Part shown: positions 1 to 64,000 of the stretch, in pieces
How the letters are laid out: every line of letters begins with the position of its first letter
Numbering within the stretch: the stretch's first letter is position 1
DNA from: Gordonia effusa NBRC 100432
Lineage (GTDB): Bacteria; Actinomycetota; Actinomycetes; Mycobacteriales; Mycobacteriaceae
Direction: 5' to 3'
Length of the DNA: 64,000 nucleotides
Assembly (NCBI RefSeq): GCF_000241305.1
Contig: NZ_BAEH01000132.1
Location: 1 to 64,000 of the forward strand
Notes under the pieces: model-generated
Told to the model about the DNA's origin: nothing
Seen by the model: the letters and a program-made list of their open reading frames with translations, nothing else
The model's database searches: none
Made by a program: the position numbers and the translations under genes

Positions 1-815
1 AAACTGCCGTGCAACGCCACTTTGTAGGTGGCGGCGATGATCATCGTGCCGAGGAGGCCCGATGCCGCCAACGGCGTGAGCAGGCCCAGTACCAGCAGCG
101 CGCCGGCACCGGTTTCGATGATCGGCCCGACGATCGAGAGGGTATGAGCTGCCTGGGGAGCGAAACCGATCGCCGGGTTGTCGGCATTGAGCAAGAAGGT
201 TTCGAATCCGCTCAGCCCCGGACCACTCCACCAGCCGAACAGTTTTTGCGTGCCATGCGCTAATGCGATGAGACCGACGGCCACCCGCAACAACAGAAGT
301 CCGCTATCGAGAGTGCCGCGACGGGTCTCGACGTTACGATCATCGACCGCATCGTCGACTCGCTTGGATTTAGTCGTCGAGTCAGCGGGCAATGCGACTG
401 TGTCTGGCTCGTCGTCCGCATCGTCGAAGTTAACCGGCTGCGTGAGCGAGTCGTCATCGTCTAGCGGCCTGGTTAGCGGCAAAGGAGGCTCCCCGCCCAG
501 TTCGGTGATCGGCGTCGGGGTACGCGGATGTGCTCGCTTGGTTACTCGCGCCGTCGGCTCACGGGACACCAGGTCGTCGGCCGCATCGAGGCTGTCGGCG
601 TCGTCGGCGCCGCGTTCGGCACCCACCGGACGTCGGTCCAATTTGCTCTTGCTGGGCACTACCAGCGGCGTGGTGGCCAGCTCAGTCGGGTCGATGTCAT
701 CAAGGTCCTCGACCCGGCGCATCCCCGACGGGACAGAAAACTCCGACGTCGGTTCGTCATAGGGACTCGACGCCAGTTCGGAGTCCGAGTCCGTCCGTTC
801 GTTTCGCTTGCTCAC
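1..815 (-). CDS. DoxX-family membrane protein with long disordered N-terminus (3' end outside window)
   Basis: The gene runs off the left edge. Translation from the GTG at 815 gives about 135 acidic, low-complexity residues (DDADSLDAADD, DDDDSLTQ), then hydrophobic helices of the DoxX type, including LLLLRVAVGLIALAHGTQKLFGW. The HGTQKLFGWWSGPG stretch is typical of the DoxX/DoxD fold. M. tuberculosis Rv3005c is the positional homolog and is linked in that species to a membrane oxidoreductase complex with SodA and SseA; a similar redox role here is inference. A TAAAGT box lies 8 nt upstream of the GTG, compatible with a near-leaderless message. The gene is divergent from the lppZ-like gene. 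Family call confident; function modest. Confidence 0.85.
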   Translation of the reverse strand, partial: MSKRNERTDSDSELASSPYDEPTSEFSVPSGMRRVEDLDDIDPTELATTPLVVPSKSKLDRRPVGAERGADDADSLDAADDLVSREPTARVTKRAHPRTPTPITELGGEPPLPLTRPLDDDDSLTQPVNFDDADDEPDTVALPADSTTKSKRVDDAVDDRNVETRRGTLDSGLLLLRVAVGLIALAHGTQKLFGWWSGPGLSGFETFLLNADNPAIGFAPQAAHTLSIVGPIIETGAGALLVLGLLTPLAASGLLGTMIIAATYKVALHGS

Positions 816-971
816 GTAGATCAACTTTAAGAGGTAGCCGACAAAAATGCCGGAACCACTCACCGACGCCGGATCACAATTCGATGCCACTTACATCGAT
901 CGTCGGTCCAAACTAGGCCAGTAATGGTCGGCCAGACACGCTCCTCACGCGGTATCACCGCGTCCATCCCC

Positions 972-977
972 TACTGT
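972..977 (+). promoter_or_regulatory. -10 box (TACTGT) for leaderless lppZ-like transcript
   Basis: TACTGT is followed by exactly 7 nt and then the ATG at 985. This places the expected transcription start at the codon and favours that ATG over the upstream GTG at 976. Confidence 0.5.
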
Positions 978-984
978 GGTGTCC

Positions 985-2121
985 ATGAAAAGCGGTCGTT
1001 CGCGCGGTTATCGCATTGTGCTGTTCTCGGTGATGATGACTGCGTTGCTGGTCGCTACCGGCTGTACAAATTTCACCGAGCAGGACAAACAGGCCCAGGC
1101 TGGCGCCTTTAGCTCGGAGCCGAAGGGCGCTCCCCAGACGACAACTGTTCCTCCGCAGTCAACCGAAACCGAGTCGCCGCCCCCACCCGGTCCGTGCGTC
1201 GACCCTGATCCCAATGTCATCACCACCTGTCTGGCATCCACCGGCGATCTGGTTCCGGGCGATGCGCAGGGAGCAACCACCGTCGTCGCCGAGCGGACCA
1301 CCGGCAAGATCATCACCGCCAAGCGATATAGCGAACACAAAGTCGTGGCGAGTTTCGACGTCGACGGTTCCGGCGACGGCGGGCTAATCGCTTTCGCACA
1401 GTCGCCAACCTACGAACAGGACCGTCTGCTCTACGCCTTGATCACCACTCCCACCGACAACCGAGTTGTGCGGATAGCGCCGGGTGATGTCGCCAAACCA
1501 ATCCTCGTCGGTATCCCCAAGGGGCCTATGGGCAATATGGGCGCGATGTTCTTCAACTCGGCCAACGAGTTGATCGTTGCCACCGGCAATACTGGCAACC
1601 CCGCGGCGGCAACCGATCCAGGATCGCTGGCCGGCAAACTCTTGTCGATCACCTCGTTGACGTCGGGCGGAAACGCGCGGCCCAAAATCCTGGCTTCCGG
1701 GCTCGGATCGAATGTGTCGCTGTGCGCCAGCGCGACCACCTCGAGTCTCTACATCGCCGATCGAACAGCCATCGAAGACCGGCTGTCGGTGTATAGCAAG
1801 TCGGGTCTCAAACCTATCTGGACCTGGCCCGACAAACCACAGATCGCTGGTTGCGCGGTAGCTGGCAACGCCATCTACGTCACGACCACTCGCACCAAAC
1901 ACATCGAGGGGATCATCGAACCGACACCGTCCAAGCCGACGGTGCAAAAACCTAACGTGGTGCTGAAGGATCAGTACGGAGCGCTGGGCCGAATCGCCGG
2001 TTTGCCCAACGGGCTGCTGCAGTTCGCGACGGTCAACAAGCAATACGGCAAGGCAGTCAGTACCGACGAACGTGTCATCAGGTTCATGCCGTCTATGTCT
2101 CCTTTGAATGAGCGGGACTAG
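985..2121 (+). CDS. lppZ: LppZ-like lipoprotein, glucose/sorbosone dehydrogenase-type beta-propeller
   Basis: 378 residues. The N-terminus has a basic MKSGRSRGYR segment, a hydrophobic core and a lipobox-like VATGC, so the mature protein should be lipid-anchored outside the membrane. After a Pro/Thr-rich linker come repeated beta-propeller-like segments (GGLIAFAQSPTYEQDRLLYA; LAGKLLSI; YIADRTAIEDRLSVY) resembling the soluble glucose/L-sorbosone dehydrogenase family. Whether PQQ or sugar is bound cannot be told. Position next to doxX and before gatB matches Rv3006 (lppZ). The ATG at 985 is chosen because a TAnnnT box lies 7 nt upstream. It converges on gatB with a short gap that holds no strong hairpin. 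Confidence 0.85.
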   Translation: MKSGRSRGYRIVLFSVMMTALLVATGCTNFTEQDKQAQAGAFSSEPKGAPQTTTVPPQSTETESPPPPGPCVDPDPNVITTCLASTGDLVPGDAQGATTVVAERTTGKIITAKRYSEHKVVASFDVDGSGDGGLIAFAQSPTYEQDRLLYALITTPTDNRVVRIAPGDVAKPILVGIPKGPMGNMGAMFFNSANELIVATGNTGNPAAATDPGSLAGKLLSITSLTSGGNARPKILASGLGSNVSLCASATTSSLYIADRTAIEDRLSVYSKSGLKPIWTWPDKPQIAGCAVAGNAIYVTTTRTKHIEGIIEPTPSKPTVQKPNVVLKDQYGALGRIAGLPNGLLQFATVNKQYGKAVSTDERVIRFMPSMSPLNERD

Positions 2122-2193
2122 GTACGACGCATACCTGTGCGGTCGCCCGCAACCAGATTGGGTGCGCGGCCAGTAGGAGCCTTACTCGCCTAC

Positions 2194-3705
2194 CTACTCG
2201 ACGCCGACACTGGCCAGCACGAGCTCTTTCACCCGCGCCGGATCAGCTTGTCCCCTAGTCGCTTTCATAACGTCGCCGACGATCTTGCCGGCCGCCGCGA
2301 CCTTGCCGGAGCGGATCTTGTCGGCGATGTCGGGGTTAGCGGCCAATGCGTCGTCGACGGCCTTCTGCAGCGCGGAATCATCGCGCACCACTTCGAGGCC
2401 GCGGTCGGCCACGATCTGCTCGGGCTCGCCGTCACCGTCGAGTACTCCGACGACGACTTGTTGAGCCAGCTTGTTGGTGAGTTTGCCCTCGGTGACCAGT
2501 GCGATCACTTTGGCGACCTGCGCCGGGGTGATGGGCAGATCAGCTAATTCGGTTTCTCGCGTATTCGCCTGCTGCGCAAGGAAAGACACCCACCAACTGC
2601 GCGCGGCCTCGGCGGGTGCACCCGCCTCGGTCGTCTCGATGATGAGGTCGATCGCGCCGACGTTGACGAGGTCGCGCATCACCTCGTCGGAGACACCCCA
2701 CTCAGCCTGAATGCGGGCGCGGCGCACCCACGGCAGCTCCGGAAGAGTCTTCGACAGTTCTTCGACCCAGGCCGAATCCGGTTGTACCGGAGGAAGATCC
2801 GGTTCCGGGAAGTACCGGTAGTCTTCGGCGGTCTCTTTGCGCCGGCCAGCCGAGGTAGTGCCGTCGGCCTCTGCGAAATGCCGGGTCTCCTGGATCACCT
2901 CACCGCCGTCACGCAAGACCGCGGCCTGCCGCCGCATCTCGTAGCGAACGGCCACCTCGACGCTCTTGAGCGAGTTGACGTTCTTAGTCTCGGTGCGGGT
3001 ACCGAATTCCGTTGCACCCGTTGGTTTCAGCGAGACGTTGGCGTCGCAGCGCAAAGATCCCTGATCCATCCTGACGTCGGATACGTCGAGTGCCTTGAGC
3101 AAATCGCGCAGCGCGGTCACATAGGCGCGAGCTACCTCGGGTGCGCGCTCACCGGTACCTTCGATGGGCCGGGTGACGATCTCGACCAGCGGCACGCCCG
3201 CACGGTTGTAGTCGAGTAGCGAATGACTGGCGCCGTGGATACGACCGGTCCCGCCGATATGCAGCGACTTGCCGGTGTCCTCTTCCATATGGGCGCGTTC
3301 GATCTCCACCCGCCACGGCGTGCCATCGGGTAGCACCACGTCGAGGTACCCGTCGTAGGCGATGGGGTCGTCGTACTGACTGATCTGATAGTTCTTCGGC
3401 TGGTCGGGGTAGAAATAGTTCTTGCGCGCGAACAGCGACGACGGGCGGATCGAACAGTTCAACGCCAGTCCGATGCGGATGGCTGACTCGATGGCCTTGG
3501 CATTGACCACCGGCAGCGACCCCGGTAGACCGATACACACTGGGCACACTTGGGTATTGGGTTCAGCACCGAATGTCGTCGGGCAGCCGCAGAACATCTT
3601 GGTCGCCGTACCAAGCTCGACGTGTACTTCCATACCCAGCACCGGGTCGTATGACGCGATGACGTCGTCGTAGTCGAGCAGTGAATCGGTTGTCGCCGCA
3701 GTCAT
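2194..3705 (-). CDS. gatB: Aspartyl/glutamyl-tRNA(Asn/Gln) amidotransferase subunit B
   Basis: 503 residues, normal for GatB. This subunit of cytosolic GatCAB binds misacylated tRNA and phosphorylates the Glu/Asp side chain before amidation. The diagnostic N-terminal stretch [10 protein letters not shown] and zinc-site-like cysteines ([18 protein letters not shown]) are present, followed by the [13 protein letters not shown] segment and a C-terminal YqeY-like tRNA-binding tail ([19 protein letters not shown]). gatA and gatC lie about 6 kb away, separated by pfkA and accessory genes; in M. tuberculosis only pfkA intervenes. A TAAACT box 7 nt before the ATG suggests a leaderless message. Confidence 0.97.
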
Positions 3706-3712
3706 GCTGATC

Positions 3713-3718
3713 AGTTTA
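3713..3718 (-). promoter_or_regulatory. -10 box (TAAACT) for leaderless gatB transcript
   Basis: On the minus strand TAAACT is followed by 7 nt and the gatB ATG. No Shine-Dalgarno-like sequence lies between them. Confidence 0.5.
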
Positions 3719-3877
3719 TGCGGCGACTGAGCAAGACTGGGCGCCGCCCTTACCGTCGGCCAACACAGCCTGGCGGAATCTCAGGCGCGGTTGGGGGACT
3801 TCACCGATGCGCCAACCCGGGCGTCGGCAATACCGTGGGATCCACAACGCAGGAAAGAATCGACTGAGGAGTACACC

Positions 3878-4213
3878 ATGACCGCTGACGCCTTCCCGAC
3901 CGGCTCGCAGGGCCCGGCATCGACCTCCCCGCCGATCGTCGACGCCCCACGCAAGCTGTACCGCTCGCGCGGCGACAATTGGCTCGGCGGCGTGTGCGCT
4001 GGCCTGGCAAAGTACTTCGGTTGGGACACAACACTTGTTCGCATCGCGTTCGTTGTCTCGATCCTGCTCCCCGGACCTCAGGTCCTCGTCTATCTGGCGT
4101 TGTGGATCATCATCCCGCAAGAACCGGTGGCCCCCGTCCCTGTAATCGGAGCTGGCCAAACCACCACCGTCGACTTCAGCAAAGACAATCCGACCACCTT
4201 CCCGCCGGCCTGA
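3878..4213 (+). CDS. PspC-domain membrane protein
   Basis: 111 residues. A short Pro/Ser-rich N-terminus leads into a PspC domain: RKLYRSRGDNWLGGVCAGLAKYFG, then DTTLVRIAFVVSILL, then a membrane segment ending LVYLALWIIIP. PspC-family proteins are small inner-membrane stress proteins; in this lineage they occur alone without the full phage-shock operon, and no pspA is seen nearby. The start is set by TGAGGAG (3864-3870) 7 nt before the ATG. A longer reading from 3791 would add 29 unsupported residues. It converges on pfkA, and a nested palindrome fills the gap. Confidence 0.88.
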   Translation: MTADAFPTGSQGPASTSPPIVDAPRKLYRSRGDNWLGGVCAGLAKYFGWDTTLVRIAFVVSILLPGPQVLVYLALWIIIPQEPVAPVPVIGAGQTTTVDFSKDNPTTFPPA

Positions 4214-4273
4214 CGTCGGCTACCTTGATCCGCCGACGAAACCGAGCGTGGACGTCGCTCGTGTTTCGTCGGC

Positions 4274-4348
4274 CCCCGAAAACCGCACCGTATCGCCTAT
4301 CCGAGGGCAACATGCCCTCGGAGGGGGCAGACGGTGCGGTTTTCAGGG
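4274..4348. terminator. Nested palindrome A between pspC and pfkA (bidirectional terminator candidate)
   Basis: Outer arms GAAAACCGCACCGT (4278-4291) and its exact complement (4331-4344) enclose two 9-nt spacers and an inner 9-bp hairpin CCGAGGGCA-ACA-TGCCCTCGG (4301-4321). The outer arm carries AAAA/TTTT, so transcripts from either side would end in a short U run. It ends just before the pfkA stop codon. Confidence 0.7.
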
Positions 4349-5383
4349 CTAGCCGAACAATTGCCGGTAGTCCGCGTAGCTCTCTGGTGGCACCGTCTTC
4401 AGGTCGGCCAGCGCCTCCGCAAAATCTACGCGTGCGATATTCGTCCCGTGCAGCGCGACCATCTGGCCCCAGCCACCGTCGGCGATCAGGTCGGTGACGG
4501 CCATGCCCAGCCGAGTCGCCAGCACCCGATCGAATGCCGACGGCGCACCGCCACGTTGAATATGTCCCAAAACTGTTGAGCGCGTTTCGATTCCAGTGTG
4601 CTCCTCGATCAACGGCGCCAGTACTTCGCCGATGCCGCCGAGTCGGGGACGATTAAATCCGTCGAGTCCCTTGGTGGAGTGCGCCTCGTCCATATCCGGA
4701 AACTTGAAACCCTCGGCGACGACGACCATCGGTGCTCGACCACGGTGCACGACGCTGCGGACCCACTCGGAGATCTGTTCGATGGTCTCCGGCTGTTCAG
4801 GAATCAGGATCGCGTGCGCACCACCGGCAATACCGGAGAACAGTGCGATCCACCCCGCGTGCCGGCCCATGACCTCAAGCACCATGCAGCGCTTGTGGGA
4901 ATTGCCTGTGGTGCGCAGACGGTCGATCGCCTCAGTGGCTATCTCAACGGCAGTGGAGAAGCCGAAGGTGTAATCGGTTGCGGCGAGGTCGTTGTCGATC
5001 GTCTTAGGCACCCCGACGATATTCACGCCGTCCTCGAACAGCCTCTTCGACGCGCTCGCGGTACCTTCACCGCCGATAGCGATTATTCCGTCGATACCCA
5101 GCTGCTTCATCCGCTTCTTGATGTTCTCCGCGCCGCCGTCGGGCTCGCGGTACGGACCGACGCGGCTAGTCCTTATTATCGTGCCGCCCTGGCTGGACAG
5201 GCCACGCACCGAACGGCGGTCGAGCGTGATGGCGTTGCCTTCGATGAGGCCCTTCCACCCGTCGAGGAACCCGACGAACTCCTGGCCGTGCACGGTCTCG
5301 CCTTTGAGGACCGCACCCCGAATCACCGCGTTGAGCCCTGGACAGTCACCGCCGGACGTGAGGATGCCGAGCCGCTTTGCCAT
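4349..5383 (-). CDS. pfkA: 6-phosphofructokinase
   Basis: 344 residues, normal for actinobacterial PfkA (Rv3010c position). It phosphorylates fructose 6-phosphate in glycolysis. Visible motifs are the phosphate-binding TSGGDCPGLNAVIRG at the N-terminus, the catalytic-loop PKTIDNDLAATDYTFG with TIDND, the MGRHAGWIA substrate segment and GHIQRGGAPSAFDR near the C-terminus. The nucleotide loop reads GGEGT rather than GGDGT; the Gly after the acidic residue suggests ATP rather than pyrophosphate as donor, which is inference. The start has a good ribosome site (GAAAGGTGA). Monocistronic between convergent pspC and the upstream response regulator. Confidence 0.96.
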   Translation of the reverse strand: MAKRLGILTSGGDCPGLNAVIRGAVLKGETVHGQEFVGFLDGWKGLIEGNAITLDRRSVRGLSSQGGTIIRTSRVGPYREPDGGAENIKKRMKQLGIDGIIAIGGEGTASASKRLFEDGVNIVGVPKTIDNDLAATDYTFGFSTAVEIATEAIDRLRTTGNSHKRCMVLEVMGRHAGWIALFSGIAGGAHAILIPEQPETIEQISEWVRSVVHRGRAPMVVVAEGFKFPDMDEAHSTKGLDGFNRPRLGGIGEVLAPLIEEHTGIETRSTVLGHIQRGGAPSAFDRVLATRLGMAVTDLIADGGWGQMVALHGTNIARVDFAEALADLKTVPPESYADYRQLFG

Positions 5384-5499
5384 ATGTCACCTTTCGGGCC
5401 TGAGAGTTCGACGGACACCGCCTCAAATGTAGTGTGCTGACGACGCTCCCGCGCGCTGTCTGGATCAGCGCCCGCTGGCTCTACAGGATCAACCGAACA

Positions 5500-6144
5500 C
5501 TATTTCAGCCCATTCTCGTACGCGAACACCACAGCCTGGGCACGGTCGCGCAATCCAAGCTTTCCCAAGACGCTCGACACGTGGGTCTTCACCGTCTGCT
5601 CCGAGACGAACAACTCTCCCGCGATCTCACCGTTCGACTTACCGTCAGCAACCAGATCGAGCACTTCGCGCTCACGAGGGGTGAGACCGTCGGCGGCACG
5701 GCTGCGCACCGGGCGACGTCGCGTCGCGGTTAGTTCGGCGATCAGGCGCTTGGTGATCGACGGCGCGAGTAGCGCATCCCCGTCCGCGACAACCCGCACC
5801 GCGCGGGTCAGTTCCTCGGCGGGGGCGTCTTTCAGCATGAAACCCGACGCCCCGATTCGCAGTGCCTCGTAGACGTAGTCATCGATGTCGAAAGTGGTCA
5901 GCATCAACACCTTTGTCGATGACCCGCTAGCGATGATTTGTTCAGCGGCCCACAAACCGTCTTTGCGCGGCATACGCACATCCATCAGCACCACGTCGGG
6001 CTTCAATCGACCGACGATCTCGACCGCCGCGACGCCGTCGTCGGCATCACCGAGCACGGAGATATCCGAGCTTGCGGCGAGCAGTGCGGAGAATCCGGCG
6101 CGCACCATCGCCTGGTCGTCAGCGACGACTACCGTAATCGACAC
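5500..6144 (-). CDS. NarL/FixJ-family response regulator
   Basis: 214 residues from a GTG start. The receiver domain (1-120) has acidic residues after VVVADDQAMVRAGF, the phospho-acceptor Asp in DVVLMDVRMPRKDG, the Thr of VLMLTTFD and the Lys of GFMLKDAP. The LuxR-type HTH (about 150-210) reads LTPREREVLDLVADGKSNGEIA then VKTHVSSVLGKLGLRDR. It lies 9 nt downstream of the sensor kinase gene on the same strand, so the two form one operon and cognate pair. The stimulus cannot be deduced. The pair is absent from the matching M. tuberculosis interval between pfkA and gatA. Confidence 0.95.
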   Translation of the reverse strand: MSITVVVADDQAMVRAGFSALLAASSDISVLGDADDGVAAVEIVGRLKPDVVLMDVRMPRKDGLWAAEQIIASGSSTKVLMLTTFDIDDYVYEALRIGASGFMLKDAPAEELTRAVRVVADGDALLAPSITKRLIAELTATRRRPVRSRAADGLTPREREVLDLVADGKSNGEIAGELFVSEQTVKTHVSSVLGKLGLRDRAQAVVFAYENGLK

Positions 6145-6153
6145 CGCAGCAGT

Positions 6154-7563
6154 CTATCCCGAAGTAGCACCGTCGGCCGGGACGGTTTCATCCTCCGACG
6201 CTGCTGGTTGCGATGAAACTTCTTCACTATCAACAGGTTTCGATAGGTCTACCCGATCACCGGCCTCCGACGTCGATTGGTTCGCGTCAGTCGTCGGCGG
6301 TTCGATCACAACCGGCTCCCGCACCCCCGGACGATTCGGGATCACCGCGTGCACCGCGAATCCGCCGTCGGATGTCGGACCGGTATCCACTTGTCCCCCA
6401 ACGCTCTTCGCACGCTCGTCCATGCCAAGGAGTCCGACGCCGCTACCGCCGGCGTCGAGCGATTCGGTGATCGGGACCGAATTCACGACCGTCAGTACCG
6501 TCGCATCGGGCGTTCCCACCAGCGCGACGATGACCTGAGCACCGGGTGCATGCCGGGTCGCATTGGCCAATGATTCCTGCACAATGCGATAAATCACCAA
6601 GGCCGACGACTCCCCGATCTGTGTGTGGTCGGTGGTGTCGGTGAACGTGACTGCCACACCGGCGCCGCGGGTGGCCGAAATCAGTGAATCAATCTCTGCC
6701 ATACCGGGATTCGGCGCTGCCAGTGCACCGTTGTCCAATCGCAACACACCAAGCAACTGACGTACCTCGTCAAGCGACTCACGGGCCGCGACGGCAATGC
6801 CGTCGAATTCGGCGATCGTCAGCGGTCCAAGCTCCTCCGGTAGCCGGTATTGCGCGGTTTGCGCCATCACCACCACCGTCGACATCCGGTGTGCCACAAC
6901 ATCATGCAGATCTCGGGCAATCCGGGCGCGCTCACGCAGAACGGCCTGCTGTGATTGCGCCAGTTCGGTTTCTTCGGTACGTTCGGCTAGCAGTCGCCGC
7001 GACTGGAATAGGTACCGCAGCAATGCCGAAACCACGGCGATGAACCCGATGGCAAAGATCCAACCGCCGCGTTGATCAGGCGGCGCGGCGAACCACAGCA
7101 AGACCATCGTGCATGCCGCTACTAACGGAATCTGTCTGATTGGGCCACGTAGGCACGTCATCGCGGTTAGCACCAGCAACGCGATGATATGAGTGACCTG
7201 AATCGACCACGGCCAGCCGTTGACCGTCGGGACGAACAGCGTCATCACCACAGCGGTAACTACCGAGATACCCCACCCAATCGTCGGACTGGCCCACGCG
7301 AGCGCCACCGGAAGAACCGCGCCACCGGAAAGCACTGGAAGCAGATAGGCGAATACGTCGTGGGTCACGGGCAGCGTCGGCCAGGCGACGGACCACATGA
7401 TGAGCGCAACAACCAGAAAGAACACATTGGTCGATCGCGATAGGTACGCGTGAATAGCCGGATCCTGCAGTGCGGGCAGGTCGGACACGTTATGCGCGGC
7501 CGCACGACCGAGCCGAACGACGTTTCGCCGGCCCCGCCGCAGCATCGCAGTTTTTTTACCCAT
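6154..7563 (-). CDS. NarL-type sensor histidine kinase (HisKA_3)
   Basis: 469 residues. Several hydrophobic membrane segments occupy roughly residues 40-190, then a HisKA_3 dimerisation domain with the phospho-acceptor His in RARIARDLHDVVAHRMS, and a HATPase_c domain (IVQESLANATRHAPG; GSGVGLLGMDERAKSVGG). A Ser/Thr/Asp-rich tail of about 45 residues follows. The ATG at 7563 is chosen because TACGGT lies 7 nt upstream (leaderless geometry); a longer reading to 7602 or 7662 is possible but lacks a ribosome site. Cognate to the response regulator directly downstream. Confidence 0.93.
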   Translation of the reverse strand: MGKKTAMLRRGRRNVVRLGRAAAHNVSDLPALQDPAIHAYLSRSTNVFFLVVALIMWSVAWPTLPVTHDVFAYLLPVLSGGAVLPVALAWASPTIGWGISVVTAVVMTLFVPTVNGWPWSIQVTHIIALLVLTAMTCLRGPIRQIPLVAACTMVLLWFAAPPDQRGGWIFAIGFIAVVSALLRYLFQSRRLLAERTEETELAQSQQAVLRERARIARDLHDVVAHRMSTVVVMAQTAQYRLPEELGPLTIAEFDGIAVAARESLDEVRQLLGVLRLDNGALAAPNPGMAEIDSLISATRGAGVAVTFTDTTDHTQIGESSALVIYRIVQESLANATRHAPGAQVIVALVGTPDATVLTVVNSVPITESLDAGGSGVGLLGMDERAKSVGGQVDTGPTSDGGFAVHAVIPNRPGVREPVVIEPPTTDANQSTSEAGDRVDLSKPVDSEEVSSQPAASEDETVPADGATSG

Positions 7564-7570
7564 GCCTGCA

Positions 7571-7576
7571 ACCGTA
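7571..7576 (-). promoter_or_regulatory. -10 box (TACGGT) for leaderless kinase/regulator operon
   Basis: Minus-strand TACGGT, 7 nt, then ATG 7563. It decides between three possible starts for the histidine kinase. Confidence 0.45.
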
Positions 7577-7716
7577 GGCGTCGACGCACGCCGTGTCGTC
7601 ATACTTCTGAGCGAGATTCTTCTCCCCCGCAAGGTCGACTCGCCGGCGCCACGTCGCACCAAGAAGCCAGGTGTGGTCGGCTCTCTGGTCCGATGTCCGA
7701 CGGCGACCGGCGCTCA

Positions 7717-7722
7717 TAGCGT
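7717..7722 (+). promoter_or_regulatory. -10 box (TAGCGT) for leaderless phospholipase-like transcript
   Basis: TAGCGT, then 7 nt, then ATG 7730; no ribosome site. It is divergent from the kinase promoter about 150 nt away. Confidence 0.5.
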
Positions 7723-7729
7723 CCTTGTC

Positions 7730-8338
7730 ATGACTTCAACACGGCTACGAAAGTTGCTGCAACAGACCATCTTCACGCTGGCTATGGGATCGGTCGCGAT
7801 ACTTGCGCTGGCTGCTCCCGGCACCGCTCATTCCTCGGCGCCACCGCGCGCCGAAGACCCAGCCGCCGCCGCTACAGTTGCCGCGCTGGTCGGCTCCGAC
7901 CCGGCGAGCGCACTCACTCATCTGCCGCCGTCATTCGCGACGACGATGGGCTACCGGCCCATCGTCGAGCAGATGGCCGACGGACGATTTCCGGCCAATC
8001 CGTCTGGTTCGTGCTCGTCGCCGGTCCCGCTGCCGGCTCGCTTTGAACCACTGTGCCGCACCCACGACTTGGGCTATGACCTACTTCGCTACGCGGACCG
8101 TTCGGGACATCCACTCGGCGGCTGGGCGCGCACGGCTCTCGACTCCATGCTGATCGATCGGATGACCGTTAGCTGCACTGATCCGACGTGTACGGCGTCG
8201 GCGAGTGTCGCGCAGGCCGCGCTGGGACTCAATACCTGGCGCCAGCACGACGGCGCACCCGCGAGCGGTGAAACCACATTCGACATCGTCGTCGGGCTTG
8301 GTCAGCGCGGCATCGAATCCCTTCTGGGACAACGGTAA
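7730..8338 (+). CDS. Secreted phospholipase A2-like protein
   Basis: 202 residues. The N-terminus is a signal peptide (basic TSTRLRKLLQQ, then IFTLAMGSVAILALAAPGTAHS), so export is expected. The mature part contains CRTHDLGYDLLRYA, which matches the Cys-x2-His-Asp catalytic/calcium-site helix of prokaryotic phospholipase A2 (PF09056-like), and further cysteines (GSCSSP, SCTDPTC) that could form disulfides. Activity as a phospholipase is inferred from the HD motif. Its TAA stop overlaps the ATG of the next gene (TAATG), so the two are translationally coupled. The start is set by a TAnnnT box 7 nt upstream. Not part of the conserved M. tuberculosis gene order. Confidence 0.8.
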   Translation: MTSTRLRKLLQQTIFTLAMGSVAILALAAPGTAHSSAPPRAEDPAAAATVAALVGSDPASALTHLPPSFATTMGYRPIVEQMADGRFPANPSGSCSSPVPLPARFEPLCRTHDLGYDLLRYADRSGHPLGGWARTALDSMLIDRMTVSCTDPTCTASASVAQAALGLNTWRQHDGAPASGETTFDIVVGLGQRGIESLLGQR

Positions 8339-9501
8339 TGCGCGCCCCTGCAGTCAGCGCCTCGCTCGGTGCGCTGGCGGGTGCGGCTATCGGTTTCTAC
8401 CCGGGGCAGCTGCCACGCGGCGCATTGGTCGCGGGCGTCCTCGTCGCGGTGTGCGTGGGACTTGGCACCTTCGCCGGTCTGCTGGTGGCCCGGTTCGTCG
8501 GAGGCGGCTCGGCCCGGGCCCGGCGGTGGGCGCTGGGGATCGTCGCCGGATCGTTCGGAATGCTCGCTGCGGGTGCCGCTTGGTGGCAGCACTCGCTACG
8601 CGACGCGCTGGATGTCGCCGGCGCCGGACCGGACTGGGCGTTCGTAGCCGGATTGCCGGCGGCGGCGGTTTTCGCGGTAATCGCATTGTGGCCACGTCTG
8701 GTCGCGTGGGCCCTCGCACTCATCGGAACGGTCGTCGTCGGCTATGTGTCGCCCGGCCTTGCCGCCGCACAGCCTCAGGGGACGAATACTCCGGACGTGG
8801 CGGCCTTGTACGGATCGTTGGACTCGGACCGATCGATCGAGCAGCGTGCGCGCGATGTCGTCGCCAACTGGGTCGCCGACGGTGGACTGACCCGGAGCGC
8901 CGTCGTGATCGCGGTGCCCACCGGCTCTGGTTGGATCGACACCAGCGCGGTTAACGGATTCCGGATGAGGTTCGGTAAGGATCTCCCGATCCTGGGATTG
9001 CAGTACGCCGCGGTCTCATCGTGGCGTGCGTTCGTTTCCGACCGCGATGCCGCTGGCCGCGCCGCTATCGCGCTCGTCGCCGAAGTTGATGCGGCTATGC
9101 ACAATATCGAGCGCGCACACCGGCCAAAGCTGGTGCTGTACGGGCAAAGTCTAGGGGCGATCGGCGCCGATGCCGCCCGAGTGTGGGCTTCCGAACACGG
9201 CGTCGAGGTGGCGCAGACGATCGAGGTCGGCGTACCGGGCGATTCGGTGCCATTTCGTGCGACTGGTCGCACAGTACTGGCGAATGCCTCCGATCCAGTA
9301 CCTCGCTGGTCGCCGACCTTGCTGTGGCGGCCGGCGCGGATGACCGACGATACCCAGGTCATCGGACGTCGGGGCCATCACGTTCCGTGGCTCCCGGTGG
9401 TCAGTTTTATTCAGACGTCAGTGGATCTGCTTGGCGCACTGAACGTTCCCGCCGGAGACGGACATCGGTACGGGGTAGAGCAAGCGACCGGTACCCGGTG
9501 A
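8338..9501 (+). CDS. Membrane alpha/beta-hydrolase family protein (PF10081/DUF2319-like)
   Basis: 387 residues. The first 145 or so residues hold about four hydrophobic membrane helices (LGALAGAAIGFYPG; ALVAGVLVAVCVGLGTFAGLL; VAWALALIGTVVVGYVSPG). The C-terminal half has the nucleophile elbow LYGQSLGAIGAD with a G-x-S-x-G serine and a candidate catalytic His in GHHVPWLP. The combination matches the actinobacterial PF10081 hydrolase family. It starts on the stop codon of the phospholipase-like gene, implying a joint role in lipid or cell-envelope turnover (inference). It ends 6 nt before the convergent gatA stop, leaving no room for a terminator. Confidence 0.85.
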   Translation: MRAPAVSASLGALAGAAIGFYPGQLPRGALVAGVLVAVCVGLGTFAGLLVARFVGGGSARARRWALGIVAGSFGMLAAGAAWWQHSLRDALDVAGAGPDWAFVAGLPAAAVFAVIALWPRLVAWALALIGTVVVGYVSPGLAAAQPQGTNTPDVAALYGSLDSDRSIEQRARDVVANWVADGGLTRSAVVIAVPTGSGWIDTSAVNGFRMRFGKDLPILGLQYAAVSSWRAFVSDRDAAGRAAIALVAEVDAAMHNIERAHRPKLVLYGQSLGAIGADAARVWASEHGVEVAQTIEVGVPGDSVPFRATGRTVLANASDPVPRWSPTLLWRPARMTDDTQVIGRRGHHVPWLPVVSFIQTSVDLLGALNVPAGDGHRYGVEQATGTR

Positions 9502-9507
9502 CGCGTA

Positions 9508-10992
9508 CTACCCCACTGGCCCGCGGGCCGCCTCGTAGGCAGCGCCCACTCGGTACAGTCGATCGTCGGCCAACGCTGGAGCCATGATCTGCAAGCCGAC
9601 TGGAAGTCCGTCGTCGGACAGGCCCGACGGCACCGACATCGCAGCTACCCCAGCCAAATTCACCGGCAGGGTGCATAGATCGAAGAGATACATGGCCAGC
9701 GGATCGTCGACCTTCTCGCCAAGTTTGAAGGCGGTAGTCGGAGTGGTCGGCGACACCAGGACGTCGACCTGCTCGTAAGCGCTGGCGAAGTCGCGCGCGA
9801 TGAGCGTACGGACCTTCTGCGCCTGACCGTAGTAGGCGTCGTAATAGCCGGACGACAGTGCGTACGTGCCAATCATGATGCGGCGCTTGACTTCCGGTCC
9901 GAATCCAGCCTCGCGAGTCAGCGCCATTACCTCATCGGCGCTATGCGAACCGTCATCGCCGACACGTAGGCCGTACCGCATCGCGTCGAAGCGAGCGAGG
10001 TTACTCGACACCTCCGACGGCAGGATCAAGTAGTAGGCGCCGAGCGCATAGGAAAAGTGCGGACACGAGACCTCGACCACTTCGGCGCCCCGCTCGGTCA
10101 GCGTCGCGACCGCGGCGTTGAACGAATCGAGCACGCCGGCTTGATATCCCTCACCCTGCAGCTCTTTGACGACCCCCACCTTTACACCGGAAAGGTCCTG
10201 TGTGGCACCAGCTTTCGCGGCCGCGACCAGGTTGGGCACCGGCGCGTCGACCGACGTCGAGTCACGCGGATCATGTCCCGCGATGACTTCGTGCAGCAAT
10301 GCGGTGTCGAGCACCGTTCGCCCGCACGGGCCACCTTGGTCCAACGACGACGCACACGCGACCAGACCGAAACGCGAGACCGTGCCATAGGTCGGCTTCA
10401 CGCCGACGGTCGCGGTGACAGCGGCCGGCTGCCGAATAGATCCGCCCGTGTCGGTGCCGATCGCCAGTGGTGCCTGATATGACGCCAGTGCCGCGGCGCT
10501 ACCGCCGCCGGAACCACCGGGAATACGGTCGGTGTCCCAGGGATTGCGGGTCACCTGATAGGCCGAATTCTCTGTCGACGATCCCATAGCGAACTCGTCC
10601 ATATTGGTCTTGCCGAGGATCGGCAGACCGGCGGCCCGAAGCCGCTCGGTGACCGCGGCGTCGTAGGGCGGGACCCATCCTTCAAGGATTTTCGATCCAC
10701 AGGTGGTTGGCGCGTCGGTGGTGGTGAAGACATCTTTGAGCGCGATCGGCACGCCGGCTAGCGCGGACGCCGGCTCGCCACCTGCGATGGAGTCGTCGGC
10801 GGCCTTCGCGGCCACAAGTGCTTCCGCCCCGCTGACATGCAGGAATGCGCCAAGCGAGTCATCGATCTCAGCGATCCGATCCAGGTGGGCCTGCGTAACC
10901 TCGACCGACGACAGCTCGCGGGCAGCGATCTTGTCCGCCAGCTCAGCCGCCGTCAGACCGGTGATCTCGTTGCTACTGCGTGGGTCTGCCAC
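9508..10992 (-). CDS. gatA: Aspartyl/glutamyl-tRNA(Asn/Gln) amidotransferase subunit A
   Basis: 494 residues, full length. GatA releases ammonia from glutamine for transamidation of Glu-tRNA(Gln)/Asp-tRNA(Asn). The amidase signature is intact: the triad Lys in VPIALKDVF, the Gly/Ser-rich [13 protein letters not shown], and the nucleophile Ser in [12 protein letters not shown]. The GTG start overlaps the gatC stop by one base (TAGTG), so translation is coupled. It is transcribed with gatC, as in M. tuberculosis Rv3011c-Rv3012c. Confidence 0.97.
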
Positions 10993-11312
10993 TATTCCTC
11001 CCCAAGGATCTGCGGAACGGCGAATCGATCTTGCTCGACGGCGGGGGCGCCGGAAAGCGCCTGCTCCGGGGTCAACGATGGTGCGACAACGTCGGGACGC
11101 AGCACATTGGCCAACGGCACCGGGTGGGCAGTCGGCGGAACGTCGTCCGCGGCTACCTCCGCTACCTGGGCCACGTGAGCGAGGATCGAATCTAGTTGTG
11201 TCGCATAGTGATCGAGTTCGTCGTCACTCAGCGCCAACCGCGACAATTTGGCCAGGTGGGCCACCTCGTCACGCGAAATGGTCGGCTTCGCGCCTTGGGA
11301 GTCTGCGGACAT
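10992..11312 (-). CDS. gatC: Aspartyl/glutamyl-tRNA(Asn/Gln) amidotransferase subunit C
   Basis: 106 residues, typical for GatC, the small subunit that clamps GatA to GatB. The family start is seen in [22 protein letters not shown], followed by the amphipathic [15 protein letters not shown] and the proline-rich linker with [11 protein letters not shown]. An AAGGGG stretch about 12 nt upstream may serve as ribosome site. First gene of the gatCA operon; divergent from the ACT-domain gene. Confidence 0.95.
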
Positions 11313-11458
11313 CTTGGCGATCGTCCCCTTTACGTTGATGCAAGTCCTTGCCTATCAGCCTATCGGCGGCACGGGCTCGCCCAGTCACAGGCCTGCCGAT
11401 CGCGCAGCCAGACCGCCCACCGCCCTCGGGTGAGCGGACAACCACGCGCGGTGAGACA

Positions 11459-12130
11459 ATGCCTCACGTGGCTTTTCTCCTGCGCGTATATCTCGAAGAT
11501 CGGCCCGGTAGTCTCGGCATGCTCGCCGTCGCACTGGGCTCGGTCGGCGCAGACATCGCCTCCTTGGAGGTCGTCGAACGAGGCGAGGGATATGCCGTCG
11601 ACGACATCGTCGTAGACCTGTCACCGGGTTCGCTACCTGATGCGTTGATCACGGCAGCAGAAAATGTCACCGGCGTTCGGGTGGATTCCATCCGCCCCTA
11701 CGACGGTGTGCTCGACACCCATCGCGAGTTGGAGTTGGTCGACCACGTAGCCACCGCAGCGGCCACCAAACGCCTGCAGGTACTCGTTGACGAGGCCCCG
11801 CGCGTGCTGCGCGTGTCGTGGGCAACGGTGCTCACCGCCGGACCAACCGGCGTCGTTCAATTATTCGGTAGCTCCGGATCGCCGGAAACGCATCTTGCAC
11901 AGGCGGATTGGCTCCCGTTGGCGCGGCCTGTGCAGCTCGATTCCGATGCCGCGTGGGTTCCTGAGCCGTGGCGTGACATGGATACCCGAATGGCCGCCGC
12001 CCCGCTGGGCGACGGCCGAAAGGCGCTGCTCCTTGGCCGGATGGGCGGACCCGACTTCCGACCGTCGGAGATCGCCCGACTCGGTTATCTCACCGGCATT
12101 GTGTCGACGGTGTTGTCAAGCAAGAGCTGA
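11459..12130 (+). CDS. ACT-domain protein (Rv3013-like)
   Basis: 223 residues from ATG 11459. The N-terminal ACT domain is clear: HVAFLLRVYLEDRPGSLGMLAVALGSVGADIASLEVVE. ACT domains bind amino acids and usually give allosteric control. The second half (about 95-220) lacks a catalytic motif I can name. Position between gatC and ligA matches Rv3013. A longer reading from 11348 adds 37 residues that do not look conserved. It ends 3 nt before the convergent NTF2-like gene. Confidence 0.85.
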   Translation: MPHVAFLLRVYLEDRPGSLGMLAVALGSVGADIASLEVVERGEGYAVDDIVVDLSPGSLPDALITAAENVTGVRVDSIRPYDGVLDTHRELELVDHVATAAATKRLQVLVDEAPRVLRVSWATVLTAGPTGVVQLFGSSGSPETHLAQADWLPLARPVQLDSDAAWVPEPWRDMDTRMAAAPLGDGRKALLLGRMGGPDFRPSEIARLGYLTGIVSTVLSSKS

Positions 12131-12133
12131 GCA

Positions 12134-12457
12134 CTACTCCCGGATCTCCATCCGCGCCACCTTGTCACCGTCGACGGTGAACGTGAAGGTCGATGGTCCG
12201 TTGAAACCGTCACCACCGACGGTGGCCACAACGACAACGTCGTCACCACTCGAGGTCGTGGACGTGACATCCAGCGTCATATTCTTGCCGATGTACTCGT
12301 TGTCGCTCCAGCCCTTGATAGCGTCGCGACCGGCGAACACCCGGCCCCAGTCATCCACTACGCCGTCGGGAGTGAAGGAGTCGAGGAAGCCGTCGAGGTC
12401 ACCGGCGTTGGTGGCGTCGAGCAGTGCCGCAACTGGAGCGGGAATTGGTGTGGTCAC
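12134..12457 (-). CDS. SnoaL/NTF2-like protein
   Basis: 107 residues. The cone-fold pattern is visible: VAALLDATNAGDLDGFLDSFTPDGVVDDWGRVFAGRDAIKGW, then paired beta-strands ending VARMEIRE. Such proteins are small-molecule isomerases, hydrolases or binding proteins; the substrate is unknown. GTG start with a GAAAGG ribosome-site candidate. It lies 44 nt downstream of the SDR gene on the same strand and is probably co-transcribed with it. Confidence 0.85.
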   Translation of the reverse strand: MTTPIPAPVAALLDATNAGDLDGFLDSFTPDGVVDDWGRVFAGRDAIKGWSDNEYIGKNMTLDVTSTTSSGDDVVVVATVGGDGFNGPSTFTFTVDGDKVARMEIRE

Positions 12458-12501
12458 GATAGAGCCTTTCTAAGTCAGATTGGTTGAGTCTGGTCGACTA
12501 A

Positions 12502-13263
12502 TCAGCGAGTCGTGTAGCCACCGTTGGCGAACAGGGTCTGTCCGGTGATCCACTGGCCTTCGGTCACCAGGAAGGTCACGATCGGCGCGATATCGGTGAT
12601 CAACGTCAGTCTGCCACCCATCGCCTGCGACTTGTGGAATTCGACGCGCTCGGGTGTCTCCTGACCGTAGAAGAACGGCGTGTCCATCGGACCCGGTGCC
12701 ACGTTGTTGACCGAGATTCCCCGTGCCGCAAACTCTTTCGACGCCGCGCGGGTGAAATGCTCCACCGGGCTCTTGCCGCCCGCATAGGTGGAATAGCCGT
12801 CGGTGAATGCGGCGAGTAGCGCGGTAACGATGGTGACTACCGCGCCATCGTCGTTAAGCCGGCGTCCGGCCTCGGCCAGGAAGAAGTAGGCGGCCTTGGC
12901 ATTGATATCGAACATCGAATCGTATTCGTCTTCGGTGGTCTCGATGATCGGCTTACGCAGCACTTTGCCAACAGTGTTGATCGCGATGTCGACTCCGCCG
13001 AATGCCTCTGTCGTCGCATCAAAGAGGGCGGTCACGTTGGCAGGCTTGGTCAAGTCGGCCTGAAAGATGATGGCTTTGGCACCCGCGGCTTCGACCGCGG
13101 CCGAGGTCTCACGCGCGGCGGCGGCCGTTGCATCGCTGTTGTAGTGGATCGCGACGTTGGCGCCGAGATCGGCGAGTTGGGTGCTGATCAGGCCGCCAAG
13201 GTTCTTGGCGCCCGCTGCTACGACGGCTGTTTTTCCGGCAAGTGGTTTCGTTGTGTTAGTCAC
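12502..13263 (-). CDS. Short-chain dehydrogenase/reductase
   Basis: 253 residues, classical SDR length. The cofactor loop is AGAKNLGGLIS (a variant of TGxxxGxG), NTVGK occupies the NNAG position and the catalytic pair is in YSTYAGGKSPVEH (Tyr-x3-Lys). The C-terminal NGGYTTR is typical. Substrate unknown. The GTG start has TAACGT 7 nt upstream (leaderless geometry). A divergent LysR-type regulator sits 74 nt away, and the shared region holds repeated ATTAGTCAA sites, so LysR control is likely. Confidence 0.9.
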   Translation of the reverse strand: MTNTTKPLAGKTAVVAAGAKNLGGLISTQLADLGANVAIHYNSDATAAAARETSAAVEAAGAKAIIFQADLTKPANVTALFDATTEAFGGVDIAINTVGKVLRKPIIETTEDEYDSMFDINAKAAYFFLAEAGRRLNDDGAVVTIVTALLAAFTDGYSTYAGGKSPVEHFTRAASKEFAARGISVNNVAPGPMDTPFFYGQETPERVEFHKSQAMGGRLTLITDIAPIVTFLVTEGQWITGQTLFANGGYTTR

Positions 13264-13270
13264 GGTTACG

Positions 13271-13276
13271 ACGTTA
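13271..13276 (-). promoter_or_regulatory. -10 box (TAACGT) for leaderless SDR transcript
   Basis: Minus-strand TAACGT, 7 nt, then GTG 13263. Confidence 0.45.
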
Positions 13277-13283
13277 TGACGAG

Positions 13284-13331
13284 ATTAGTCAAACAACCAT
13301 CGATAAAAACTGGTCATTAGTCAACTAAGGT
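13284..13331. promoter_or_regulatory. Candidate LysR operator region: two ATTAGTCAA repeats and -10 box
   Basis: ATTAGTCAA occurs at 13284-13292 and 13316-13324, 32 nt apart (three helical turns). The second copy is part of the near-palindrome TTAGT-CA-ACTAA (13317-13328), which overlaps TAAGGT (13326-13331), the likely -10 of the LysR gene 6 nt before its ATG. This fits autorepression of the regulator and control of the divergent SDR gene; binding is inference. Confidence 0.5.
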
Positions 13332-13337
13332 TTGTAT

Positions 13338-16322
<2,985 letters not shown>

Positions 16323-16328
16323 TAACGC

Positions 16329-17885
16329 GTGAACGAGTCGGCGGACATGCCTCGAATGGCCGAATTGGTCGCTGCCCTCTCGATCGCCACCGACCTTGGT
16401 CTGGGCCTGTCGCAAGAGCACGTCTTGCGCCAAACGCTGATCGCCCGCCGCCTAGGCACACTGGCCGGGTTCTCCGCCGAGCAACAAACCGCCGTCTTCT
16501 ATGTCTCGTTACTCGCCTGGGTGGGATGTATCTCCGATTCCCACGAATTATCGCGCTCATTCGGCGACGATCTGCGCATCCGCTCGGAGAGCTACCTCAT
16601 CGACAAGGCCGGCTTGGAAATGATGCGGTTCATGTTCGCGCAGGTGATGCGCGGACGGCCACCCCTACAGGGTGTGACGATGGTGGGCCGAGTACTGGCG
16701 AGCGGATTCGCCGACGGCGCCAATTCCTTTGTCACACACTGCCAAACAACCGGCGACATCGCCGATCGCCTGTCCCTGTCATCACACGTCAGGCAGTCTC
16801 TGACCCAGGTATTCGAACGTTGGGACGGGCGAGGCACCCCGGGTGACGTCGCGGGCGCTGATATCGATCCGGTGGTACGCGCGGTTCAGATCGCCGACGA
16901 CGCCGAGGTACTCCACGCTCAGGGCGGGGTTGACGCGGCCACCGAGATGCTTCGTCGCAGGCGTGGCACCGAGTTCGACCCTGAACTGGTCGACCTCATG
17001 ATCGCGGCCGCACCCGACATATTTGGCGACCTCGATCGCATCGACGCTGCCGAGACGGTCTCACGTCTGGCTCGGGACATCGAAACCCCTTTAACTCCAG
17101 CGCAATTCGATGACGCGCTGCTCGTCTTCGGCGACTACGCCGACCTGAAGTCCGCATGGTTCACCGGGCACTCCCGCGCCACCGCCGAACTCGCGTTCAG
17201 CGCGGCGTCGGCGGCAGGACTGCCCGAGACCGACTGCCGTCAGATTCGCAATGCCGCGCTCGTCGCCCACCTTGGCCGGACGGGCGTGTCGACGGGGATC
17301 TGGAATAAGACGGGACCGCTCAGCGCCGGGGATACCGAACGGATCAGGTCGGTCCCCTATCTGACCGAAAGCATTCTGCGCCGCCAGCATTCGCTGGCCG
17401 AGCTTGGCGCACTCGCCGGCATGGTTCACGAACGTATCGACGGATCGGGATATCCGCGCGGACTGTCCGGCGCCGCATTGCCGATGTCGGCGCGCATACT
17501 CGCCGTCGCGGACTGGTATCAAACGATGGCGCAGGCGCGACCACATCGCGCCGCGGTGCCCAAGTCCGAGCGCGCGACGATACTGCGGCAGCAAGTCATT
17601 GAGGGAAAGTTCGACGAACGGGCGGCACGAGCGGTGTTGGCGGCCGCCGGGCATCGAGTTCCGCGTCGCGTCGCACTCGTTGCCGGGCTGACCGATCGCG
17701 AGGTTCAAGTCCTCGTACTCCTGGTGCGCGGATCATCGAACCGGGACATCGCCGAACAACTGCATATCACCCGGCGCACGGTCGGGAGTCACGTCGAGCA
17801 CATCTACACCAAGATCGGCGTCAGCACTCGTGGGGCGGCCGCGATGTTCGCGATGCGACACGGTCTCATAGACGCCGCGGAGTAA
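16329..17885 (+). CDS. Degenerate HD-GYP-like protein with C-terminal LuxR HTH
   Basis: 518 residues. Residues 1-245 look like a first worn HD-type module (FERWDGRGTPGDVAGADI, VRAVQIADDAEV). Residues 255-410 align with HD-GYP: GHSRATAEL (first His, 281), ALVAHLGRTGV, VHERIDGSGYPRGLSG, ARILAVADWYQ. The metal-binding HD is HL (314-315) and the HH of HHE is VH, so phosphodiesterase activity may be lost. Residues 453-510 are a LuxR HTH (LTDREVQVLVLLVRGSSNRDIAEQL). It is therefore probably a DNA-binding regulator with a sensor-like HD fold (inference). Start GTG 16329 by leaderless geometry; ATG 16347 is the alternative. Confidence 0.85.
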   Translation: MNESADMPRMAELVAALSIATDLGLGLSQEHVLRQTLIARRLGTLAGFSAEQQTAVFYVSLLAWVGCISDSHELSRSFGDDLRIRSESYLIDKAGLEMMRFMFAQVMRGRPPLQGVTMVGRVLASGFADGANSFVTHCQTTGDIADRLSLSSHVRQSLTQVFERWDGRGTPGDVAGADIDPVVRAVQIADDAEVLHAQGGVDAATEMLRRRRGTEFDPELVDLMIAAAPDIFGDLDRIDAAETVSRLARDIETPLTPAQFDDALLVFGDYADLKSAWFTGHSRATAELAFSAASAAGLPETDCRQIRNAALVAHLGRTGVSTGIWNKTGPLSAGDTERIRSVPYLTESILRRQHSLAELGALAGMVHERIDGSGYPRGLSGAALPMSARILAVADWYQTMAQARPHRAAVPKSERATILRQQVIEGKFDERAARAVLAAAGHRVPRRVALVAGLTDREVQVLVLLVRGSSNRDIAEQLHITRRTVGSHVEHIYTKIGVSTRGAAAMFAMRHGLIDAAE

Positions 17886-17894
17886 GCGTCGAAG

Positions 17895-17912
17895 ATCGGG
17901 TGAATACCCGAT
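17895..17912. repeat. Inverted repeat ATCGGGT-GAAT-ACCCGAT
   Basis: Perfect 7-bp arms with a 4-nt loop, 10 nt after the HD/LuxR stop and 34 nt before the next start. It could be a short terminator or a LuxR-type dyad operator; the sequence does not decide. Confidence 0.4.
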
Positions 17913-17946
17913 GATCGATGCCGGCGATCCTCGTACAACTAGATGC

Positions 17947-18348
17947 ATGACTACTTCAACAACCCTCAGACCATCAACCACCGCTGACCTACCTGACCGC
18001 TTCGTATCCGCCGTGACAACCCGAGACTTCGCCGCACTCGGCTCAATACTGAAGGCCGACATACGATTCCGCGCACTCGTTCCTCCTGGACCATTCGAGT
18101 TGACCGGCGCACCGGCAGTCGTCGCACAGTTCGAACAGTGGTTTGGCGGCGGTCGCCGTTTCGACGTTCTCGGACATTCGACAGGCATGGTCGGTACGCG
18201 CGTTCACGCTCACTGGACGGTCCGGCGCACACCCGATTCGCCCGATGCCGCACCGTTGACCGCAGAGCAGCACGCCTACCTCACCGTCGACGACGCCATC
18301 ACATCGATTGATCTGGTGTGCTCGGGCTGGCAGGAGACAGTCGCATGA
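17947..18348 (+). CDS. NTF2/SnoaL-like protein
   Basis: 133 residues. LPDRFVSAVTTRDFAALGSILKADIRFRALVPPGPFELTGAPAVVAQFEQWF is a standard NTF2-like opening, followed by strands (VHAHWTVRRT, EQHAYLTVDDAITSIDLVCSGWQ). Function unknown. ATG 17947 is chosen; a TACAAC hexamer lies 7 nt upstream. Its TGA overlaps the ATG of the DsrE-family gene (ATGA), so the two are coupled. Confidence 0.82.
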   Translation: MTTSTTLRPSTTADLPDRFVSAVTTRDFAALGSILKADIRFRALVPPGPFELTGAPAVVAQFEQWFGGGRRFDVLGHSTGMVGTRVHAHWTVRRTPDSPDAAPLTAEQHAYLTVDDAITSIDLVCSGWQETVA

Positions 18349-18719
18349 ACGCGTCACTCGCCAAAGCTGCGATCAGCCTCACGACCGGTTTGGAGGATCC
18401 CGAAAAGGTCACTGTCGCAATGCTCGTCGCCGTCGGCGCGGCCGAGCAGGGACGCTCGACACTGATCTTCCTCACCAAAGAAGCGGTGCGGTTGGCAATC
18501 GCTGGCACCGCCGTCGGCACCGCATGCGAAGGCTGCCCGCCACTTCCCGACCTGTTCGCTCGATTCGCCGCCGCAGGTGGACGTTTTCTCATCTGTCCAA
18601 TCTGCTTCAACGCCAAAGGATTAGGCGCCGACGCGGCGCTCGACAACGCCGAACTCGGTGGCACCGTGCAACTCTGGGAGTGGATCGGCACCGAACCGGT
18701 CGCGACATTCAGCTACTGA
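18345..18719 (+). CDS. DsrE-family protein
   Basis: 124 residues. The Rossmann-like DsrE pattern is seen: ISLTTGLEDPEKVTVAMLVAVGAAEQGRSTLIFLTKEAVRLA, then a cysteine-bearing loop (CEGCPPLPDLFARFAAAGGRFLICPICFNAKGL). CPICF sits where sulfur-relay DsrE/TusD proteins place their active cysteine, so sulfane-sulfur handling is possible but unproven. Coupled by ATGA overlap to the NTF2-like gene. No dsrF, dsrH or tus partner is nearby. Confidence 0.82.
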   Translation: MNASLAKAAISLTTGLEDPEKVTVAMLVAVGAAEQGRSTLIFLTKEAVRLAIAGTAVGTACEGCPPLPDLFARFAAAGGRFLICPICFNAKGLGADAALDNAELGGTVQLWEWIGTEPVATFSY

Positions 18720-18736
18720 ACCGCGTGCGCAGGCAC

Positions 18737-18742
18737 TAGGCT
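18737..18742 (+). promoter_or_regulatory. -10 box (TAGGCT) for leaderless YjbR-family transcript
   Basis: TAGGCT, 7 nt, then ATG 18750. It gives the YjbR gene its own promoter 18 nt after the DsrE-family stop. Confidence 0.5.
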
Positions 18743-18749
18743 CAGCCCT

Positions 18750-19145
18750 ATGCCACACCCGATCATGTTCGACGACGACGATCCCGTTCTGGCAAAGATT
18801 CGAACGGTCGCACTTGCTTTCCCCGACGCCACCGAAGTTGTCGCGCACGGCCGCCCGACATTCCGCTGCGGCAAGATGTTCGGCAACTACGGCGGCGGCG
18901 AAAAAGGCAGCAAGATCCGGCACGATCAGTCGATCCTGTTCATCGCCGACCCCGCCGAACGTGAAGCGCTACTGGCAGATTCGCGATTCTATCTACCCGC
19001 CTACGTCGGGGCCTACGGCTGGGTCGGACTGATCCTGGACGAGGACACCGACTGGACCGAAGTCGGCGAACTGCTCGACGCCAGCTATCGACAGATCGCG
19101 CCGAAGAAGTCGGTGGCGAAATTGGAGGGGCAACAGCCGACTTGA
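18750..19145 (+). CDS. MmcQ/YjbR-family protein
   Basis: 131 residues. The family pattern is clear: VLAKIRTVALAFPDATEVVAHGRPTFRCGKMFGNYGG, ILFIADPAEREALLADSRFYLPAYVGAYGWVGLILD, and a C-terminal helix (ELLDASYRQIAPKK). YjbR proteins have a CyaY-like fold and sometimes bind DNA; no enzymatic role is established. It has its own leaderless-type promoter. Confidence 0.9.
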   Translation: MPHPIMFDDDDPVLAKIRTVALAFPDATEVVAHGRPTFRCGKMFGNYGGGEKGSKIRHDQSILFIADPAEREALLADSRFYLPAYVGAYGWVGLILDEDTDWTEVGELLDASYRQIAPKKSVAKLEGQQPT

Positions 19146-19172
19146 CCTTGCCGCTACGTCATGGTGTGTGAT
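19142..19172 (+). promoter_or_regulatory. Candidate MerR-type promoter: TTGACC, 19-bp spacer, TGTGAT
   Basis: TTGACC (19142-19147) and TGTGAT (19167-19172) are 19 bp apart, the long spacing typical of MerR-activated promoters. An imperfect dyad begins ACCTTG and ends ATGGT (19145-19165) in the spacer. The merR start follows at 19208 with a GGAGG ribosome site. Confidence 0.4.
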
Positions 19173-19207
19173 CGCAGTATCAGCACAGACGACTAGCGGA
19201 GGTAATC

Positions 19208-19972
19208 ATGCGAATAGGCGAACTCGCCGGACTTGCCGGAGTGTCGCCGCGCACTGTCCGGCACTATCACCAACTGCGTGTACTGCCCGAACCGCGACGT
19301 GACGGCAACGGGTACCGCCACTACGACCTGACCGATCTCATTCGTCTACTCCGAGTCCGCGGCCTCACCGATCTCGGTATGAGCCTGGACGAGGTCGCGC
19401 ACACGGTAGCCGACGACTCCCACGCGGACCTTATCGAAATCCTCACCGAGATCGACTCCTCGCTCGCGGCCCAACAGGACGCCATCCAAGCCAAGCGAGA
19501 CCGGATTGCGGCGGTGGTCGACGCGGACGGCGAAATGAGATCAGAAGCCCTCCTGGCGATACTCACCACTTTGACCGACACACTCGGCCCCGAACATCCC
19601 CAATTCGATCGTGAAGCGGCGATCGCAGAACTACTCGATCACACCGTGTCGGCGAACTCTGCCACTGAGATCTCTCAGATGTACAGCCGCATTGCGGCCG
19701 ATGATCTTCTGCGACAACAGATCTTGAATCTGACGGCCGAGTTCGAGAAACTCGCCGATGAGCCAGAGTCGTCGCCCAGAGTCGAGGAGATCGTGAAGGC
19801 CTTTACTCGTTTCCAACCAGCTCTGCTAGCACTCACGCCACCCGAGCTCGTGGACGACAGCGGCGATTCGATTACCGCCTCGGCGATTCTGCGCGCAGCG
19901 TCGACCGGCCTGTCAGCCGCTCAGCGGCGCTGTCTCACGCTACTCACCGACAACATCAGGAATCAGTCATGA
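19208..19972 (+). CDS. MerR-family transcriptional regulator
   Basis: 254 residues. The N-terminal MerR HTH is unmistakable: RIGELAGLAGVSPRTVRHYHQLRVLPEPRRDGNGYRHYDLTDLIRLLRVRGLTDLGMSLDEVAH, followed by a coiled-coil (ILTEIDSSLAAQQDAIQAKRDRIAAV). The C-terminal 130 residues form a helical effector domain without the metal-binding cysteines of metal sensors, so a small-molecule ligand is more likely. GGAGG ribosome site at 19199-19203. Its TGA overlaps the ATG of the membrane gene; a possible autoregulated promoter precedes it. Confidence 0.92.
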   Translation: MRIGELAGLAGVSPRTVRHYHQLRVLPEPRRDGNGYRHYDLTDLIRLLRVRGLTDLGMSLDEVAHTVADDSHADLIEILTEIDSSLAAQQDAIQAKRDRIAAVVDADGEMRSEALLAILTTLTDTLGPEHPQFDREAAIAELLDHTVSANSATEISQMYSRIAADDLLRQQILNLTAEFEKLADEPESSPRVEEIVKAFTRFQPALLALTPPELVDDSGDSITASAILRAASTGLSAAQRRCLTLLTDNIRNQS

Positions 19973-20847
19973 CTGTCCACAAGACCTTCAAATGGATAAC
20001 CCCCATCGTCATCGCGGCAGCGATGATCCTCGCGTGGTGCGGCTGGCTATCACCGCGGAACGCGGCACTGACGGCTATGGTCGTCGAAGGACTTCTCGCA
20101 GTCATCCTCGTCACCGTCGCGGCCAAAACAGTGACACGTTTGCGCGGACTTCCCAAGGACGGCCATAGCCGCTGGTGGGCTGCGCAAGCGGCACTTTCAG
20201 GTGTCCTTCCTCGTCGATTGGCACGCCTGATCGTCGTCGAGCTGCGGTTATTCACCGGCCTCGGCCGAAGTTTATTCACGCGCACACCACAGACCGCCCA
20301 CACCTATGGACGCGACGCTAAGCCATTGCTCTGGGCGATACTGGCGCTGGGTTTCGTTGAGGGACTCGTGATCGATTTCATCATCCAGTTGATATGGCCC
20401 GGCAGTGCCTGGGCGATTGTTGTCGGCGTACTGCATATCTACGCCATTCTCTGGATAGCCGGAATCCTCGCGTCACTGAAGACCCAACCACACCTGGTCG
20501 ACGCGAGCCAGATCCTCTTGCGCGACAGCGTGTTCCATGAGATTCGCGTACCCATCGAGTCGGTGTTACATGTGGAGCGCGCATTGGAGTCGGGCCCGCT
20601 GCGATCCGGATTCGTCATCGATTCCGAGTCGGGCGAACTTCGGATGACCCACGGCGACGCCGCAATCCGGATCTACCTCGCGCCGACCGCTGAGGTGACG
20701 TCGGCTGAGGGGCCCATCCAAGGAATCAAGACGATCATTGTGAGCGCCGACGACCCGCGACAGATAACCGATGCGGTGCGGTCGGTAATCCCCGAAGAAG
20801 TCGCTGGCGAAATTGGATGGACAACAGCCGCCATAATCGAGAGGTGA
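19969..20847 (+). CDS. Polytopic membrane protein of unknown function, MerR-linked
   Basis: 292 residues, not recognised. Two N-terminal helices (ITPIVIAAAMILAWCGWL; LTAMVVEGLLAVILVTVAA), then a basic amphipathic stretch, then two more (LLWAILALGFVEGLVIDFII; AWAIVVGVLHIYAILWIAGIL). A soluble C-terminal domain of about 120 residues is mostly beta (VPIESVLHVERALESG; IRIYLAPTAEV), PH-like in feel. The ATGA overlap with merR means co-translation, so it is a likely MerR target and could be a transporter or sensor partner (inference). Confidence 0.75.
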   Translation: MTVHKTFKWITPIVIAAAMILAWCGWLSPRNAALTAMVVEGLLAVILVTVAAKTVTRLRGLPKDGHSRWWAAQAALSGVLPRRLARLIVVELRLFTGLGRSLFTRTPQTAHTYGRDAKPLLWAILALGFVEGLVIDFIIQLIWPGSAWAIVVGVLHIYAILWIAGILASLKTQPHLVDASQILLRDSVFHEIRVPIESVLHVERALESGPLRSGFVIDSESGELRMTHGDAAIRIYLAPTAEVTSAEGPIQGIKTIIVSADDPRQITDAVRSVIPEEVAGEIGWTTAAIIER

Positions 20848-21818
20848 GTTTTCGGTACGCAGCTCCCGAGCATCGGTTGTATGACGCGTGCTCTCGTTGG
20901 GAACACAACAATGACACCAAGGCGCTGATCGACGACGCAGTGCAATGCCTAGTCGAGGGTCTCGATTCGCCGCACCTGCGGATCCTCGCCGGGGCATCGC
21001 CCAACGATGTCCGCGACGAAATCGCCGAACTCGTATACGAGGCCCTAGCCGAACTCGGTATTCCCCAGCCCGCAGACCGCGATCCGTGGGGTGCCCAGGT
21101 AGCTGCCGGACGGTTCATCACCCGGCCCGCGACGAACACGATCCGCTTCGAGGTAGGCGAGATTTCCGACTCATGGCTCGATGGCCACGAAGTCCTGGTC
21201 TACATCGACGACGTTGAGATGACTTCCCTTGGTGCCGGGCTGGGGATGGACCCCTTCGAATTACTCATCCCCACCAACCGACTGGTAGCGTCCGAGCAAC
21301 CAACTCGCGTTCCGATCGCTCGGTGCACCTGTGGCCATTACATCTGTGGCGGCACCGACGTCACCATAGTCCGAGAAGGCGACGTCGTTCACTGGGACTG
21401 GTCTCTCAAGGCACCCACCAGCGTCGGCAAGACCTTCCAAGCCGCCGCCTACGACGCCGAGGTGACTCGCATCGGAGCCGACCACAGCTGGGAAGATCTC
21501 ACCGACACTACGATTCGACGCGTGCACACCGCCATCAACTCAGAAGTGTTGGCGCACTACGGATTAACTGTCGATTGGGTGTCCCGGTATCCGCTCGAAC
21601 CACCGGAGTTGACGGTGGCCTTCCGGCTGACTGAAGGAGGCGAAGAGACCCATCAGATCTTCCTTCGGTTCCCGTGGGCTTCTCCTGACGGACTCGTCCA
21701 GACCGTCACCGACGAGCTGCGGAAACACCCGCGGGAGTGGGACGCACGGTGGTCGGCAATTAAGTGCGGCCTGGCCGCACCTCATATCGCGGGGTCGAAC
21801 TGGAACCCAGAGCGGTAG
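20844..21818 (+). CDS. Hypothetical protein with CxC-x4-C cysteine motif
   Basis: 324 residues, not recognised. A helical N-terminal third (YDACSRWEHNNDTKALIDDAVQCLVEG) leads to a central domain with ARCTCGHYICGGTDVTIV, where Cys-x-Cys-Gly-His-x2-Cys could bind zinc, flanked by beta-strands and a WDWSLKAP motif. The C-terminus is soluble. GTG 20844 forms a GTGA overlap with the preceding stop; ATG 20817 would overlap by 31 nt. Third gene of the merR operon. It ends before a large nested palindrome. Confidence 0.7.
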   Translation: MSFRYAAPEHRLYDACSRWEHNNDTKALIDDAVQCLVEGLDSPHLRILAGASPNDVRDEIAELVYEALAELGIPQPADRDPWGAQVAAGRFITRPATNTIRFEVGEISDSWLDGHEVLVYIDDVEMTSLGAGLGMDPFELLIPTNRLVASEQPTRVPIARCTCGHYICGGTDVTIVREGDVVHWDWSLKAPTSVGKTFQAAAYDAEVTRIGADHSWEDLTDTTIRRVHTAINSEVLAHYGLTVDWVSRYPLEPPELTVAFRLTEGGEETHQIFLRFPWASPDGLVQTVTDELRKHPREWDARWSAIKCGLAAPHIAGSNWNPER

Positions 21819-21825
21819 TCATCTC

Positions 21826-21888
21826 GAGTCTGTCACCTCAGCCTCTGCGAGGGCATATTTCCCTCGCAGAGGCTGACGACGCAGACTC
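21826..21888. terminator. Nested palindrome E between hypothetical gene and metE-like gene
   Basis: A perfect 16-bp stem TCAGCCTCTGCGAGGG (21838-21853) pairs with 21861-21876 across a 7-nt loop. It is enclosed by a second 7-bp stem GAGTCTG/CAGACTC (21826-21832, 21882-21888) with symmetric 5-nt spacers. It sits between convergent stop codons. Confidence 0.7.
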
Positions 21889-21898
21889 CAGCAGGGTG

Positions 21899-22927
21899 CT
21901 ACAACGCGTCCGGATCCTCGCCGCACAACTGCCCGACCTTGGCGGCGATCGCCAGCGCCCGCGCCGACCACTCGTTGTCGGCACCGGCCAGCCCGCATGT
22001 CGGGGACACCGCGATCTGCTCCGATAACACATTGCGCGGCAACCCGATTCGGTCGATGAATTCTGCCAGCCGAGTGCTCAATTGATCCGCGCTGACCATC
22101 TTCGCCGGGCGGACCGTCGGCACGATTCCCGCGACGGCGCGACCGCCACGATCGATAAAACTTCCGAAACGATCGAGCTGCGGATCGTCGAGCAAGGAAA
22201 TATCAAGCGACACAGCGAAATCCGTCAGGTGTTCGATGAGATCCCACCGTGGTACCGCACAACTATGCAACACGATCGGACGCGCGATTCGCGCCGCCAT
22301 CGACTGCAGCAATTGCGCGGCACCCTCTGCACTCACTTCGGGCATCACGTCGAGCCGGGTAAGCGGCCTAATTCGGCCGTCCAATACCGCACCGATCATC
22401 GGTTCATCCAGTTGCACAACGGCATTGCACCCCAGACGACGTTCGACGTCGGCGACCAGTTCGGATAACCCTTCGGCCATCGACGCCACGACGTCACGTA
22501 CCGCGCCTCGGTCGTGGAGCACTTTATGCCCCGACGCCAACTCCACATTGGCCGCGAAAGTATAAGGGCCGCAGAGAGTGATGGTGAACGGCCGTCCATC
22601 GCCACGCAGGCCAGAGCGCTCGAAGACCTCCTCGGCAGCGTCGAGATCGGCGTCGAGATAGCCACGCGCACGGTTGACCAACCGGCCCGGCGGTCCGGCG
22701 ATCCGATAGGTAGTCGTATCCCCGGGAGATACACGCGCGGTGTCGAGGGCGATATCCACCAGCACCGCAGCGGTGCGGCCAATCATGTCGGCACCGAGGC
22801 CACGTGCGGGAAGTTCAGCTAAGAAGGGCCAATCCAGTTCACCGGCAACGAGTTTTGCGGCTGCACGCGGATCTGTCCCGGGCATCGACCCCAGTCCGGC
22901 GCCAATGCCGGACATGATGGCGCTCAC
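21899..22927 (-). CDS. MetE C-terminal-like (cobalamin-independent methionine synthase family) protein
   Basis: 342 residues, the length of archaeal-type core MetE proteins and of Rv3015c. The (beta/alpha)8 barrel has the zinc ligands in place: His and Cys in IVLHSCAVP and Cys in SPTCGLAG, plus [12 protein letters not shown]. The N-terminal half of classical MetE, which binds methyl-tetrahydrofolate, is absent, so the methyl donor is unknown. The stop overlaps the mnmA operon order: its ATG overlaps the mnmA stop (ATGA), so it is the last gene of iscS-mnmA-metE-like. Confidence 0.88.
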
Positions 22928-24042
22928 CGCGCGAGAGCCACCTGCGGCGTGCTGACGGTCGACGCGATCCGGCCCGAACCGAGAACTAGGTCGCCGGCCT
23001 CATCGTCGGGCGAATACAGCACCGCCGCTTGGCCTTTGGCGACGCCGGTCAGCGGCTCACGCAGCACGATCTCGATACCCGGCTCACCATCGACATCCAT
23101 CGGCGAGGCAGTCGCCGGAGCCAGACCGCCATGCGCCCGGACCTGTACGACACAATCAAACGGGGCATCCGGAACCTGCCCCGACGTCCAAATGGCATGC
23201 GTGGCAATGATTGACGACACCTGGAGGTGCTCAGCCGAGCCCACCGTCACGGTGCCCGACTCGGCGTCGATTCCTGTCACGTACCGAGGCTTGCCGTCGC
23301 CGGCCGGCGCTTCGATGCCCAAGCCTTTGCGCTGTCCGATCGTAAAGCCGTGCACCCCTTCGTGATCCGCGAGTTTCGCACCGCTATCAGCATCGACGAC
23401 AGCACCGGGACGGATACCGATCTTCGCGCCCAGGAACGCGCGAGTGTCACCGGTCGGAATGAAGCAAATATCATGCGAGTCAGGCTTATTAGCAACCGAC
23501 AGCCCACGTTCGGCCGCCTCCGCCCGAATGTCGCCCTTGGGGGTATCTCCCACCGGAAACATCGCGCGTGACAACTGCTCGGCAGTGAGCACCGCGAGCA
23601 CATATGACTGATCCTTGTCGTCGTCGACCGCACGACGCAGCTCGCCGTCGGCGAGACGCGCGTAGTGACCGGTCGCCAACGCGTCGAAGCCCAGTGCCGC
23701 TGCTTTCTCAGCTAACGCGGAGAACTTGATCTTCTCGTTGCACGACAGGCACGGGTTAGGCGTCTCCCCGGCGGCATAGGCCGCGACGAAATCGTCGATC
23801 ACGTCTTCTTTGAAGCGGTCCGCGAAATCCCAGACGTAGAACGGGATGCCAAGAACATCCGCCGCCCTACGCGCGTCGTCGGCATCCTCGCGCGAGCAAC
23901 AGCCACGCGAACCCGTGCGCAACGCACCGGGCGCGGTGGACAACGCTAGGTGCACGCCGACCACCTCATGTCCCGCGTCGACGGCCCGTGCCGCCGCGAC
24001 CGCGGAATCGACTCCGCCGCTCATCGCTGCGAGAACTCTCAT
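22924..24042 (-). CDS. mnmA: tRNA-specific 2-thiouridylase MnmA
   Basis: 372 residues. It adenylates and thiolates U34 of Lys/Glu/Gln tRNAs. The PP-loop ATP site [15 protein letters not shown], the first catalytic Cys in [12 protein letters not shown], and the second in [13 protein letters not shown] are all intact; the C-terminal beta-barrel ([11 protein letters not shown]) follows. Its start overlaps the iscS stop by 4 nt (ATGA), placing it directly behind its likely sulfur donor. Equivalent to Rv3024c. Confidence 0.97.
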
Positions 24043-25289
24043 GTGCGGCTACCTCCTTGAACGACGAGCGACGCGGCTGGGGCCACAGCAGCGCGTTTGC
24101 TTGAGCTGACCAGGCCCGCAGCGCGGGCGCGGTCGATGATGGGGCCGAGGACGTCGGCGACCACGGCGATGTCATCGGCTGTCGTCGTCGGGGCCAAGCT
24201 GAATCGGAGCGAGCCACGGGCAATGTCCATCGACAAGCCCATCGCGAGAAGCACGTGACTCGCTTGCGCGACGCCGGCGGTACAGGCGGAGCCGGTCGAA
24301 CACTCCACCCCCTGGGCATCAAGCAACATCAGCAAGGAGTCGCCCTCGCAACGGTCGAAAGACACGTGAACAATGCCGGGCAGTCTATGTCCGCCCGACG
24401 GTCCATTTCGACGGGTTCCGGGAAACGCCAGCACAATGTCGGCGAGCTGATCGGCCAACGCCGACGTCGATGCCGCGGCATCGTCCAGATGCTCGACGCT
24501 GTATCGCACGGCGGCAGCCATGCCGACCGCTCCCGCGACGTTCTGGGTGCCCGAGCGCAGATCGCGCTCGTGTCCGCCGCCATGGGTGAGCGGCACACAC
24601 GCCACGTCGCGGCCGATAAGGAGCACACCTACTCCCTGCGGCCCGCCGAACTTATGGGCAGCCACACTCATCGCCGACAGTCCGCTCGCGGCAAAGTCGA
24701 CGGGTATGTGGCCGACTGCCTGCACAGCGTCGGAGTGCATGGGCACGCCGTACTCCGCGCTAATCGCGGCCAGGTCGGCTATCGGCTCAATGGTGCCGAC
24801 CTCGTTATTCGCCCACATCACCGACACCAACGCGGTTCGCTCGGCGTTTTCGGCCAACTCCCGACGCAGATCGTCGGGGTTGACGAAACCTTCGCCGTCG
24901 ACCGGCAGCAGAACCAGCTCAGCGTCGTCGGCGCTTACCAACCACTCGGCGGCATCGAGGATCGCGTGATGTTCGATAGCCGAGATGACTATGCGACGTC
25001 GTCGTGGATCGGATCGGTGGCGCGCCCAAAAGATGCCTTTGACCGCGAGGTTGTCCGCTTCGGTTCCACCCGAGGTGAACAACACCTCCGACGGTCGCGC
25101 GCCGAGTGCCGCGGCAATTGTCTCGCGGGACTCCTCGAGGAGGCGGCGGGCCTGCCGGCCGGCGCCGTGCAACGACGACGCGTTACCCGACTGGCTCAAG
25201 ACAGGCAGAATCGCCTCGATGGCGGCGGGCACCATGGCCTGCGACGCGGCATTGTCGAGGTAGACGGAAGTGCGGCTGGATGAAGACAT
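24039..25289 (-). CDS. iscS: Cysteine desulfurase (IscS/NifS class)
   Basis: 416 residues. A PLP enzyme that takes sulfur from cysteine and passes it as persulfide. Visible: [12 protein letters not shown] at the N-terminus, the PLP Lys in [13 protein letters not shown], and the catalytic Cys loop [12 protein letters not shown]. The short GSACTAG loop is of the IscS type. ATG 25289 chosen over a longer reading to 25346. Co-transcribed and overlapping with mnmA, so tRNA thiolation is a likely main role. Equivalent to Rv3025c. Confidence 0.96.
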
Positions 25290-25386
25290 AGTCGTGTCAA
25301 GGATAAACGCGCACGGGTGCCTAACAAATTCCTGCCGTAACCGCACGACTGCCGTTCGTCTGAATGACGCTCCCCGACGCCACGGC

Positions 25387-25392
25387 TAAGGT
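25387..25392 (+). promoter_or_regulatory. -10 box (TAAGGT) for leaderless transcript of membrane protein/lemA
   Basis: TAAGGT, 6 nt, then GTG 25399; no ribosome site. Confidence 0.45.
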
Positions 25393-25398
25393 ACGTCC

Positions 25399-26196
25399 GT
25401 GCCAGTTCCGACCTTCGACGATCCGGCGCCCTACCGGTCGCATATTCCCCGGCAGTCGGTGCTCAATTGGCTGACTCTGGTCACCTTTGCAGCACTCGTC
25501 GTGGTTCAGGTTGTCTACTGGCCACTGCTGGGTTTCCTAGTGCCGAGTATCACCATCGCTCTGGCGACACCGTTACTCGCGTTCGGTCCGGCCGGTGCCA
25601 TCACCCGCGCCCTACGCAAACGAGAACTCTCGACATGGTCGGCGGCTCATGGCTTCGCGGTACTCGACAAACCGGATTGGCCGATACCCGCTTTGCCGAT
25701 CGCGCCGTTCACCATCGCCAGGGCTCGACGTAAGAAGGTCCGCACCGGGATGACCGGGCAGGTCGGCGCGTTTCCCGCCTGGTACATCTTCTACACCTGG
25801 GTCAACAACAATTGGGTGCAATTCTCGACGCACTACCGAAACGTCTATGCTCTCCGGCTGCCGAAAGCTCTGCCGCCGTTGACTATCGGTCCGACTATCA
25901 GCACCGAAGCCGGGTCGTCGGTGCCCTTCGAATCCATCGATTTCAATAAGTACTGGTGGGTGACCTGTTCCGACCCTGCCTTTGCGAAGGCCGTCATCAC
26001 GCCGGTGACGATGGACCGCCTACTCGCACTGGGCGTTCCCGTCACCGCCACCACACGAATCGCCATCGTCGGCAATGAACTTGTCGCAATCAGCATCAGC
26101 GGCACCCGCGGCGCCGATACCACTCGGATGTATTCTGCGTTACGCATTGTCGCCGAGGGCATTTCACCTTATGTCTGGGAGGAATACGGTCAATGA
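25399..26196 (+). CDS. Membrane protein of unknown function paired with LemA
   Basis: 265 residues. Two adjacent hydrophobic helices (residues about 25-75: LTLVTFAALVVVQVVYWPLLGFLVPSITIALATPLLAF), then a soluble domain of about 180 residues with aromatic strands (FYTWVNNNWVQFSTHYRNVYALRLP; FNKYWWVTCSDP). I do not recognise the family. Its stop overlaps the lemA ATG (ATGA), so it is probably a functional partner of LemA. GTG start by leaderless geometry. Absent from the M. tuberculosis order between Rv3025c and Rv3026c. Confidence 0.75.
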   Translation: MPVPTFDDPAPYRSHIPRQSVLNWLTLVTFAALVVVQVVYWPLLGFLVPSITIALATPLLAFGPAGAITRALRKRELSTWSAAHGFAVLDKPDWPIPALPIAPFTIARARRKKVRTGMTGQVGAFPAWYIFYTWVNNNWVQFSTHYRNVYALRLPKALPPLTIGPTISTEAGSSVPFESIDFNKYWWVTCSDPAFAKAVITPVTMDRLLALGVPVTATTRIAIVGNELVAISISGTRGADTTRMYSALRIVAEGISPYVWEEYGQ

Positions 26197-26786
26197 TCTG
26201 GCTCTATCTCGCGATCGCCGCCGTCGTGCTGCTGACAATTGCGACTTGGCCGATCCGGGCACGCAATCGCCTGGTATCGATGCAGACGACCGTTGCCGAA
26301 TCCTGGCGCAACGTCGACATCGAGTTGGCGCGCCGCTGGGACCTGATCCCGCAGCTTGTCGCAGTGGCCAAGGCGTACGCGAAACACGAGGCGCAAACGC
26401 TGGCAAACTTGGTGGCACTTCGCACCGGCAGCGACATATCAGCAGACCCGACGCGGGCTGTGGCCGAACTAAGCGATCACGTGATCGCCGACGAAACCCG
26501 TCAAGAGAGCCAATTATCTACCGCGGTAACACAATTGCGCACGGTCGCCGAATCATACCCGCAGCTGCGCTCAGCCGAGCACTACAGCGCGGTCATCACA
26601 AATCTCCGCGATACCGAGGACCGTATCGCTGCGGCGCGGCGCCTCTACAACGGGAATGTGTCGCGCTATAACGCTGCGCTGCAATCCTTTCCGGCGACGG
26701 TCCTTGCCAAGCGGACCGGAATGGCCAGCGCCGAATTCTTCGAGATGGATGAAGCTAGCCGGGATGTGCCGCGCCTTGAACTCTAA
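26193..26786 (+). CDS. LemA-family protein
   Basis: 197 residues. One N-terminal membrane helix (MIWLYLAIAAVVLLTIATWP) then the LemA helical bundle: TVAESWRNVDIELARRWDLIPQLVAVAKAYAKHE, YPQLRSAEHYSAVITNLRDTEDRIAAARRLYN and NAALQSFPATVLAKRTG. LemA proteins are membrane-anchored four-helix proteins of poorly known function, often beside small membrane proteins as here. Converges on the acyltransferase gene across a nested palindrome. Confidence 0.93.
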   Translation: MIWLYLAIAAVVLLTIATWPIRARNRLVSMQTTVAESWRNVDIELARRWDLIPQLVAVAKAYAKHEAQTLANLVALRTGSDISADPTRAVAELSDHVIADETRQESQLSTAVTQLRTVAESYPQLRSAEHYSAVITNLRDTEDRIAAARRLYNGNVSRYNAALQSFPATVLAKRTGMASAEFFEMDEASRDVPRLEL

Positions 26787-26794
26787 CTGCTGAA

Positions 26795-26853
26795 ACTGTC
26801 CCCGTGGCGGGAGCAGACGGCGATATAGCGCCTGCTCTCCTCAGGGGGACAGT
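26795..26853. terminator. Nested palindrome F between lemA and acyltransferase gene
   Basis: Outer arms ACTGTCCCC (26795-26803) and GGGGACAGT (26845-26853) enclose an inner imperfect stem GAGCAG/CTGCTC (26811-26816, 26832-26837). Same nested layout as the other palindromes but without the GGGCA core. Convergent gene ends. Confidence 0.6.
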
Positions 26854-26863
26854 ACCAGCGAGA

Positions 26864-27742
26864 CTAACTGGCCAAGGCATGCGCGTAAGGCCGCTGCGGG
26901 TCGGCGACGACGAACGGGCCGAGGTCGTCGGGGCGCGTTCCGAACACCAATTCCTCACACCGCGCGGCCAGGTGTCGGCGATCGGCCACCGGCAGCTGCA
27001 ACTCGTGGACCGTCACCGTCACCGTCATCGAGCGTTGCGCGAGCACCCGGCCCATCGTGTCGTTGATTTCATCATCGCCGATGAAAGCCGGTGCGGTGCA
27101 GAGGTTTCCGTCAACGTCGCTATATTCCAAGGTCATCGGCAGCACGGGCACGCCGGCGTCGATGGCGGCCTGGAAGAATGCCGGCCGGAAGCGCCCGGAA
27201 CTACGCCCGCACCAGGTGGTGCCTTCGGGGAAGACGGCAGCACACTTGTCCCGATGCAGCGCGTCGACAACGGCCTCGACGGAACCGGGCAACTCGCGCA
27301 GTGAACTGCGATCGACCGCGATGACTCCCAGGACACGGGCGAGCAGTGACACCGGCCCCATTTCCATCACGTCCGATTTCGCCACGAAATGGGCGGGGCT
27401 CACCGACGCAATCGCCAATACATCGAGGAACGACACATGGTTGGCGACGATCAGACCTCGCGCTCGCGCCGGAAACGGCCGCCGATCATCGACGGCGATG
27501 CGAATTCCCAGAGCGCCCAACAGCATTCGCGCTACCGACCTGAGGTATCGACGTCGGAGCACACGCGGCGTCGGCAACACGAACACCACCGTCAGTACGA
27601 GGTATCCGACGACCAGCGCCAACGCGCACACCCGAAGCGACACTCGAAATCGACCAGCACGGGGCAGTTCCGAACGAACGCAACTCGCGTCGCACGGGCT
27701 CGCGGGGAACCAGGCGTGTCGATGCTCGGTCGCGACGGTCAT
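26864..27742 (-). CDS. PlsC-family 1-acyl-sn-glycerol-3-phosphate acyltransferase (possible OlsA)
   Basis: 292 residues. After a membrane helix (VCALALVVGYLVLTVVFVLP) come the PlsC blocks NHVSFLDVLAI (H-x4-D), VFPEGTTWCG (P-E-G-T) and PVLPMTLEY. It transfers acyl chains from acyl carriers to lysolipids at the inner membrane. It overlaps the upstream GNAT gene by ATGA; that GNAT belongs to the OlsB type, so this pair may make ornithine-type lipids (inference). Equivalent to Rv3026c. A longer reading to 27877 is not supported. Confidence 0.9.
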   Translation of the reverse strand: MTVATEHRHAWFPASPCDASCVRSELPRAGRFRVSLRVCALALVVGYLVLTVVFVLPTPRVLRRRYLRSVARMLLGALGIRIAVDDRRPFPARARGLIVANHVSFLDVLAIASVSPAHFVAKSDVMEMGPVSLLARVLGVIAVDRSSLRELPGSVEAVVDALHRDKCAAVFPEGTTWCGRSSGRFRPAFFQAAIDAGVPVLPMTLEYSDVDGNLCTAPAFIGDDEINDTMGRVLAQRSMTVTVTVHELQLPVADRRHLAARCEELVFGTRPDDLGPFVVADPQRPYAHALAS

Positions 27743-28593
27743 GCCATCCCCCGAGTGGTCAGCCGAGAAACCGTATCCTGCAACCGTTCTCGATATCGCG
27801 AGACACCGGCCGAACTGTCCAGGACGGTGAGGAAGTCTCCGACGTCGAAGATGTCGTCGATAGCCGGATCGCCACATACCTTGGCGCCCAACCGAAGGTA
27901 GCCGCGCATCAATGGCGGAACGACGACTTTGGCCGGTGGCTCAATATCGTTGAGAGGTGTTCCGTCGATAATCGGCTGACGCAGCGGGTGTGCGCGCCAC
28001 GGTGCGGCGTGGTCGGTCGCCAAGGTGTCACGAATACCGCGCAAGTCGACACCGCGACTGTTGCGGGCTCCCCCGCCGCGTACCGCGGCACCGTCGAGCG
28101 GTACCGAAACACAGCCCATGAGATACCGGTAGTCCGTCTGCGTCAGGTAGTCGAGGAGCGCGGCCCACATCAGTGCGGTCACTGATCCGCTGCGCTGATC
28201 ACCCGCGACGCATGCCCGGCCCATTTCAACGGTCTGCGACCGGATGACGTCGAGTTCACCCAAGTCGAATTCTTCTGCCGAGTACCACCCACCCGCCGCG
28301 ATCGCACCGGGTGGCGGCAGAAGCCGACTACAACCGACCAGGTCACCGGTCTCCTCGTCGCGTGCCAGCAGATGGTCACAGAATTCGTCGAAGCGATCGG
28401 CGTCGAGGCCGGTCTGTGCGTCGCCGATCTGATCGGAGAATCCGGGCTCGGCAGCGAAGACGTCGTAGCGCAGGCGTTGGGCTTCAACGATGTCGTCCGG
28501 GTTGTTGGAGATGTCGAGGACGTAGCCGCCCCCGGCCAGAATCGTGCGGCGTTGATCACCGGTGGTAATCGTATTTGCGCTGCTACCAGTCAT
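27739..28593 (-). CDS. OlsB-like GNAT N-acyltransferase
   Basis: 284 residues. The PF13444-type acyltransferase pattern is visible: AQRLRYDVFAAEPGF, DADRFDEFCDHLLARDEETGDLVGCSRLLPP, VEMGRACVAGDQRSGSVTALMWAALLDYL and LMGCVSVPLDG. In ornithine-lipid makers this family puts a 3-hydroxyacyl chain on ornithine, after which OlsA adds the second chain; the next gene is PlsC-like and overlaps by 4 nt. Substrate here is inferred. Equivalent to Rv3027c. ATG 28593 chosen; a TTG at 28620 is possible. Confidence 0.88.
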   Translation of the reverse strand: MTGSSANTITTGDQRRTILAGGGYVLDISNNPDDIVEAQRLRYDVFAAEPGFSDQIGDAQTGLDADRFDEFCDHLLARDEETGDLVGCSRLLPPPGAIAAGGWYSAEEFDLGELDVIRSQTVEMGRACVAGDQRSGSVTALMWAALLDYLTQTDYRYLMGCVSVPLDGAAVRGGGARNSRGVDLRGIRDTLATDHAAPWRAHPLRQPIIDGTPLNDIEPPAKVVVPPLMRGYLRLGAKVCGDPAIDDIFDVGDFLTVLDSSAGVSRYRERLQDTVSRLTTRGMA

Positions 28594-28692
28594 GTTTTGA
28601 ATGAAAGCGAGAGCAGGCAACTACACCGCAACCGCCGACTGTCGTGTCGGGGGGTGAGTAGTGAACATGCCCCGACCTATGGTGAAAAGCGC

Positions 28693-28723
28693 GATGACCC
28701 CCGGCTTACCGCCGGGGGTCATC
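28693..28723 (-). terminator. Strong hairpin terminator downstream of etfA
   Basis: GATGACCCCCGGC, 5-nt loop TTACC, GCCGGGGGTCATC: a perfect 13-bp stem starting 21 nt after the etfA stop on the minus strand. No long U tract follows, as is usual in actinobacteria. Confidence 0.75.
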
Positions 28724-28744
28724 GAGTTGAACAGCGCCTATGAA

Positions 28745-29695
28745 CTACTTGCGCTTCTTGATCTCTTCGGTCAACTGCGGTGCGACGTTGAACAGATCGC
28801 CAACGATGCCGTAGTCACTGATCTCGAAGATCGGGGCTTCTTCATCCTTGTTGACGGCCACGATGGTCTTCGAGGTCTGCATACCCGCACGGTGCTGGAT
28901 CGCACCGGAGATACCGAGCGCGATGTAGAGCTGGGGCGACACGGTCTTGCCGGTCTGGCCCACCTGGAACTGGCCCGGGTAATAGCCCGAGTCGACTGCC
29001 GCACGCGAGGCGCCGACAGCGGCACCGAGCGAGTCGGCGAGTTCTTCGACGACCGAGAACTTCTCGGCCGAGCCGACGCCACGACCACCGGAGACGACGA
29101 TCGACGCCTCGGTGAGTTCCGGACGGTCGCCACCGACGTTGGGTTCCACCGACAGCACCTTGACCGCGTTCTCGGCCGGTGCCGGCACCTCGACGTCGAC
29201 GCGGGTACCCGCGCCGGCAGCCGGAGCAGCCTCGATGGCACCCGGGCGGACCGTTGCGATCACGGTGCCGTTGACCTCGGCGTCGACGGTGTACGCGCCA
29301 CCGAAGATCGAGTGGACGGCGCCACCGGGCTTGACCTCGATGACGTCGGCGAGCACGCCGCCGCCCAGTCGTACGGCGAGTCGGCCGGCAATCTCTTTTC
29401 CGTCCGATCCGGCGGCCAGCAGGATGCCGGCCGGCGAGGCGGTCTCCGCGATCGACGACAGCACGTCGACCTGCGGGCTCAGCAGGTAAGCGGTGTTCTC
29501 GTCGGATTCGGCGACGTAGATCTTCTCGGCGCCGGCTTCGGTCAGTCCGGCGATGACGGCGTCAGCCGAACCCGACTTCCCGATGACGACAGCCGATGGC
29601 TCGCCAAGCGCGCGAGCAGCGGTAATGAGTTCTGCGGTGACCTTCTTCAGCCCACCTTCGGCATCCTGCTCAACGAGCACGAGTACTTCTGCCAT
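28745..29695 (-). CDS. etfA: Electron transfer flavoprotein alpha subunit
   Basis: 316 residues. With EtfB it takes electrons from acyl-CoA and other dehydrogenases to the quinone pool. The C-terminal FAD domain is intact: [63 protein letters not shown], and [26 protein letters not shown] 29695 chosen with GGAGAGAA just upstream. Follows etfB by 103 nt in the same operon; equals Rv3028c (fixB). Confidence 0.96.
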
Positions 29696-29798
29696 GGTTT
29701 CTCTCCTGGAGTATGTGGTGTGAGTGTCTTCGAACACGATCGGCCCGATGCGGGGTCAGCTACCGACGTAGGCCCGCCGCTCGAGATCGATGGTTGAG

Positions 29799-30581
29799 TT
29801 AGATGATCTTCTGACCGACCAGGAACTCGGCAACCTTGGTGCCGCCGTCGCCTTCGTCGACCACGCGCTCGCCGGCCTGCTTGGCTGGCTTCGGGGTCAC
29901 CGCGGTGACCTTGCTGCCAGCATTCGCCAGTCCGACGACGTCGGCGTCGATGCCCAGGTCAGCCAGGGTCAGAACCTCGATCTCCTTCTTCTTCGCGGCC
30001 ATAATGCCCTTGAAGGATGGGAAACGCGGTTCGTTGATCTTCTCGTTCACACTTACGATCGCCGGGAGAGCACCCTCAACCTTGGTGATGCCTTCGTCGG
30101 TCTCGCGCTCGCCGGTGACCTTCTCACCATCGACGGTGACCTTACGCAGCGAGGTGAGGTGCGGGAGTTCGACATACTCGGCGATCATCGCCGGCACCGC
30201 GCCAACCCGACCGTCGGAAGCTTCGTTACCCGCGATGACCAGCTCGACGCCTTCGACGGTGCCCAGCGCAGCAGCCAGAACGTACGCGGTCTGCACCGCG
30301 TCGGAGCCGTGCAGCAACTCGTCGTTGATGTGGATCGCCTTGTCAGCGCCCATCGACAGCGCCTTGCGAATCGCGTCGGTTGCCTTGTCGGGTCCGGCGG
30401 TCAACACGGTCACCTCACCGCCGTTGGCTTCCTTGATCTGCAGGGCTTCTTCGACGGCCTTCTCGGTGATCTCGCAGATCACCGGGTCGATCTCGCGATC
30501 GAGGGTGAAGTCCGAGTCATTGAGCTTGCGTTCCGACCCGGTGTCGGGAACCTGCTTGATCAGTACGACAATGTTTGTCAT
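29799..30581 (-). CDS. etfB: Electron transfer flavoprotein beta subunit
   Basis: 260 residues. NIVVLIKQVPDTGSERKL at the N-terminus, the AMP-site region TAGPDKATDAIRKALSMGADKAIHI, and the recognition-loop region around IEVLTLADLGID are typical EtfB. Cytosolic partner of EtfA. AGGAGG lies 12 nt before the ATG. Likely promoter between 30582 and 30713. Equivalent to Rv3029c (fixA). Confidence 0.96.
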   Translation of the reverse strand: MTNIVVLIKQVPDTGSERKLNDSDFTLDREIDPVICEITEKAVEEALQIKEANGGEVTVLTAGPDKATDAIRKALSMGADKAIHINDELLHGSDAVQTAYVLAAALGTVEGVELVIAGNEASDGRVGAVPAMIAEYVELPHLTSLRKVTVDGEKVTGERETDEGITKVEGALPAIVSVNEKINEPRFPSFKGIMAAKKKEIEVLTLADLGIDADVVGLANAGSKVTAVTPKPAKQAGERVVDEGDGGTKVAEFLVGQKII

Positions 30582-30713
30582 GGGTCTTCGTCGACCTCCT
30601 GCGTCGGGTTCAGGCAACTTACCGGCGGGTAAGGCCTTTGGGTCCTCCCTACTTTAACGCGTTGCTACGACAGACCAAACGGGGCCTACCTCACAGTTTG
30701 GGTGAGAAAATTG

Positions 30714-31838
30714 TCACACCCCGACCAGAATCTGATCCTTCTCGCGCTCCGCGGCCTCAATCTCACGGACTAAGGGCAGCACCTTCTCGCCGAAGTATTC
30801 AATCTCCTCCTGGAAGTGCAGGAACCCGCCAAGGATGAGGTCGACGCCACGGCGTCGGTAATTCGCGATCCGCTCGGCGATCTGTTCGGGGGTGCCGATC
30901 AACTGAGTCCGGAAGCCGTCGTTGTATTGCACGAGGTCCTCGAAGCTCGAGTCGGCCCACATCCCCTTCTTGCTCGACGTTGAGTTGCCGGCCTGCTGGA
31001 CCGCGTCCCGGAAGCCTTCCACCGCAGGACGATTCGCCTTCTCGATGATCTCGCGCAAGGTGTCGCGCGCTTCCTTCTCGGTATCGCGGGCGATGATGAA
31101 TCCGTTGAGTCCGAACTTCACCTCGCGGCTGTTGGCCTGCGCCTCCGCGCGGACGTCGACGATCTGCTCGGTGACACCGTCGTAGTCCTTGCCATTGGAG
31201 AAGTACCAGTCGGCGTAGCGGCCGCCGTTGCGACGAGCGGCTTGCGAGTTGCCGCCCTGGAAAATTTCCGGATTGGGGCGTTCGGGGGTGTTCAGCGGTT
31301 TGGGCTTGAGCGTGAAGTCGTGGATTCGGTAGAAGTCACCCCGGAAATCGACGTCATCTTCGGTCCAGATCTTGCGCAGCACCTGAAGGAATTCGGCACT
31401 TCGGCGGTAACGTTCGTCGTGTTCGAGCCACGGCTCTCCCAGGTGGGTGAACTCGTCCTTGAACCAGCCGCTCACTACGTTGACCGCAAACCGGCCGTTG
31501 GAAAGAATATCGGCGGTCGCGCCGAGTTTCGCCAGCACAGCTGGCTGCCACAGACCGGGATGAACGGCCGCGATGACCTTCAACCGCTCGGTCGCCAGAA
31601 GCAGCGCGAGGCTGAAACTCGTCGACTCGTGCTGGAACTCCGCGCCGTAACTCGCTTCGTAACGAACCTGCGAGAGCGCATAGGTGAAGCCGTTGTTTTC
31701 GGCGGTCTGCGCGAGCTTCTTGTTGTATTCGTAGTCCCAGCTCGTGCGCTGTTCGATGTCGCTGGTGACCAACCCGCCGCTCACATTGGGTACCCAGTAG
31801 GCGAATTCGACTTCGTCTGCGACGCGTTCGGTGGTCAT
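30714..31838 (-). CDS. sfnG: LLM flavin-dependent dimethylsulfone monooxygenase (SfnG-like)
   Basis: 374 residues, luciferase-like TIM barrel. FAYWVPNVSGGLVTSDIEQRTSWDYEYN at the N-terminus and VVSGWFKDEFTHLGEPWLEHDERYRRS are characteristic of SfnG, which uses FMNH2 and O2 to turn dimethylsulfone into methanesulfinate for sulfur supply. The conserved PEIFQGGNSQAAR flavin/phosphate segment is present. ATG 31838 is chosen because GAGGAGAGG precedes it; the reading frame is open 53 codons further. No flavin reductase gene is nearby. Not part of the M. tuberculosis order here. Confidence 0.88.
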   Translation of the reverse strand: MTTERVADEVEFAYWVPNVSGGLVTSDIEQRTSWDYEYNKKLAQTAENNGFTYALSQVRYEASYGAEFQHESTSFSLALLLATERLKVIAAVHPGLWQPAVLAKLGATADILSNGRFAVNVVSGWFKDEFTHLGEPWLEHDERYRRSAEFLQVLRKIWTEDDVDFRGDFYRIHDFTLKPKPLNTPERPNPEIFQGGNSQAARRNGGRYADWYFSNGKDYDGVTEQIVDVRAEAQANSREVKFGLNGFIIARDTEKEARDTLREIIEKANRPAVEGFRDAVQQAGNSTSSKKGMWADSSFEDLVQYNDGFRTQLIGTPEQIAERIANYRRRGVDLILGGFLHFQEEIEYFGEKVLPLVREIEAAEREKDQILVGV

Positions 31839-32055
31839 GCTGTCCTCTCCTCGCCACGACACGACAACCAGCTCGCCGCCTGGGGCGGAATGAGCCAAAT
31901 ATGAAGTGGCGCTACGGGTTTGATGGTTATCAGTGGGCGACTCGATGTCGTCGCATGCCCGTTCAGAACACCACCGGGCGGCGCAGGGGGTCAACAAAAT
32001 GGCTCAGCGTGAGTTTAAGGACGCGAACTCCGTCGCCGAGTTCGCCGCTTGCCGT

Positions 32056-32126
32056 GGAAAATCGTCCGAATAGTTACTCACCGAGGGCAACTTGCCCTCG
32101 GCGGCGACTTATTCGGACGATTTTCC
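32056..32126. terminator. Nested palindrome B downstream of the DUF3558 lipoprotein pair
   Basis: Perfect 17-bp outer stem GGAAAATCGTCCGAATA (32056-32072) with 32110-32126, two 8-nt spacers, and an inner 9-bp hairpin CCGAGGGCA-ACT-TGCCCTCGG (32081-32101). It lies about 100 nt after the minus-strand lipoprotein stop. Shares its outer arm with palindromes C and D. Confidence 0.7.
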
Positions 32127-32224
32127 GGAGACGGGGGTCTCGACGTCGGATCACCGCGACTCGATACACCGGCGACCTCGCGAGCTCGGACGTCGACACT
32201 TGACGACCGGGGGCACGCCGCCTG

Positions 32225-32755
32225 TTACGCGCTCATCTCCAACGACAATTCCATCAGTTTCTTCGGTGCCGCGCACGGATCCTCCACGGCCGCAGGGCGA
32301 TTCACGAACCACGTGTAGATCCCGCGACCCGGTGACTTGGCCGTCACTCCGCATGTTCCCGGTCGATCAGCCTTCGTCTGAGTAAACCCGGTGGCGCTAC
32401 CGATCTTGATAATCTCGGTTGCGTAGCCAAGCGAGGCGGCAACCGATTTTTCCCGACGTATCGTGTTCCACTCGAACCAGTGGAAACTCACCCAGACATC
32501 ACCGGAGGCTTCCCACCGGCAGATCGGTCCGCTGAATTCGTTGTCCTTGATCGAAGCGCCGACGGCCTTGGCGATTTCGGTGATAGTGAGCAACTGGCAT
32601 TCGAGACTGAGCCGTTCGAACTTGTCGGTATCAACCCGGGCCTGACGGCTGGGAGTCGACGACGTCGCGGCAGAATCCTGGCTCGAACCACCACATCCGG
32701 TCAGGACCAGAATTCCGCAGAGTACCGCCGCCAGCCCCGGCCACATACGCCTCAT
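32225..32755 (-). CDS. DUF3558-family lipoprotein (second of tandem pair)
   Basis: 176 residues. Signal peptide with lipobox LTGC (WPGLAAVLCGILVLTGCGG). The mature domain has the DUF3558 pattern: C in LECQLLTITEIAKAVG, CRWE, VSFHWFEWNT, a Gly-Phe turn and two late cysteines. Such lipoproteins (LprB/LprC class) are surface-exposed and of unknown function. ATG 32755 overlaps the upstream paralog's stop (ATGA). Shared landmarks with that paralog indicate tandem duplication with strong divergence. Confidence 0.85.
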   Translation of the reverse strand: MRRMWPGLAAVLCGILVLTGCGGSSQDSAATSSTPSRQARVDTDKFERLSLECQLLTITEIAKAVGASIKDNEFSGPICRWEASGDVWVSFHWFEWNTIRREKSVAASLGYATEIIKIGSATGFTQTKADRPGTCGVTAKSPGRGIYTWFVNRPAAVEDPCAAPKKLMELSLEMSA

Positions 32756-33273
32756 TTGGCACGCTCGATCGACATCCGCGCCAATTCGCGTACTGCCTGG
32801 CACACCTTATCGATGCCGACGTTATTGACGCCTTCCTCATCCATCCGAGCACTCCATTCGATGAAGTCAGCGTCGAAACCGATTCCGGTCTCACAGACCG
32901 TACCGGCCGACGCTATGAAGCCCGAATGCCCACTGATCGTGATGTCTTGAATATCGTCCTTGGTCAGCTCCACCCCACCGCGCTCGCGATCAAGTGGAGA
33001 ACCGCGATACCAATTGAAGGAGACGCGCGCCGAACTGCCCGCCACCCATTGACATTCCGCTGTCGTTTCGGCGACTAATCGCAGGCCGCTGAACCCGGTC
33101 TGGGTGGCAACTTCATTCAATTCGATGCCGCCGCACGCCCGGAAGGACGGACCGGTGACAGTTGGCGTCGCCGCGGGCGTCTCAGAGTCATCAGCGGAGT
33201 CGTCGTTGGCGCAGGCCGTGGTGAGGACCAGAACAGCGAATAACGCTGCAACTGACGCAACCCCTGACCGCAC
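32752..33273 (-). CDS. DUF3558-family lipoprotein (first of tandem pair)
   Basis: 173 residues. Signal VRSGVASVAALFAVLVLTTAC with the lipobox Cys, then a Thr/Asp-rich linker. The folded part has C in RACGGIELNEVATQTG, ECQWVAG, RVSFNWYRGSPLDRERGG, ISGHSGFIASAGTVC and a last VCQAVRELARM. GTG 33273 has GGAG 6 nt upstream and gives a standard signal length; the frame stays open further upstream. Co-translated with the downstream paralog. Confidence 0.83.
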   Translation of the reverse strand: MRSGVASVAALFAVLVLTTACANDDSADDSETPAATPTVTGPSFRACGGIELNEVATQTGFSGLRLVAETTAECQWVAGSSARVSFNWYRGSPLDRERGGVELTKDDIQDITISGHSGFIASAGTVCETGIGFDADFIEWSARMDEEGVNNVGIDKVCQAVRELARMSIERAK

Positions 33274-33554
33274 AATCAACTCCAACTCATTCCAACCCTC
33301 AGTGGGGCTGATATTCGATATTGCCAACGTCAGTATTACGGTAACAGCATTTTGGCGATGACCGCTGCCGTCGGCTTGGCCCACGCTCGCCAAGCGATAC
33401 CCGTCGTAGTTGACGAGTCAAGGCATCGCAGCGCCCCCACGAAACTGAAACGCGTTCACCCGACATCGTCGCTGACACAGAGCCGTTTGATGGGTTGTGA
33501 GCGGACATATGACTGCTCGGTCGGATCGATTGTCGCGGCCCAGGACCCTGCGGC

Positions 33555-33560
33555 TACCCT
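33555..33560 (+). promoter_or_regulatory. -10 box (TACCCT) for leaderless MGLP operon transcript
   Basis: TACCCT, 7 nt, then ATG 33568. It marks the true start inside a frame that stays open for 72 more codons upstream. Confidence 0.5.
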
Positions 33561-33567
33561 CAAGGGG

Positions 33568-34362
33568 ATGACCGAATCGACAAGTCCCGCTACCGATGCT
33601 TCGAAAACCATCGATGAGCAGGCAACACTCGCATTGACCGGCGAACGGACCAGCCCCGGAATCCCCGAGGAGAATTACTGGTTCCGACGGCACGAGGTGG
33701 CCTACGAATACATCCTCGATGCTGTCGAAGGCAAAGATGTACTGGAAGCCGGCTCGGGTGAGGGATATGGGGCGTCGATGCTCTCGACCCGCGCCGCCGG
33801 CGTTGTCTGCGTCGACTATGACTCGTCCGCGGTCGAACACACTCGGTCCCGATATCCACAGCTAACCGTCCATCAGGGCAACCTGATCGACCTTCCGCTC
33901 GACGACGAATCGGTCGATGTCGTGGTCAACTTCCAGGTCATCGAACACCTCTGGGACCAGCCACTGTTCATCCGCGAATGTGCCCGCGTCTTGCGCCCGG
34001 GTGGTCGACTGTTCATCTCTACCCCGAACCGCATCACCTTCTCGCCCGGCCGCGACACTCCACTCAACCCATTCCACACCCGCGAACTCAATGCGCTCGA
34101 ACTAACCGAACTTCTCGTCGAGAACGGCTTCGAGGTTCCGGAAATGCTCGGTGTGCACCACGGTGACGCACTGCTCGGCCTCGATGCCAAGTGGGACGGC
34201 TCGATCATCGACGCGCAGATCAACCGCGCGCTGGCCGGTGAACCATGGCCCGCATCGCTGACCGCTGACGTCGCAGGCGTGACGACGGCCGATTTCGCGA
34301 TCCGCCCCGGCGACGTCGACGCGAGTCTGGATCTGCTGGCCCTGACGACTCGGGGCTCATGA
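33568..34362 (+). CDS. SAM-dependent methyltransferase of the MGLP locus (Rv3030-like)
   Basis: 264 residues. Class I methyltransferase: SAM loop VLEAGSGEGYGASML, acidic VCVDYDSSAVEHTRSRYP, VDVVVNFQVIEHLWDQP and VLRPGGRLFISTPN. Rv3030 lies in the same place in the methylglucose lipopolysaccharide cluster and is regarded as one of its O-methyltransferases; sugar methylation here is by homology. Its TGA overlaps the next ATG (ATGA), so it is coupled to the branching enzyme. The start follows the TAnnnT box at 33555. Confidence 0.9.
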   Translation: MTESTSPATDASKTIDEQATLALTGERTSPGIPEENYWFRRHEVAYEYILDAVEGKDVLEAGSGEGYGASMLSTRAAGVVCVDYDSSAVEHTRSRYPQLTVHQGNLIDLPLDDESVDVVVNFQVIEHLWDQPLFIRECARVLRPGGRLFISTPNRITFSPGRDTPLNPFHTRELNALELTELLVENGFEVPEMLGVHHGDALLGLDAKWDGSIIDAQINRALAGEPWPASLTADVAGVTTADFAIRPGDVDASLDLLALTTRGS

Positions 34363-35939
34363 CCGACCGCGTACCCGGACAGTTCACGCTGGTCCTGCAC
34401 TCACATCTGCCGTGGTTGGTGAACCACGGCAGGTGGCCGGTTGGCGAGGAATGGCTCTATCAATCATGGGCCGCGTCATATCAACCGGTCTTCGACGTCC
34501 TCCGACGTCTCGCCGCCGATGGCATGAAAAACCAAGTGTCCCTTGGCATCACACCGGTTTTGGCCGCCCAGCTCGACGACCCGCACGCAACCGCGTCGAT
34601 GTACGAATGGCTGGCCGACTGGCAACTACGCGCGATGGAACTGGCAACCAGTCGCGACGCGTTACGCCGCGAGCACGGCAACCGCGAATACCGCGCCGCC
34701 GCAACGGCTTTGGCCGACTTCGAGCAGCACTGGCGCCACGGCGGCAGTGCTGCCATCCGCTCGTTGATCGACGCCGACGTCATCGAATTACTCGGCGGCC
34801 CACTGGCACATCCGTTCCAGCCGCTCCTGGACCCTCGCCTGCGCCGATTCTCACTAAGTGAAGGTCTCGCTGACGCCCGACTTCGTTGGGGCCACACCCC
34901 GGCCGGTATCTGGGCGCCCGAATGCGCCTTCACCCCCGGGATGGAGGCCGAGTACTCCGCGGCCGGCATTGGGCATTTCATGGTCGATGGCCCGACGCTT
35001 CGCGGCGACACGGCTCTGGGCCGTCCGGTCGGCGACACCGATGTCGTCGCGTTCGGCCGCGATCTGCAGGTCAGCTACCGGGTGTGGTCGCCGAAATCCG
35101 GGTATCCCGGCCACGCCGCCTACCGCGACTTCCACACCTACGACCACGAATCAGGTCTCAAACTCTCGCGTGTCACCGGCCGCACGGTAGACGGTCCCGA
35201 CAAAGCTCCATACGATCCCGCGCGCGTCGACGCCGTACTCGACCGGCACGTTGACGAATTCGTCGGCCATGTTCGTGATCGCCTTATCACCGAATCCGAG
35301 CGGATCGGCCGCGACGCACTGGTGGTCGCCGCCTTCGACACCGAGCTCTTCGGCCACTGGTGGCATGAGGGTCCGCAGTGGCTCGAGCGGGTTTTGCGCC
35401 GCTTACCCGAAGCGGGAGTCACCGTCGGCACTCTCGACGGGGCTCGACAAGGCGGGTTCCTCGGCGCGCCAGTCGAACTCACCGATTCGTCGTGGGGCTC
35501 GGGCAAGGACTGGCGAGTGTGGGCCGGCCCGCAAGTCGAGCATTTCGTCGATCTGAATGCCGAAGTGGTGCAGACCGCACTCGACACCGTCGACAAGCAG
35601 ATGGCAAGCGCCCCAACCACTTTCCGTGATCGAGTCAATGATCAGATTCTGCGCGAGGCGTTACTGACGGTGTCCTCGGATTGGCCGTTCATGGTTTCCA
35701 AGGACACCGCGGCCGGATATGCCACCGACCGGGCCCATAAACACGCGCATGCCACTCGGGAGATCTGCGACGCCGCGGCGTCGGGCCGCGCATCGACCGC
35801 AGTTCGACTGGCGACGAACTGGGGCCGCGCGGATAATCTTTTCGCAGCGGTCGACGCGCGTCGGTTGCCAGCGGCAAGCGACGTATTAGCCGCACCCGCC
35901 ACGTTCCCAACGAATGCCATCCGGAGGGATCTGCGATGA
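34359..35939 (+). CDS. GH57 1,4-alpha-glucan branching enzyme (Rv3031-like)
   Basis: 526 residues. GH57 landmarks in order: TLVLHSHLPWLVNHGRWPVGEEWL, the nucleophile-Glu segment TPAGIWAPECAFTPGMEAE, and the acid/base-region FDTELFGHWWHEGPQWLERVL, then the C-terminal helical domain (ALLTVSSDWPFMVSKDTA). It introduces alpha-1,6 branches into glucan; Rv3031 serves MGLP/glycogen-type glucan synthesis. It overlaps both neighbours by 4 nt (ATGA), a tight three-gene unit. Confidence 0.95.
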   Translation: MTDRVPGQFTLVLHSHLPWLVNHGRWPVGEEWLYQSWAASYQPVFDVLRRLAADGMKNQVSLGITPVLAAQLDDPHATASMYEWLADWQLRAMELATSRDALRREHGNREYRAAATALADFEQHWRHGGSAAIRSLIDADVIELLGGPLAHPFQPLLDPRLRRFSLSEGLADARLRWGHTPAGIWAPECAFTPGMEAEYSAAGIGHFMVDGPTLRGDTALGRPVGDTDVVAFGRDLQVSYRVWSPKSGYPGHAAYRDFHTYDHESGLKLSRVTGRTVDGPDKAPYDPARVDAVLDRHVDEFVGHVRDRLITESERIGRDALVVAAFDTELFGHWWHEGPQWLERVLRRLPEAGVTVGTLDGARQGGFLGAPVELTDSSWGSGKDWRVWAGPQVEHFVDLNAEVVQTALDTVDKQMASAPTTFRDRVNDQILREALLTVSSDWPFMVSKDTAAGYATDRAHKHAHATREICDAAASGRASTAVRLATNWGRADNLFAAVDARRLPAASDVLAAPATFPTNAIRRDLR

Positions 35940-37207
35940 GAATCCTGCTCGTGTCCTGGGAGTATCCGCCCGTCGTCGTCGGCGGGCTGGGGCGGCATGT
36001 CCACAATCTCGCCATCGAGTTGGCCGCCGCCGGTCACGACGTCGTCGTGTTGACTCGCCGCCCAACCGGCACCGATGCCCTCACCCACCCCACCGTCGAC
36101 CATCGGGTCGAAGGTGTCCGCGTAATCGCTGCCGCGGAAGATCCCAGCGAATTCGACTTCGGCCGCGACATGATGGCCTGGACCCTCGCGATGGGCCATT
36201 CACTGATCCGCGCGGGACTGACCCTGGCCGCATTCGGTGCGGCCAATGCCGGCGAGCCCTGGATACCCGACGTCGTGCACGCGCATGACTGGCTGGTCGC
36301 ACATCCGGCCATCGCACTCGCTGAATTCTTCGACATCCCACTGGTTTCCACGATTCACGCGACCGAGGCCGGGCGGCATAGCGGTTGGGTGTCGGGCCCG
36401 GTCAACCGACAGGTGCATTCAATTGAATGGTGGCTCGCGGCTGAGTCTGATGCGCTCATCACCTGCTCGACGTCGATGCGCGACGAGGTGAACCGCCTCT
36501 TCGGCCCGGACATCCCGGAAATTAGCGTCATCCACAACGGAATCGACATTGCCACTTGGCCTTTCGCGGAACGATCCGAACGCCCTGGCGGTCCAGAACT
36601 CCTATTCGCCGGACGGCTGGAGTATGAGAAGGGGGTGCAGGATCTGCTCGCCGCGCTCCCCCGCATTCGGCGTAGCCACCCCGGCACGACGGTGACGATC
36701 GCCGGGGCGGGAACACAATTGGACTGGCTGACCGAGCAGGCCAAGCGGCATCGGGTATCGGGAGCGGTCGAGTTCATCGGCGGCGTCGACCACGAGGGTC
36801 TCGTCGATCTGATGCACCGCTGCGATGCGATTGTGCTGCCAAGTCGCTACGAGCCATTCGGCATCGTCGCGCTGGAAGCCGCGGCAACCGGTGCGCCCCT
36901 TGTGGTTTCGACCGCTGGCGGTCTGGGTGAAGCGGTCACCGACGGGGTCTCCGGGATGACCTTCCCGCCGGCCGACGTGACCGGACTGGCCGCAGCGGTT
37001 CGGGCTACCCTCAACGATCCGGCAGCGGCGTCGGCGCGTGCGCGACGTGCGCGGGCACAACTCACCGAGGACTTCTCCTGGGTCGAGGTCGCCGAACGTA
37101 CCGCCGGCGTCTACTTGGCCGCCAAACGCAGGGTCCGGCACGCCATCGGCCGTCCCAATATCGTGGAACGTCCACTGCCCGAACGCGATCCGAATAAGCC
37201 GGCCTAA
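35936..37207 (+). CDS. GT4 alpha-(1->4)-glucosyltransferase (Rv3032-like)
   Basis: 423 residues, GT-B fold. N-terminal WEYPPVVVGGLGRHVHNLAIELAAAGHDV is the glucan-synthase-like donor loop; DVVHAHDWLVAHPA and the C-terminal E-x7-E motif in YEPFGIVALEAAATGAP are intact. Rv3032 elongates the glucose chain of MGLP. Third gene of the methyltransferase-branching-glucosyltransferase unit. Followed by a nested palindrome 10 nt after the stop. Confidence 0.95.
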   Translation: MRILLVSWEYPPVVVGGLGRHVHNLAIELAAAGHDVVVLTRRPTGTDALTHPTVDHRVEGVRVIAAAEDPSEFDFGRDMMAWTLAMGHSLIRAGLTLAAFGAANAGEPWIPDVVHAHDWLVAHPAIALAEFFDIPLVSTIHATEAGRHSGWVSGPVNRQVHSIEWWLAAESDALITCSTSMRDEVNRLFGPDIPEISVIHNGIDIATWPFAERSERPGGPELLFAGRLEYEKGVQDLLAALPRIRRSHPGTTVTIAGAGTQLDWLTEQAKRHRVSGAVEFIGGVDHEGLVDLMHRCDAIVLPSRYEPFGIVALEAAATGAPLVVSTAGGLGEAVTDGVSGMTFPPADVTGLAAAVRATLNDPAAASARARRARAQLTEDFSWVEVAERTAGVYLAAKRRVRHAIGRPNIVERPLPERDPNKPA

Positions 37208-37217
37208 CCCCTTCCGA

Positions 37218-37286
37218 GAAAATCGTCCGAATAACTACTCGGCAAGGGCAATATGCCCTCGCCGGGGTGTTATTTTCCCGATTTTC
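37218..37286. terminator. Nested palindrome C downstream of the MGLP glucosyltransferase gene
   Basis: Left arm GAAAATCGTCCGAATAAC (37218-37235) matches palindromes B and D. The right arm (37269-37286) pairs except for a 4-base internal block. Inner stem GGCAAGGGCA-ATA-TGCCCTCGCC (37241-37263) has one mismatch. Confidence 0.6.
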
Positions 37287-37372
37287 ACCAGTCGGCCCGG
37301 CCCCAGCCTCGCAAATCCGACATATGCCTGACGTAGGATTACCGCATCGTCGCACTGTCAACAGGAGAACCG

Positions 37373-38038
37373 ATGCGCAGCAATATCTTTGACCAGGCCA
37401 ACCAAGCGGTCGCCACCCAGGAACGATGGAGCCTGCAATCCACCAAGATGCTCCGGGTCGGCTTCGGCCCCGACGTCCTCGCCGCCAAAGGCGCGATGGT
37501 CGCCTACCAGGGCCAGTTCCAGTTCAAACATGAGGGAGCCGGCAGCGTCGGCAACTTCCTCAAACGCGCGGTGACCAATGAGGGCGGTCAGATGATGCGC
37601 GTTTCGGGTCAGGGTGAGGTCTACTTCGCACAGAACAACCACAATGTCTTCACCCTGCAGCTCGAAGGCGACGCCATAACCATCAATACCTCGAGCCTGC
37701 TGGCCTTCGACGCCGAGCTTCAGTGGAAGATCACCACGATCGGCAACGCTGGCATGCTGGCTGGCGGTCTGTTCAACCTCGAGGTGGCCGGTCATGGCAC
37801 CGCGGGCATCACCTGCCATGGCACGCCCCTCGTGCTGGACTGCTCACAACAGCCGACCTTCGTCGACCCGCAGGCCGCGGTGTGCTGGTCGGCCGGTTTG
37901 CAGCCGACCATAAAGAACGATCTGAAGCTCGGGGCACTCATCGGCCGCGGCTCAGGTGAAGCGTTCCAACTCGCCTTCCACGGCCCCGGATTCGTTGTGG
38001 TTCAGCCGAGCGAAGGCCGCAGCGTCCTGCCCGGCTGA
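37373..38038 (+). CDS. AIM24-family protein
   Basis: 221 residues. AIM24 (PF01987) proteins are beta-rich trimeric TRAP-like folds of uncertain role. Landmarks: MLRVGFGPDVLAAKGAMVAYQGQFQF, EVYFAQNNHNVFTLQLEGDAITINTSSLLAFD, GLFNLEVAGHGTAGITCHGTPLVL and the glycine-rich C-terminus. AGGAG stands 6 nt before the ATG. Soluble, no signal peptide. Single gene between palindrome C and a short hairpin at 38065. AIM24 genes are widespread; its place in the MGLP region seems accessory. Confidence 0.9.
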   Translation: MRSNIFDQANQAVATQERWSLQSTKMLRVGFGPDVLAAKGAMVAYQGQFQFKHEGAGSVGNFLKRAVTNEGGQMMRVSGQGEVYFAQNNHNVFTLQLEGDAITINTSSLLAFDAELQWKITTIGNAGMLAGGLFNLEVAGHGTAGITCHGTPLVLDCSQQPTFVDPQAAVCWSAGLQPTIKNDLKLGALIGRGSGEAFQLAFHGPGFVVVQPSEGRSVLPG

Positions 38039-39031
38039 TCTTCGAGCAACGAACCACCCGACCGTGCACGCCCCCGTGCAGTGATACATCAGTGTCCTGG
38101 ATTTACAGACTGGAGAAATATCGACGTAGCTGCGCTGCGCCTAAAAAGGGACCACCTAAAGCACGCACAAGCTACTATTGGGCTGAGCAAGCTACTTTAT
38201 TGGCAATCAACGTTGTCTCTTTGTCTATGATCCCCACCGTGGGGGTTGGGTATATTCCAATAAGAACCCAAAATTGCGGAGTTTCCGTCTCATTGCGGGG
38301 CCAAGACGACCGTTGTCGCGGGGCCAAGCGAGAATATGGGCAGACTCACGAGCTGCGCACTGACCGATCAGTCCGCCAACGTCGACATTCATAACAACGG
38401 CGCTTCGTTCCGCCGACGCGGGAAGTAAACGACGCCGAATCGCGTCCCAACGAGATGACACATTCGGTCACCTCGAAAGCGTGACGCACCCCGGGTTGTC
38501 GCAGACATATTCGAAGACGCGGCTCGCGAATTCGGCGGGTTTGGCACAGCGCTTAACACCTCCGACAGGGCAGTGGAAGATGATTCTCGAGACCAACGAC
38601 GACGAGCACCATCTGATGTTCGACATCAATACCTAGGCCCCTACTTCTCATTTAAAGAAGCGGTCCACCATCGGGAGGAAATTGGTAAAGTTGTTACCGT
38701 TGTTACCCGATATTGGTCGCATCCTCTGATCCGATACTCGATTTAAGCTGGCGGGAATTCGCCACCGGCGCGTTACACCCACTCACCGGCTGATGCACTC
38801 GCGATTTACGGGATCTCGGCCGACGCATTGCCTACCGCGTATCCGGTGGACCGTCGCGCAATCAGCGCGTGCCACTAGCAACCCTAAGACTGGCACCCCG
38901 CCCGCGCCTGCCCGACGACGGTGCACCCACTCATTAAGTGGGTGCACCGTTCGTATCAGGTCTCGCCAGATCGACCCGTCGATTGGTCGGTCAGTTCACT
39001 GACCACTTCAGCGTTGTCGGGCGAACGGCAC
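38039..39031. other. Lower-GC interval without a convincing gene
   Basis: About 1 kb, visibly richer in A/T than its surroundings, with frequent stops in all frames. It holds a short hairpin TGCACG-CCCC-CGTGCA (38065-38080, likely terminator of the AIM24 gene), a TGATACATCAGT element (38081-38092) and a 13-bp hairpin at 38919-38949. One 51-codon frame (38481-38636, GTG to TAG, ending with an acidic HHLMFDINT tail) is too weak to call a gene. A 78-codon frame at 38225-38461 on the minus strand has no recognisable features. Probably degraded sequence. Confidence 0.5.
38919..38949 (-). terminator. 13-bp hairpin downstream of the repeat lipoprotein gene
   Basis: CGGTGCACCCACT, loop CATTA, AGTGGGTGCACCG: perfect stem, 82 nt beyond the minus-strand lipoprotein stop. 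Confidence 0.6.
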
Positions 39032-40048
39032 TCAGTTGGGCCCGTCATCGTCGGTGGTCGGATCCGACTGGTCTCCGGTGTCATCGCTATTGTCCGTTGT
39101 CGGCGGCGCTCCCTGTGATTCATCGGCCGTGTAACTGCCTGCCGGGCACGCCGGGTCTTGATTCGTCGCGCAGTAGTCCTGACTCAAGTTGTTGCCCGTT
39201 GAGCCGTCAGCTCCGCTCGGTCCACCGTTCGCGGGCTGACCATCCGCATCCCAAACACCCGGCGTGCCGCCAGCCCCGTGATTCGGATTCGTACAGACCG
39301 TGCCCTCGCACTTCACAAAGCCCGACCCACCTTTCGGGTCTTTGACCGCGTTAGGTGCGACGAAACTGCCTGCCGGGCAGGCCGGATTCTGGTTTTTCGC
39401 GCAGTATTCGCGAGTGAGATTGCTGCCCGTTGACCCGTCTGCTCCAGCTGGCCCACCATTGACAGGCTTGCCATCGGCATCCCAACTACCCCGGTCGCCA
39501 CCGGCGCCGTGATTAGGGTTAGTGCAGATCGTGCCCTCGCATTTGACATAGCCTGGCCCACCTTTGGGATCTTTGATCGCGTTCGCCGCGACGTAGCTAC
39601 CCTTTGGACAGCCCGGATCCTGATTCTTCGCGCAGTACTCCTGTGTCAAATTGTTGTTAGTTGAGCCATCAGCGCCAACCGGCCCACCATTTACCGGCTT
39701 TCCACTGTCATCCCACCCACCGTGCTTGGAGTGATATTTGACGTGTGGACCGACAAACGAGCCGGCAGGACAGGCTGGATCTTGATTGGCCGAGCAATAG
39801 TCGCGTGTCAGGTTATTACCAGTAGAGCCATCGGCTCCGACAGGCCCACCGTTGATCGGATTGCCGCTCGTGTCCCAACCTTTCACCTTGGGATCGGGCT
39901 TGCTTGGATCGCCGTACACCACCACTCGCGCCTTCTTGACGGACGACGACTCAGATGCCACATCGGTGTCATTGTCGGACGATCCGCAGCCCGCAAGGAA
40001 TAGCGCCCCGCAACATAGCGCAGCCAACAGGGTAAGAAGCCTTTTCAT
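39032..40048 (-). CDS. Lipoprotein with four 43-residue cysteine-containing repeats
   Basis: 338 residues, family not recognised. Signal MKRLLTLLAALCCGALFLAGC has a perfect LAGC lipobox (Cys21). Four ungapped 43-residue repeats follow at 57-99, 111-153, 188-230 and 265-307. Each runs W-D-x2-G-x-P-x-NGGP-x-GADGST, then NNL/SNL-x3-YC, then NQDP-x-CP-x-GS. Repeats 2-3 and 3-4 are joined by near-identical 34-residue linkers with KDPKGG, VKCEGT and CTNPNHGAGG; repeat 1-2 has an 11-residue linker instead. Twelve mature cysteines besides Cys21, two per repeat and linker, suggest disulfides. The tail is Asp/Thr-rich. Function unknown; a surface binding or structural role is inference. AGGAA ribosome site. 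Confidence 0.88.
   Translation of the reverse strand: MKRLLTLLAALCCGALFLAGCGSSDNDTDVASESSSVKKARVVVYGDPSKPDPKVKGWDTSGNPINGGPVGADGSTGNNLTRDYCSANQDPACPAGSFVGPHVKYHSKHGGWDDSGKPVNGGPVGADGSTNNNLTQEYCAKNQDPGCPKGSYVAANAIKDPKGGPGYVKCEGTICTNPNHGAGGDRGSWDADGKPVNGGPAGADGSTGSNLTREYCAKNQNPACPAGSFVAPNAVKDPKGGSGFVKCEGTVCTNPNHGAGGTPGVWDADGQPANGGPSGADGSTGNNLSQDYCATNQDPACPAGSYTADESQGAPPTTDNSDDTGDQSDPTTDDDGPN
39128..39880 (-). repeat. Four tandem coding repeats with 34-residue linkers
   Basis: DNA of the repeats: 39752-39880, 39590-39718, 39359-39487 and 39128-39256 (129 bp each, no indels). Linkers at 39488-39589 and 39257-39358 (102 bp each) make a 231-bp unit; the first linker is cut to 33 bp. The layout implies stepwise duplication of a 77-residue unit. 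Confidence 0.85.
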
Positions 40049-40715
40049 GAGAATTCCTAGTCTCTAAATTTTCATCAGTGACACTACCAATTAGATCAGA
40101 CAAAACGCTCAAATATTGCGAAACGGGCACGCTCTTCCAGAGTCCGAGATACGTCGGATTCATCCAATTGGTAGCGGCGGCCTTCGACTTCCCATTCGAG
40201 CATAGCCAGCGGGACATATGTCCAAATGCCGCTTTCGCCAAGTGGTCACAGAAGACCGTGGTAGTGCCACCTATTGGGGTTAACCAATCGCACGATCACG
40301 AATACCGGATGGCCGATTTGACATATGTCAACCATTTTCAGCAGTCGAGTATTTGCGAATTGCACTCGTCGCGCACAGATTAATGACGCCCGCAAAATCG
40401 AGCCAGCAGTGTGGCACTAATCAATTACCGCTCGGGCGAAAAAGGCGCTCGTTTGACGAAGTCTGTGCATCAACACCCGCCGCGCAAAATGGACGCGCGT
40501 GCCGAGCCGATTTCACCACGTTGTTCACATATCAAAATAGTCAGCTCGAAGGGTGAGGTAGCTCTGCTCCGCGCGCGACACGAGCAGGAACGGACCGTTA
40601 GCCGTCGTCTGCGTCAAGGAACTTATGAATCACCCTCCTCCGGTCGCCAGCCTCGTGAAATACTATACTGACACATCAGTCCTATCGATGCATCCATTAT
40701 TACCGGAAGGAAACC
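40049..40715. other. Lower-GC intergenic interval with promoters only
   Basis: About 670 bp. On the minus strand a TTGAGC / TAGTGT pair could drive the lipoprotein. On the plus strand GGAAGGAA stands before the SDR ATG, and ACTGA-CACA-TCAGT (40667-40680) is a candidate operator near a TATACT box (40664-40669). Two frames of 90-100 codons here have no recognisable features and unusual composition; I do not call them. Confidence 0.5.
40667..40680. promoter_or_regulatory. Candidate operator ACTGA-CACA-TCAGT upstream of SDR
   Basis: Five-bp inverted arms with a 4-nt centre, overlapping a TATACT -10-like box 36 nt before the SDR start. The size and symmetry suit a TetR-family repressor, but no such gene is in the window. 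Confidence 0.3.
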
Positions 40716-41492
40716 ATGTCTAAGAGCATCTTGATCACCGGAGCGAGCTCCGGATTTGGCCGAGGCACCGCGCTTGAACTCGCACGACTCGGACACAAGG
40801 TGGTGGCTACCGCCGAGACCTGGCCACAGGTGCGAAGTCTTCGCGCCGATGCCGCAGCAGCGGGAGTTGAGGTCGAGGTCATAAAGCTGAACCTCCTCGA
40901 CGAGATCGACATCGCGCACGCCGCGACGTATGAGCCCGACGTCCTGGTTCTGAACGCCGGAGTCATGGAGGGAGGCTCGATGGTGGACATCCCACTAAGG
41001 CGTGTACGGGAATCGTTCGAGATCAATGTGTTCGGTCATCTGGAGCTAGCGCAGGCGATCGTCCCCAAGATGGTGGAGAAGAAGTCCGGAAAAGTTGTCT
41101 GGACCTCATCCATGGGCGGGATACTGGTAGTTCCGTTCCTCGGAGCCTATTGCGCTACCAAGCACGCCATCGAAGCAATCGCTGGATCGATGAAGGCAGA
41201 ACTAAGCCCCCACGGCATTCAGGTGGCAACCGTGAATCCCGGGGTCTTCGGCACCGGGTTTAACGACACCGGGGCCGAGAGCTACGTCCAGTGGTACGAC
41301 GCCGATAAGGCGGTTGTGCCAATGCCTGATTTCGGCGACAGCCTCGCGGACCAGGCCGACCCGCAGGAAATGATCGATGCGATGGTCGAGATCATTCCGG
41401 CGGATGAGCACCTCTACCGAACCATGCGCCCTCTCGCGACCATCGACGCCGCAAAACAGTGGCAGGACACGGAGTGGACGCAGAATGCCTGA
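40716..41492 (+). CDS. Short-chain dehydrogenase/reductase
   Basis: 258 residues. Cofactor loop TGASSGFGRGTALEL, NAG in VLNAGVMEGG, catalytic TSSMGG Ser and the Tyr-x3-Lys of GAYCATKHAIEAIAGS. Cytosolic NAD(P)-dependent oxidoreductase; substrate unknown. GGAAGGAA ribosome site 5 nt before the ATG. The stop lies inside the next gene (8-nt overlap), so it is coupled to the HbpS/GlcG-like gene. Accessory to the MGLP locus. Confidence 0.92.
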   Translation: MSKSILITGASSGFGRGTALELARLGHKVVATAETWPQVRSLRADAAAAGVEVEVIKLNLLDEIDIAHAATYEPDVLVLNAGVMEGGSMVDIPLRRVRESFEINVFGHLELAQAIVPKMVEKKSGKVVWTSSMGGILVVPFLGAYCATKHAIEAIAGSMKAELSPHGIQVATVNPGVFGTGFNDTGAESYVQWYDADKAVVPMPDFGDSLADQADPQEMIDAMVEIIPADEHLYRTMRPLATIDAAKQWQDTEWTQNA

Positions 41493-41886
41493 AATCACCC
41501 TCGATCACGCCGAGAGCCTAATCGCTCGCGGTATCGCCGCGGCCCGGGCCGACGGGCTCAACGCTGTGTTCGCGGTATTCGACACCGGAGCCAATCTGGT
41601 CGCCTTCGCCCGGATGGATGGCGCGTGGCTGGCCTCGAACGAGTTGGCACAGGCGAAAGCGCGCACCGCGGTTATGTTCCAGGCTCCGACCGAGGCGCTC
41701 GCATCGCCGATCGAGATCGGCTCTCCAGCACCGCATTTCGATCACATCCACTCCCCCGGACTCCTCCTGATGGGTGGCGGCGTGCCACTATTCGACAAAG
41801 ACGGTGCGCTCATCGGAGGCCTGGGTGCATCAGGTGGCACGCCTGAACAGGACGCGGCACTCGCTCGTACCTGTGTCGCGGCCTGA
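41485..41886 (+). CDS. GlcG/HbpS-like protein
   Basis: 133 residues. Pattern LDHAESLIARGIAAARADGLNAVFAVFDTGANLVAFARMDGAW, then SNELAQAKARTAVMFQAPTEAL and GGGVPLFDKDGALIGGLGASGGTPEQDAALARTCVAA, the GlcG/HbpS fold. Members bind haem or act beside oxidoreductases; here it overlaps an SDR gene by 8 nt, so a shared pathway is likely. No export signal. Confidence 0.9.
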   Translation: MPEITLDHAESLIARGIAAARADGLNAVFAVFDTGANLVAFARMDGAWLASNELAQAKARTAVMFQAPTEALASPIEIGSPAPHFDHIHSPGLLLMGGGVPLFDKDGALIGGLGASGGTPEQDAALARTCVAA

Positions 41887-41968
41887 GTTACGAACTGGCG
41901 GTCAGCTCTTCGGAGAGCACCCCCGACGTCGCCGTCTTATCTGACTGAACGGCGTTGGAAAGTCGGTC

Positions 41969-42721
41969 TCACCGCTCCTCGGCTTCCGCAGCGGCCTTCT
42001 TACGTTCGATGTCGGCCAGCGCGCGCTCTAGTTCCGCGCGCTGGGCGGCATTCGCATGCCAATCGTCGAGCCGATTCTTCACGACGCGGGCCGGGGCGCC
42101 GACCGCAATCGAATAGTCCGGGATGACGCCTTTCACAACGGCATGGGAGCCGAGGACGCAACCGCGGCCGACGGTCGTATTACGCAACACCGACACCTTC
42201 GCCGCAACCCAGGTATCGGCGCCAATCCGCACCGGCCCCTTGACGATCCCCTGGTCTTTGATAGGCATCTCGATATTGTCCATCTTGTGGTCGAAGTCGC
42301 AGATGTAGCACCAGTCGGCGACCAGTGTCGACGCACCGATTTCCAGATCGAGATAGGAGTTGACGACGTTGTTCGCGCCGAAGACCACCTTGTCGCCGAT
42401 ACGCATCGAACCCTCGTGTGCGCGTAGCGAATTGCCATCGCCGATATGCACCCATCGACCGATCTCCATCCGCGCCAACTCGGGCGTCGCATGGATCTCG
42501 ACGTTGCGTCCTAGAAAGACCATGCCGCGCAGCACGATATGCGGATTGGCCGCCCGGAAGCGGAAGAGCCGGTAGTAACGCACCAGGTACCAGGGCGTGT
42601 ACGCACGATTGGAAAGCACCCAGCGCAGTGAGTCGCGAGTCAGGAAACGCGCCTGCATCGGGTCACGTCGGCGGCCCGCCCGCCAGCGCGACTTATAGGA
42701 CGCGTTCCACATCGTCGTCAT
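41969..42721 (-). CDS. Hexapeptide-repeat acyltransferase (Rv3034c-like)
   Basis: 250 residues. Left-handed beta-helix repeats run from about 85 to 205 (VFLGRNVEIHATPELARMEIGRWVHIGDGNSL; VVFGANNVVNSYLDLEIG; VRIGADTWVAAKVSVLRNTTVGRGCVLGSHAVVKG), typical of O-acetyl/succinyltransferases. Rv3034c sits in the MGLP cluster, so acylation of that polysaccharide is plausible. ATG 42721 chosen with GGGAG 8 nt upstream. C-terminal helix is highly charged. Confidence 0.9.
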   Translation of the reverse strand: MTTMWNASYKSRWRAGRRRDPMQARFLTRDSLRWVLSNRAYTPWYLVRYYRLFRFRAANPHIVLRGMVFLGRNVEIHATPELARMEIGRWVHIGDGNSLRAHEGSMRIGDKVVFGANNVVNSYLDLEIGASTLVADWCYICDFDHKMDNIEMPIKDQGIVKGPVRIGADTWVAAKVSVLRNTTVGRGCVLGSHAVVKGVIPDYSIAVGAPARVVKNRLDDWHANAAQRAELERALADIERKKAAAEAEER

Positions 42722-42894
42722 CGATTGATCTCCCATCGCACTACGCAATCCGCATCGGATAGCCATGCGATTTTATCGCCCCACATCGGCGCGCCGAATG
42801 GGCGTACCCGTGGTCGGTCGGCGGTGCGCGGGCACACGATAGGCTCACATGCGTTGATGCCAGACCAACGGCGTCGAGTCAGCGAGGAGAACAG

Positions 42895-44223
42895 ATGCGT
42901 GCAGTGGTCCGCCGACTATCCGGTGCAGTTCGGGTCGCCGTCGGAGTCGCCACCGTCGCGGTGACCGCGACCGCCCTGGTTTCCTGCTCCGACGGCCACA
43001 TCGACGTTCGCTCGGTGGCTAGCCCGGGATGGTCAAGCTTCGGCGGCAATGCGGCGAACTCCAATTATGCGTATCCGAGCGTTCCCGACGACCTCGCATT
43101 GCGATGGTCGCGGCCGACTGGCGGCCCGATCACCGCACCGATCACGCTGTCGAATCAGTCCAACGTCGGAGTCACCGCCACGACACCGAGCGGATGTAAC
43201 CTCTTCGTGCTCGATCCGAACTCCGGACGCAAGAACTTCTGCAAACGCATGCGGGACGGTATCGCCGTCAACTCGCTGCTTGTCGATCAATTCGACCAGC
43301 CGTATGTCGGTGAGTCCACCACGTTCCTCGCATTCAACGCCGGCGGTTCGATCCGCTGGCGGATGCCGGTGATCGGCGTCCCGCTTTCGTCCAAGTTCGT
43401 CGCGCCGGGCGTCGTGTTAGTGGCGACGACGCAGGGGCAGATCCTTCTGCTTAACACCCAGACCAACACGTTTGCCGCGCCGGAGGTGCGGTTACGTTCG
43501 GATATTCATCCCGAGGACGGCACCTACGGCTTCGGTGATTGCGTCACCAACGGGCCGCGCTGCGCCATTCCAGCTCCGGCAGCGGTGGATATGAACGCCG
43601 AGCGGATGTTCATCAACTTTTGGCCCGAAGGGACGATCGCGTCCCAGATTCGGGCACTGGATTACTCGGTGGTCGACGGAAAGCGCACCGTCCGCGAAGC
43701 CTGGCATGCCGACATTCCCGGTGGCGTCGTCGGACCGGCAACGCTCTCGGCGGACGGCAAGACCGTCTATACCTACAGTCGATTGGGACAGATCTACGCG
43801 CTGCACGCCGACACCGGAAAAGTGAAGTGGCGCTTCGAAAACGGCGGCTACGGCTTCGGCACGATGACAGTCTCGCCGAGCGGCGACATCATTCCGGCCG
43901 GTGTCGTCGGCGCACCGCTGCGGATGCTCCACGATGCCGGCGACCATGCCGAGCAGGTGTGGCAGCGCGACGACCTCAAATCGGTGAGCCTGTCGACGCT
44001 GACGGAGGCGAAGACCGCATGGACGGTCGTGCGCGATGCGGGTAAGGATTCGCTGTCGCTGGTCGAGGTGTCGTCAACCGATGGAAAGACCAAACGCACT
44101 CTCTCCCTTCCGGATTCGGTCGGCTTCGCGACCGGCGTCGCAGTGTCGCCGAAGGGACAGATCGCGGTTGCGACCAATATCGGCAAGGTCTACTTCTTCG
44201 ACAGCAAGGCTGAGTTCGAGTAG
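42895..44223 (+). CDS. PQQ-binding-like beta-propeller lipoprotein (Rv3035-like)
   Basis: 442 residues. Signal with lipobox LVSC (VATVAVTATALVSCSDG). The rest is a beta-propeller: WSSFGGNAANSNYA, GGSIRWRMPVIG, GPATLSADGKTVYTYSRLGQIYALHADTGKVKWRFENGG, and VAVSPKGQIAVATNIGKVYFFDS. No catalytic site of quinoprotein dehydrogenases is obvious, so a scaffold or binding role is more likely. GAGGAG ribosome site. Matches Rv3035 in the MGLP cluster. Converges on the THUMP-like methyltransferase across palindrome G. Confidence 0.9.
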   Translation: MRAVVRRLSGAVRVAVGVATVAVTATALVSCSDGHIDVRSVASPGWSSFGGNAANSNYAYPSVPDDLALRWSRPTGGPITAPITLSNQSNVGVTATTPSGCNLFVLDPNSGRKNFCKRMRDGIAVNSLLVDQFDQPYVGESTTFLAFNAGGSIRWRMPVIGVPLSSKFVAPGVVLVATTQGQILLLNTQTNTFAAPEVRLRSDIHPEDGTYGFGDCVTNGPRCAIPAPAAVDMNAERMFINFWPEGTIASQIRALDYSVVDGKRTVREAWHADIPGGVVGPATLSADGKTVYTYSRLGQIYALHADTGKVKWRFENGGYGFGTMTVSPSGDIIPAGVVGAPLRMLHDAGDHAEQVWQRDDLKSVSLSTLTEAKTAWTVVRDAGKDSLSLVEVSSTDGKTKRTLSLPDSVGFATGVAVSPKGQIAVATNIGKVYFFDSKAEFE

Positions 44224-44274
44224 AGCCACTGTCCGGGGCTGCCGGTCGGGTCCATGAGGTCTATCAGGTCCGTC

Positions 44275-44340
44275 GAATTCTGGAAATAGTCGGTGTGCCA
44301 GGGGCAGTTTGCCCTCTTCGCGCAGACTATATCCAGATTC
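44275..44340. terminator. Nested palindrome G between Rv3035-like and Rv3037c-like genes
   Basis: Outer stem of 15-16 bp, GAATTCTGGAAATAGTC (44275-44291) against 44325-44340 with one bulge and one mismatch, encloses GGGCA-GTT-TGCCC (44302-44314). Same core and 3-nt loop as palindromes A-D. Confidence 0.6.
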
Positions 44341-44358
44341 TTGGAATCCGAAGTCTCC

Positions 44359-45564
44359 TTAAGACCGGACTCCGGGCTCGCAGATAAATCCGACGCCCTG
44401 TTTGCCAATCCTGGTCAGCACCAATGTCAGCGCGCGAGAACCCTTGAGCTTGAGCTTCTTTCGCAACTTATCCGGGTCTACATCGAGCCCGCGGACCAAG
44501 ATCTCCAGCGTCCCGCAGTCCAATGTTGCGAGCGCCGTGCGCAACGCCCGCTCTGCGACGCCGACCTGTTCAATAACTCGAAAGCCCCTCTGCCCCAACG
44601 GGACCGAGTCGCCCGACAGATATGCGATCTGGGGATCAAGCTGCCAAAGGCCGTGCCGCGCCGCGTAATGACGCACCAGACCGGCTCGCACCACCGCGCC
44701 GTCGGGGTCGATGATCCACTCACCGACGTCGCGCACATCGGAGTCATCGGGGTCGGCCGACGTGACCTCCTCGACGCGTACGGAGCCGTCCGTCTGTGTC
44801 CGCAGCACCGTCGCACGTTGCGCCGCAACACCTTCGGCTGCAACGTCGTTCCACAGACACGCCTCGCGCACACCGCCATCGAGCGACGTGATCTGCACCT
44901 GCCCCTCGAATCCGAAGCGCGCCCGCAGCGCCAGATAGTCGATGCCGGGCGCCGATTTCACCAGCAGCGGCTGACCGCCATATGTGGTCAGTAGCCCGAG
45001 CAACGACGGCTGCAGATCTTCCAACCGAAAGGTTCGTGAGCCACCAATACGACGCGCCGGGTCTGCGATCACGACGTCGGCACGCGACGTCGGGGTCAGC
45101 GCATCGGCGCGCAGGAGGGTCGCGCCGGGTACGTTATGCCGGGCTATCGACAATCGCACCGGGTCGATGTCGCTACCCACAACCGCCGAAATACCTTCGG
45201 CAGCAACGAGTTCGCGAAGTTCCGCACCGATCGAACACGTGACGTCTGCGACGATCGCTCCCGCGAACCGCGAGCCGATTTCCGCGGCACGTAGCGCAGC
45301 GACCGACGTCGGCGTTGCTTGCTGGGCGGCGTCATCGGTAAGCAGCAACTCGTCGACGTCACGCAATTTCGCCCGCGCGCGACGTCGGCACCGCACCGTC
45401 TCGATAAGCGCGGCCTCGTGTTGCGAGTAGCGGCTTTTCACCTCATCGACATCGGCGATCATCGACGTCGGCGAAAGCTCAAGTGCCGATACATTTTCCA
45501 GCGCTTTCGCGCCAAGCCGCGACGTCAGAAAGGCGACGTCGTCGAGTGTGAACTGGTAGCTCAC
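44359..45564 (-). CDS. Class I methyltransferase with THUMP-like domain (Rv3037c-like)
   Basis: 401 residues. A methyltransferase domain with VADVTCSIGAELRELVA, VVGSDIDPVRLSIARHN and DVVIADPARR (the NPPY-like position) is followed by a C-terminal THUMP-like region ending LKLKGSRALTLVLTRIG. The Pro-Ala-Arg variant is typical of this actinobacterial family. The substrate is unknown: the cluster suggests MGLP, the fold suggests RNA. GTG start; TAGGCC lies 7 nt upstream, a weak leaderless match. It ends the conserved MGLP block. Confidence 0.87.
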   Translation of the reverse strand: MSYQFTLDDVAFLTSRLGAKALENVSALELSPTSMIADVDEVKSRYSQHEAALIETVRCRRRARAKLRDVDELLLTDDAAQQATPTSVAALRAAEIGSRFAGAIVADVTCSIGAELRELVAAEGISAVVGSDIDPVRLSIARHNVPGATLLRADALTPTSRADVVIADPARRIGGSRTFRLEDLQPSLLGLLTTYGGQPLLVKSAPGIDYLALRARFGFEGQVQITSLDGGVREACLWNDVAAEGVAAQRATVLRTQTDGSVRVEEVTSADPDDSDVRDVGEWIIDPDGAVVRAGLVRHYAARHGLWQLDPQIAYLSGDSVPLGQRGFRVIEQVGVAERALRTALATLDCGTLEILVRGLDVDPDKLRKKLKLKGSRALTLVLTRIGKQGVGFICEPGVRS

Positions 45565-45574
45565 GGGCCAGGGC

Positions 45575-46546
45575 CTACCCGGCCTTAACCCCGGTCACCA
45601 TGACGTTGTAGAAGAACTTCGGCGGCACGACCTTGCGCAGCACGTTCTCGTCGAGCCAGCTCAGGCGCTTCCAGCCGCCGAACGCGAAACGTCCCCAACC
45701 CCAGCCCAGTTTCTCCGGCGGAACAGCCGCCTCGAAGGTGCGCACCGGCCAGCCCAGGAATGCCGCCGCCAGTTCTTCGGTCGCGGTCTTCACTTCGACC
45801 GCACCGGCCGACCGGGCGATACCCGCCAGATCGTCGGGGTCGAAGGTATGAATATCGACTACGGCTTCCAGCGCGGCCGCGCGCGACGATTCATCCAACT
45901 CAGCCTGCGGCCGACGCCAGCTCTGCAGCGGCCCCAGCTTGGTGATGTTAGTGGTCGCGAACCAGGTGGCACGGGAAATCCAGCGGGCGTAGAAGTCACC
46001 GATGGTCGACGGCTCACCGGCGAAGACGAATCGCCCGCCCGGCTTGAGTACCCGTAGCACTTCGCGCAGCGACTTCTCGACGTCGGGAATGTGGTGCAGC
46101 ACCGCGTGGCCGACGACGAGGTCGAAGGTGTTGTCGTCGTACGGGATCTTCTCGGCATCGGCGACGCGACCGTCGACGTCGAGGCCCAGACCCTCGGCAT
46201 TACGCAGCGCGACTTTGACCATGCCCGGCGAAAGGTCGGTGACCGACCCCTTCTCCGCGACACCCGACTGCATGAGGTTGAGCAGGAAGAAACCGGTGCC
46301 GCAGCCCAACTCCATCGCCCGACCATAAGGCAGCTTCTCGTCGCCCGCGATCGCATCGAAGCGGCCACGCGCATAGTCGATGCAACGCTCGTCGTAGGAG
46401 ATCGACCACTTCTCGTCGTAGGTCTCCGCCTCCCAGTCGTGGTAGAGCACCTGGGCGAGTTTGGTGTCCTTGAGCGCAGCGGCCACCTCTTCTTCAGTCG
46501 CGTGGGGATTCGGCTTGGGATCAGAGGATGGCGTGAGATTCGCAGT
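45575..46546 (-). CDS. SAM-dependent class I methyltransferase (Rv3038c-like)
   Basis: 323 residues. AMELGCGTGFFLLNLMQSG, GSVTDLSPGMVKVALRNA, VVGHAVLHHIPDVEKSLREVLRVLKPGGRFVFAGEP: a complete UbiE-type core, with a C-terminal extension of about 110 residues that holds aromatic stretches (GWGWGRFAFGGWKRLSWL). Substrate unknown. ATG 46546 chosen. It lies between the Rv3037c-like and echA17-like genes on the same strand, as in M. tuberculosis. Confidence 0.9.
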   Translation of the reverse strand, partial: TANLTPSSDPKPNPHATEEEVAAALKDTKLAQVLYHDWEAETYDEKWSISYDERCIDYARGRFDAIAGDEKLPYGRAMELGCGTGFFLLNLMQSGVAEKGSVTDLSPGMVKVALRNAEGLGLDVDGRVADAEKIPYDDNTFDLVVGHAVLHHIPDVEKSLREVLRVLKPGGRFVFAGEPSTIGDFYARWISRATWFATTNITKLGPLQSWRRPQAELDESSRAAALEAVVDIHTFDPDDLAGIARSAGAVEVKTATEELAAAFLGWPVRTFEAAVPPEKLGWGWGRFAFGGWKRLSWLDENVLRKVVPPKFFYNVMVTGVKAG

Positions 46547-46584
46547 CATGGGTTTCGCTTCCGGTTGTAGAACGTGTGGCAATC

Positions 46585-47373
46585 TTACTTGCCGGTAAAT
46601 CGAGCCTTACCTGGACCGTTCTCGATGAACGAATCCATTCCGATCTTCCGGTCCTCCGTGGCGAACAGACCGGCGAAGACATGTTCTTCGATGGCTAGGC
46701 CGGAGGCCAGATCAACTTCAATCCCCTGGTCGATCGCCGCCTTCGCCGCACGCAATGCCACCGATGCGCCATTTTCGAACTGCGCGGCCCACTTCACAGC
46801 GGCGTCGTAAACATCGTCGGGAGCAACCACCTCGTCGACCAAACCGATGGCCAGCGCTTCCTCCGCCCCGACGAAGCGGCCGGTAAACACAAGGTCCTTA
46901 GCCTTCGACGGGCCGATCAGTCGAGCCAACCGCTGCGTGCCGCCCCCGCCCGGGATCACGCCGAGCAGAATCTCGGGGACACCGAGTTTGGCGTTGTCAC
47001 CGGCGATCCGACGATCCGCACCGAGAGCAACCTCTAACCCGCCGCCAAGCGCATATCCGGTGATCGCGGCGACGGTCGGCTTGGGGATATCGGCGATCGA
47101 CCCCAACGCGCGCTGCAACCGACCGGCGACCTTGGCCATATCCGCATAGGACATGTCAGTCATCTCTTTGATGTCGGCGCCCGCGGCGAGCACCTTCGGC
47201 CCACCGTAGATCACGACCGCCTTGATGTCGTCCCGAACCGAAGCTTCCTCGGCCGCAGCCTGCAATTCGGTCTGCACCTGGCGATTCAGCGCGTTCATCG
47301 GCGGTCGGTTGAGCGAAATGGTGCCGACGCCGGGATGATCTGGATGGGCTTCTAGCGTGACGAACTCAGGCAT
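46585..47373 (-). CDS. echA17: Enoyl-CoA hydratase/isomerase (EchA17-like)
   Basis: 262 residues, full crotonase length. AGADIKEMTDM carries the oxyanion-hole Gly, GYALGGGLEVALGADRRIAG the second, and the catalytic acidic residue is expected in PEILLGVIPGGGGTQRL. Cytosolic beta-oxidation-type hydratase. TAGGGT lies 7 nt before ATG 47373 (leaderless), excluding the 68-codon longer frame. Divergent from the SigK operon, which separates it from the Rv3040c homolog. Confidence 0.93.
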   Translation of the reverse strand: MPEFVTLEAHPDHPGVGTISLNRPPMNALNRQVQTELQAAAEEASVRDDIKAVVIYGGPKVLAAGADIKEMTDMSYADMAKVAGRLQRALGSIADIPKPTVAAITGYALGGGLEVALGADRRIAGDNAKLGVPEILLGVIPGGGGTQRLARLIGPSKAKDLVFTGRFVGAEEALAIGLVDEVVAPDDVYDAAVKWAAQFENGASVALRAAKAAIDQGIEVDLASGLAIEEHVFAGLFATEDRKIGMDSFIENGPGKARFTGK

Positions 47374-47380
47374 GCCTACA

Positions 47381-47386
47381 ACCCTA
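47381..47386 (-). promoter_or_regulatory. -10 box (TAGGGT) for leaderless echA17 transcript
   Basis: Minus-strand TAGGGT, 7 nt, then ATG 47373. Confidence 0.5.
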
Positions 47387-47396
47387 AAGCCACAAC

Positions 47397-47423
47397 CTAT
47401 CCGGGTTGGACGCGGCTCCGAAT
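47397..47423 (+). promoter_or_regulatory. SigK-type promoter (CTATCC-N15-CCGAAT), leaderless
   Basis: CTATCC (47397-47402), a 15-nt spacer and CCGAAT (47418-47423) closely match the published M. tuberculosis SigK elements CCATCC and CCGAAT. ATG 47431 follows 7 nt after the -10, so the transcript should be leaderless. The operon it heads encodes SigK, giving autoregulation. Confidence 0.75.
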
Positions 47424-47430
47424 ACCCCAT

Positions 47431-48753
47431 ATGCCGATGTCCTCCGACAGTCCCCGACGCTTCGCCGTTATCGGTTCCGGAATCTCCGGGCTGATGGCCG
47501 CCTACGTGCTGGCCCGCAACGACCACGTGACCCTCTTCGAGGCCGACAATCGGCTCGGCGGGCACGCGCACACCCACGATGTGCCGCTACCTAACGCCAC
47601 GACCGTTCAGGTCGACACCGGGTTTATCGTGCACAACCAGCGGACCTACCCCACCCTCATTCGGCTCTTCGACGAACTCGGCGTGCAAACCCGCGAATCG
47701 GATATGTCGATGTCGGTCGCCATTCCCGACGTCGGCCTGGAGTATGCGGGCGGCAAAGGTATCCGCGGTCTGATCCCCTCATCGAGTTCGCTGCGCAATC
47801 GTAGATATCTGCGCCTACTCACCCAGGTGCCCAGATTTCACCGCGCCGCGCGACGACTACTCGCCGAACCGGAATCCATGCCGGTATCACTGCGCGGCTT
47901 CCTCGACGACGTCGGATTCGATGCGGACTTCCACGACTACTTCATCACCCCGCTGGTCTCCGCGGTCTGGTCCTGCGATCCGGCCGACGCGCTGGACTAT
48001 CCGGCGAGGTATCTGTTCACCTTCCTCGACCATCACGGCATGCTCTCTATCACCGGGTCGCCGACCTGGCGCACCGTCGTCGGCGGCTCGGCGCGCTACG
48101 TGGACCGGGTCGCCGCCGAGTTACCTGACGTTCGCATCGGAACTCCGGTTGCGGCATTGACTCGACGATCCGGTGGCGTCACCGTGACGACCGAGGCCGG
48201 CTCATCCGAAGAGTTCGACGGGGCCGTCGTCGCCACTCATCCGCATCAAGCGTTACGACTACTGGCCCAGCCGACTTCTCGTGAGCGAGAACTGTTGAGC
48301 GCCATCACCTATTCGCCCAACCGGGCATTGCTACACACCGACGAATCGGTATTGCCGATAACCGCGAATGCCCGCGCGTCGTGGAATTATCTAGTACCGC
48401 CGTCGAATCGCGCGACTCCCGACGGCGTCGTTGTCACCTACGACGTGACCCGTCTCATGCGCCTGTCAGCTGGCGGCCCTCGAATGTTGGTGACCCTCAA
48501 CGGATCCGAGTTCGTTGATCCGGCCATGGTTATCGACGAGATGTCCTACGAACACCCGCTCTACACCGCGGCGGCGGTCGACGCCGCCGCTGCGCTCGAC
48601 GAAATCGATTCAGGCACAATCGCTTTCGCCGGAGCATATCGCGGATGGGGATTTCACGAGGACGGTGCGCTCGCGGGGCTCCGGGCCGCGCAGCGACTCG
48701 GTGGTCGCTGGACACCCAAGTCGAATTCGCCGATAGCACTGGCTCGCCGATGA
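47431..48753 (+). CDS. FAD-dependent amine-oxidase-like oxidoreductase (Rv0449c-like)
   Basis: 440 residues. Dinucleotide-binding IGSGISGLMAAYVLARNDHVTLFEADNRLGGHAHTH at the N-terminus and a C-terminal FAD motif (IAFAGAYRGWGFHEDGALAGLRAA). First gene of the SigK operon, as Rv0449c is in M. tuberculosis. Related flavoproteins in light and singlet-oxygen regulons act on unsaturated or methylated fatty acids; that role here is inferred from the neighbouring cyclopropane-synthase-like gene. Its stop overlaps the DUF1365 ATG (ATGA). Confidence 0.92.
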   Translation: MPMSSDSPRRFAVIGSGISGLMAAYVLARNDHVTLFEADNRLGGHAHTHDVPLPNATTVQVDTGFIVHNQRTYPTLIRLFDELGVQTRESDMSMSVAIPDVGLEYAGGKGIRGLIPSSSSLRNRRYLRLLTQVPRFHRAARRLLAEPESMPVSLRGFLDDVGFDADFHDYFITPLVSAVWSCDPADALDYPARYLFTFLDHHGMLSITGSPTWRTVVGGSARYVDRVAAELPDVRIGTPVAALTRRSGGVTVTTEAGSSEEFDGAVVATHPHQALRLLAQPTSRERELLSAITYSPNRALLHTDESVLPITANARASWNYLVPPSNRATPDGVVVTYDVTRLMRLSAGGPRMLVTLNGSEFVDPAMVIDEMSYEHPLYTAAAVDAAAALDEIDSGTIAFAGAYRGWGFHEDGALAGLRAAQRLGGRWTPKSNSPIALARR

Positions 48754-49487
48754 CACATACCCCAGCGATGTATCGCACGGAGATCACTCACCGACGTACC
48801 GCGCCGGTTGTCAACCGATTCCGCTACCGGAGCCTGTCCTGGTTCATCGATATCGATGACCTCCCACCGATCACTCGGTGGCTACGGCCCTTCGCGAGCT
48901 TTCGCGCACGCGACCATCTGAGCCCGCCAGAGCATGGCCGCGACACCCTGCGGAACAGAGTTGACGCCGAACTCGAACGTCACGGGATCACCCCGCAACC
49001 GGGGACGGTCACCGCGTTGCTCAACGCCCGCACGCTGGGCTACGTCTTCGATCCACTCACGCTGTATTGGTGCCACCGCCGCGACGGGCAACTGTATGCG
49101 GTTCTCGCAGAAGTACATAACACCTACGGCGGGCGGCATTGCTACGCCGTGGTTCCCGATGATCAGGACCGGGCACAGGTCGACAAGGAGTTCTACGTCT
49201 CCCCGTTCAACGTCGTCGGCGGCAGCTACTCGATGCGGGTACCCGAGCCCGACGACCGCCTGCGAATCGATATCACCTGGTATCCGCCGAGCGGACCGCC
49301 GTTTCACGCGGCGGTCAGCGGCACGCGAACCGCGGTGACTACGCGCGGCGTACTCACCGCGCAGCTACGCGCGCCACTCGCCCCGATTGTGGTATCGGCG
49401 CGAATTCGCTTACAGGGCATCACCTTGTGGCGCAAAGGACTTCAGATCATCCCCCGACCCAACAGCCGAGTGAGGAGACACTCATGA
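48750..49487 (+). CDS. DUF1365-family protein (Rv0448c-like)
   Basis: 245 residues. AMYRTEITHRRTAPVVNRFRYRSLSWFIDIDDLP, then RTLGYVFDPLTLYWCHRRDG, HCYAVV and KEFYVSPFNVVGGSYSMRV are DUF1365 hallmarks. Function unknown, but the family travels with cyclopropane synthases and DUF1295 proteins in stress and light regulons. ATGA overlaps on both sides. Confidence 0.92.
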   Translation: MTHTPAMYRTEITHRRTAPVVNRFRYRSLSWFIDIDDLPPITRWLRPFASFRARDHLSPPEHGRDTLRNRVDAELERHGITPQPGTVTALLNARTLGYVFDPLTLYWCHRRDGQLYAVLAEVHNTYGGRHCYAVVPDDQDRAQVDKEFYVSPFNVVGGSYSMRVPEPDDRLRIDITWYPPSGPPFHAAVSGTRTAVTTRGVLTAQLRAPLAPIVVSARIRLQGITLWRKGLQIIPRPNSRVRRHS

Positions 49488-50749
49488 CGATGGAATTCCA
49501 CCTACGACCGCCAGCGGTGGACACTCGCACGTGGCCGGATGTGGCAGCGGTGCCCCATGGCCTACGCGCCCGCCTTGCCGCGCCAATAACGATGGCGCTG
49601 TTGCGGCGGGCCGCTGACCGAGCGGGCATCTGCGTCGAATTAGCCTCTGGCACACCATCACATATCGACGCCCCGACGATGATGATCGCCGACCCCGATG
49701 CCTTCGCCCGACGCGTGGGGACACACGGACTGATCGGACTCGGCGAGTCCTATATGGCCGGCGAATGGGATTCGCCCGACCTCGTCGACGTTTTGACCCG
49801 GCTGGCTGGGGTAATCTCGACGTCGGTACCACGCTGGCTACAACGGCTACGCACATTGCACCTGGCTTCACCACCTGATGCCGACGACCCGGCAATAGCC
49901 AACTCGCGCAACAATATTGCCCGCCACTACGACCTCTCCAACGAATTCTTCGCCAGCTTTCTCGACGATACTATGACGTATTCGGCCGCACTATTCGACA
50001 ATCCCGACGCCGCACGATGGGATGATCTCGCCACCGCGCAACATCGTAAGATCGATCGCCTGCTCGACCAGGCCGGCGTCGGCGGGGGAACTCGATTACT
50101 CGAAATCGGTACCGGCTGGGGTGAATTGGCCTTGCGCGCGGCAGCCCGCGGCGCACATGTCCACTCGGTCACGCTGTCGAGCGAACAGCTTCGGGCCGCG
50201 CAAGCGAAGGTGCGGGCGGCCGGATTGTCCGACCGCGTCGATATCACGCTGACCGACTATCGCGATGTGACCGGGCAGTACGACGCGGTGGTGTCGGTGG
50301 AGATGATCGAGGCCGTCGGCTACGCCTATTGGCCGACATACTTCGCCACGCTTCGCCGCCTCCTCACTCCCGGCGGAAGAGTTGCCCTGCAAGCGATTAC
50401 GATGCCGCACGATCGAATGCTGGCCAGCCGCAACACGCACACCTGGATTCAGAAGTACATCTTCCCGGGCGGCCTGCTCCCCTCGACTCGCGCTATCGAC
50501 GACAACGCGGCAGCGGCAGGACTGCGGGTAGTCGATCGCCTAAGCATGGCAGCGCATTACGCACAGACACTGATGCTGTGGCGGCACCGATTCGACACCG
50601 TCGGGGTGTCGTCTCTCCCACCCGGCAGCGACGACGTGTTCGTGCGGATGTGGCATTTCTATCTCACCTATTCCGAGGCGGGTTTCCGGTCGAACTATCT
50701 CGACGTCGAACAGTTCACCCTGCGCGCCGAAGAGGATCATCATGTCTGA
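49484..50749 (+). CDS. ufaA1: Cyclopropane-fatty-acyl-phospholipid synthase family (UfaA1-like)
   Basis: 421 residues. N-terminal lipid-binding part (GLIGLGESYMAGEWDSPDLVDVLTRLA), then the SAM domain: YDLSNEFFASFLDDTMTYSAALF, LLEIGTGWGELALRAAARGA, VVSVEMIEAVGYAYW and HTWIQKYIFPGGLLPS. It methylates or cyclopropanates double bonds of membrane acyl chains. Rv0447c (ufaA1) occupies the same place. Overlaps neighbours by 4 and 8 nt. Confidence 0.93.
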   Translation: MTMEFHLRPPAVDTRTWPDVAAVPHGLRARLAAPITMALLRRAADRAGICVELASGTPSHIDAPTMMIADPDAFARRVGTHGLIGLGESYMAGEWDSPDLVDVLTRLAGVISTSVPRWLQRLRTLHLASPPDADDPAIANSRNNIARHYDLSNEFFASFLDDTMTYSAALFDNPDAARWDDLATAQHRKIDRLLDQAGVGGGTRLLEIGTGWGELALRAAARGAHVHSVTLSSEQLRAAQAKVRAAGLSDRVDITLTDYRDVTGQYDAVVSVEMIEAVGYAYWPTYFATLRRLLTPGGRVALQAITMPHDRMLASRNTHTWIQKYIFPGGLLPSTRAIDDNAAAAGLRVVDRLSMAAHYAQTLMLWRHRFDTVGVSSLPPGSDDVFVRMWHFYLTYSEAGFRSNYLDVEQFTLRAEEDHHV

Positions 50750-51527
50750 CTTCTTCTATGTCGCCGCCTTGTCGGCTGCCGTACTCGCCCTCGTTCAAGC
50801 CGTCACCTACCTTGTCGGACGTCGGATCGGCCGGTACAACGTTGTCGACGTCGCCTGGGGCGTTGGTCTGGTCGCGGTCGCGCTCGTCGCATTGGTCGCC
50901 GGCGACGGCGATCTGACCCGACGAATCCTGCTCGCGGCAATCGTGTCCGTCTGGGGGCTGCGTCTGTCGTGGCATATGTGGCTCAAAAGCGCTGGCGCGG
51001 GCGAAGATCCACGCTATGTGGCCCTACTGGAACGTCATGGTGGCGCACGCCCGGTCACGGTGATCACTCGCATCTTCCTTACTCAGGCGCTCGCGCAGTG
51101 GGTCATCTCGCTGCCGGTGCAAGTGGCTGCGGTCAGTGGTCCGGTCAGCGGCGTCAGCTGGCTACTGGTCGCGATCGGCACCGCGCTGTCGGTCACCGGA
51201 TTTGTTGTCGAAGCAACCGGCGATTGGCAGTTACGCCGGTTCAAATCCGACCCGCGCAATCGCGGTGTGGTGATGGATCGTGGACTGTGGGCGTGGACAC
51301 GTCACCCCAACTATTTCGGCGACGCGTGCGTATGGTGGGGTATCTACGGCATATCGGCCGCGACGTGGCCGGGTGTGTTGATGATCGTGTCGCCGGTATT
51401 GATGACATATTTCCTCGTCGTCGGCACCGGGGCTCGCTTACTAGAACAACATATGGCCGACCGCCCTGGATTCGCCGAATACCAGCGCCGCACAAGCTTT
51501 TTCATCCCGTGGCCGCCCAAGGTCTGA
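50742..51527 (+). CDS. DUF1295-family integral membrane protein (Rv0446c-like)
   Basis: 261 residues, about six helices. The steroid-reductase-like C-terminus is clear: VMDRGLWAWTRHPNYFGDACVWWGIYGISAA, then LEQHMADRPGFAEYQRRTSFFIPWPPK. Such proteins resemble isoprenylcysteine methyltransferase and 5-alpha-reductase folds and could act on lipid double bonds; the actual reaction is unknown. Starts 8 nt inside the preceding gene. Confidence 0.92.
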   Translation: MSDFFYVAALSAAVLALVQAVTYLVGRRIGRYNVVDVAWGVGLVAVALVALVAGDGDLTRRILLAAIVSVWGLRLSWHMWLKSAGAGEDPRYVALLERHGGARPVTVITRIFLTQALAQWVISLPVQVAAVSGPVSGVSWLLVAIGTALSVTGFVVEATGDWQLRRFKSDPRNRGVVMDRGLWAWTRHPNYFGDACVWWGIYGISAATWPGVLMIVSPVLMTYFLVVGTGARLLEQHMADRPGFAEYQRRTSFFIPWPPKV

Positions 51528-51621
51528 GATGATGGCGACCAGGACGGACCGGACCGAGCACGTCGAGAGAACCGGGCGCCAGCGAATGCGGGTCCGCGCG
51601 GACGCGATCGAAGGGACACGG

Positions 51622-52200
51622 ATGAATCAGCGGGCGTCTGCCGAAACCGCGACACTGGACGCACTGCTCGTCCGCGTCGGCGACGGCGACACCGCCGCAT
51701 TCAGCGACTTCTACCACCGCACATCCGCACGTACCTACGGCCTGGTCCTGCGCGTGCTGCGCGATCCGGGATATAGCGAAGAAGTACTGCAAGAGGTCTA
51801 TCTCAACGTCTGGCGCTCGGCCAGATCCTTCGACTCCTCCACCGGCTCGGTGATGGCCTGGCTGCTGACTATCGCACACCGGCGCGCCGTCGATCGTGTG
51901 CGCGCGGAACAGTCGGCGGGCACCCGGGACGCCACCTACTCAGCGGCGACGTATATGCCGCCGCGTGATGATGTTGCCGATACGGTTGTGCACCGCTCCG
52001 ACTCAGCGGTGGTCGTCGACTGCCTGGACACCTTGAGTGACGCTCAACGGCTGGCGGTCGAATCGGCGTACTACAACAGCCGGACCTATCGGGAGGTGGC
52101 ATCCGACCTCGGCCTTGGGCTCTCAGCGGTCAAGGCCAGGATCCGAGACGGCCTACGCCGACTGCGCGAGTGTGTGTCGGGGGTGAACAACGATGCCTGA
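51622..52200 (+). CDS. sigK: ECF sigma factor SigK
   Basis: 192 residues from ATG 51622, which has AAGGGA upstream and gives the usual SigK length; ATG 51529 is possible. Region 2 reads FSDFYHRTSARTYGLVLRVLRDPGYSEEVLQEVYLNVWRSARSFD with WLLTIAHRRAVDRVRAEQS; region 4 is LSDAQRLAVESAYYNSRTYREVASDLGLGLSAVKARIRDGLRRLR. In M. tuberculosis SigK controls its own operon and mpt70/mpt83. Its 3' end overlaps rskA by 8 nt. A SigK promoter heads the operon. Confidence 0.93.
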   Translation: MNQRASAETATLDALLVRVGDGDTAAFSDFYHRTSARTYGLVLRVLRDPGYSEEVLQEVYLNVWRSARSFDSSTGSVMAWLLTIAHRRAVDRVRAEQSAGTRDATYSAATYMPPRDDVADTVVHRSDSAVVVDCLDTLSDAQRLAVESAYYNSRTYREVASDLGLGLSAVKARIRDGLRRLRECVSGVNNDA

Positions 52201-52927
52201 GCTGTCTTCTGAGGAACTCGTCGACCTCGCCGAGGTCTATGCTCTCGACGCACTGGACGACGCCGAGCGGCGCGACATCTCGATCGCGTTAGCGGCTGCG
52301 GCGCCCGACGTGCGCCGACGATTCGAATCGGTGGTCACCGAGGTTCGGGAGACGCTGGCCGCACATTCGGCAACTCTCGCGCTAGCCCCGCCCGCTCGCG
52401 CTTACGAATCACTGATGGCCGAGGTCGCCCCGGCGTCGGTCGGCGGCACGGTCACCGACCTGACCGCACGGCGTCGGCGGCTGTACGTCGCGTTGGCCGC
52501 CGCCGCTGCCGTGGTCGCGGTGGTGCTCGGCGGCATCGGTATCGCCTCGCGGCTCGGCCAATCCCCCACATCGCCACCGTCGGCGGCCGAACAACTGATG
52601 TCGGCGCGCGACTTGCGGACGTCGACGGCCGCGGTGCCCGGCGGCGGCACGATGACGGTCCTCTATTCACGCAGCGCGAACTCCGCCGTCGTGGTACTCA
52701 ACGACGTCCCAGCACCCGCGGCGCAGTCGGCGTACCAGATGTGGCAGATACCGGGAGCCGGCGCACCAAAATCCCTCGGTGTGATGGATGCCGCGGCGAT
52801 TACCCCGTCGACCCAGGTCTCGGTGCCGAATATCGAAGCGACATCGGCGATCTCGGTCAGCGTCGAACCACCCGGCGGGTCATCCGCACCGACGAAGGTC
52901 GTCGTGTCCGTACCGCTGCGGGAGTGA
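52193..52927 (+). CDS. rskA: Anti-sigma-K factor RskA
   Basis: 244 residues. N-terminal anti-sigma domain (ELVDLAEVYALDALDDAERRDISIALAA), one membrane helix at about 96-118 (LYVALAAAAAVVAVVLGGIGIA), and an extracytoplasmic RskA domain (SAYQMWQIPGAGAPKSLGVMD, SAISVSVEPPGGSSAPT). It holds SigK at the membrane until proteolysis. No zinc-binding HxxxCxxC motif, unlike redox-sensing ZAS anti-sigmas. Followed after 4 nt by the photolyase gene. Confidence 0.92.
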   Translation: MPELSSEELVDLAEVYALDALDDAERRDISIALAAAAPDVRRRFESVVTEVRETLAAHSATLALAPPARAYESLMAEVAPASVGGTVTDLTARRRRLYVALAAAAAVVAVVLGGIGIASRLGQSPTSPPSAAEQLMSARDLRTSTAAVPGGGTMTVLYSRSANSAVVVLNDVPAPAAQSAYQMWQIPGAGAPKSLGVMDAAAITPSTQVSVPNIEATSAISVSVEPPGGSSAPTKVVVSVPLRE

Positions 52928-52931
52928 GCCG

Positions 52932-54317
52932 ATGACCCGTCCCGCCATCATGTGGTTCCGGCGCGACCTTCGCCTCGCGGATCTGCCACCGCTGCTCGCC
53001 GCGGTTGACCGTACCGCCGAGGCAATCGCGGTGTTCGTACTCGACGACGCTCTATTGCGTACCGCCGGTGGGCCGCGAATGGCCTTTCTCGCCGGGTGTG
53101 TGAACGCGCTCAACGACGATCTCAACGGACGGCTGCTGATCCTGCGTGGGCCGCCGGAGGAAGCGATACCCGCGCTGGTTCGTCAGGTCGATGCTGACTC
53201 GGTACATATCAGCGCCGACTTCGGCCCCTATGGCACTGGACGAGATTCGGCGGTCCGGGACGCGTTGAGTGCCACCGGATCCGGTGTGCCACTCATTGCC
53301 ACCGGCTCGCCGTACGCGGTGTCACCGGGACGCATCGTCAACAAGACCGGGAATCCCTACCAGGTGTTCACGCCGTTCCGGCGGGCGTGGCTCGATCACG
53401 GTTGGCACACACCCGCTCACACCGACGCCAACACGGTACGGTGGCTCGACCCGACCGATGTAACGGGCAGGGTGGCAATCGATTCCGCATTCGGCGATCC
53501 CGGCAGCGATGGCCCCCAGCTACTCGCGGCCGGCGAACGAGCTGCCCAAAAGCGTTGGCGTGCTTACCTGCACGATGATCTCGACTCATATTCCGACGAG
53601 CGCGACCGGCCCGATCTGGACACGACTACGCGGTTGTCGGCCTATCTCAAATTCGGGTGTCTACATCCGCGGACGATCCTGCACGACATACGTTCGCGCA
53701 GTGACGAAAACGCCCGAACCTTGCGCAGTGAACTGGCCTGGCGCGACTTCTACGCGGACGTCTTGTATCGCCGCCCCGATACTGCCCGGCACAACTACAA
53801 CAAGAAATTCGACAACCTCCGCCACGACTCTGGACCGCACGCCGATGCGGCGTTCGAGGCCTGGTGCTCGGGCCGGACCGGGTACCCCATCGTCGATGCC
53901 GGGATGCGTCAGTTACTCGCCGAAGGCTGGATGCACAACCGAGTGCGGATGATCGTCGCGTCCTTCCTGACCAAGGATCTCCATCTGCCGTGGTGGTGGG
54001 GCGCAAGACATTTCATGACATACCTCGTTGACGGCGATCTCGCGTCGAATCAACATGGCTGGCAGTGGACCGCCGGCTGCGGCACCGACGCGGCTCCCTA
54101 CTTCCGGGTGTTCAATCCGACGGGCCAGGGTGAACGATTCGACCCGAACGGCGACTATGTCCGCCGTTGGGTACCCGAACTGCGCGGCATCAAGGGAAAA
54201 GCCGTTCATCAACCGTGGAAGCATTCCGAGTCATTCGATAGCGCGGACTACCCGGCCCCCATCGTCGACCACGCCGCGCAGCGCCTCGAAGCGCTCGCCC
54301 GGTACGACGAGTTGTAG
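52932..54317 (+). CDS. phr: Deoxyribodipyrimidine photolyase (class I CPD type)
   Basis: 461 residues. N-terminal antenna domain (IMWFRRDLRLADLPPLLAAV) and C-terminal FAD domain: WRDFYADVLYRRPD, GRTGYPIVDAGMRQLLAEGWMHNRVRMIVASFLTKDL, MTYLVDGDLASNQHGWQWTAG and FNPTGQGERFDPNG. It repairs UV pyrimidine dimers using light. It begins 4 nt after rskA, so it is almost surely co-transcribed with sigK. This addition is not in the M. tuberculosis sigK locus. Confidence 0.96.
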   Translation: MTRPAIMWFRRDLRLADLPPLLAAVDRTAEAIAVFVLDDALLRTAGGPRMAFLAGCVNALNDDLNGRLLILRGPPEEAIPALVRQVDADSVHISADFGPYGTGRDSAVRDALSATGSGVPLIATGSPYAVSPGRIVNKTGNPYQVFTPFRRAWLDHGWHTPAHTDANTVRWLDPTDVTGRVAIDSAFGDPGSDGPQLLAAGERAAQKRWRAYLHDDLDSYSDERDRPDLDTTTRLSAYLKFGCLHPRTILHDIRSRSDENARTLRSELAWRDFYADVLYRRPDTARHNYNKKFDNLRHDSGPHADAAFEAWCSGRTGYPIVDAGMRQLLAEGWMHNRVRMIVASFLTKDLHLPWWWGARHFMTYLVDGDLASNQHGWQWTAGCGTDAAPYFRVFNPTGQGERFDPNGDYVRRWVPELRGIKGKAVHQPWKHSESFDSADYPAPIVDHAAQRLEALARYDEL

Positions 54318-54339
54318 CCGCCACCCCCGCCGTCCCGGC

Positions 54340-54345
54340 TATGCT
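54340..54345 (+). promoter_or_regulatory. -10 box (TATGCT) for leaderless LigD-type polymerase transcript
   Basis: TATGCT, 7 nt, then GTG 54353. The ATG at 54341 lies inside this box, so the GTG is the better start. Confidence 0.5.
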
Positions 54346-54352
54346 CAACGTC

Positions 54353-55303
54353 GTGGGCGCACATGGCGAGCCGATCCAACTCGACGTCGATGGCAAGGCG
54401 GTTCGCGTCTCCAGTCCGGACCGGATCTACTTCCCGGAGCGCGGCGAGACGAAACTCGATCTCGTCAACTACTACCTTTCGGTTGGCGACGGAATAGTGC
54501 GCGCGCTGCGCGACCGACCGTGCATGCTGCACCGCTTTCCCAAGGGCGTCGCCGAGAAGAAGGTGCACCAGAAGCGGCTCCCCGCGGGCGCTCCGGATTG
54601 GATCGAAACCTGCGAGATCTACTTCCCGCGCTACGGCCGCACCGCCGATGAGCTGTGCGTAACCGAGCTGGGCAGTGTCATCTGGGCGGTGCAGATGTCG
54701 ACCGTCGAGTTTCACCCGTGGAACTCACGGCGATTCGATCCCGAAGCGCCCGACGAGTGGCGGATCGACCTCGACCCGATGCCCGACTGCTCGTTTGACC
54801 GCATCCAGCGGGTCGCGCACGTGGTGCAAGAGATCCTGGACGAATTGGGGATGCGCGGTTTCCCGAAGACGTCCGGTGGCCGGGGGCTGCATATCTACGT
54901 ACGTATCGCACCGGAGTGGGGATTCCCGCAGGTGCGGCGGGCAGCCCTCGCATTCGCCCGTGAGGTCGAGCGCCGGGCTCCATCAGAGGTCACCACCACC
55001 TGGTGGCGCAAAGATCGCGACCCCGCGGCCGTCTTCGTGGATTACAACCAGAACACGCGCGATCACACGATGGCGTCGGCATACTCGGTACGAGGAAACC
55101 CACGCGCGACCGTCTCAGCTCCGTTGCGCTGGAACGAGATCGACGATATCGCCCCCGATGACTTCACCATCGCGACGATGCCGGCACGCTACGCCGAGCT
55201 CGGCGATTTACATGCGCAGATCGACGACGTCGCATATCGCCTCGACACCTTGCTGGACTGGGCCGATCGCGACGATCTTCCGCTCGAGGACGCGCAATCG
55301 TAA
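54353..55303 (+). CDS. Stand-alone LigD-type polymerase/primase (PrimPol) domain protein
   Basis: 316 residues, polymerase module only, without ligase or nuclease domains. Motifs: SSPDRIYFPERGETKLDLVNYYL, catalytic Asp pair in WRIDLDPMPDCSFD, TSGGRGLHIYV, and VFVDYNQNTRDHTMASAYSVRG. Such enzymes (PolD1/PolD2 class in mycobacteria) fill gaps or add ribonucleotides in break repair. No ku gene is in the window. It lies 35 nt after phr, likely transcribed with it and also from its own TATGCT box. Ends 31 nt before the convergent nudix gene. Confidence 0.93.
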   Translation: MGAHGEPIQLDVDGKAVRVSSPDRIYFPERGETKLDLVNYYLSVGDGIVRALRDRPCMLHRFPKGVAEKKVHQKRLPAGAPDWIETCEIYFPRYGRTADELCVTELGSVIWAVQMSTVEFHPWNSRRFDPEAPDEWRIDLDPMPDCSFDRIQRVAHVVQEILDELGMRGFPKTSGGRGLHIYVRIAPEWGFPQVRRAALAFAREVERRAPSEVTTTWWRKDRDPAAVFVDYNQNTRDHTMASAYSVRGNPRATVSAPLRWNEIDDIAPDDFTIATMPARYAELGDLHAQIDDVAYRLDTLLDWADRDDLPLEDAQS

Positions 55304-55334
55304 CGTCGATTCGCCGACAACGGATTTCGTCGCC

Positions 55335-56171
55335 CTAGAACTTCAGCTCGTCTCGGTTCTGGCTGGACAGCGATGCGAAATACTCGACGGAATCGGTGAA
55401 CGCGAGTCCTGCGAAGTTGCCGTCGGACGGCACCTCGGGCTCAATCGGCTCGATGATTCGTTGCACCGCAAGCAAATCCGCGACCGTGGAGTATCTCGCC
55501 AGTTCTCGCAACTGAGTCCACGTGGGGGGCAGCAGAAAACACTTCCCGGCCGCCCAATCCTCAAGGGCCCCAGCGGCAGAACGCCAGTATGCCTCCTCGA
55601 CCTCTGTTGTTCGATCATCGGCAACCTGACCTGCGGGCAGTGCGGCGAGAAAGAAGTGGGTGTCGTAGCGACGTTTCTCATTCTTCGGCGTAATCCAGTG
55701 TGCCAGCGGGACAAGGAGATCGGCACGCAGGGTGAGATCATTCGCCGCCAGGAACTCGGCAAGGGACAGAGTCCGATCTTCCAGCAACGAGCGCTGCGGA
55801 GCCAAACTAGTCACGTCGAGCGGTGAACCGTCGGCGGTGCCGACCAGGAGCACACCGCATTCTTCGTAGGTCTCCCGAACCGCGGCGCACACCAGCTTCT
55901 GCGCAACATCCTCGTCGGTGCCGAATTGTGTTGCCCACCAATCGATTCCATGCCCCGACCACGCGATATCCGCGCCGCCGTCGCGTGGATCGACGCCACC
56001 GCCGGGGAACACCGTCATCCCACCCGCGAATGCCATCTGCTTGACGCGGCGCTGCAAGAACACCTCGATGCCCTGCTCACCGTCGCGGACCAGCACCACC
56101 GTCGAGGCGGCTTTCAGCGGCGCAACCGTCGACTCGGAATTCTCGGACATCTGGGCCTCACTTTCACTCAC
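55335..56171 (-). CDS. NUDIX hydrolase (Rv3040c-like)
   Basis: 278 residues. Nudix core: MTVFPGGGVDPRDGG with AVRETYEECGVLLVG (G-x5-E-x7-R-E-x2-E-E-x-G type, lengthened by an insert), plus a C-terminal helical extension (TWTQLRELARYSTVADLLAVQRI). It may act on CoA or nucleotide pyrophosphates; substrate unknown. GTG 56171 has TAGCGT 8 nt upstream. Position equals Rv3040c. Confidence 0.9.
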   Translation of the reverse strand: MSESEAQMSENSESTVAPLKAASTVVLVRDGEQGIEVFLQRRVKQMAFAGGMTVFPGGGVDPRDGGADIAWSGHGIDWWATQFGTDEDVAQKLVCAAVRETYEECGVLLVGTADGSPLDVTSLAPQRSLLEDRTLSLAEFLAANDLTLRADLLVPLAHWITPKNEKRRYDTHFFLAALPAGQVADDRTTEVEEAYWRSAAGALEDWAAGKCFLLPPTWTQLRELARYSTVADLLAVQRIIEPIEPEVPSDGNFAGLAFTDSVEYFASLSSQNRDELKF

Positions 56172-56179
56172 TGTGAGGC

Positions 56180-56185
56180 ACGCTA
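56180..56185 (-). promoter_or_regulatory. -10 box (TAGCGT) for near-leaderless nudix transcript
   Basis: Minus-strand TAGCGT, 8 nt, then GTG 56171, leaving a leader of at most one base. Confidence 0.45.
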
Positions 56186-56232
56186 CTCAACGCGATGACC
56201 TAGCGAACGCTCGGGTGCGGTGTTCGATCGTC

Positions 56233-57072
56233 CTACGCCCGGCGATGTCCTCCTGCCGCACGCTGACGTCGGGCGAAGAAGCGGCCGTCGATGCGGTCGA
56301 GGGCGATCCGCTGACTGAACGCGGTGGACAGATTCTGCGCGGTGAGCACGTCGTCGAGTAGCCCCTGCGCGACCACTTTCCCCTCAGCGAGCAGCATCGC
56401 ATGCGTGAACCCCTCCGGGATTTCCTCGACGTGGTGGGTGATCAACACGGTGGCCGGCGCGTCGGGGTCCTGGGCGAGCCGCCCGAGCCGCTCGACCAAC
56501 TCTTCTCGGCCACCGAGGTCAAGTCCGGCGGCGGGCTCGTCGAAGAGCAACAGTTCGGGGTCAGTCATCAATGCGCGCGCGATGAGGACTCGTTTGCGCT
56601 CCCCCTCCGACAACGTGCCAAACCGCCGATCAGCGAGGTGCTCGGCACCCATCGATTCGAGTGTGTCGATTGCCTGCGAGCGGTCGATGTCGTCATAGCG
56701 CTCCCGCCATCGCCCGACCACTGCATAACCAGCCGAGATCACGACGTCGCAGACAATCTCATCGTCGGGAACCCGAGCCGCCAGCGCGGGACTCGACACG
56801 CCGATTCGCAGGGATAACTCACGCAATTCGGTTGAACCCAACCGTTCATCGAGCAGGCGCGCACTACCCGACGTCGGGTGCAGGCCGCCAGCGGCGATCG
56901 AGAGCAGCGTCGTTTTGCCCGCACCGTTCGGACCGAGAATCACCCAGCGTTCATCGAGTTCGACCTGCCACGACAGTGGCCCGACGAGGGCACGTCCCTC
57001 GCGCACCACCGACACGTCGCGCAAATCGATCAGGAGATCCGGATTGGACTGGGAGGAGTCGGCCATAGTCAC
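56233..57072 (-). CDS. ABC transporter ATP-binding protein (Rv3041c-like)
   Basis: 279 residues. Walker [14 protein letters not shown], signature [15 protein letters not shown], Walker [16 protein letters not shown] and switch [14 protein letters not shown]. No membrane partner is adjacent, so it may be a stand-alone ABC protein or pair with a distant permease. GTG 57072 is preferred over ATG 57081 because TAGTAT sits 7 nt upstream. Lies 61 nt after the nudix start on the same strand. Confidence 0.93.
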
Positions 57073-57079
57073 GACATCC

Positions 57080-57085
57080 ATACTA
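57080..57085 (-). promoter_or_regulatory. -10 box (TAGTAT) for leaderless ABC ATPase transcript
   Basis: Minus-strand TAGTAT, 7 nt, then GTG 57072, overriding two in-frame ATGs nearby. Confidence 0.45.
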
Positions 57086-57194
57086 TGGAGCCGCCCGACC
57101 GCCGCGTCGACCTACGGCATCGGGCATTGTCGTGTCGCAGGCATATTGGCCGGGTATCGGGAATATTCGACGCTCGTCATCGTTGAGAATCGAC

Positions 57195-58220
57195 GTGGCT
57201 GCACCTCTCTCACTCCTCGATCTCGCGCCCGTCAATCTGAGCGCGGGTGAAACGCTCGCCGACAGTATCGCGCACAGCGTGACAATGGCTCAGAACGCCG
57301 AAGCTGTTGGCTACGAGCGCATTTGGTATGCCGAACACCACAATATGCCAACCATCGCGTCTGCGGCGCCCGCCGTCCTCACCGGTATCGTCGCCGCGCA
57401 GACCTCGACGATCCGGCTCGGCGCCGGCGGTGTGATGCTGCCGAACCACGCTCCGTTGACAATCGCCGAACAGTTCACCACCCTGGCCGCGGCGCACCCC
57501 GGCCGGATCGATCTCGGCCTGGGTCGGGCACCCGGCACCGACCAACAGACTTTCGCGGCGCTCCGCCGCAACGTCGCATCCGCGGAACGATTCCCCAGCG
57601 ACGTCGTCGAATTGCAGGCGTATCTACGCGGTGAATCACGTATTCCGGGGGTGTCGTCGCTGACCGGTCAGCCGACCGACGTCGAACTGTACATTCTCGG
57701 TTCGTCGTTATTCGGCGCACAGCTCGCCGCGCAACTGGGGCTTCCGTACGCATTCGCATCGCATTTCGCCCCGCAAGCGCTTGAACAAGCAATTGCTATC
57801 TACCGCAACGAGTTCCGACCGTCGGAGGCACTCGCGGAGCCATATCTCATCGCCGGTATGACCGCTATCGTCGCCGACGATGCCGACGTCGCCGAAAACC
57901 AGCGCCGCAAGGTCGTCCGCAGCCGGGTCCGTCGGCAATTGCCGGCCGACCGTGTCTATAGCGACGAGGAGATCGACGCCCTTCTCTCGACCCCCAACGG
58001 CGCGGCGATCGCTGACATGATGCGCTTCAGCGCGGTCGGCACGGTTGACGTCGCACGCGCGGCCATCGACGAGTTCGCCGCGCATACTGGCGCCGACGAG
58101 TTGATCATCGCGCCGACCGCGCTCGATCGGGCCATTTGGCATAACACCGTGACGGCGCTCGCCCCGGCATCGGCCGACGGGTCAACTTCCAGTCTCGACC
58201 GGAAAACCGCGGCGTCGTAG
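57195..58220 (+). CDS. LLM-class flavin-dependent oxidoreductase (MsnO8-type)
   Basis: 341 residues from GTG 57195; TTG 57183 or GTG 57132 are alternatives and the start is unsure. [96 protein letters not shown] and [27 protein letters not shown] are standard for this bacterial-luciferase-like family. FMN-dependent; substrate unknown. Converges on pth2 across palindrome D. Confidence 0.9.
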
Positions 58221-58257
58221 CTGAGTTGCCAACGTCGTGCGGCCCTACCGCCGTCGC

Positions 58258-58326
58258 GAAAATCGTCCGAATAGGTCGTCGGCAAGGGCAATCTGCCCTT
58301 GGTGACCAACTATTCGGACGATTTTC
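58258..58326. terminator. Nested palindrome D between LLM and pth2 genes
   Basis: Perfect 17-bp outer stem GAAAATCGTCCGAATAG (58258-58274) with 58310-58326, and an inner CAAGGGCA-ATC-TGCCCTTG (58283-58301). Its last two bases lie in the pth2 stop codon. The outer arm is shared with B and C, 21-26 kb away. Confidence 0.7.
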
Positions 58327-59062
58327 ACCGCAGGTCGGGGCACTCGGCGATGACCGTCACCGAGCCCGGAGCTATTTCGGTAAACCCGGCATCACGCACT
58401 GCGATGGCCTCGCCCCGACGATCGGCGTCGAGTAATTGTGCCCACTTCGACTCGGCTGAGGAACACACGTCGATCGGACAGCCAGCGTCGTACCACGCGC
58501 GTGCCCGTTGGAGGTCCATCAACTTCACTCCGAGCATCGCGCCGTGCCCCACCTGGGCGGCCATTTTGCCGACGGTCATCTCCAATGTCGGGTTAATCCA
58601 CAGCACCATCGTGCCCGCTGCCCCCGAAGGCCCCTTAGGCAATTCGCCCTCCACCTCGGTACCGCCGATCTGCAACCGCTTGATCCGCGGATCGACGTCG
58701 CCGACTCGCCCGGGTACGAAGGCTCGCGCCTGCGCGCCGTCGCACGACGCCGTCACACCCCAAACCTCTTGTGCTGCTTGCCAATGCGATGAACGCGCTC
58801 GACGTGCGATCTTGCGGATCCGCGCGTCGCACCAAGCATCCATCGATGCCGCCCACGGCCCATCCCCACCGCTGCGTTCATCGAGGCACAGCAATGCGAC
58901 AGCTCTAGCGGCCGCGATCAGCAACTCGACTCTGGCGGGTGGTTCGATCTTCTCAATCCGCAACACCATCGCCATCGCGAGGACGTCAGCCGGATCGTCG
59001 TAGTCATCGGCGCCGCCGACGTAGTCGTGCAACCGCCGATACGCGTCGCCAAACCAATCCAA
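58325..59062 (-). CDS. Peptidyl-tRNA hydrolase, Pth2/PTRHD-like family
   Basis: 245 residues, longer than archaeal Pth2 (about 115). The Pth2 core is C-terminal: GTMVLWINPTLEMTVGKMAAQVGHGAMLGVK with the catalytic-region K-x-AAQ-x2-H, then AIAVRDAGFTEIAPGSVTVIAE. An N-terminal helical extension of about 130 residues is lineage-specific. It may rescue stalled peptidyl-tRNA, a role shared with the Pth1 found elsewhere in bacteria. TTG start directly abuts the stop of the upstream gene (TAGTTG). Confidence 0.85.
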   Translation of the reverse strand: MDWFGDAYRRLHDYVGGADDYDDPADVLAMAMVLRIEKIEPPARVELLIAAARAVALLCLDERSGGDGPWAASMDAWCDARIRKIARRARSSHWQAAQEVWGVTASCDGAQARAFVPGRVGDVDPRIKRLQIGGTEVEGELPKGPSGAAGTMVLWINPTLEMTVGKMAAQVGHGAMLGVKLMDLQRARAWYDAGCPIDVCSSAESKWAQLLDADRRGEAIAVRDAGFTEIAPGSVTVIAECPDLR

Positions 59063-60037
59063 CTAGCGACCCCTGATCGACGACGTTTTAGCCGTCGTGA
59101 AAGTAGCGACACAGCTGAAGTCGCGATCACCTAATTTCCACGACGACGCCATCGGATACAGGTAGCTAATCTCGACACCTGAGTCGGACGCCGTGGGCGC
59201 GTACACCGACAACTGATCGAGGCACACTTGCGATTTCTTCTCTGCCTCGCTCGTGGTCGGGGCGCTTGTCCCGGTCAGGGTCGTCTCGTAATACACCTCG
59301 GCTAGATGCGGGGTGCTACAAGGCACAACGTCGAGGTCGGTAACTTTCGACTGGCCGTCGGTGGTCTTCTTCGACAGGTCCAGGTCCTTCAGACAGTCGC
59401 CGACCTTGACGTCCAGGCTGTTACTGGGAAGGGGGAATGTAAACGACGGCAAAACGGGCTTCGTCGTGGCGCTGCTGTTGGCGCTACTCGTGCTGCTGTT
59501 GTCATCATTGAGGGCCGCAATGCCGCCGAACACGACCAGCGCGACCAACCACAGTGACCCACACGTGATTCCGGCGATCGCCAGGCCACGGCCCTTTTGT
59601 CCCCTGGACTTGATCTGGTTCAGTCCAACGATGCCGAAGATCACACCGAGAAGCCCGAAGCAAAACGGGACGATACCGAAGATCAGGGCGGTGATGGCCA
59701 AGCCGTTGGTGGTATTCGACTCCGGCCCGGCGGGTGGTTGCCCATACGGCGACCCGGGCGGCGGATAGCCTGGCTGCTGCTGATACCCGGCCTGCGGTTG
59801 ATACCCCGGCTGCTGTGGATATCCAGGCAGCTCTGGATGCCCCGATTGCTGCTGATACCCGGCCTGCGGTTGATACCCCGGCTGGGACGGATAGCCCTGC
59901 GCCGGATCGGGCTGCGGCTGATAACCCGGCTGCGACGAATATCCCTGTTGCGGCGGGTAATTCTGCTGCGGTTGATATCCAGGTTGGGCCGGCGGCTGGC
60001 TCGGATCCCAGCCCGACGGTCCCGGTGGTTGTGACAT
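59063..60037 (-). CDS. Membrane protein: Tyr/Pro/Gln-repeat N-terminus, DUF4190, septum-formation-type C-terminal domain
   Basis: 324 residues. Residues 1-110 are GYQPQ/GYPQQ-type low-complexity repeats. Two membrane helices follow ([49 protein letters not shown]), a DUF4190-like pair, then an extracytoplasmic domain with paired cysteines ([43 protein letters not shown]), as in septum-formation-family proteins. Function unknown. TAAGGT 8 nt before the ATG suggests a near-leaderless message. Co-transcribed with pth2. Confidence 0.85.
59770..60000 (-). repeat. Coding low-complexity repeat (Gly-Tyr-x-Pro/Gln units)
   Basis: Units such as [11 protein letters not shown] recur at DNA and protein level; the block around TGATACCCGGCCTGCGGTTG appears twice (near 59780 and 59850). 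Length variation by slippage is likely. Confidence 0.7.
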
Positions 60038-60043
60038 AGCGGT

Positions 60044-63017
<2,974 letters not shown>

Positions 63018-63022
63018 CAGAT

Positions 63023-63028
63023 CCTCCT
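63023..63028 (-). promoter_or_regulatory. Ribosome binding site AGGAGG deciding the ctaD TTG start
   Basis: A perfect AGGAGG with 5-nt spacing before TTG 63017; no ATG or GTG in frame has a comparable site. Confidence 0.75.
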
Positions 63029-63311
63029 GAAGTTCACAAATCCCAGTATCGAACTTGCTGGCGTGGCCCGCAGCGCGTGCGTTATCGAACTCAGGCTCGC
63101 ACACGGACAGTCCACACCCGATGGGTTGATCCTAAACCCTTCATGGGGACAAAGCGGAGCGGGTCCTACGAACTGTCGTATTTGATTGCGTCGAGGGCAG
63201 TTTTGGCCGGTCGCGGCCTATCGGTCGGGCGACCGCGACGCGCCGCGCGGTCGCTTCGTCGCTTGGCTCGGCCCGTTCGCTCACCACGACTGGACAGTTC
63301 GCGGGCAGTGC

Positions 63312-63317
63312 TAGCGT
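63312..63317 (+). promoter_or_regulatory. -10 box (TAGCGT) for leaderless fecB transcript
   Basis: TAGCGT, 6 nt, then GTG 63324. Confidence 0.45.
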
Positions 63318-63323
63318 AATCGG

Positions 63324-64000
63324 GTGTTGCGCACCTCTTCTCCTAGTCATAAGGCCAGGCCTGCCCGGGCTGGCCGGACTACGCTGCGGATCGCACTCGC
63401 CGGCGTCGTCGCCGTCGGGGTGCTGAGCGGCTGCGGAGAGGAACCTCCGTTGACGACGCCGGACGGCAAACTCATCTCGACGTCAACGACGCGAATCGCC
63501 GACGTCAACGTTGTGTCGGCCGATCGCGACTTCGCGCGCACCTGTTTGGCACCCACAGCTCCCGACGCCGGCAAATCCGACGTCGCGCGCATTGTGGTCA
63601 CCGACCCCGCGCTGCTGGACGCGGTCTGCGGGCTGGGGATCGGACCGAAAGTCGTGGCGGTCACGGCCCCCGCCGGTTCAGTCCCGACCTACCTCGGACC
63701 ACAACTCACGGGCGTACCGGCCATCGGCGCCTCCCCCGACGCCGCAGCGGTCACGGCTGCGAAACCCGACGTCGTGCTGACTACCCCGAATACCGCGGCG
63801 TCGGCGAAGGCGTTCCGCTCCGCGAAGGTCGTATCCATCGCCCCCGGCCCGTGGCAGGATCGTTTCCGTTCTGTCGCAACGGCTTTGGCGCGCACCCAGG
63901 CCGGCGACGGACTACTCGATGAATTCGAGACCGAGGCTAAGAAGACCGGTCGGCGGATGGACGCCCCGCACAGTGAGGTGTCGCTGGTCCGGTTCGGCGC
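63324..64000 (+). CDS. fecB: FecB-like iron-siderophore substrate-binding lipoprotein (3' end outside window)
   Basis: 225 residues visible. Signal TTLRIALAGVVAVGVLSGC with lipobox LSGC, then a periplasmic-binding fold opening: ARIVVTDPALLDAVCGLGIGPKVVAVTAPAGS, LTGVPAIGASPDAAAVTAAKPDVVLTTPN. The family binds ferric siderophores or haem; Rv3044 (fecB) is the positional homolog. GTG start by leaderless geometry. Divergent from ctaD across about 300 bp that hold GC-rich dyads around 63207-63231 but no gene. Confidence 0.9.
   Translation, partial: MLRTSSPSHKARPARAGRTTLRIALAGVVAVGVLSGCGEEPPLTTPDGKLISTSTTRIADVNVVSADRDFARTCLAPTAPDAGKSDVARIVVTDPALLDAVCGLGIGPKVVAVTAPAGSVPTYLGPQLTGVPAIGASPDAAAVTAAKPDVVLTTPNTAASAKAFRSAKVVSIAPGPWQDRFRSVATALARTQAGDGLLDEFETEAKKTGRRMDAPHSEVSLVRFG

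Follow-up and report, generated by a model that had tools for sequence, protein, structure and literature searches.

A Gordonia effusa lipoprotein with repeated cysteine-pair modules that are new to the curated family libraries searched

The gene at 39032..40048 on the reverse strand of the window (the whole 64-kb stretch of DNA analysed) starts with ATG and encodes a 338-residue lipoprotein which, as read from its sequence, is built from repeats of two kinds of small module, the 43-residue A (C-x7-C) and a B of about 34 residues (C-x4-C), in the order A-A-B-A-B-A followed by an acidic tail. Both modules are new to the curated libraries searched (Pfam, NCBIfam and PHROGs), in which they matched none of the families. 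The protein is very probably a modular lipoprotein with paired cysteines. As to its role, we tentatively propose an accessory, lipid-anchored, disulfide-pinned and multivalent protein of the envelope, perhaps with a polysaccharide ligand.

The N-terminus, MKRLLTLLAALCCGALFLAGC, combines positive residues, a hydrophobic stretch and a lipobox ending L-A-G-C21, features of bacterial lipoproteins recognised here by eye. This signal peptide (residues 1-21, 39986..40048; all coordinates of protein parts are on the reverse strand) bears out the assignment of the initial annotation as a lipoprotein, with Cys21 predicted to be lipidated. The mature protein continues with an N-terminal stretch that is Ser-rich initially (residues 22-57, 39878..39985). 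By alignment of the units, the first A module spans residues 58-100 (39749..39877, C85-x7-C93) and is followed by an 11-residue linker (39716..39748), defined by length comparison across relatives, and by the second A module (residues 112-154, 39587..39715, C139-x7-C147). Then come the first B module (residues 155-188, 39485..39586, C170-x4-C175; CEGTICTNPNHGAG), the third A module (residues 189-231, 39356..39484, C216-x7-C224), the second B module (residues 232-265, 39254..39355, C247-x4-C252; CEGTVCTNPNHGAG), a fourth A module that is an extra unit at the C-terminal end (residues 266-308, 39125..39253, C293-x7-C301) and an Asp-rich tail (residues 309-338, 39035..39124). B was delimited by unit comparison, and A module 2 and B module 1 were also modelled.

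The four ungapped 43-residue repeats described earlier are indeed present, beginning at W58, W112, W189 and W266 with spacings of 54, 77 and 77 residues. The best ungapped 43-residue self-match is 35/43, against at most 14/43 in 300 residue shuffles. At the DNA level 136 nt recur in four copies (spacings 231, 231 and 162), and TRF reports a period of 231 with 2.5 copies and 75% matches. The count of twelve cysteines in the mature part besides Cys21 also stands (positions 85, 93, 139, 147, 170, 175, 216, 224, 247, 252, 293 and 301).

Comparison of 76 proteins, 75 from 74 loci of a named genome collection plus the G. effusa protein, changes the reading of the segments between the A units. A, or a shortened A, occurs in 38 of the 76, and B without A in 38; the presence of B in all 76 is a consequence of the search patterns (A/B boundary and B core). 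The 34-residue segments had first been taken for linkers. Since B is found without A in half of the proteins, it is better regarded as an independent module. B-only lipoproteins, with one to four B copies often about 36 residues apart, occur in Mycolicibacterium, Rhodococcus, Nocardia and Tsukamurella. Nor is the first linker shortened to 11 residues, as had been supposed: among 19 proteins examined, 14 (G. effusa included) have the A-A layout and five do not, and the distance from GSY/F to the following Trp is 13 residues (11 past the 43-residue unit) in 14/14, a common trait of that layout. Four of the 14 (L026, L027, L033 and L036) have a shortened first A. A fourth A belongs to the G. effusa protein alone and is found in none of the other 75. 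Within A-B units the spacing C-x7-C-x22-C-x4-C is kept in 44 of 46; of the remaining two, one carries an additional Cys and the other has 23 residues where the rest have 22.

Module order among the relatives includes A-A-B-A-B-A, A-A-B-A-B, A-B-B-B-B and B-B-B, among others, and the N-terminal parts and tails vary as well. Such free variation in repeat number and order would suit a plain spacer, whose modules bind nothing themselves and whose disulfides serve only to make a rigid stalk holding the acidic tail clear of the membrane. The composition of the mature protein (Gly 16.7%, Asp 10.4%, Pro 9.8%, Asn 8.5%), which offers little for a hydrophobic core, points the same way. This is the strongest rival to the role proposed here and we consider it possible. 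Against it, B is near-identical across genera at open or partly open positions (T after the second Cys in 108/108, H of CTNPNH in 97/108, G of GAG in 101/108), a degree of conservation apparently beyond what a spacer would require. These figures leave aside the letters that the B regular expression fixes (both Cys, G2, P8 and G11); that for A fixes W1, G5, G10-P12, G14, both Cys and P37, so that the conserved Trp is imposed by the collection pattern, and among open or partly open letters Y at position 27 is kept in 39 of 43 A units.

Further recurrent elements in the tails are 'VEGAPC...HYGTEWLC' (C), 'CTTGMG...WVC' (D) and PPEPGQ repeats. A two-cysteine tail module of the form 'VEGAPCEGDG...HYGTEWLC' or 'CTTGMG...WVCQI' was seen in L046, L049-L052, L038, L078, L081, L083 and others; three C/D-bearing proteins scanned (L046, L038 and L078) gave no Pfam match over cut-off. 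Tandem PPEPGQ...GP tails are common to different genera, being found in Gordonia (L007, L010, L023 and L024) and in mycobacteria (L073, L077, L092 and L093). A tree of 43 A units (123 columns) had 5 of 40 inner branches well supported and its bootstrap had not settled, so we make no claim on where repeats were copied.

The pairing of cysteines, already suggested by the initial annotation, holds throughout the family. The number of cysteines after the lipid-bearing Cys is even in all 71 scorable proteins of the 76, which supports disulfides; the lipobox script recognised 71 and the other five (L045, L058, L062, L092 and L093) were left out of the count for want of a lipobox. Consecutive cysteine pairs are mostly four (129 pairs) or seven (67 pairs) residues apart.

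An AlphaFold2 model of a single A-B unit (76 residues, 46-row alignment) has a pLDDT of 78.3 and a pTM of 0.62. Residues 1-50 are predicted at pLDDT 85-90 and the end of B below 50 (block means 85, 77, 53 and 42). The model contains one short helix, residues 25-30, which includes the first Cys, and strand stretches of two residues each at 47-48, 56-57, 59-60 and 63-64, which we read as two predicted hairpins. Foldseek ranked no PDB chain for the model, a weak negative given that the model is very small.

Searches against known families bear out the earlier statement that the protein cannot be placed in a known domain family, as far as Pfam, NCBIfam, PHROGs and PDB sequences are concerned. For the G. 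effusa protein, Pfam gave nothing near cut-off (two matches, E 0.079 and 0.085), NCBIfam gave six matches below cut-off, all in the signal-peptide region, PHROGs gave seven with E-values no better than 0.0098, all but one in the signal-peptide region, and PDB sequences gave no match. Ten relatives were all below cut-off in Pfam (best E 0.0061) and in NCBIfam, where the best was LpqN in the N-terminal region (E 0.0005, 19.5 bits against a cut-off of 250). Neither the G. effusa protein nor the ten relatives had a carbohydrate-binding Pfam family among their matches. Profile searches of the repeat unit had been proposed in the initial annotation; made with the A-B unit, they found no named domain: 46 A-B units matched no Pfam family at E 1, and two A-B unit profiles searched against PDB sequences returned a sole entry, Evasin P1243 (8fk8), at E 7.7 and 6.5. 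A literature search on A/B repeats, judged by titles only, found no paper.

The G. effusa protein belongs to an A/B module family defined by A with C-x7-C and/or B with C-x4-C and CTNPN; the family profile matches it at E 1.4e-42, its own units being part of the profile. In the genus, a match at E 0.01 is found in 14 of 59 Gordonia genomes and is strong in 13, G. effusa included. At least 56 of 401 genomes, in at least 12 of 31 genera, match in a sample of the family in the GTDB sense. Samples of the order (at least 12/397) and phylum (at least 4/396), both counts including G. effusa, gave matches that, among those listed, all fall in the GTDB family. The profile scan of the named genome collection identified 74 loci out of 111 pattern matches; a scan of the named genome contigs with the single G. 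effusa protein confirmed no relative. The loci lie in Gordonia, Mycolicibacterium, Mycobacterium, Mycolicibacillus, Mycobacteroides, Hoyosella, Tsukamurella, Rhodococcus, Nocardia, Jongsikchunia and Speluncibacter, and the genera bearing A/B module proteins have mycolic acids. Another of the loci (L054) is a Nocardia-like member on a contig labelled as an Acidobacteria MAG, which is probably misbinned.

In G. effusa the gene sits within 3,935 bp of extra DNA (38039..41973, about 3.93 kb) that has no counterpart at the corresponding site of G025, the closest Gordonia genome, where the matching flanks are 31 bp apart. The left flank is an AIM24 gene (37373..38038, forward strand) and the right flank a hexapeptide-repeat transferase gene (41969..42766, reverse strand), both assigned by Pfam and genome comparison. 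Among 15 other Gordonia genomes, those with AIM24 at 65% identity or above, the two genes lie within about 115 bp in 13, the exceptions being G036 and G430, where more DNA intervenes. A family member is carried at another site by five of these 13 (G006, G016, G026, G443 and G447). It is from this comparison with other Gordonia genomes that 38039-41973 is called inserted. The AIM24 gene of G447 (G447:C1:101318-101951) matched as two overlapping pieces and is probably split between frames. Also within the extra DNA are a short-chain dehydrogenase gene (40716..41492, forward strand; PF00106, E 6.7e-38) and an HbpS-like gene (41377..41886, forward strand; PF03928, E 2.7e-33). The lower GC noted earlier for these surroundings is confirmed: 38039-41900 has 58.2% GC and the window as a whole 62.9%. 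No tRNA was predicted by ARAGORN anywhere in the window and, among the repeats returned by the repeat scan, no direct repeat falls at the borders of the extra DNA.

This setting raises the possibility of a surface protein on mobile DNA that alters phage or plasmid uptake by surface exclusion or receptor masking. The patchy occurrence in Gordonia (strong matches in 13/59) and the position of the G. effusa copy within extra DNA are in keeping with it, as are the matches in 5 of the 72,556 plasmid records searched. Arguing the other way, 50,697 phage records contained no match and no relative was confirmed in viral contigs; many relatives lie on long chromosomal contigs, and a relative accompanies deacetylases in some Rhodococcus. 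We judge this explanation unlikely. Among plasmid copies, that of M. chelonae pMchErm55 (L019, 4884-5852) and a locus on an M. iranicum contig (L033) agree over the member and the next genes (an AraC-type gene and two more), with equal frame lengths and first letters, so the same plasmid segment is probably present in the two species.

A decaying or non-functional repeat gene is a most improbable explanation. For A units, six hand-chosen pairs from other Gordonia have dN/dS values of 0.03-0.18, cysteine counts are even across the scorable proteins (71/71), and the G. effusa gene keeps an open frame of 338 codons. Decay in relatives, which the initial annotation had raised as a ground for doubt, is thus not general, and it does apply to one plasmid copy: in Gordonia sp. 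JH63 (L018; plasmid pJH63-1, NZ_CP047236.1, about 4950-5400) the relative is in pieces and has no annotated gene, its fragments being flanked by genes for an HNH endonuclease and an IS256 transposase. Two Nocardia members (L045 and L058) apparently lose the reading frame at one or both ends, which seems to be either decay or sequencing error and counts towards the same explanation. A B-module protein of Mycobacteroides franklinii (L092) has an apparent single membrane-spanning stretch and no lipobox. Within the G. effusa protein, silent sites are saturated in three of six A-unit pairs, and dN/dS is 0.07-0.11 in the rest, from which we take the A copies to be old. Pairs between G. effusa and other A units are saturated in four of five cases, and the remaining one has dN/dS 0.07.

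It had also been suggested that DxDG and GADG loops bind metal, which would make this a metal-binding (for example calcium-binding) surface protein. GADG is found in 37 of 43 A units, and NGDG-like turns precede the B cysteines in many B units, as this idea would have it. Conservation does not support binding through DxDG: only 9 of 43 A units have WDxDG, a count that argues against a conserved metal loop of this type, and DxDG itself occurs in two of the four repeats of the G. effusa protein and is missing from the other two. Both B turns of that protein read DPKGG, where the acidic residues are missing. The conserved acidic ligands of a DxDG-type calcium loop are therefore lacking, and no calcium-binding Pfam family appears among the matches of the G. 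effusa protein up to E 10. Metal binding is accordingly considered improbable.

The same-strand neighbours of the relatives within 200 bp (n=50) include no Pfam family more than twice and reveal no general partner. Local patterns are nevertheless seen, few in number and picked after the fact, and those with deacetylase, pks13 and hydrolase neighbours concern envelope sugars or lipids. In R. qingshengii a B-only gene lies between two polysaccharide deacetylase genes in two plasmid records (a third, H4, being left out), and in R. zopfii (L059) a B-only gene is placed likewise. The gaps from deacetylase to B gene to deacetylase are 48 and 14 bp in L164, about 21 and 4 bp in L059, and 62 and 290 bp in L020; a LysR-type gene lies near this arrangement. 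The second deacetylase matches Pfam Polysacc_deac_1 (E about 1e-18 to 1e-19), and the first is annotated, or homologous to one annotated, as such in plasmid records and has no Pfam match at 1e-5. In R. yananensis the second deacetylase gene follows, at one locus (L062), a B gene that is truncated by the contig end, and a homologue of the first lies on the opposite strand about 1.5 kb off at another (L088). A deacetylase homologue is thus found at three of ten Rhodococcus loci of the named collection (L059, L062 and L088) and at none of the other seven. At three Gordonia loci (L022-L024) the lipoprotein gene directly follows pks13 and a carboxyltransferase gene, presumably accD4, and in Nocardia transvalensis (L075) it comes about 1.6 kb after such a pair. 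BD-FAE-like hydrolases account for two of the 50 neighbours, L038 and, by similarity to that of L038, L086, both in Tsukamurella.

Regulatory boxes were sought by sequence pattern in 71 upstream stretches, that of G. effusa included. IdeR, Zur, KstR, PhoP and CRP boxes numbered zero; SigF (1 against 0.45 expected), SigE/H-like (5 against 4.35) and MtrA-like boxes (8 against 12.25) gave no signal, and DosR-like boxes numbered two (L022 and L081) against 0.15 expected from single-base shuffles. The sigma-70 promoter scan found none, and the terminator scan found one, on the other strand, against 1.3 expected. About 80 bp past the stop codon of the lipoprotein gene there is a 14-nt perfect inverted repeat (38918-38950), absent from the terminator scan, which is possibly a terminator lacking a T run.

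We propose that the lipid on Cys21 would anchor the protein in the outer leaflet of the plasma membrane and that the flexible N-terminal stretch would extend it into the periplasm or cell wall. Each A and B module would be pinned by its own disulfide, and several displayed copies of the same modules would allow many weak contacts to sum, the likeliest ligand being a polysaccharide of the wall or outer material. Disulfides and multivalent binding are what we infer. This role draws support from (i) the even cysteine counts in 71/71 proteins and the A-B spacing kept in 44/46 units; (ii) the predicted pLDDT of 85-90 over residues 1-50 of the A-B unit; (iii) dN/dS values of 0.03-0.18, which indicate purifying selection in relatives. 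The weakness of the B half of the A-B model counts against it. Polysaccharide as the ligand is a guess drawn from the gene neighbourhood in some Rhodococcus. The deacetylases that flank the B-only gene in L020, L164 and L059 would support it, and the aromatic residues (Y27 of the A unit and Trp) are reminiscent of sugar-binding sites. Against such a link, the pattern is local (3/10 Rhodococcus loci), and the neighbours of the G. effusa gene say nothing on sugar.

More broadly, and as a doubtful speculation, mycolic-acid bacteria may possess an undescribed kit of tiny cysteine-pair modules, comprising A and B and, in the tails, at least C and D, shuffled and amplified into envelope lipoproteins, also on plasmids and inserted DNA, that would serve as polysaccharide-binding arrays working with wall deacetylases. 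The modules lie outside the curated libraries searched, and within one bacterial family at least 56 of 401 sampled genomes carry them. Naming A and B would allow joint annotation of many 'hypothetical proteins' in Mycolicibacterium, Nocardia, Rhodococcus, Tsukamurella and Gordonia, and the Rhodococcus gene order offers a first testable link to polysaccharide modification.

Surface lipoproteins made from repeated small modules are a known kind. Myxobacterial TraA is a surface receptor with cysteine-rich repeats; the G. effusa protein resembles it in such repeats, by description only, and comes from another lineage. Excalibur is a short bacterial extracellular calcium-binding domain with an NGDG/DGDG-like turn and CE, and in these it resembles the module; however, the turn is degenerate in the G. 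effusa protein, which has no Pfam match to Excalibur up to E 10. Tick Evasin P1243 shares with the A-B unit mainly the letters C-x-G-T-x-C-T-x-P, and we rejected kinship as chance at E 7.7 and 6.5. The eight conserved cysteines of class A evasins form four disulfides (PMC7322545), against four cysteines per A-B unit, and this difference, with the lack of a Pfam match at E 1 for the 46 units, argues for chance; the class A evasin family (PF19429) itself is not matched by the G. effusa protein up to E 10 or by the 46 units up to E 1. The hypothetical proteins WP_046361805.1 (M. chelonae pMchErm55) and WP_244993423.1 (R. qingshengii), for which no function is annotated, differ from the G. effusa protein in module number and order, the R. 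qingshengii protein having B modules only, and share with it the same A and/or B modules, the lipobox and the paired cysteines.
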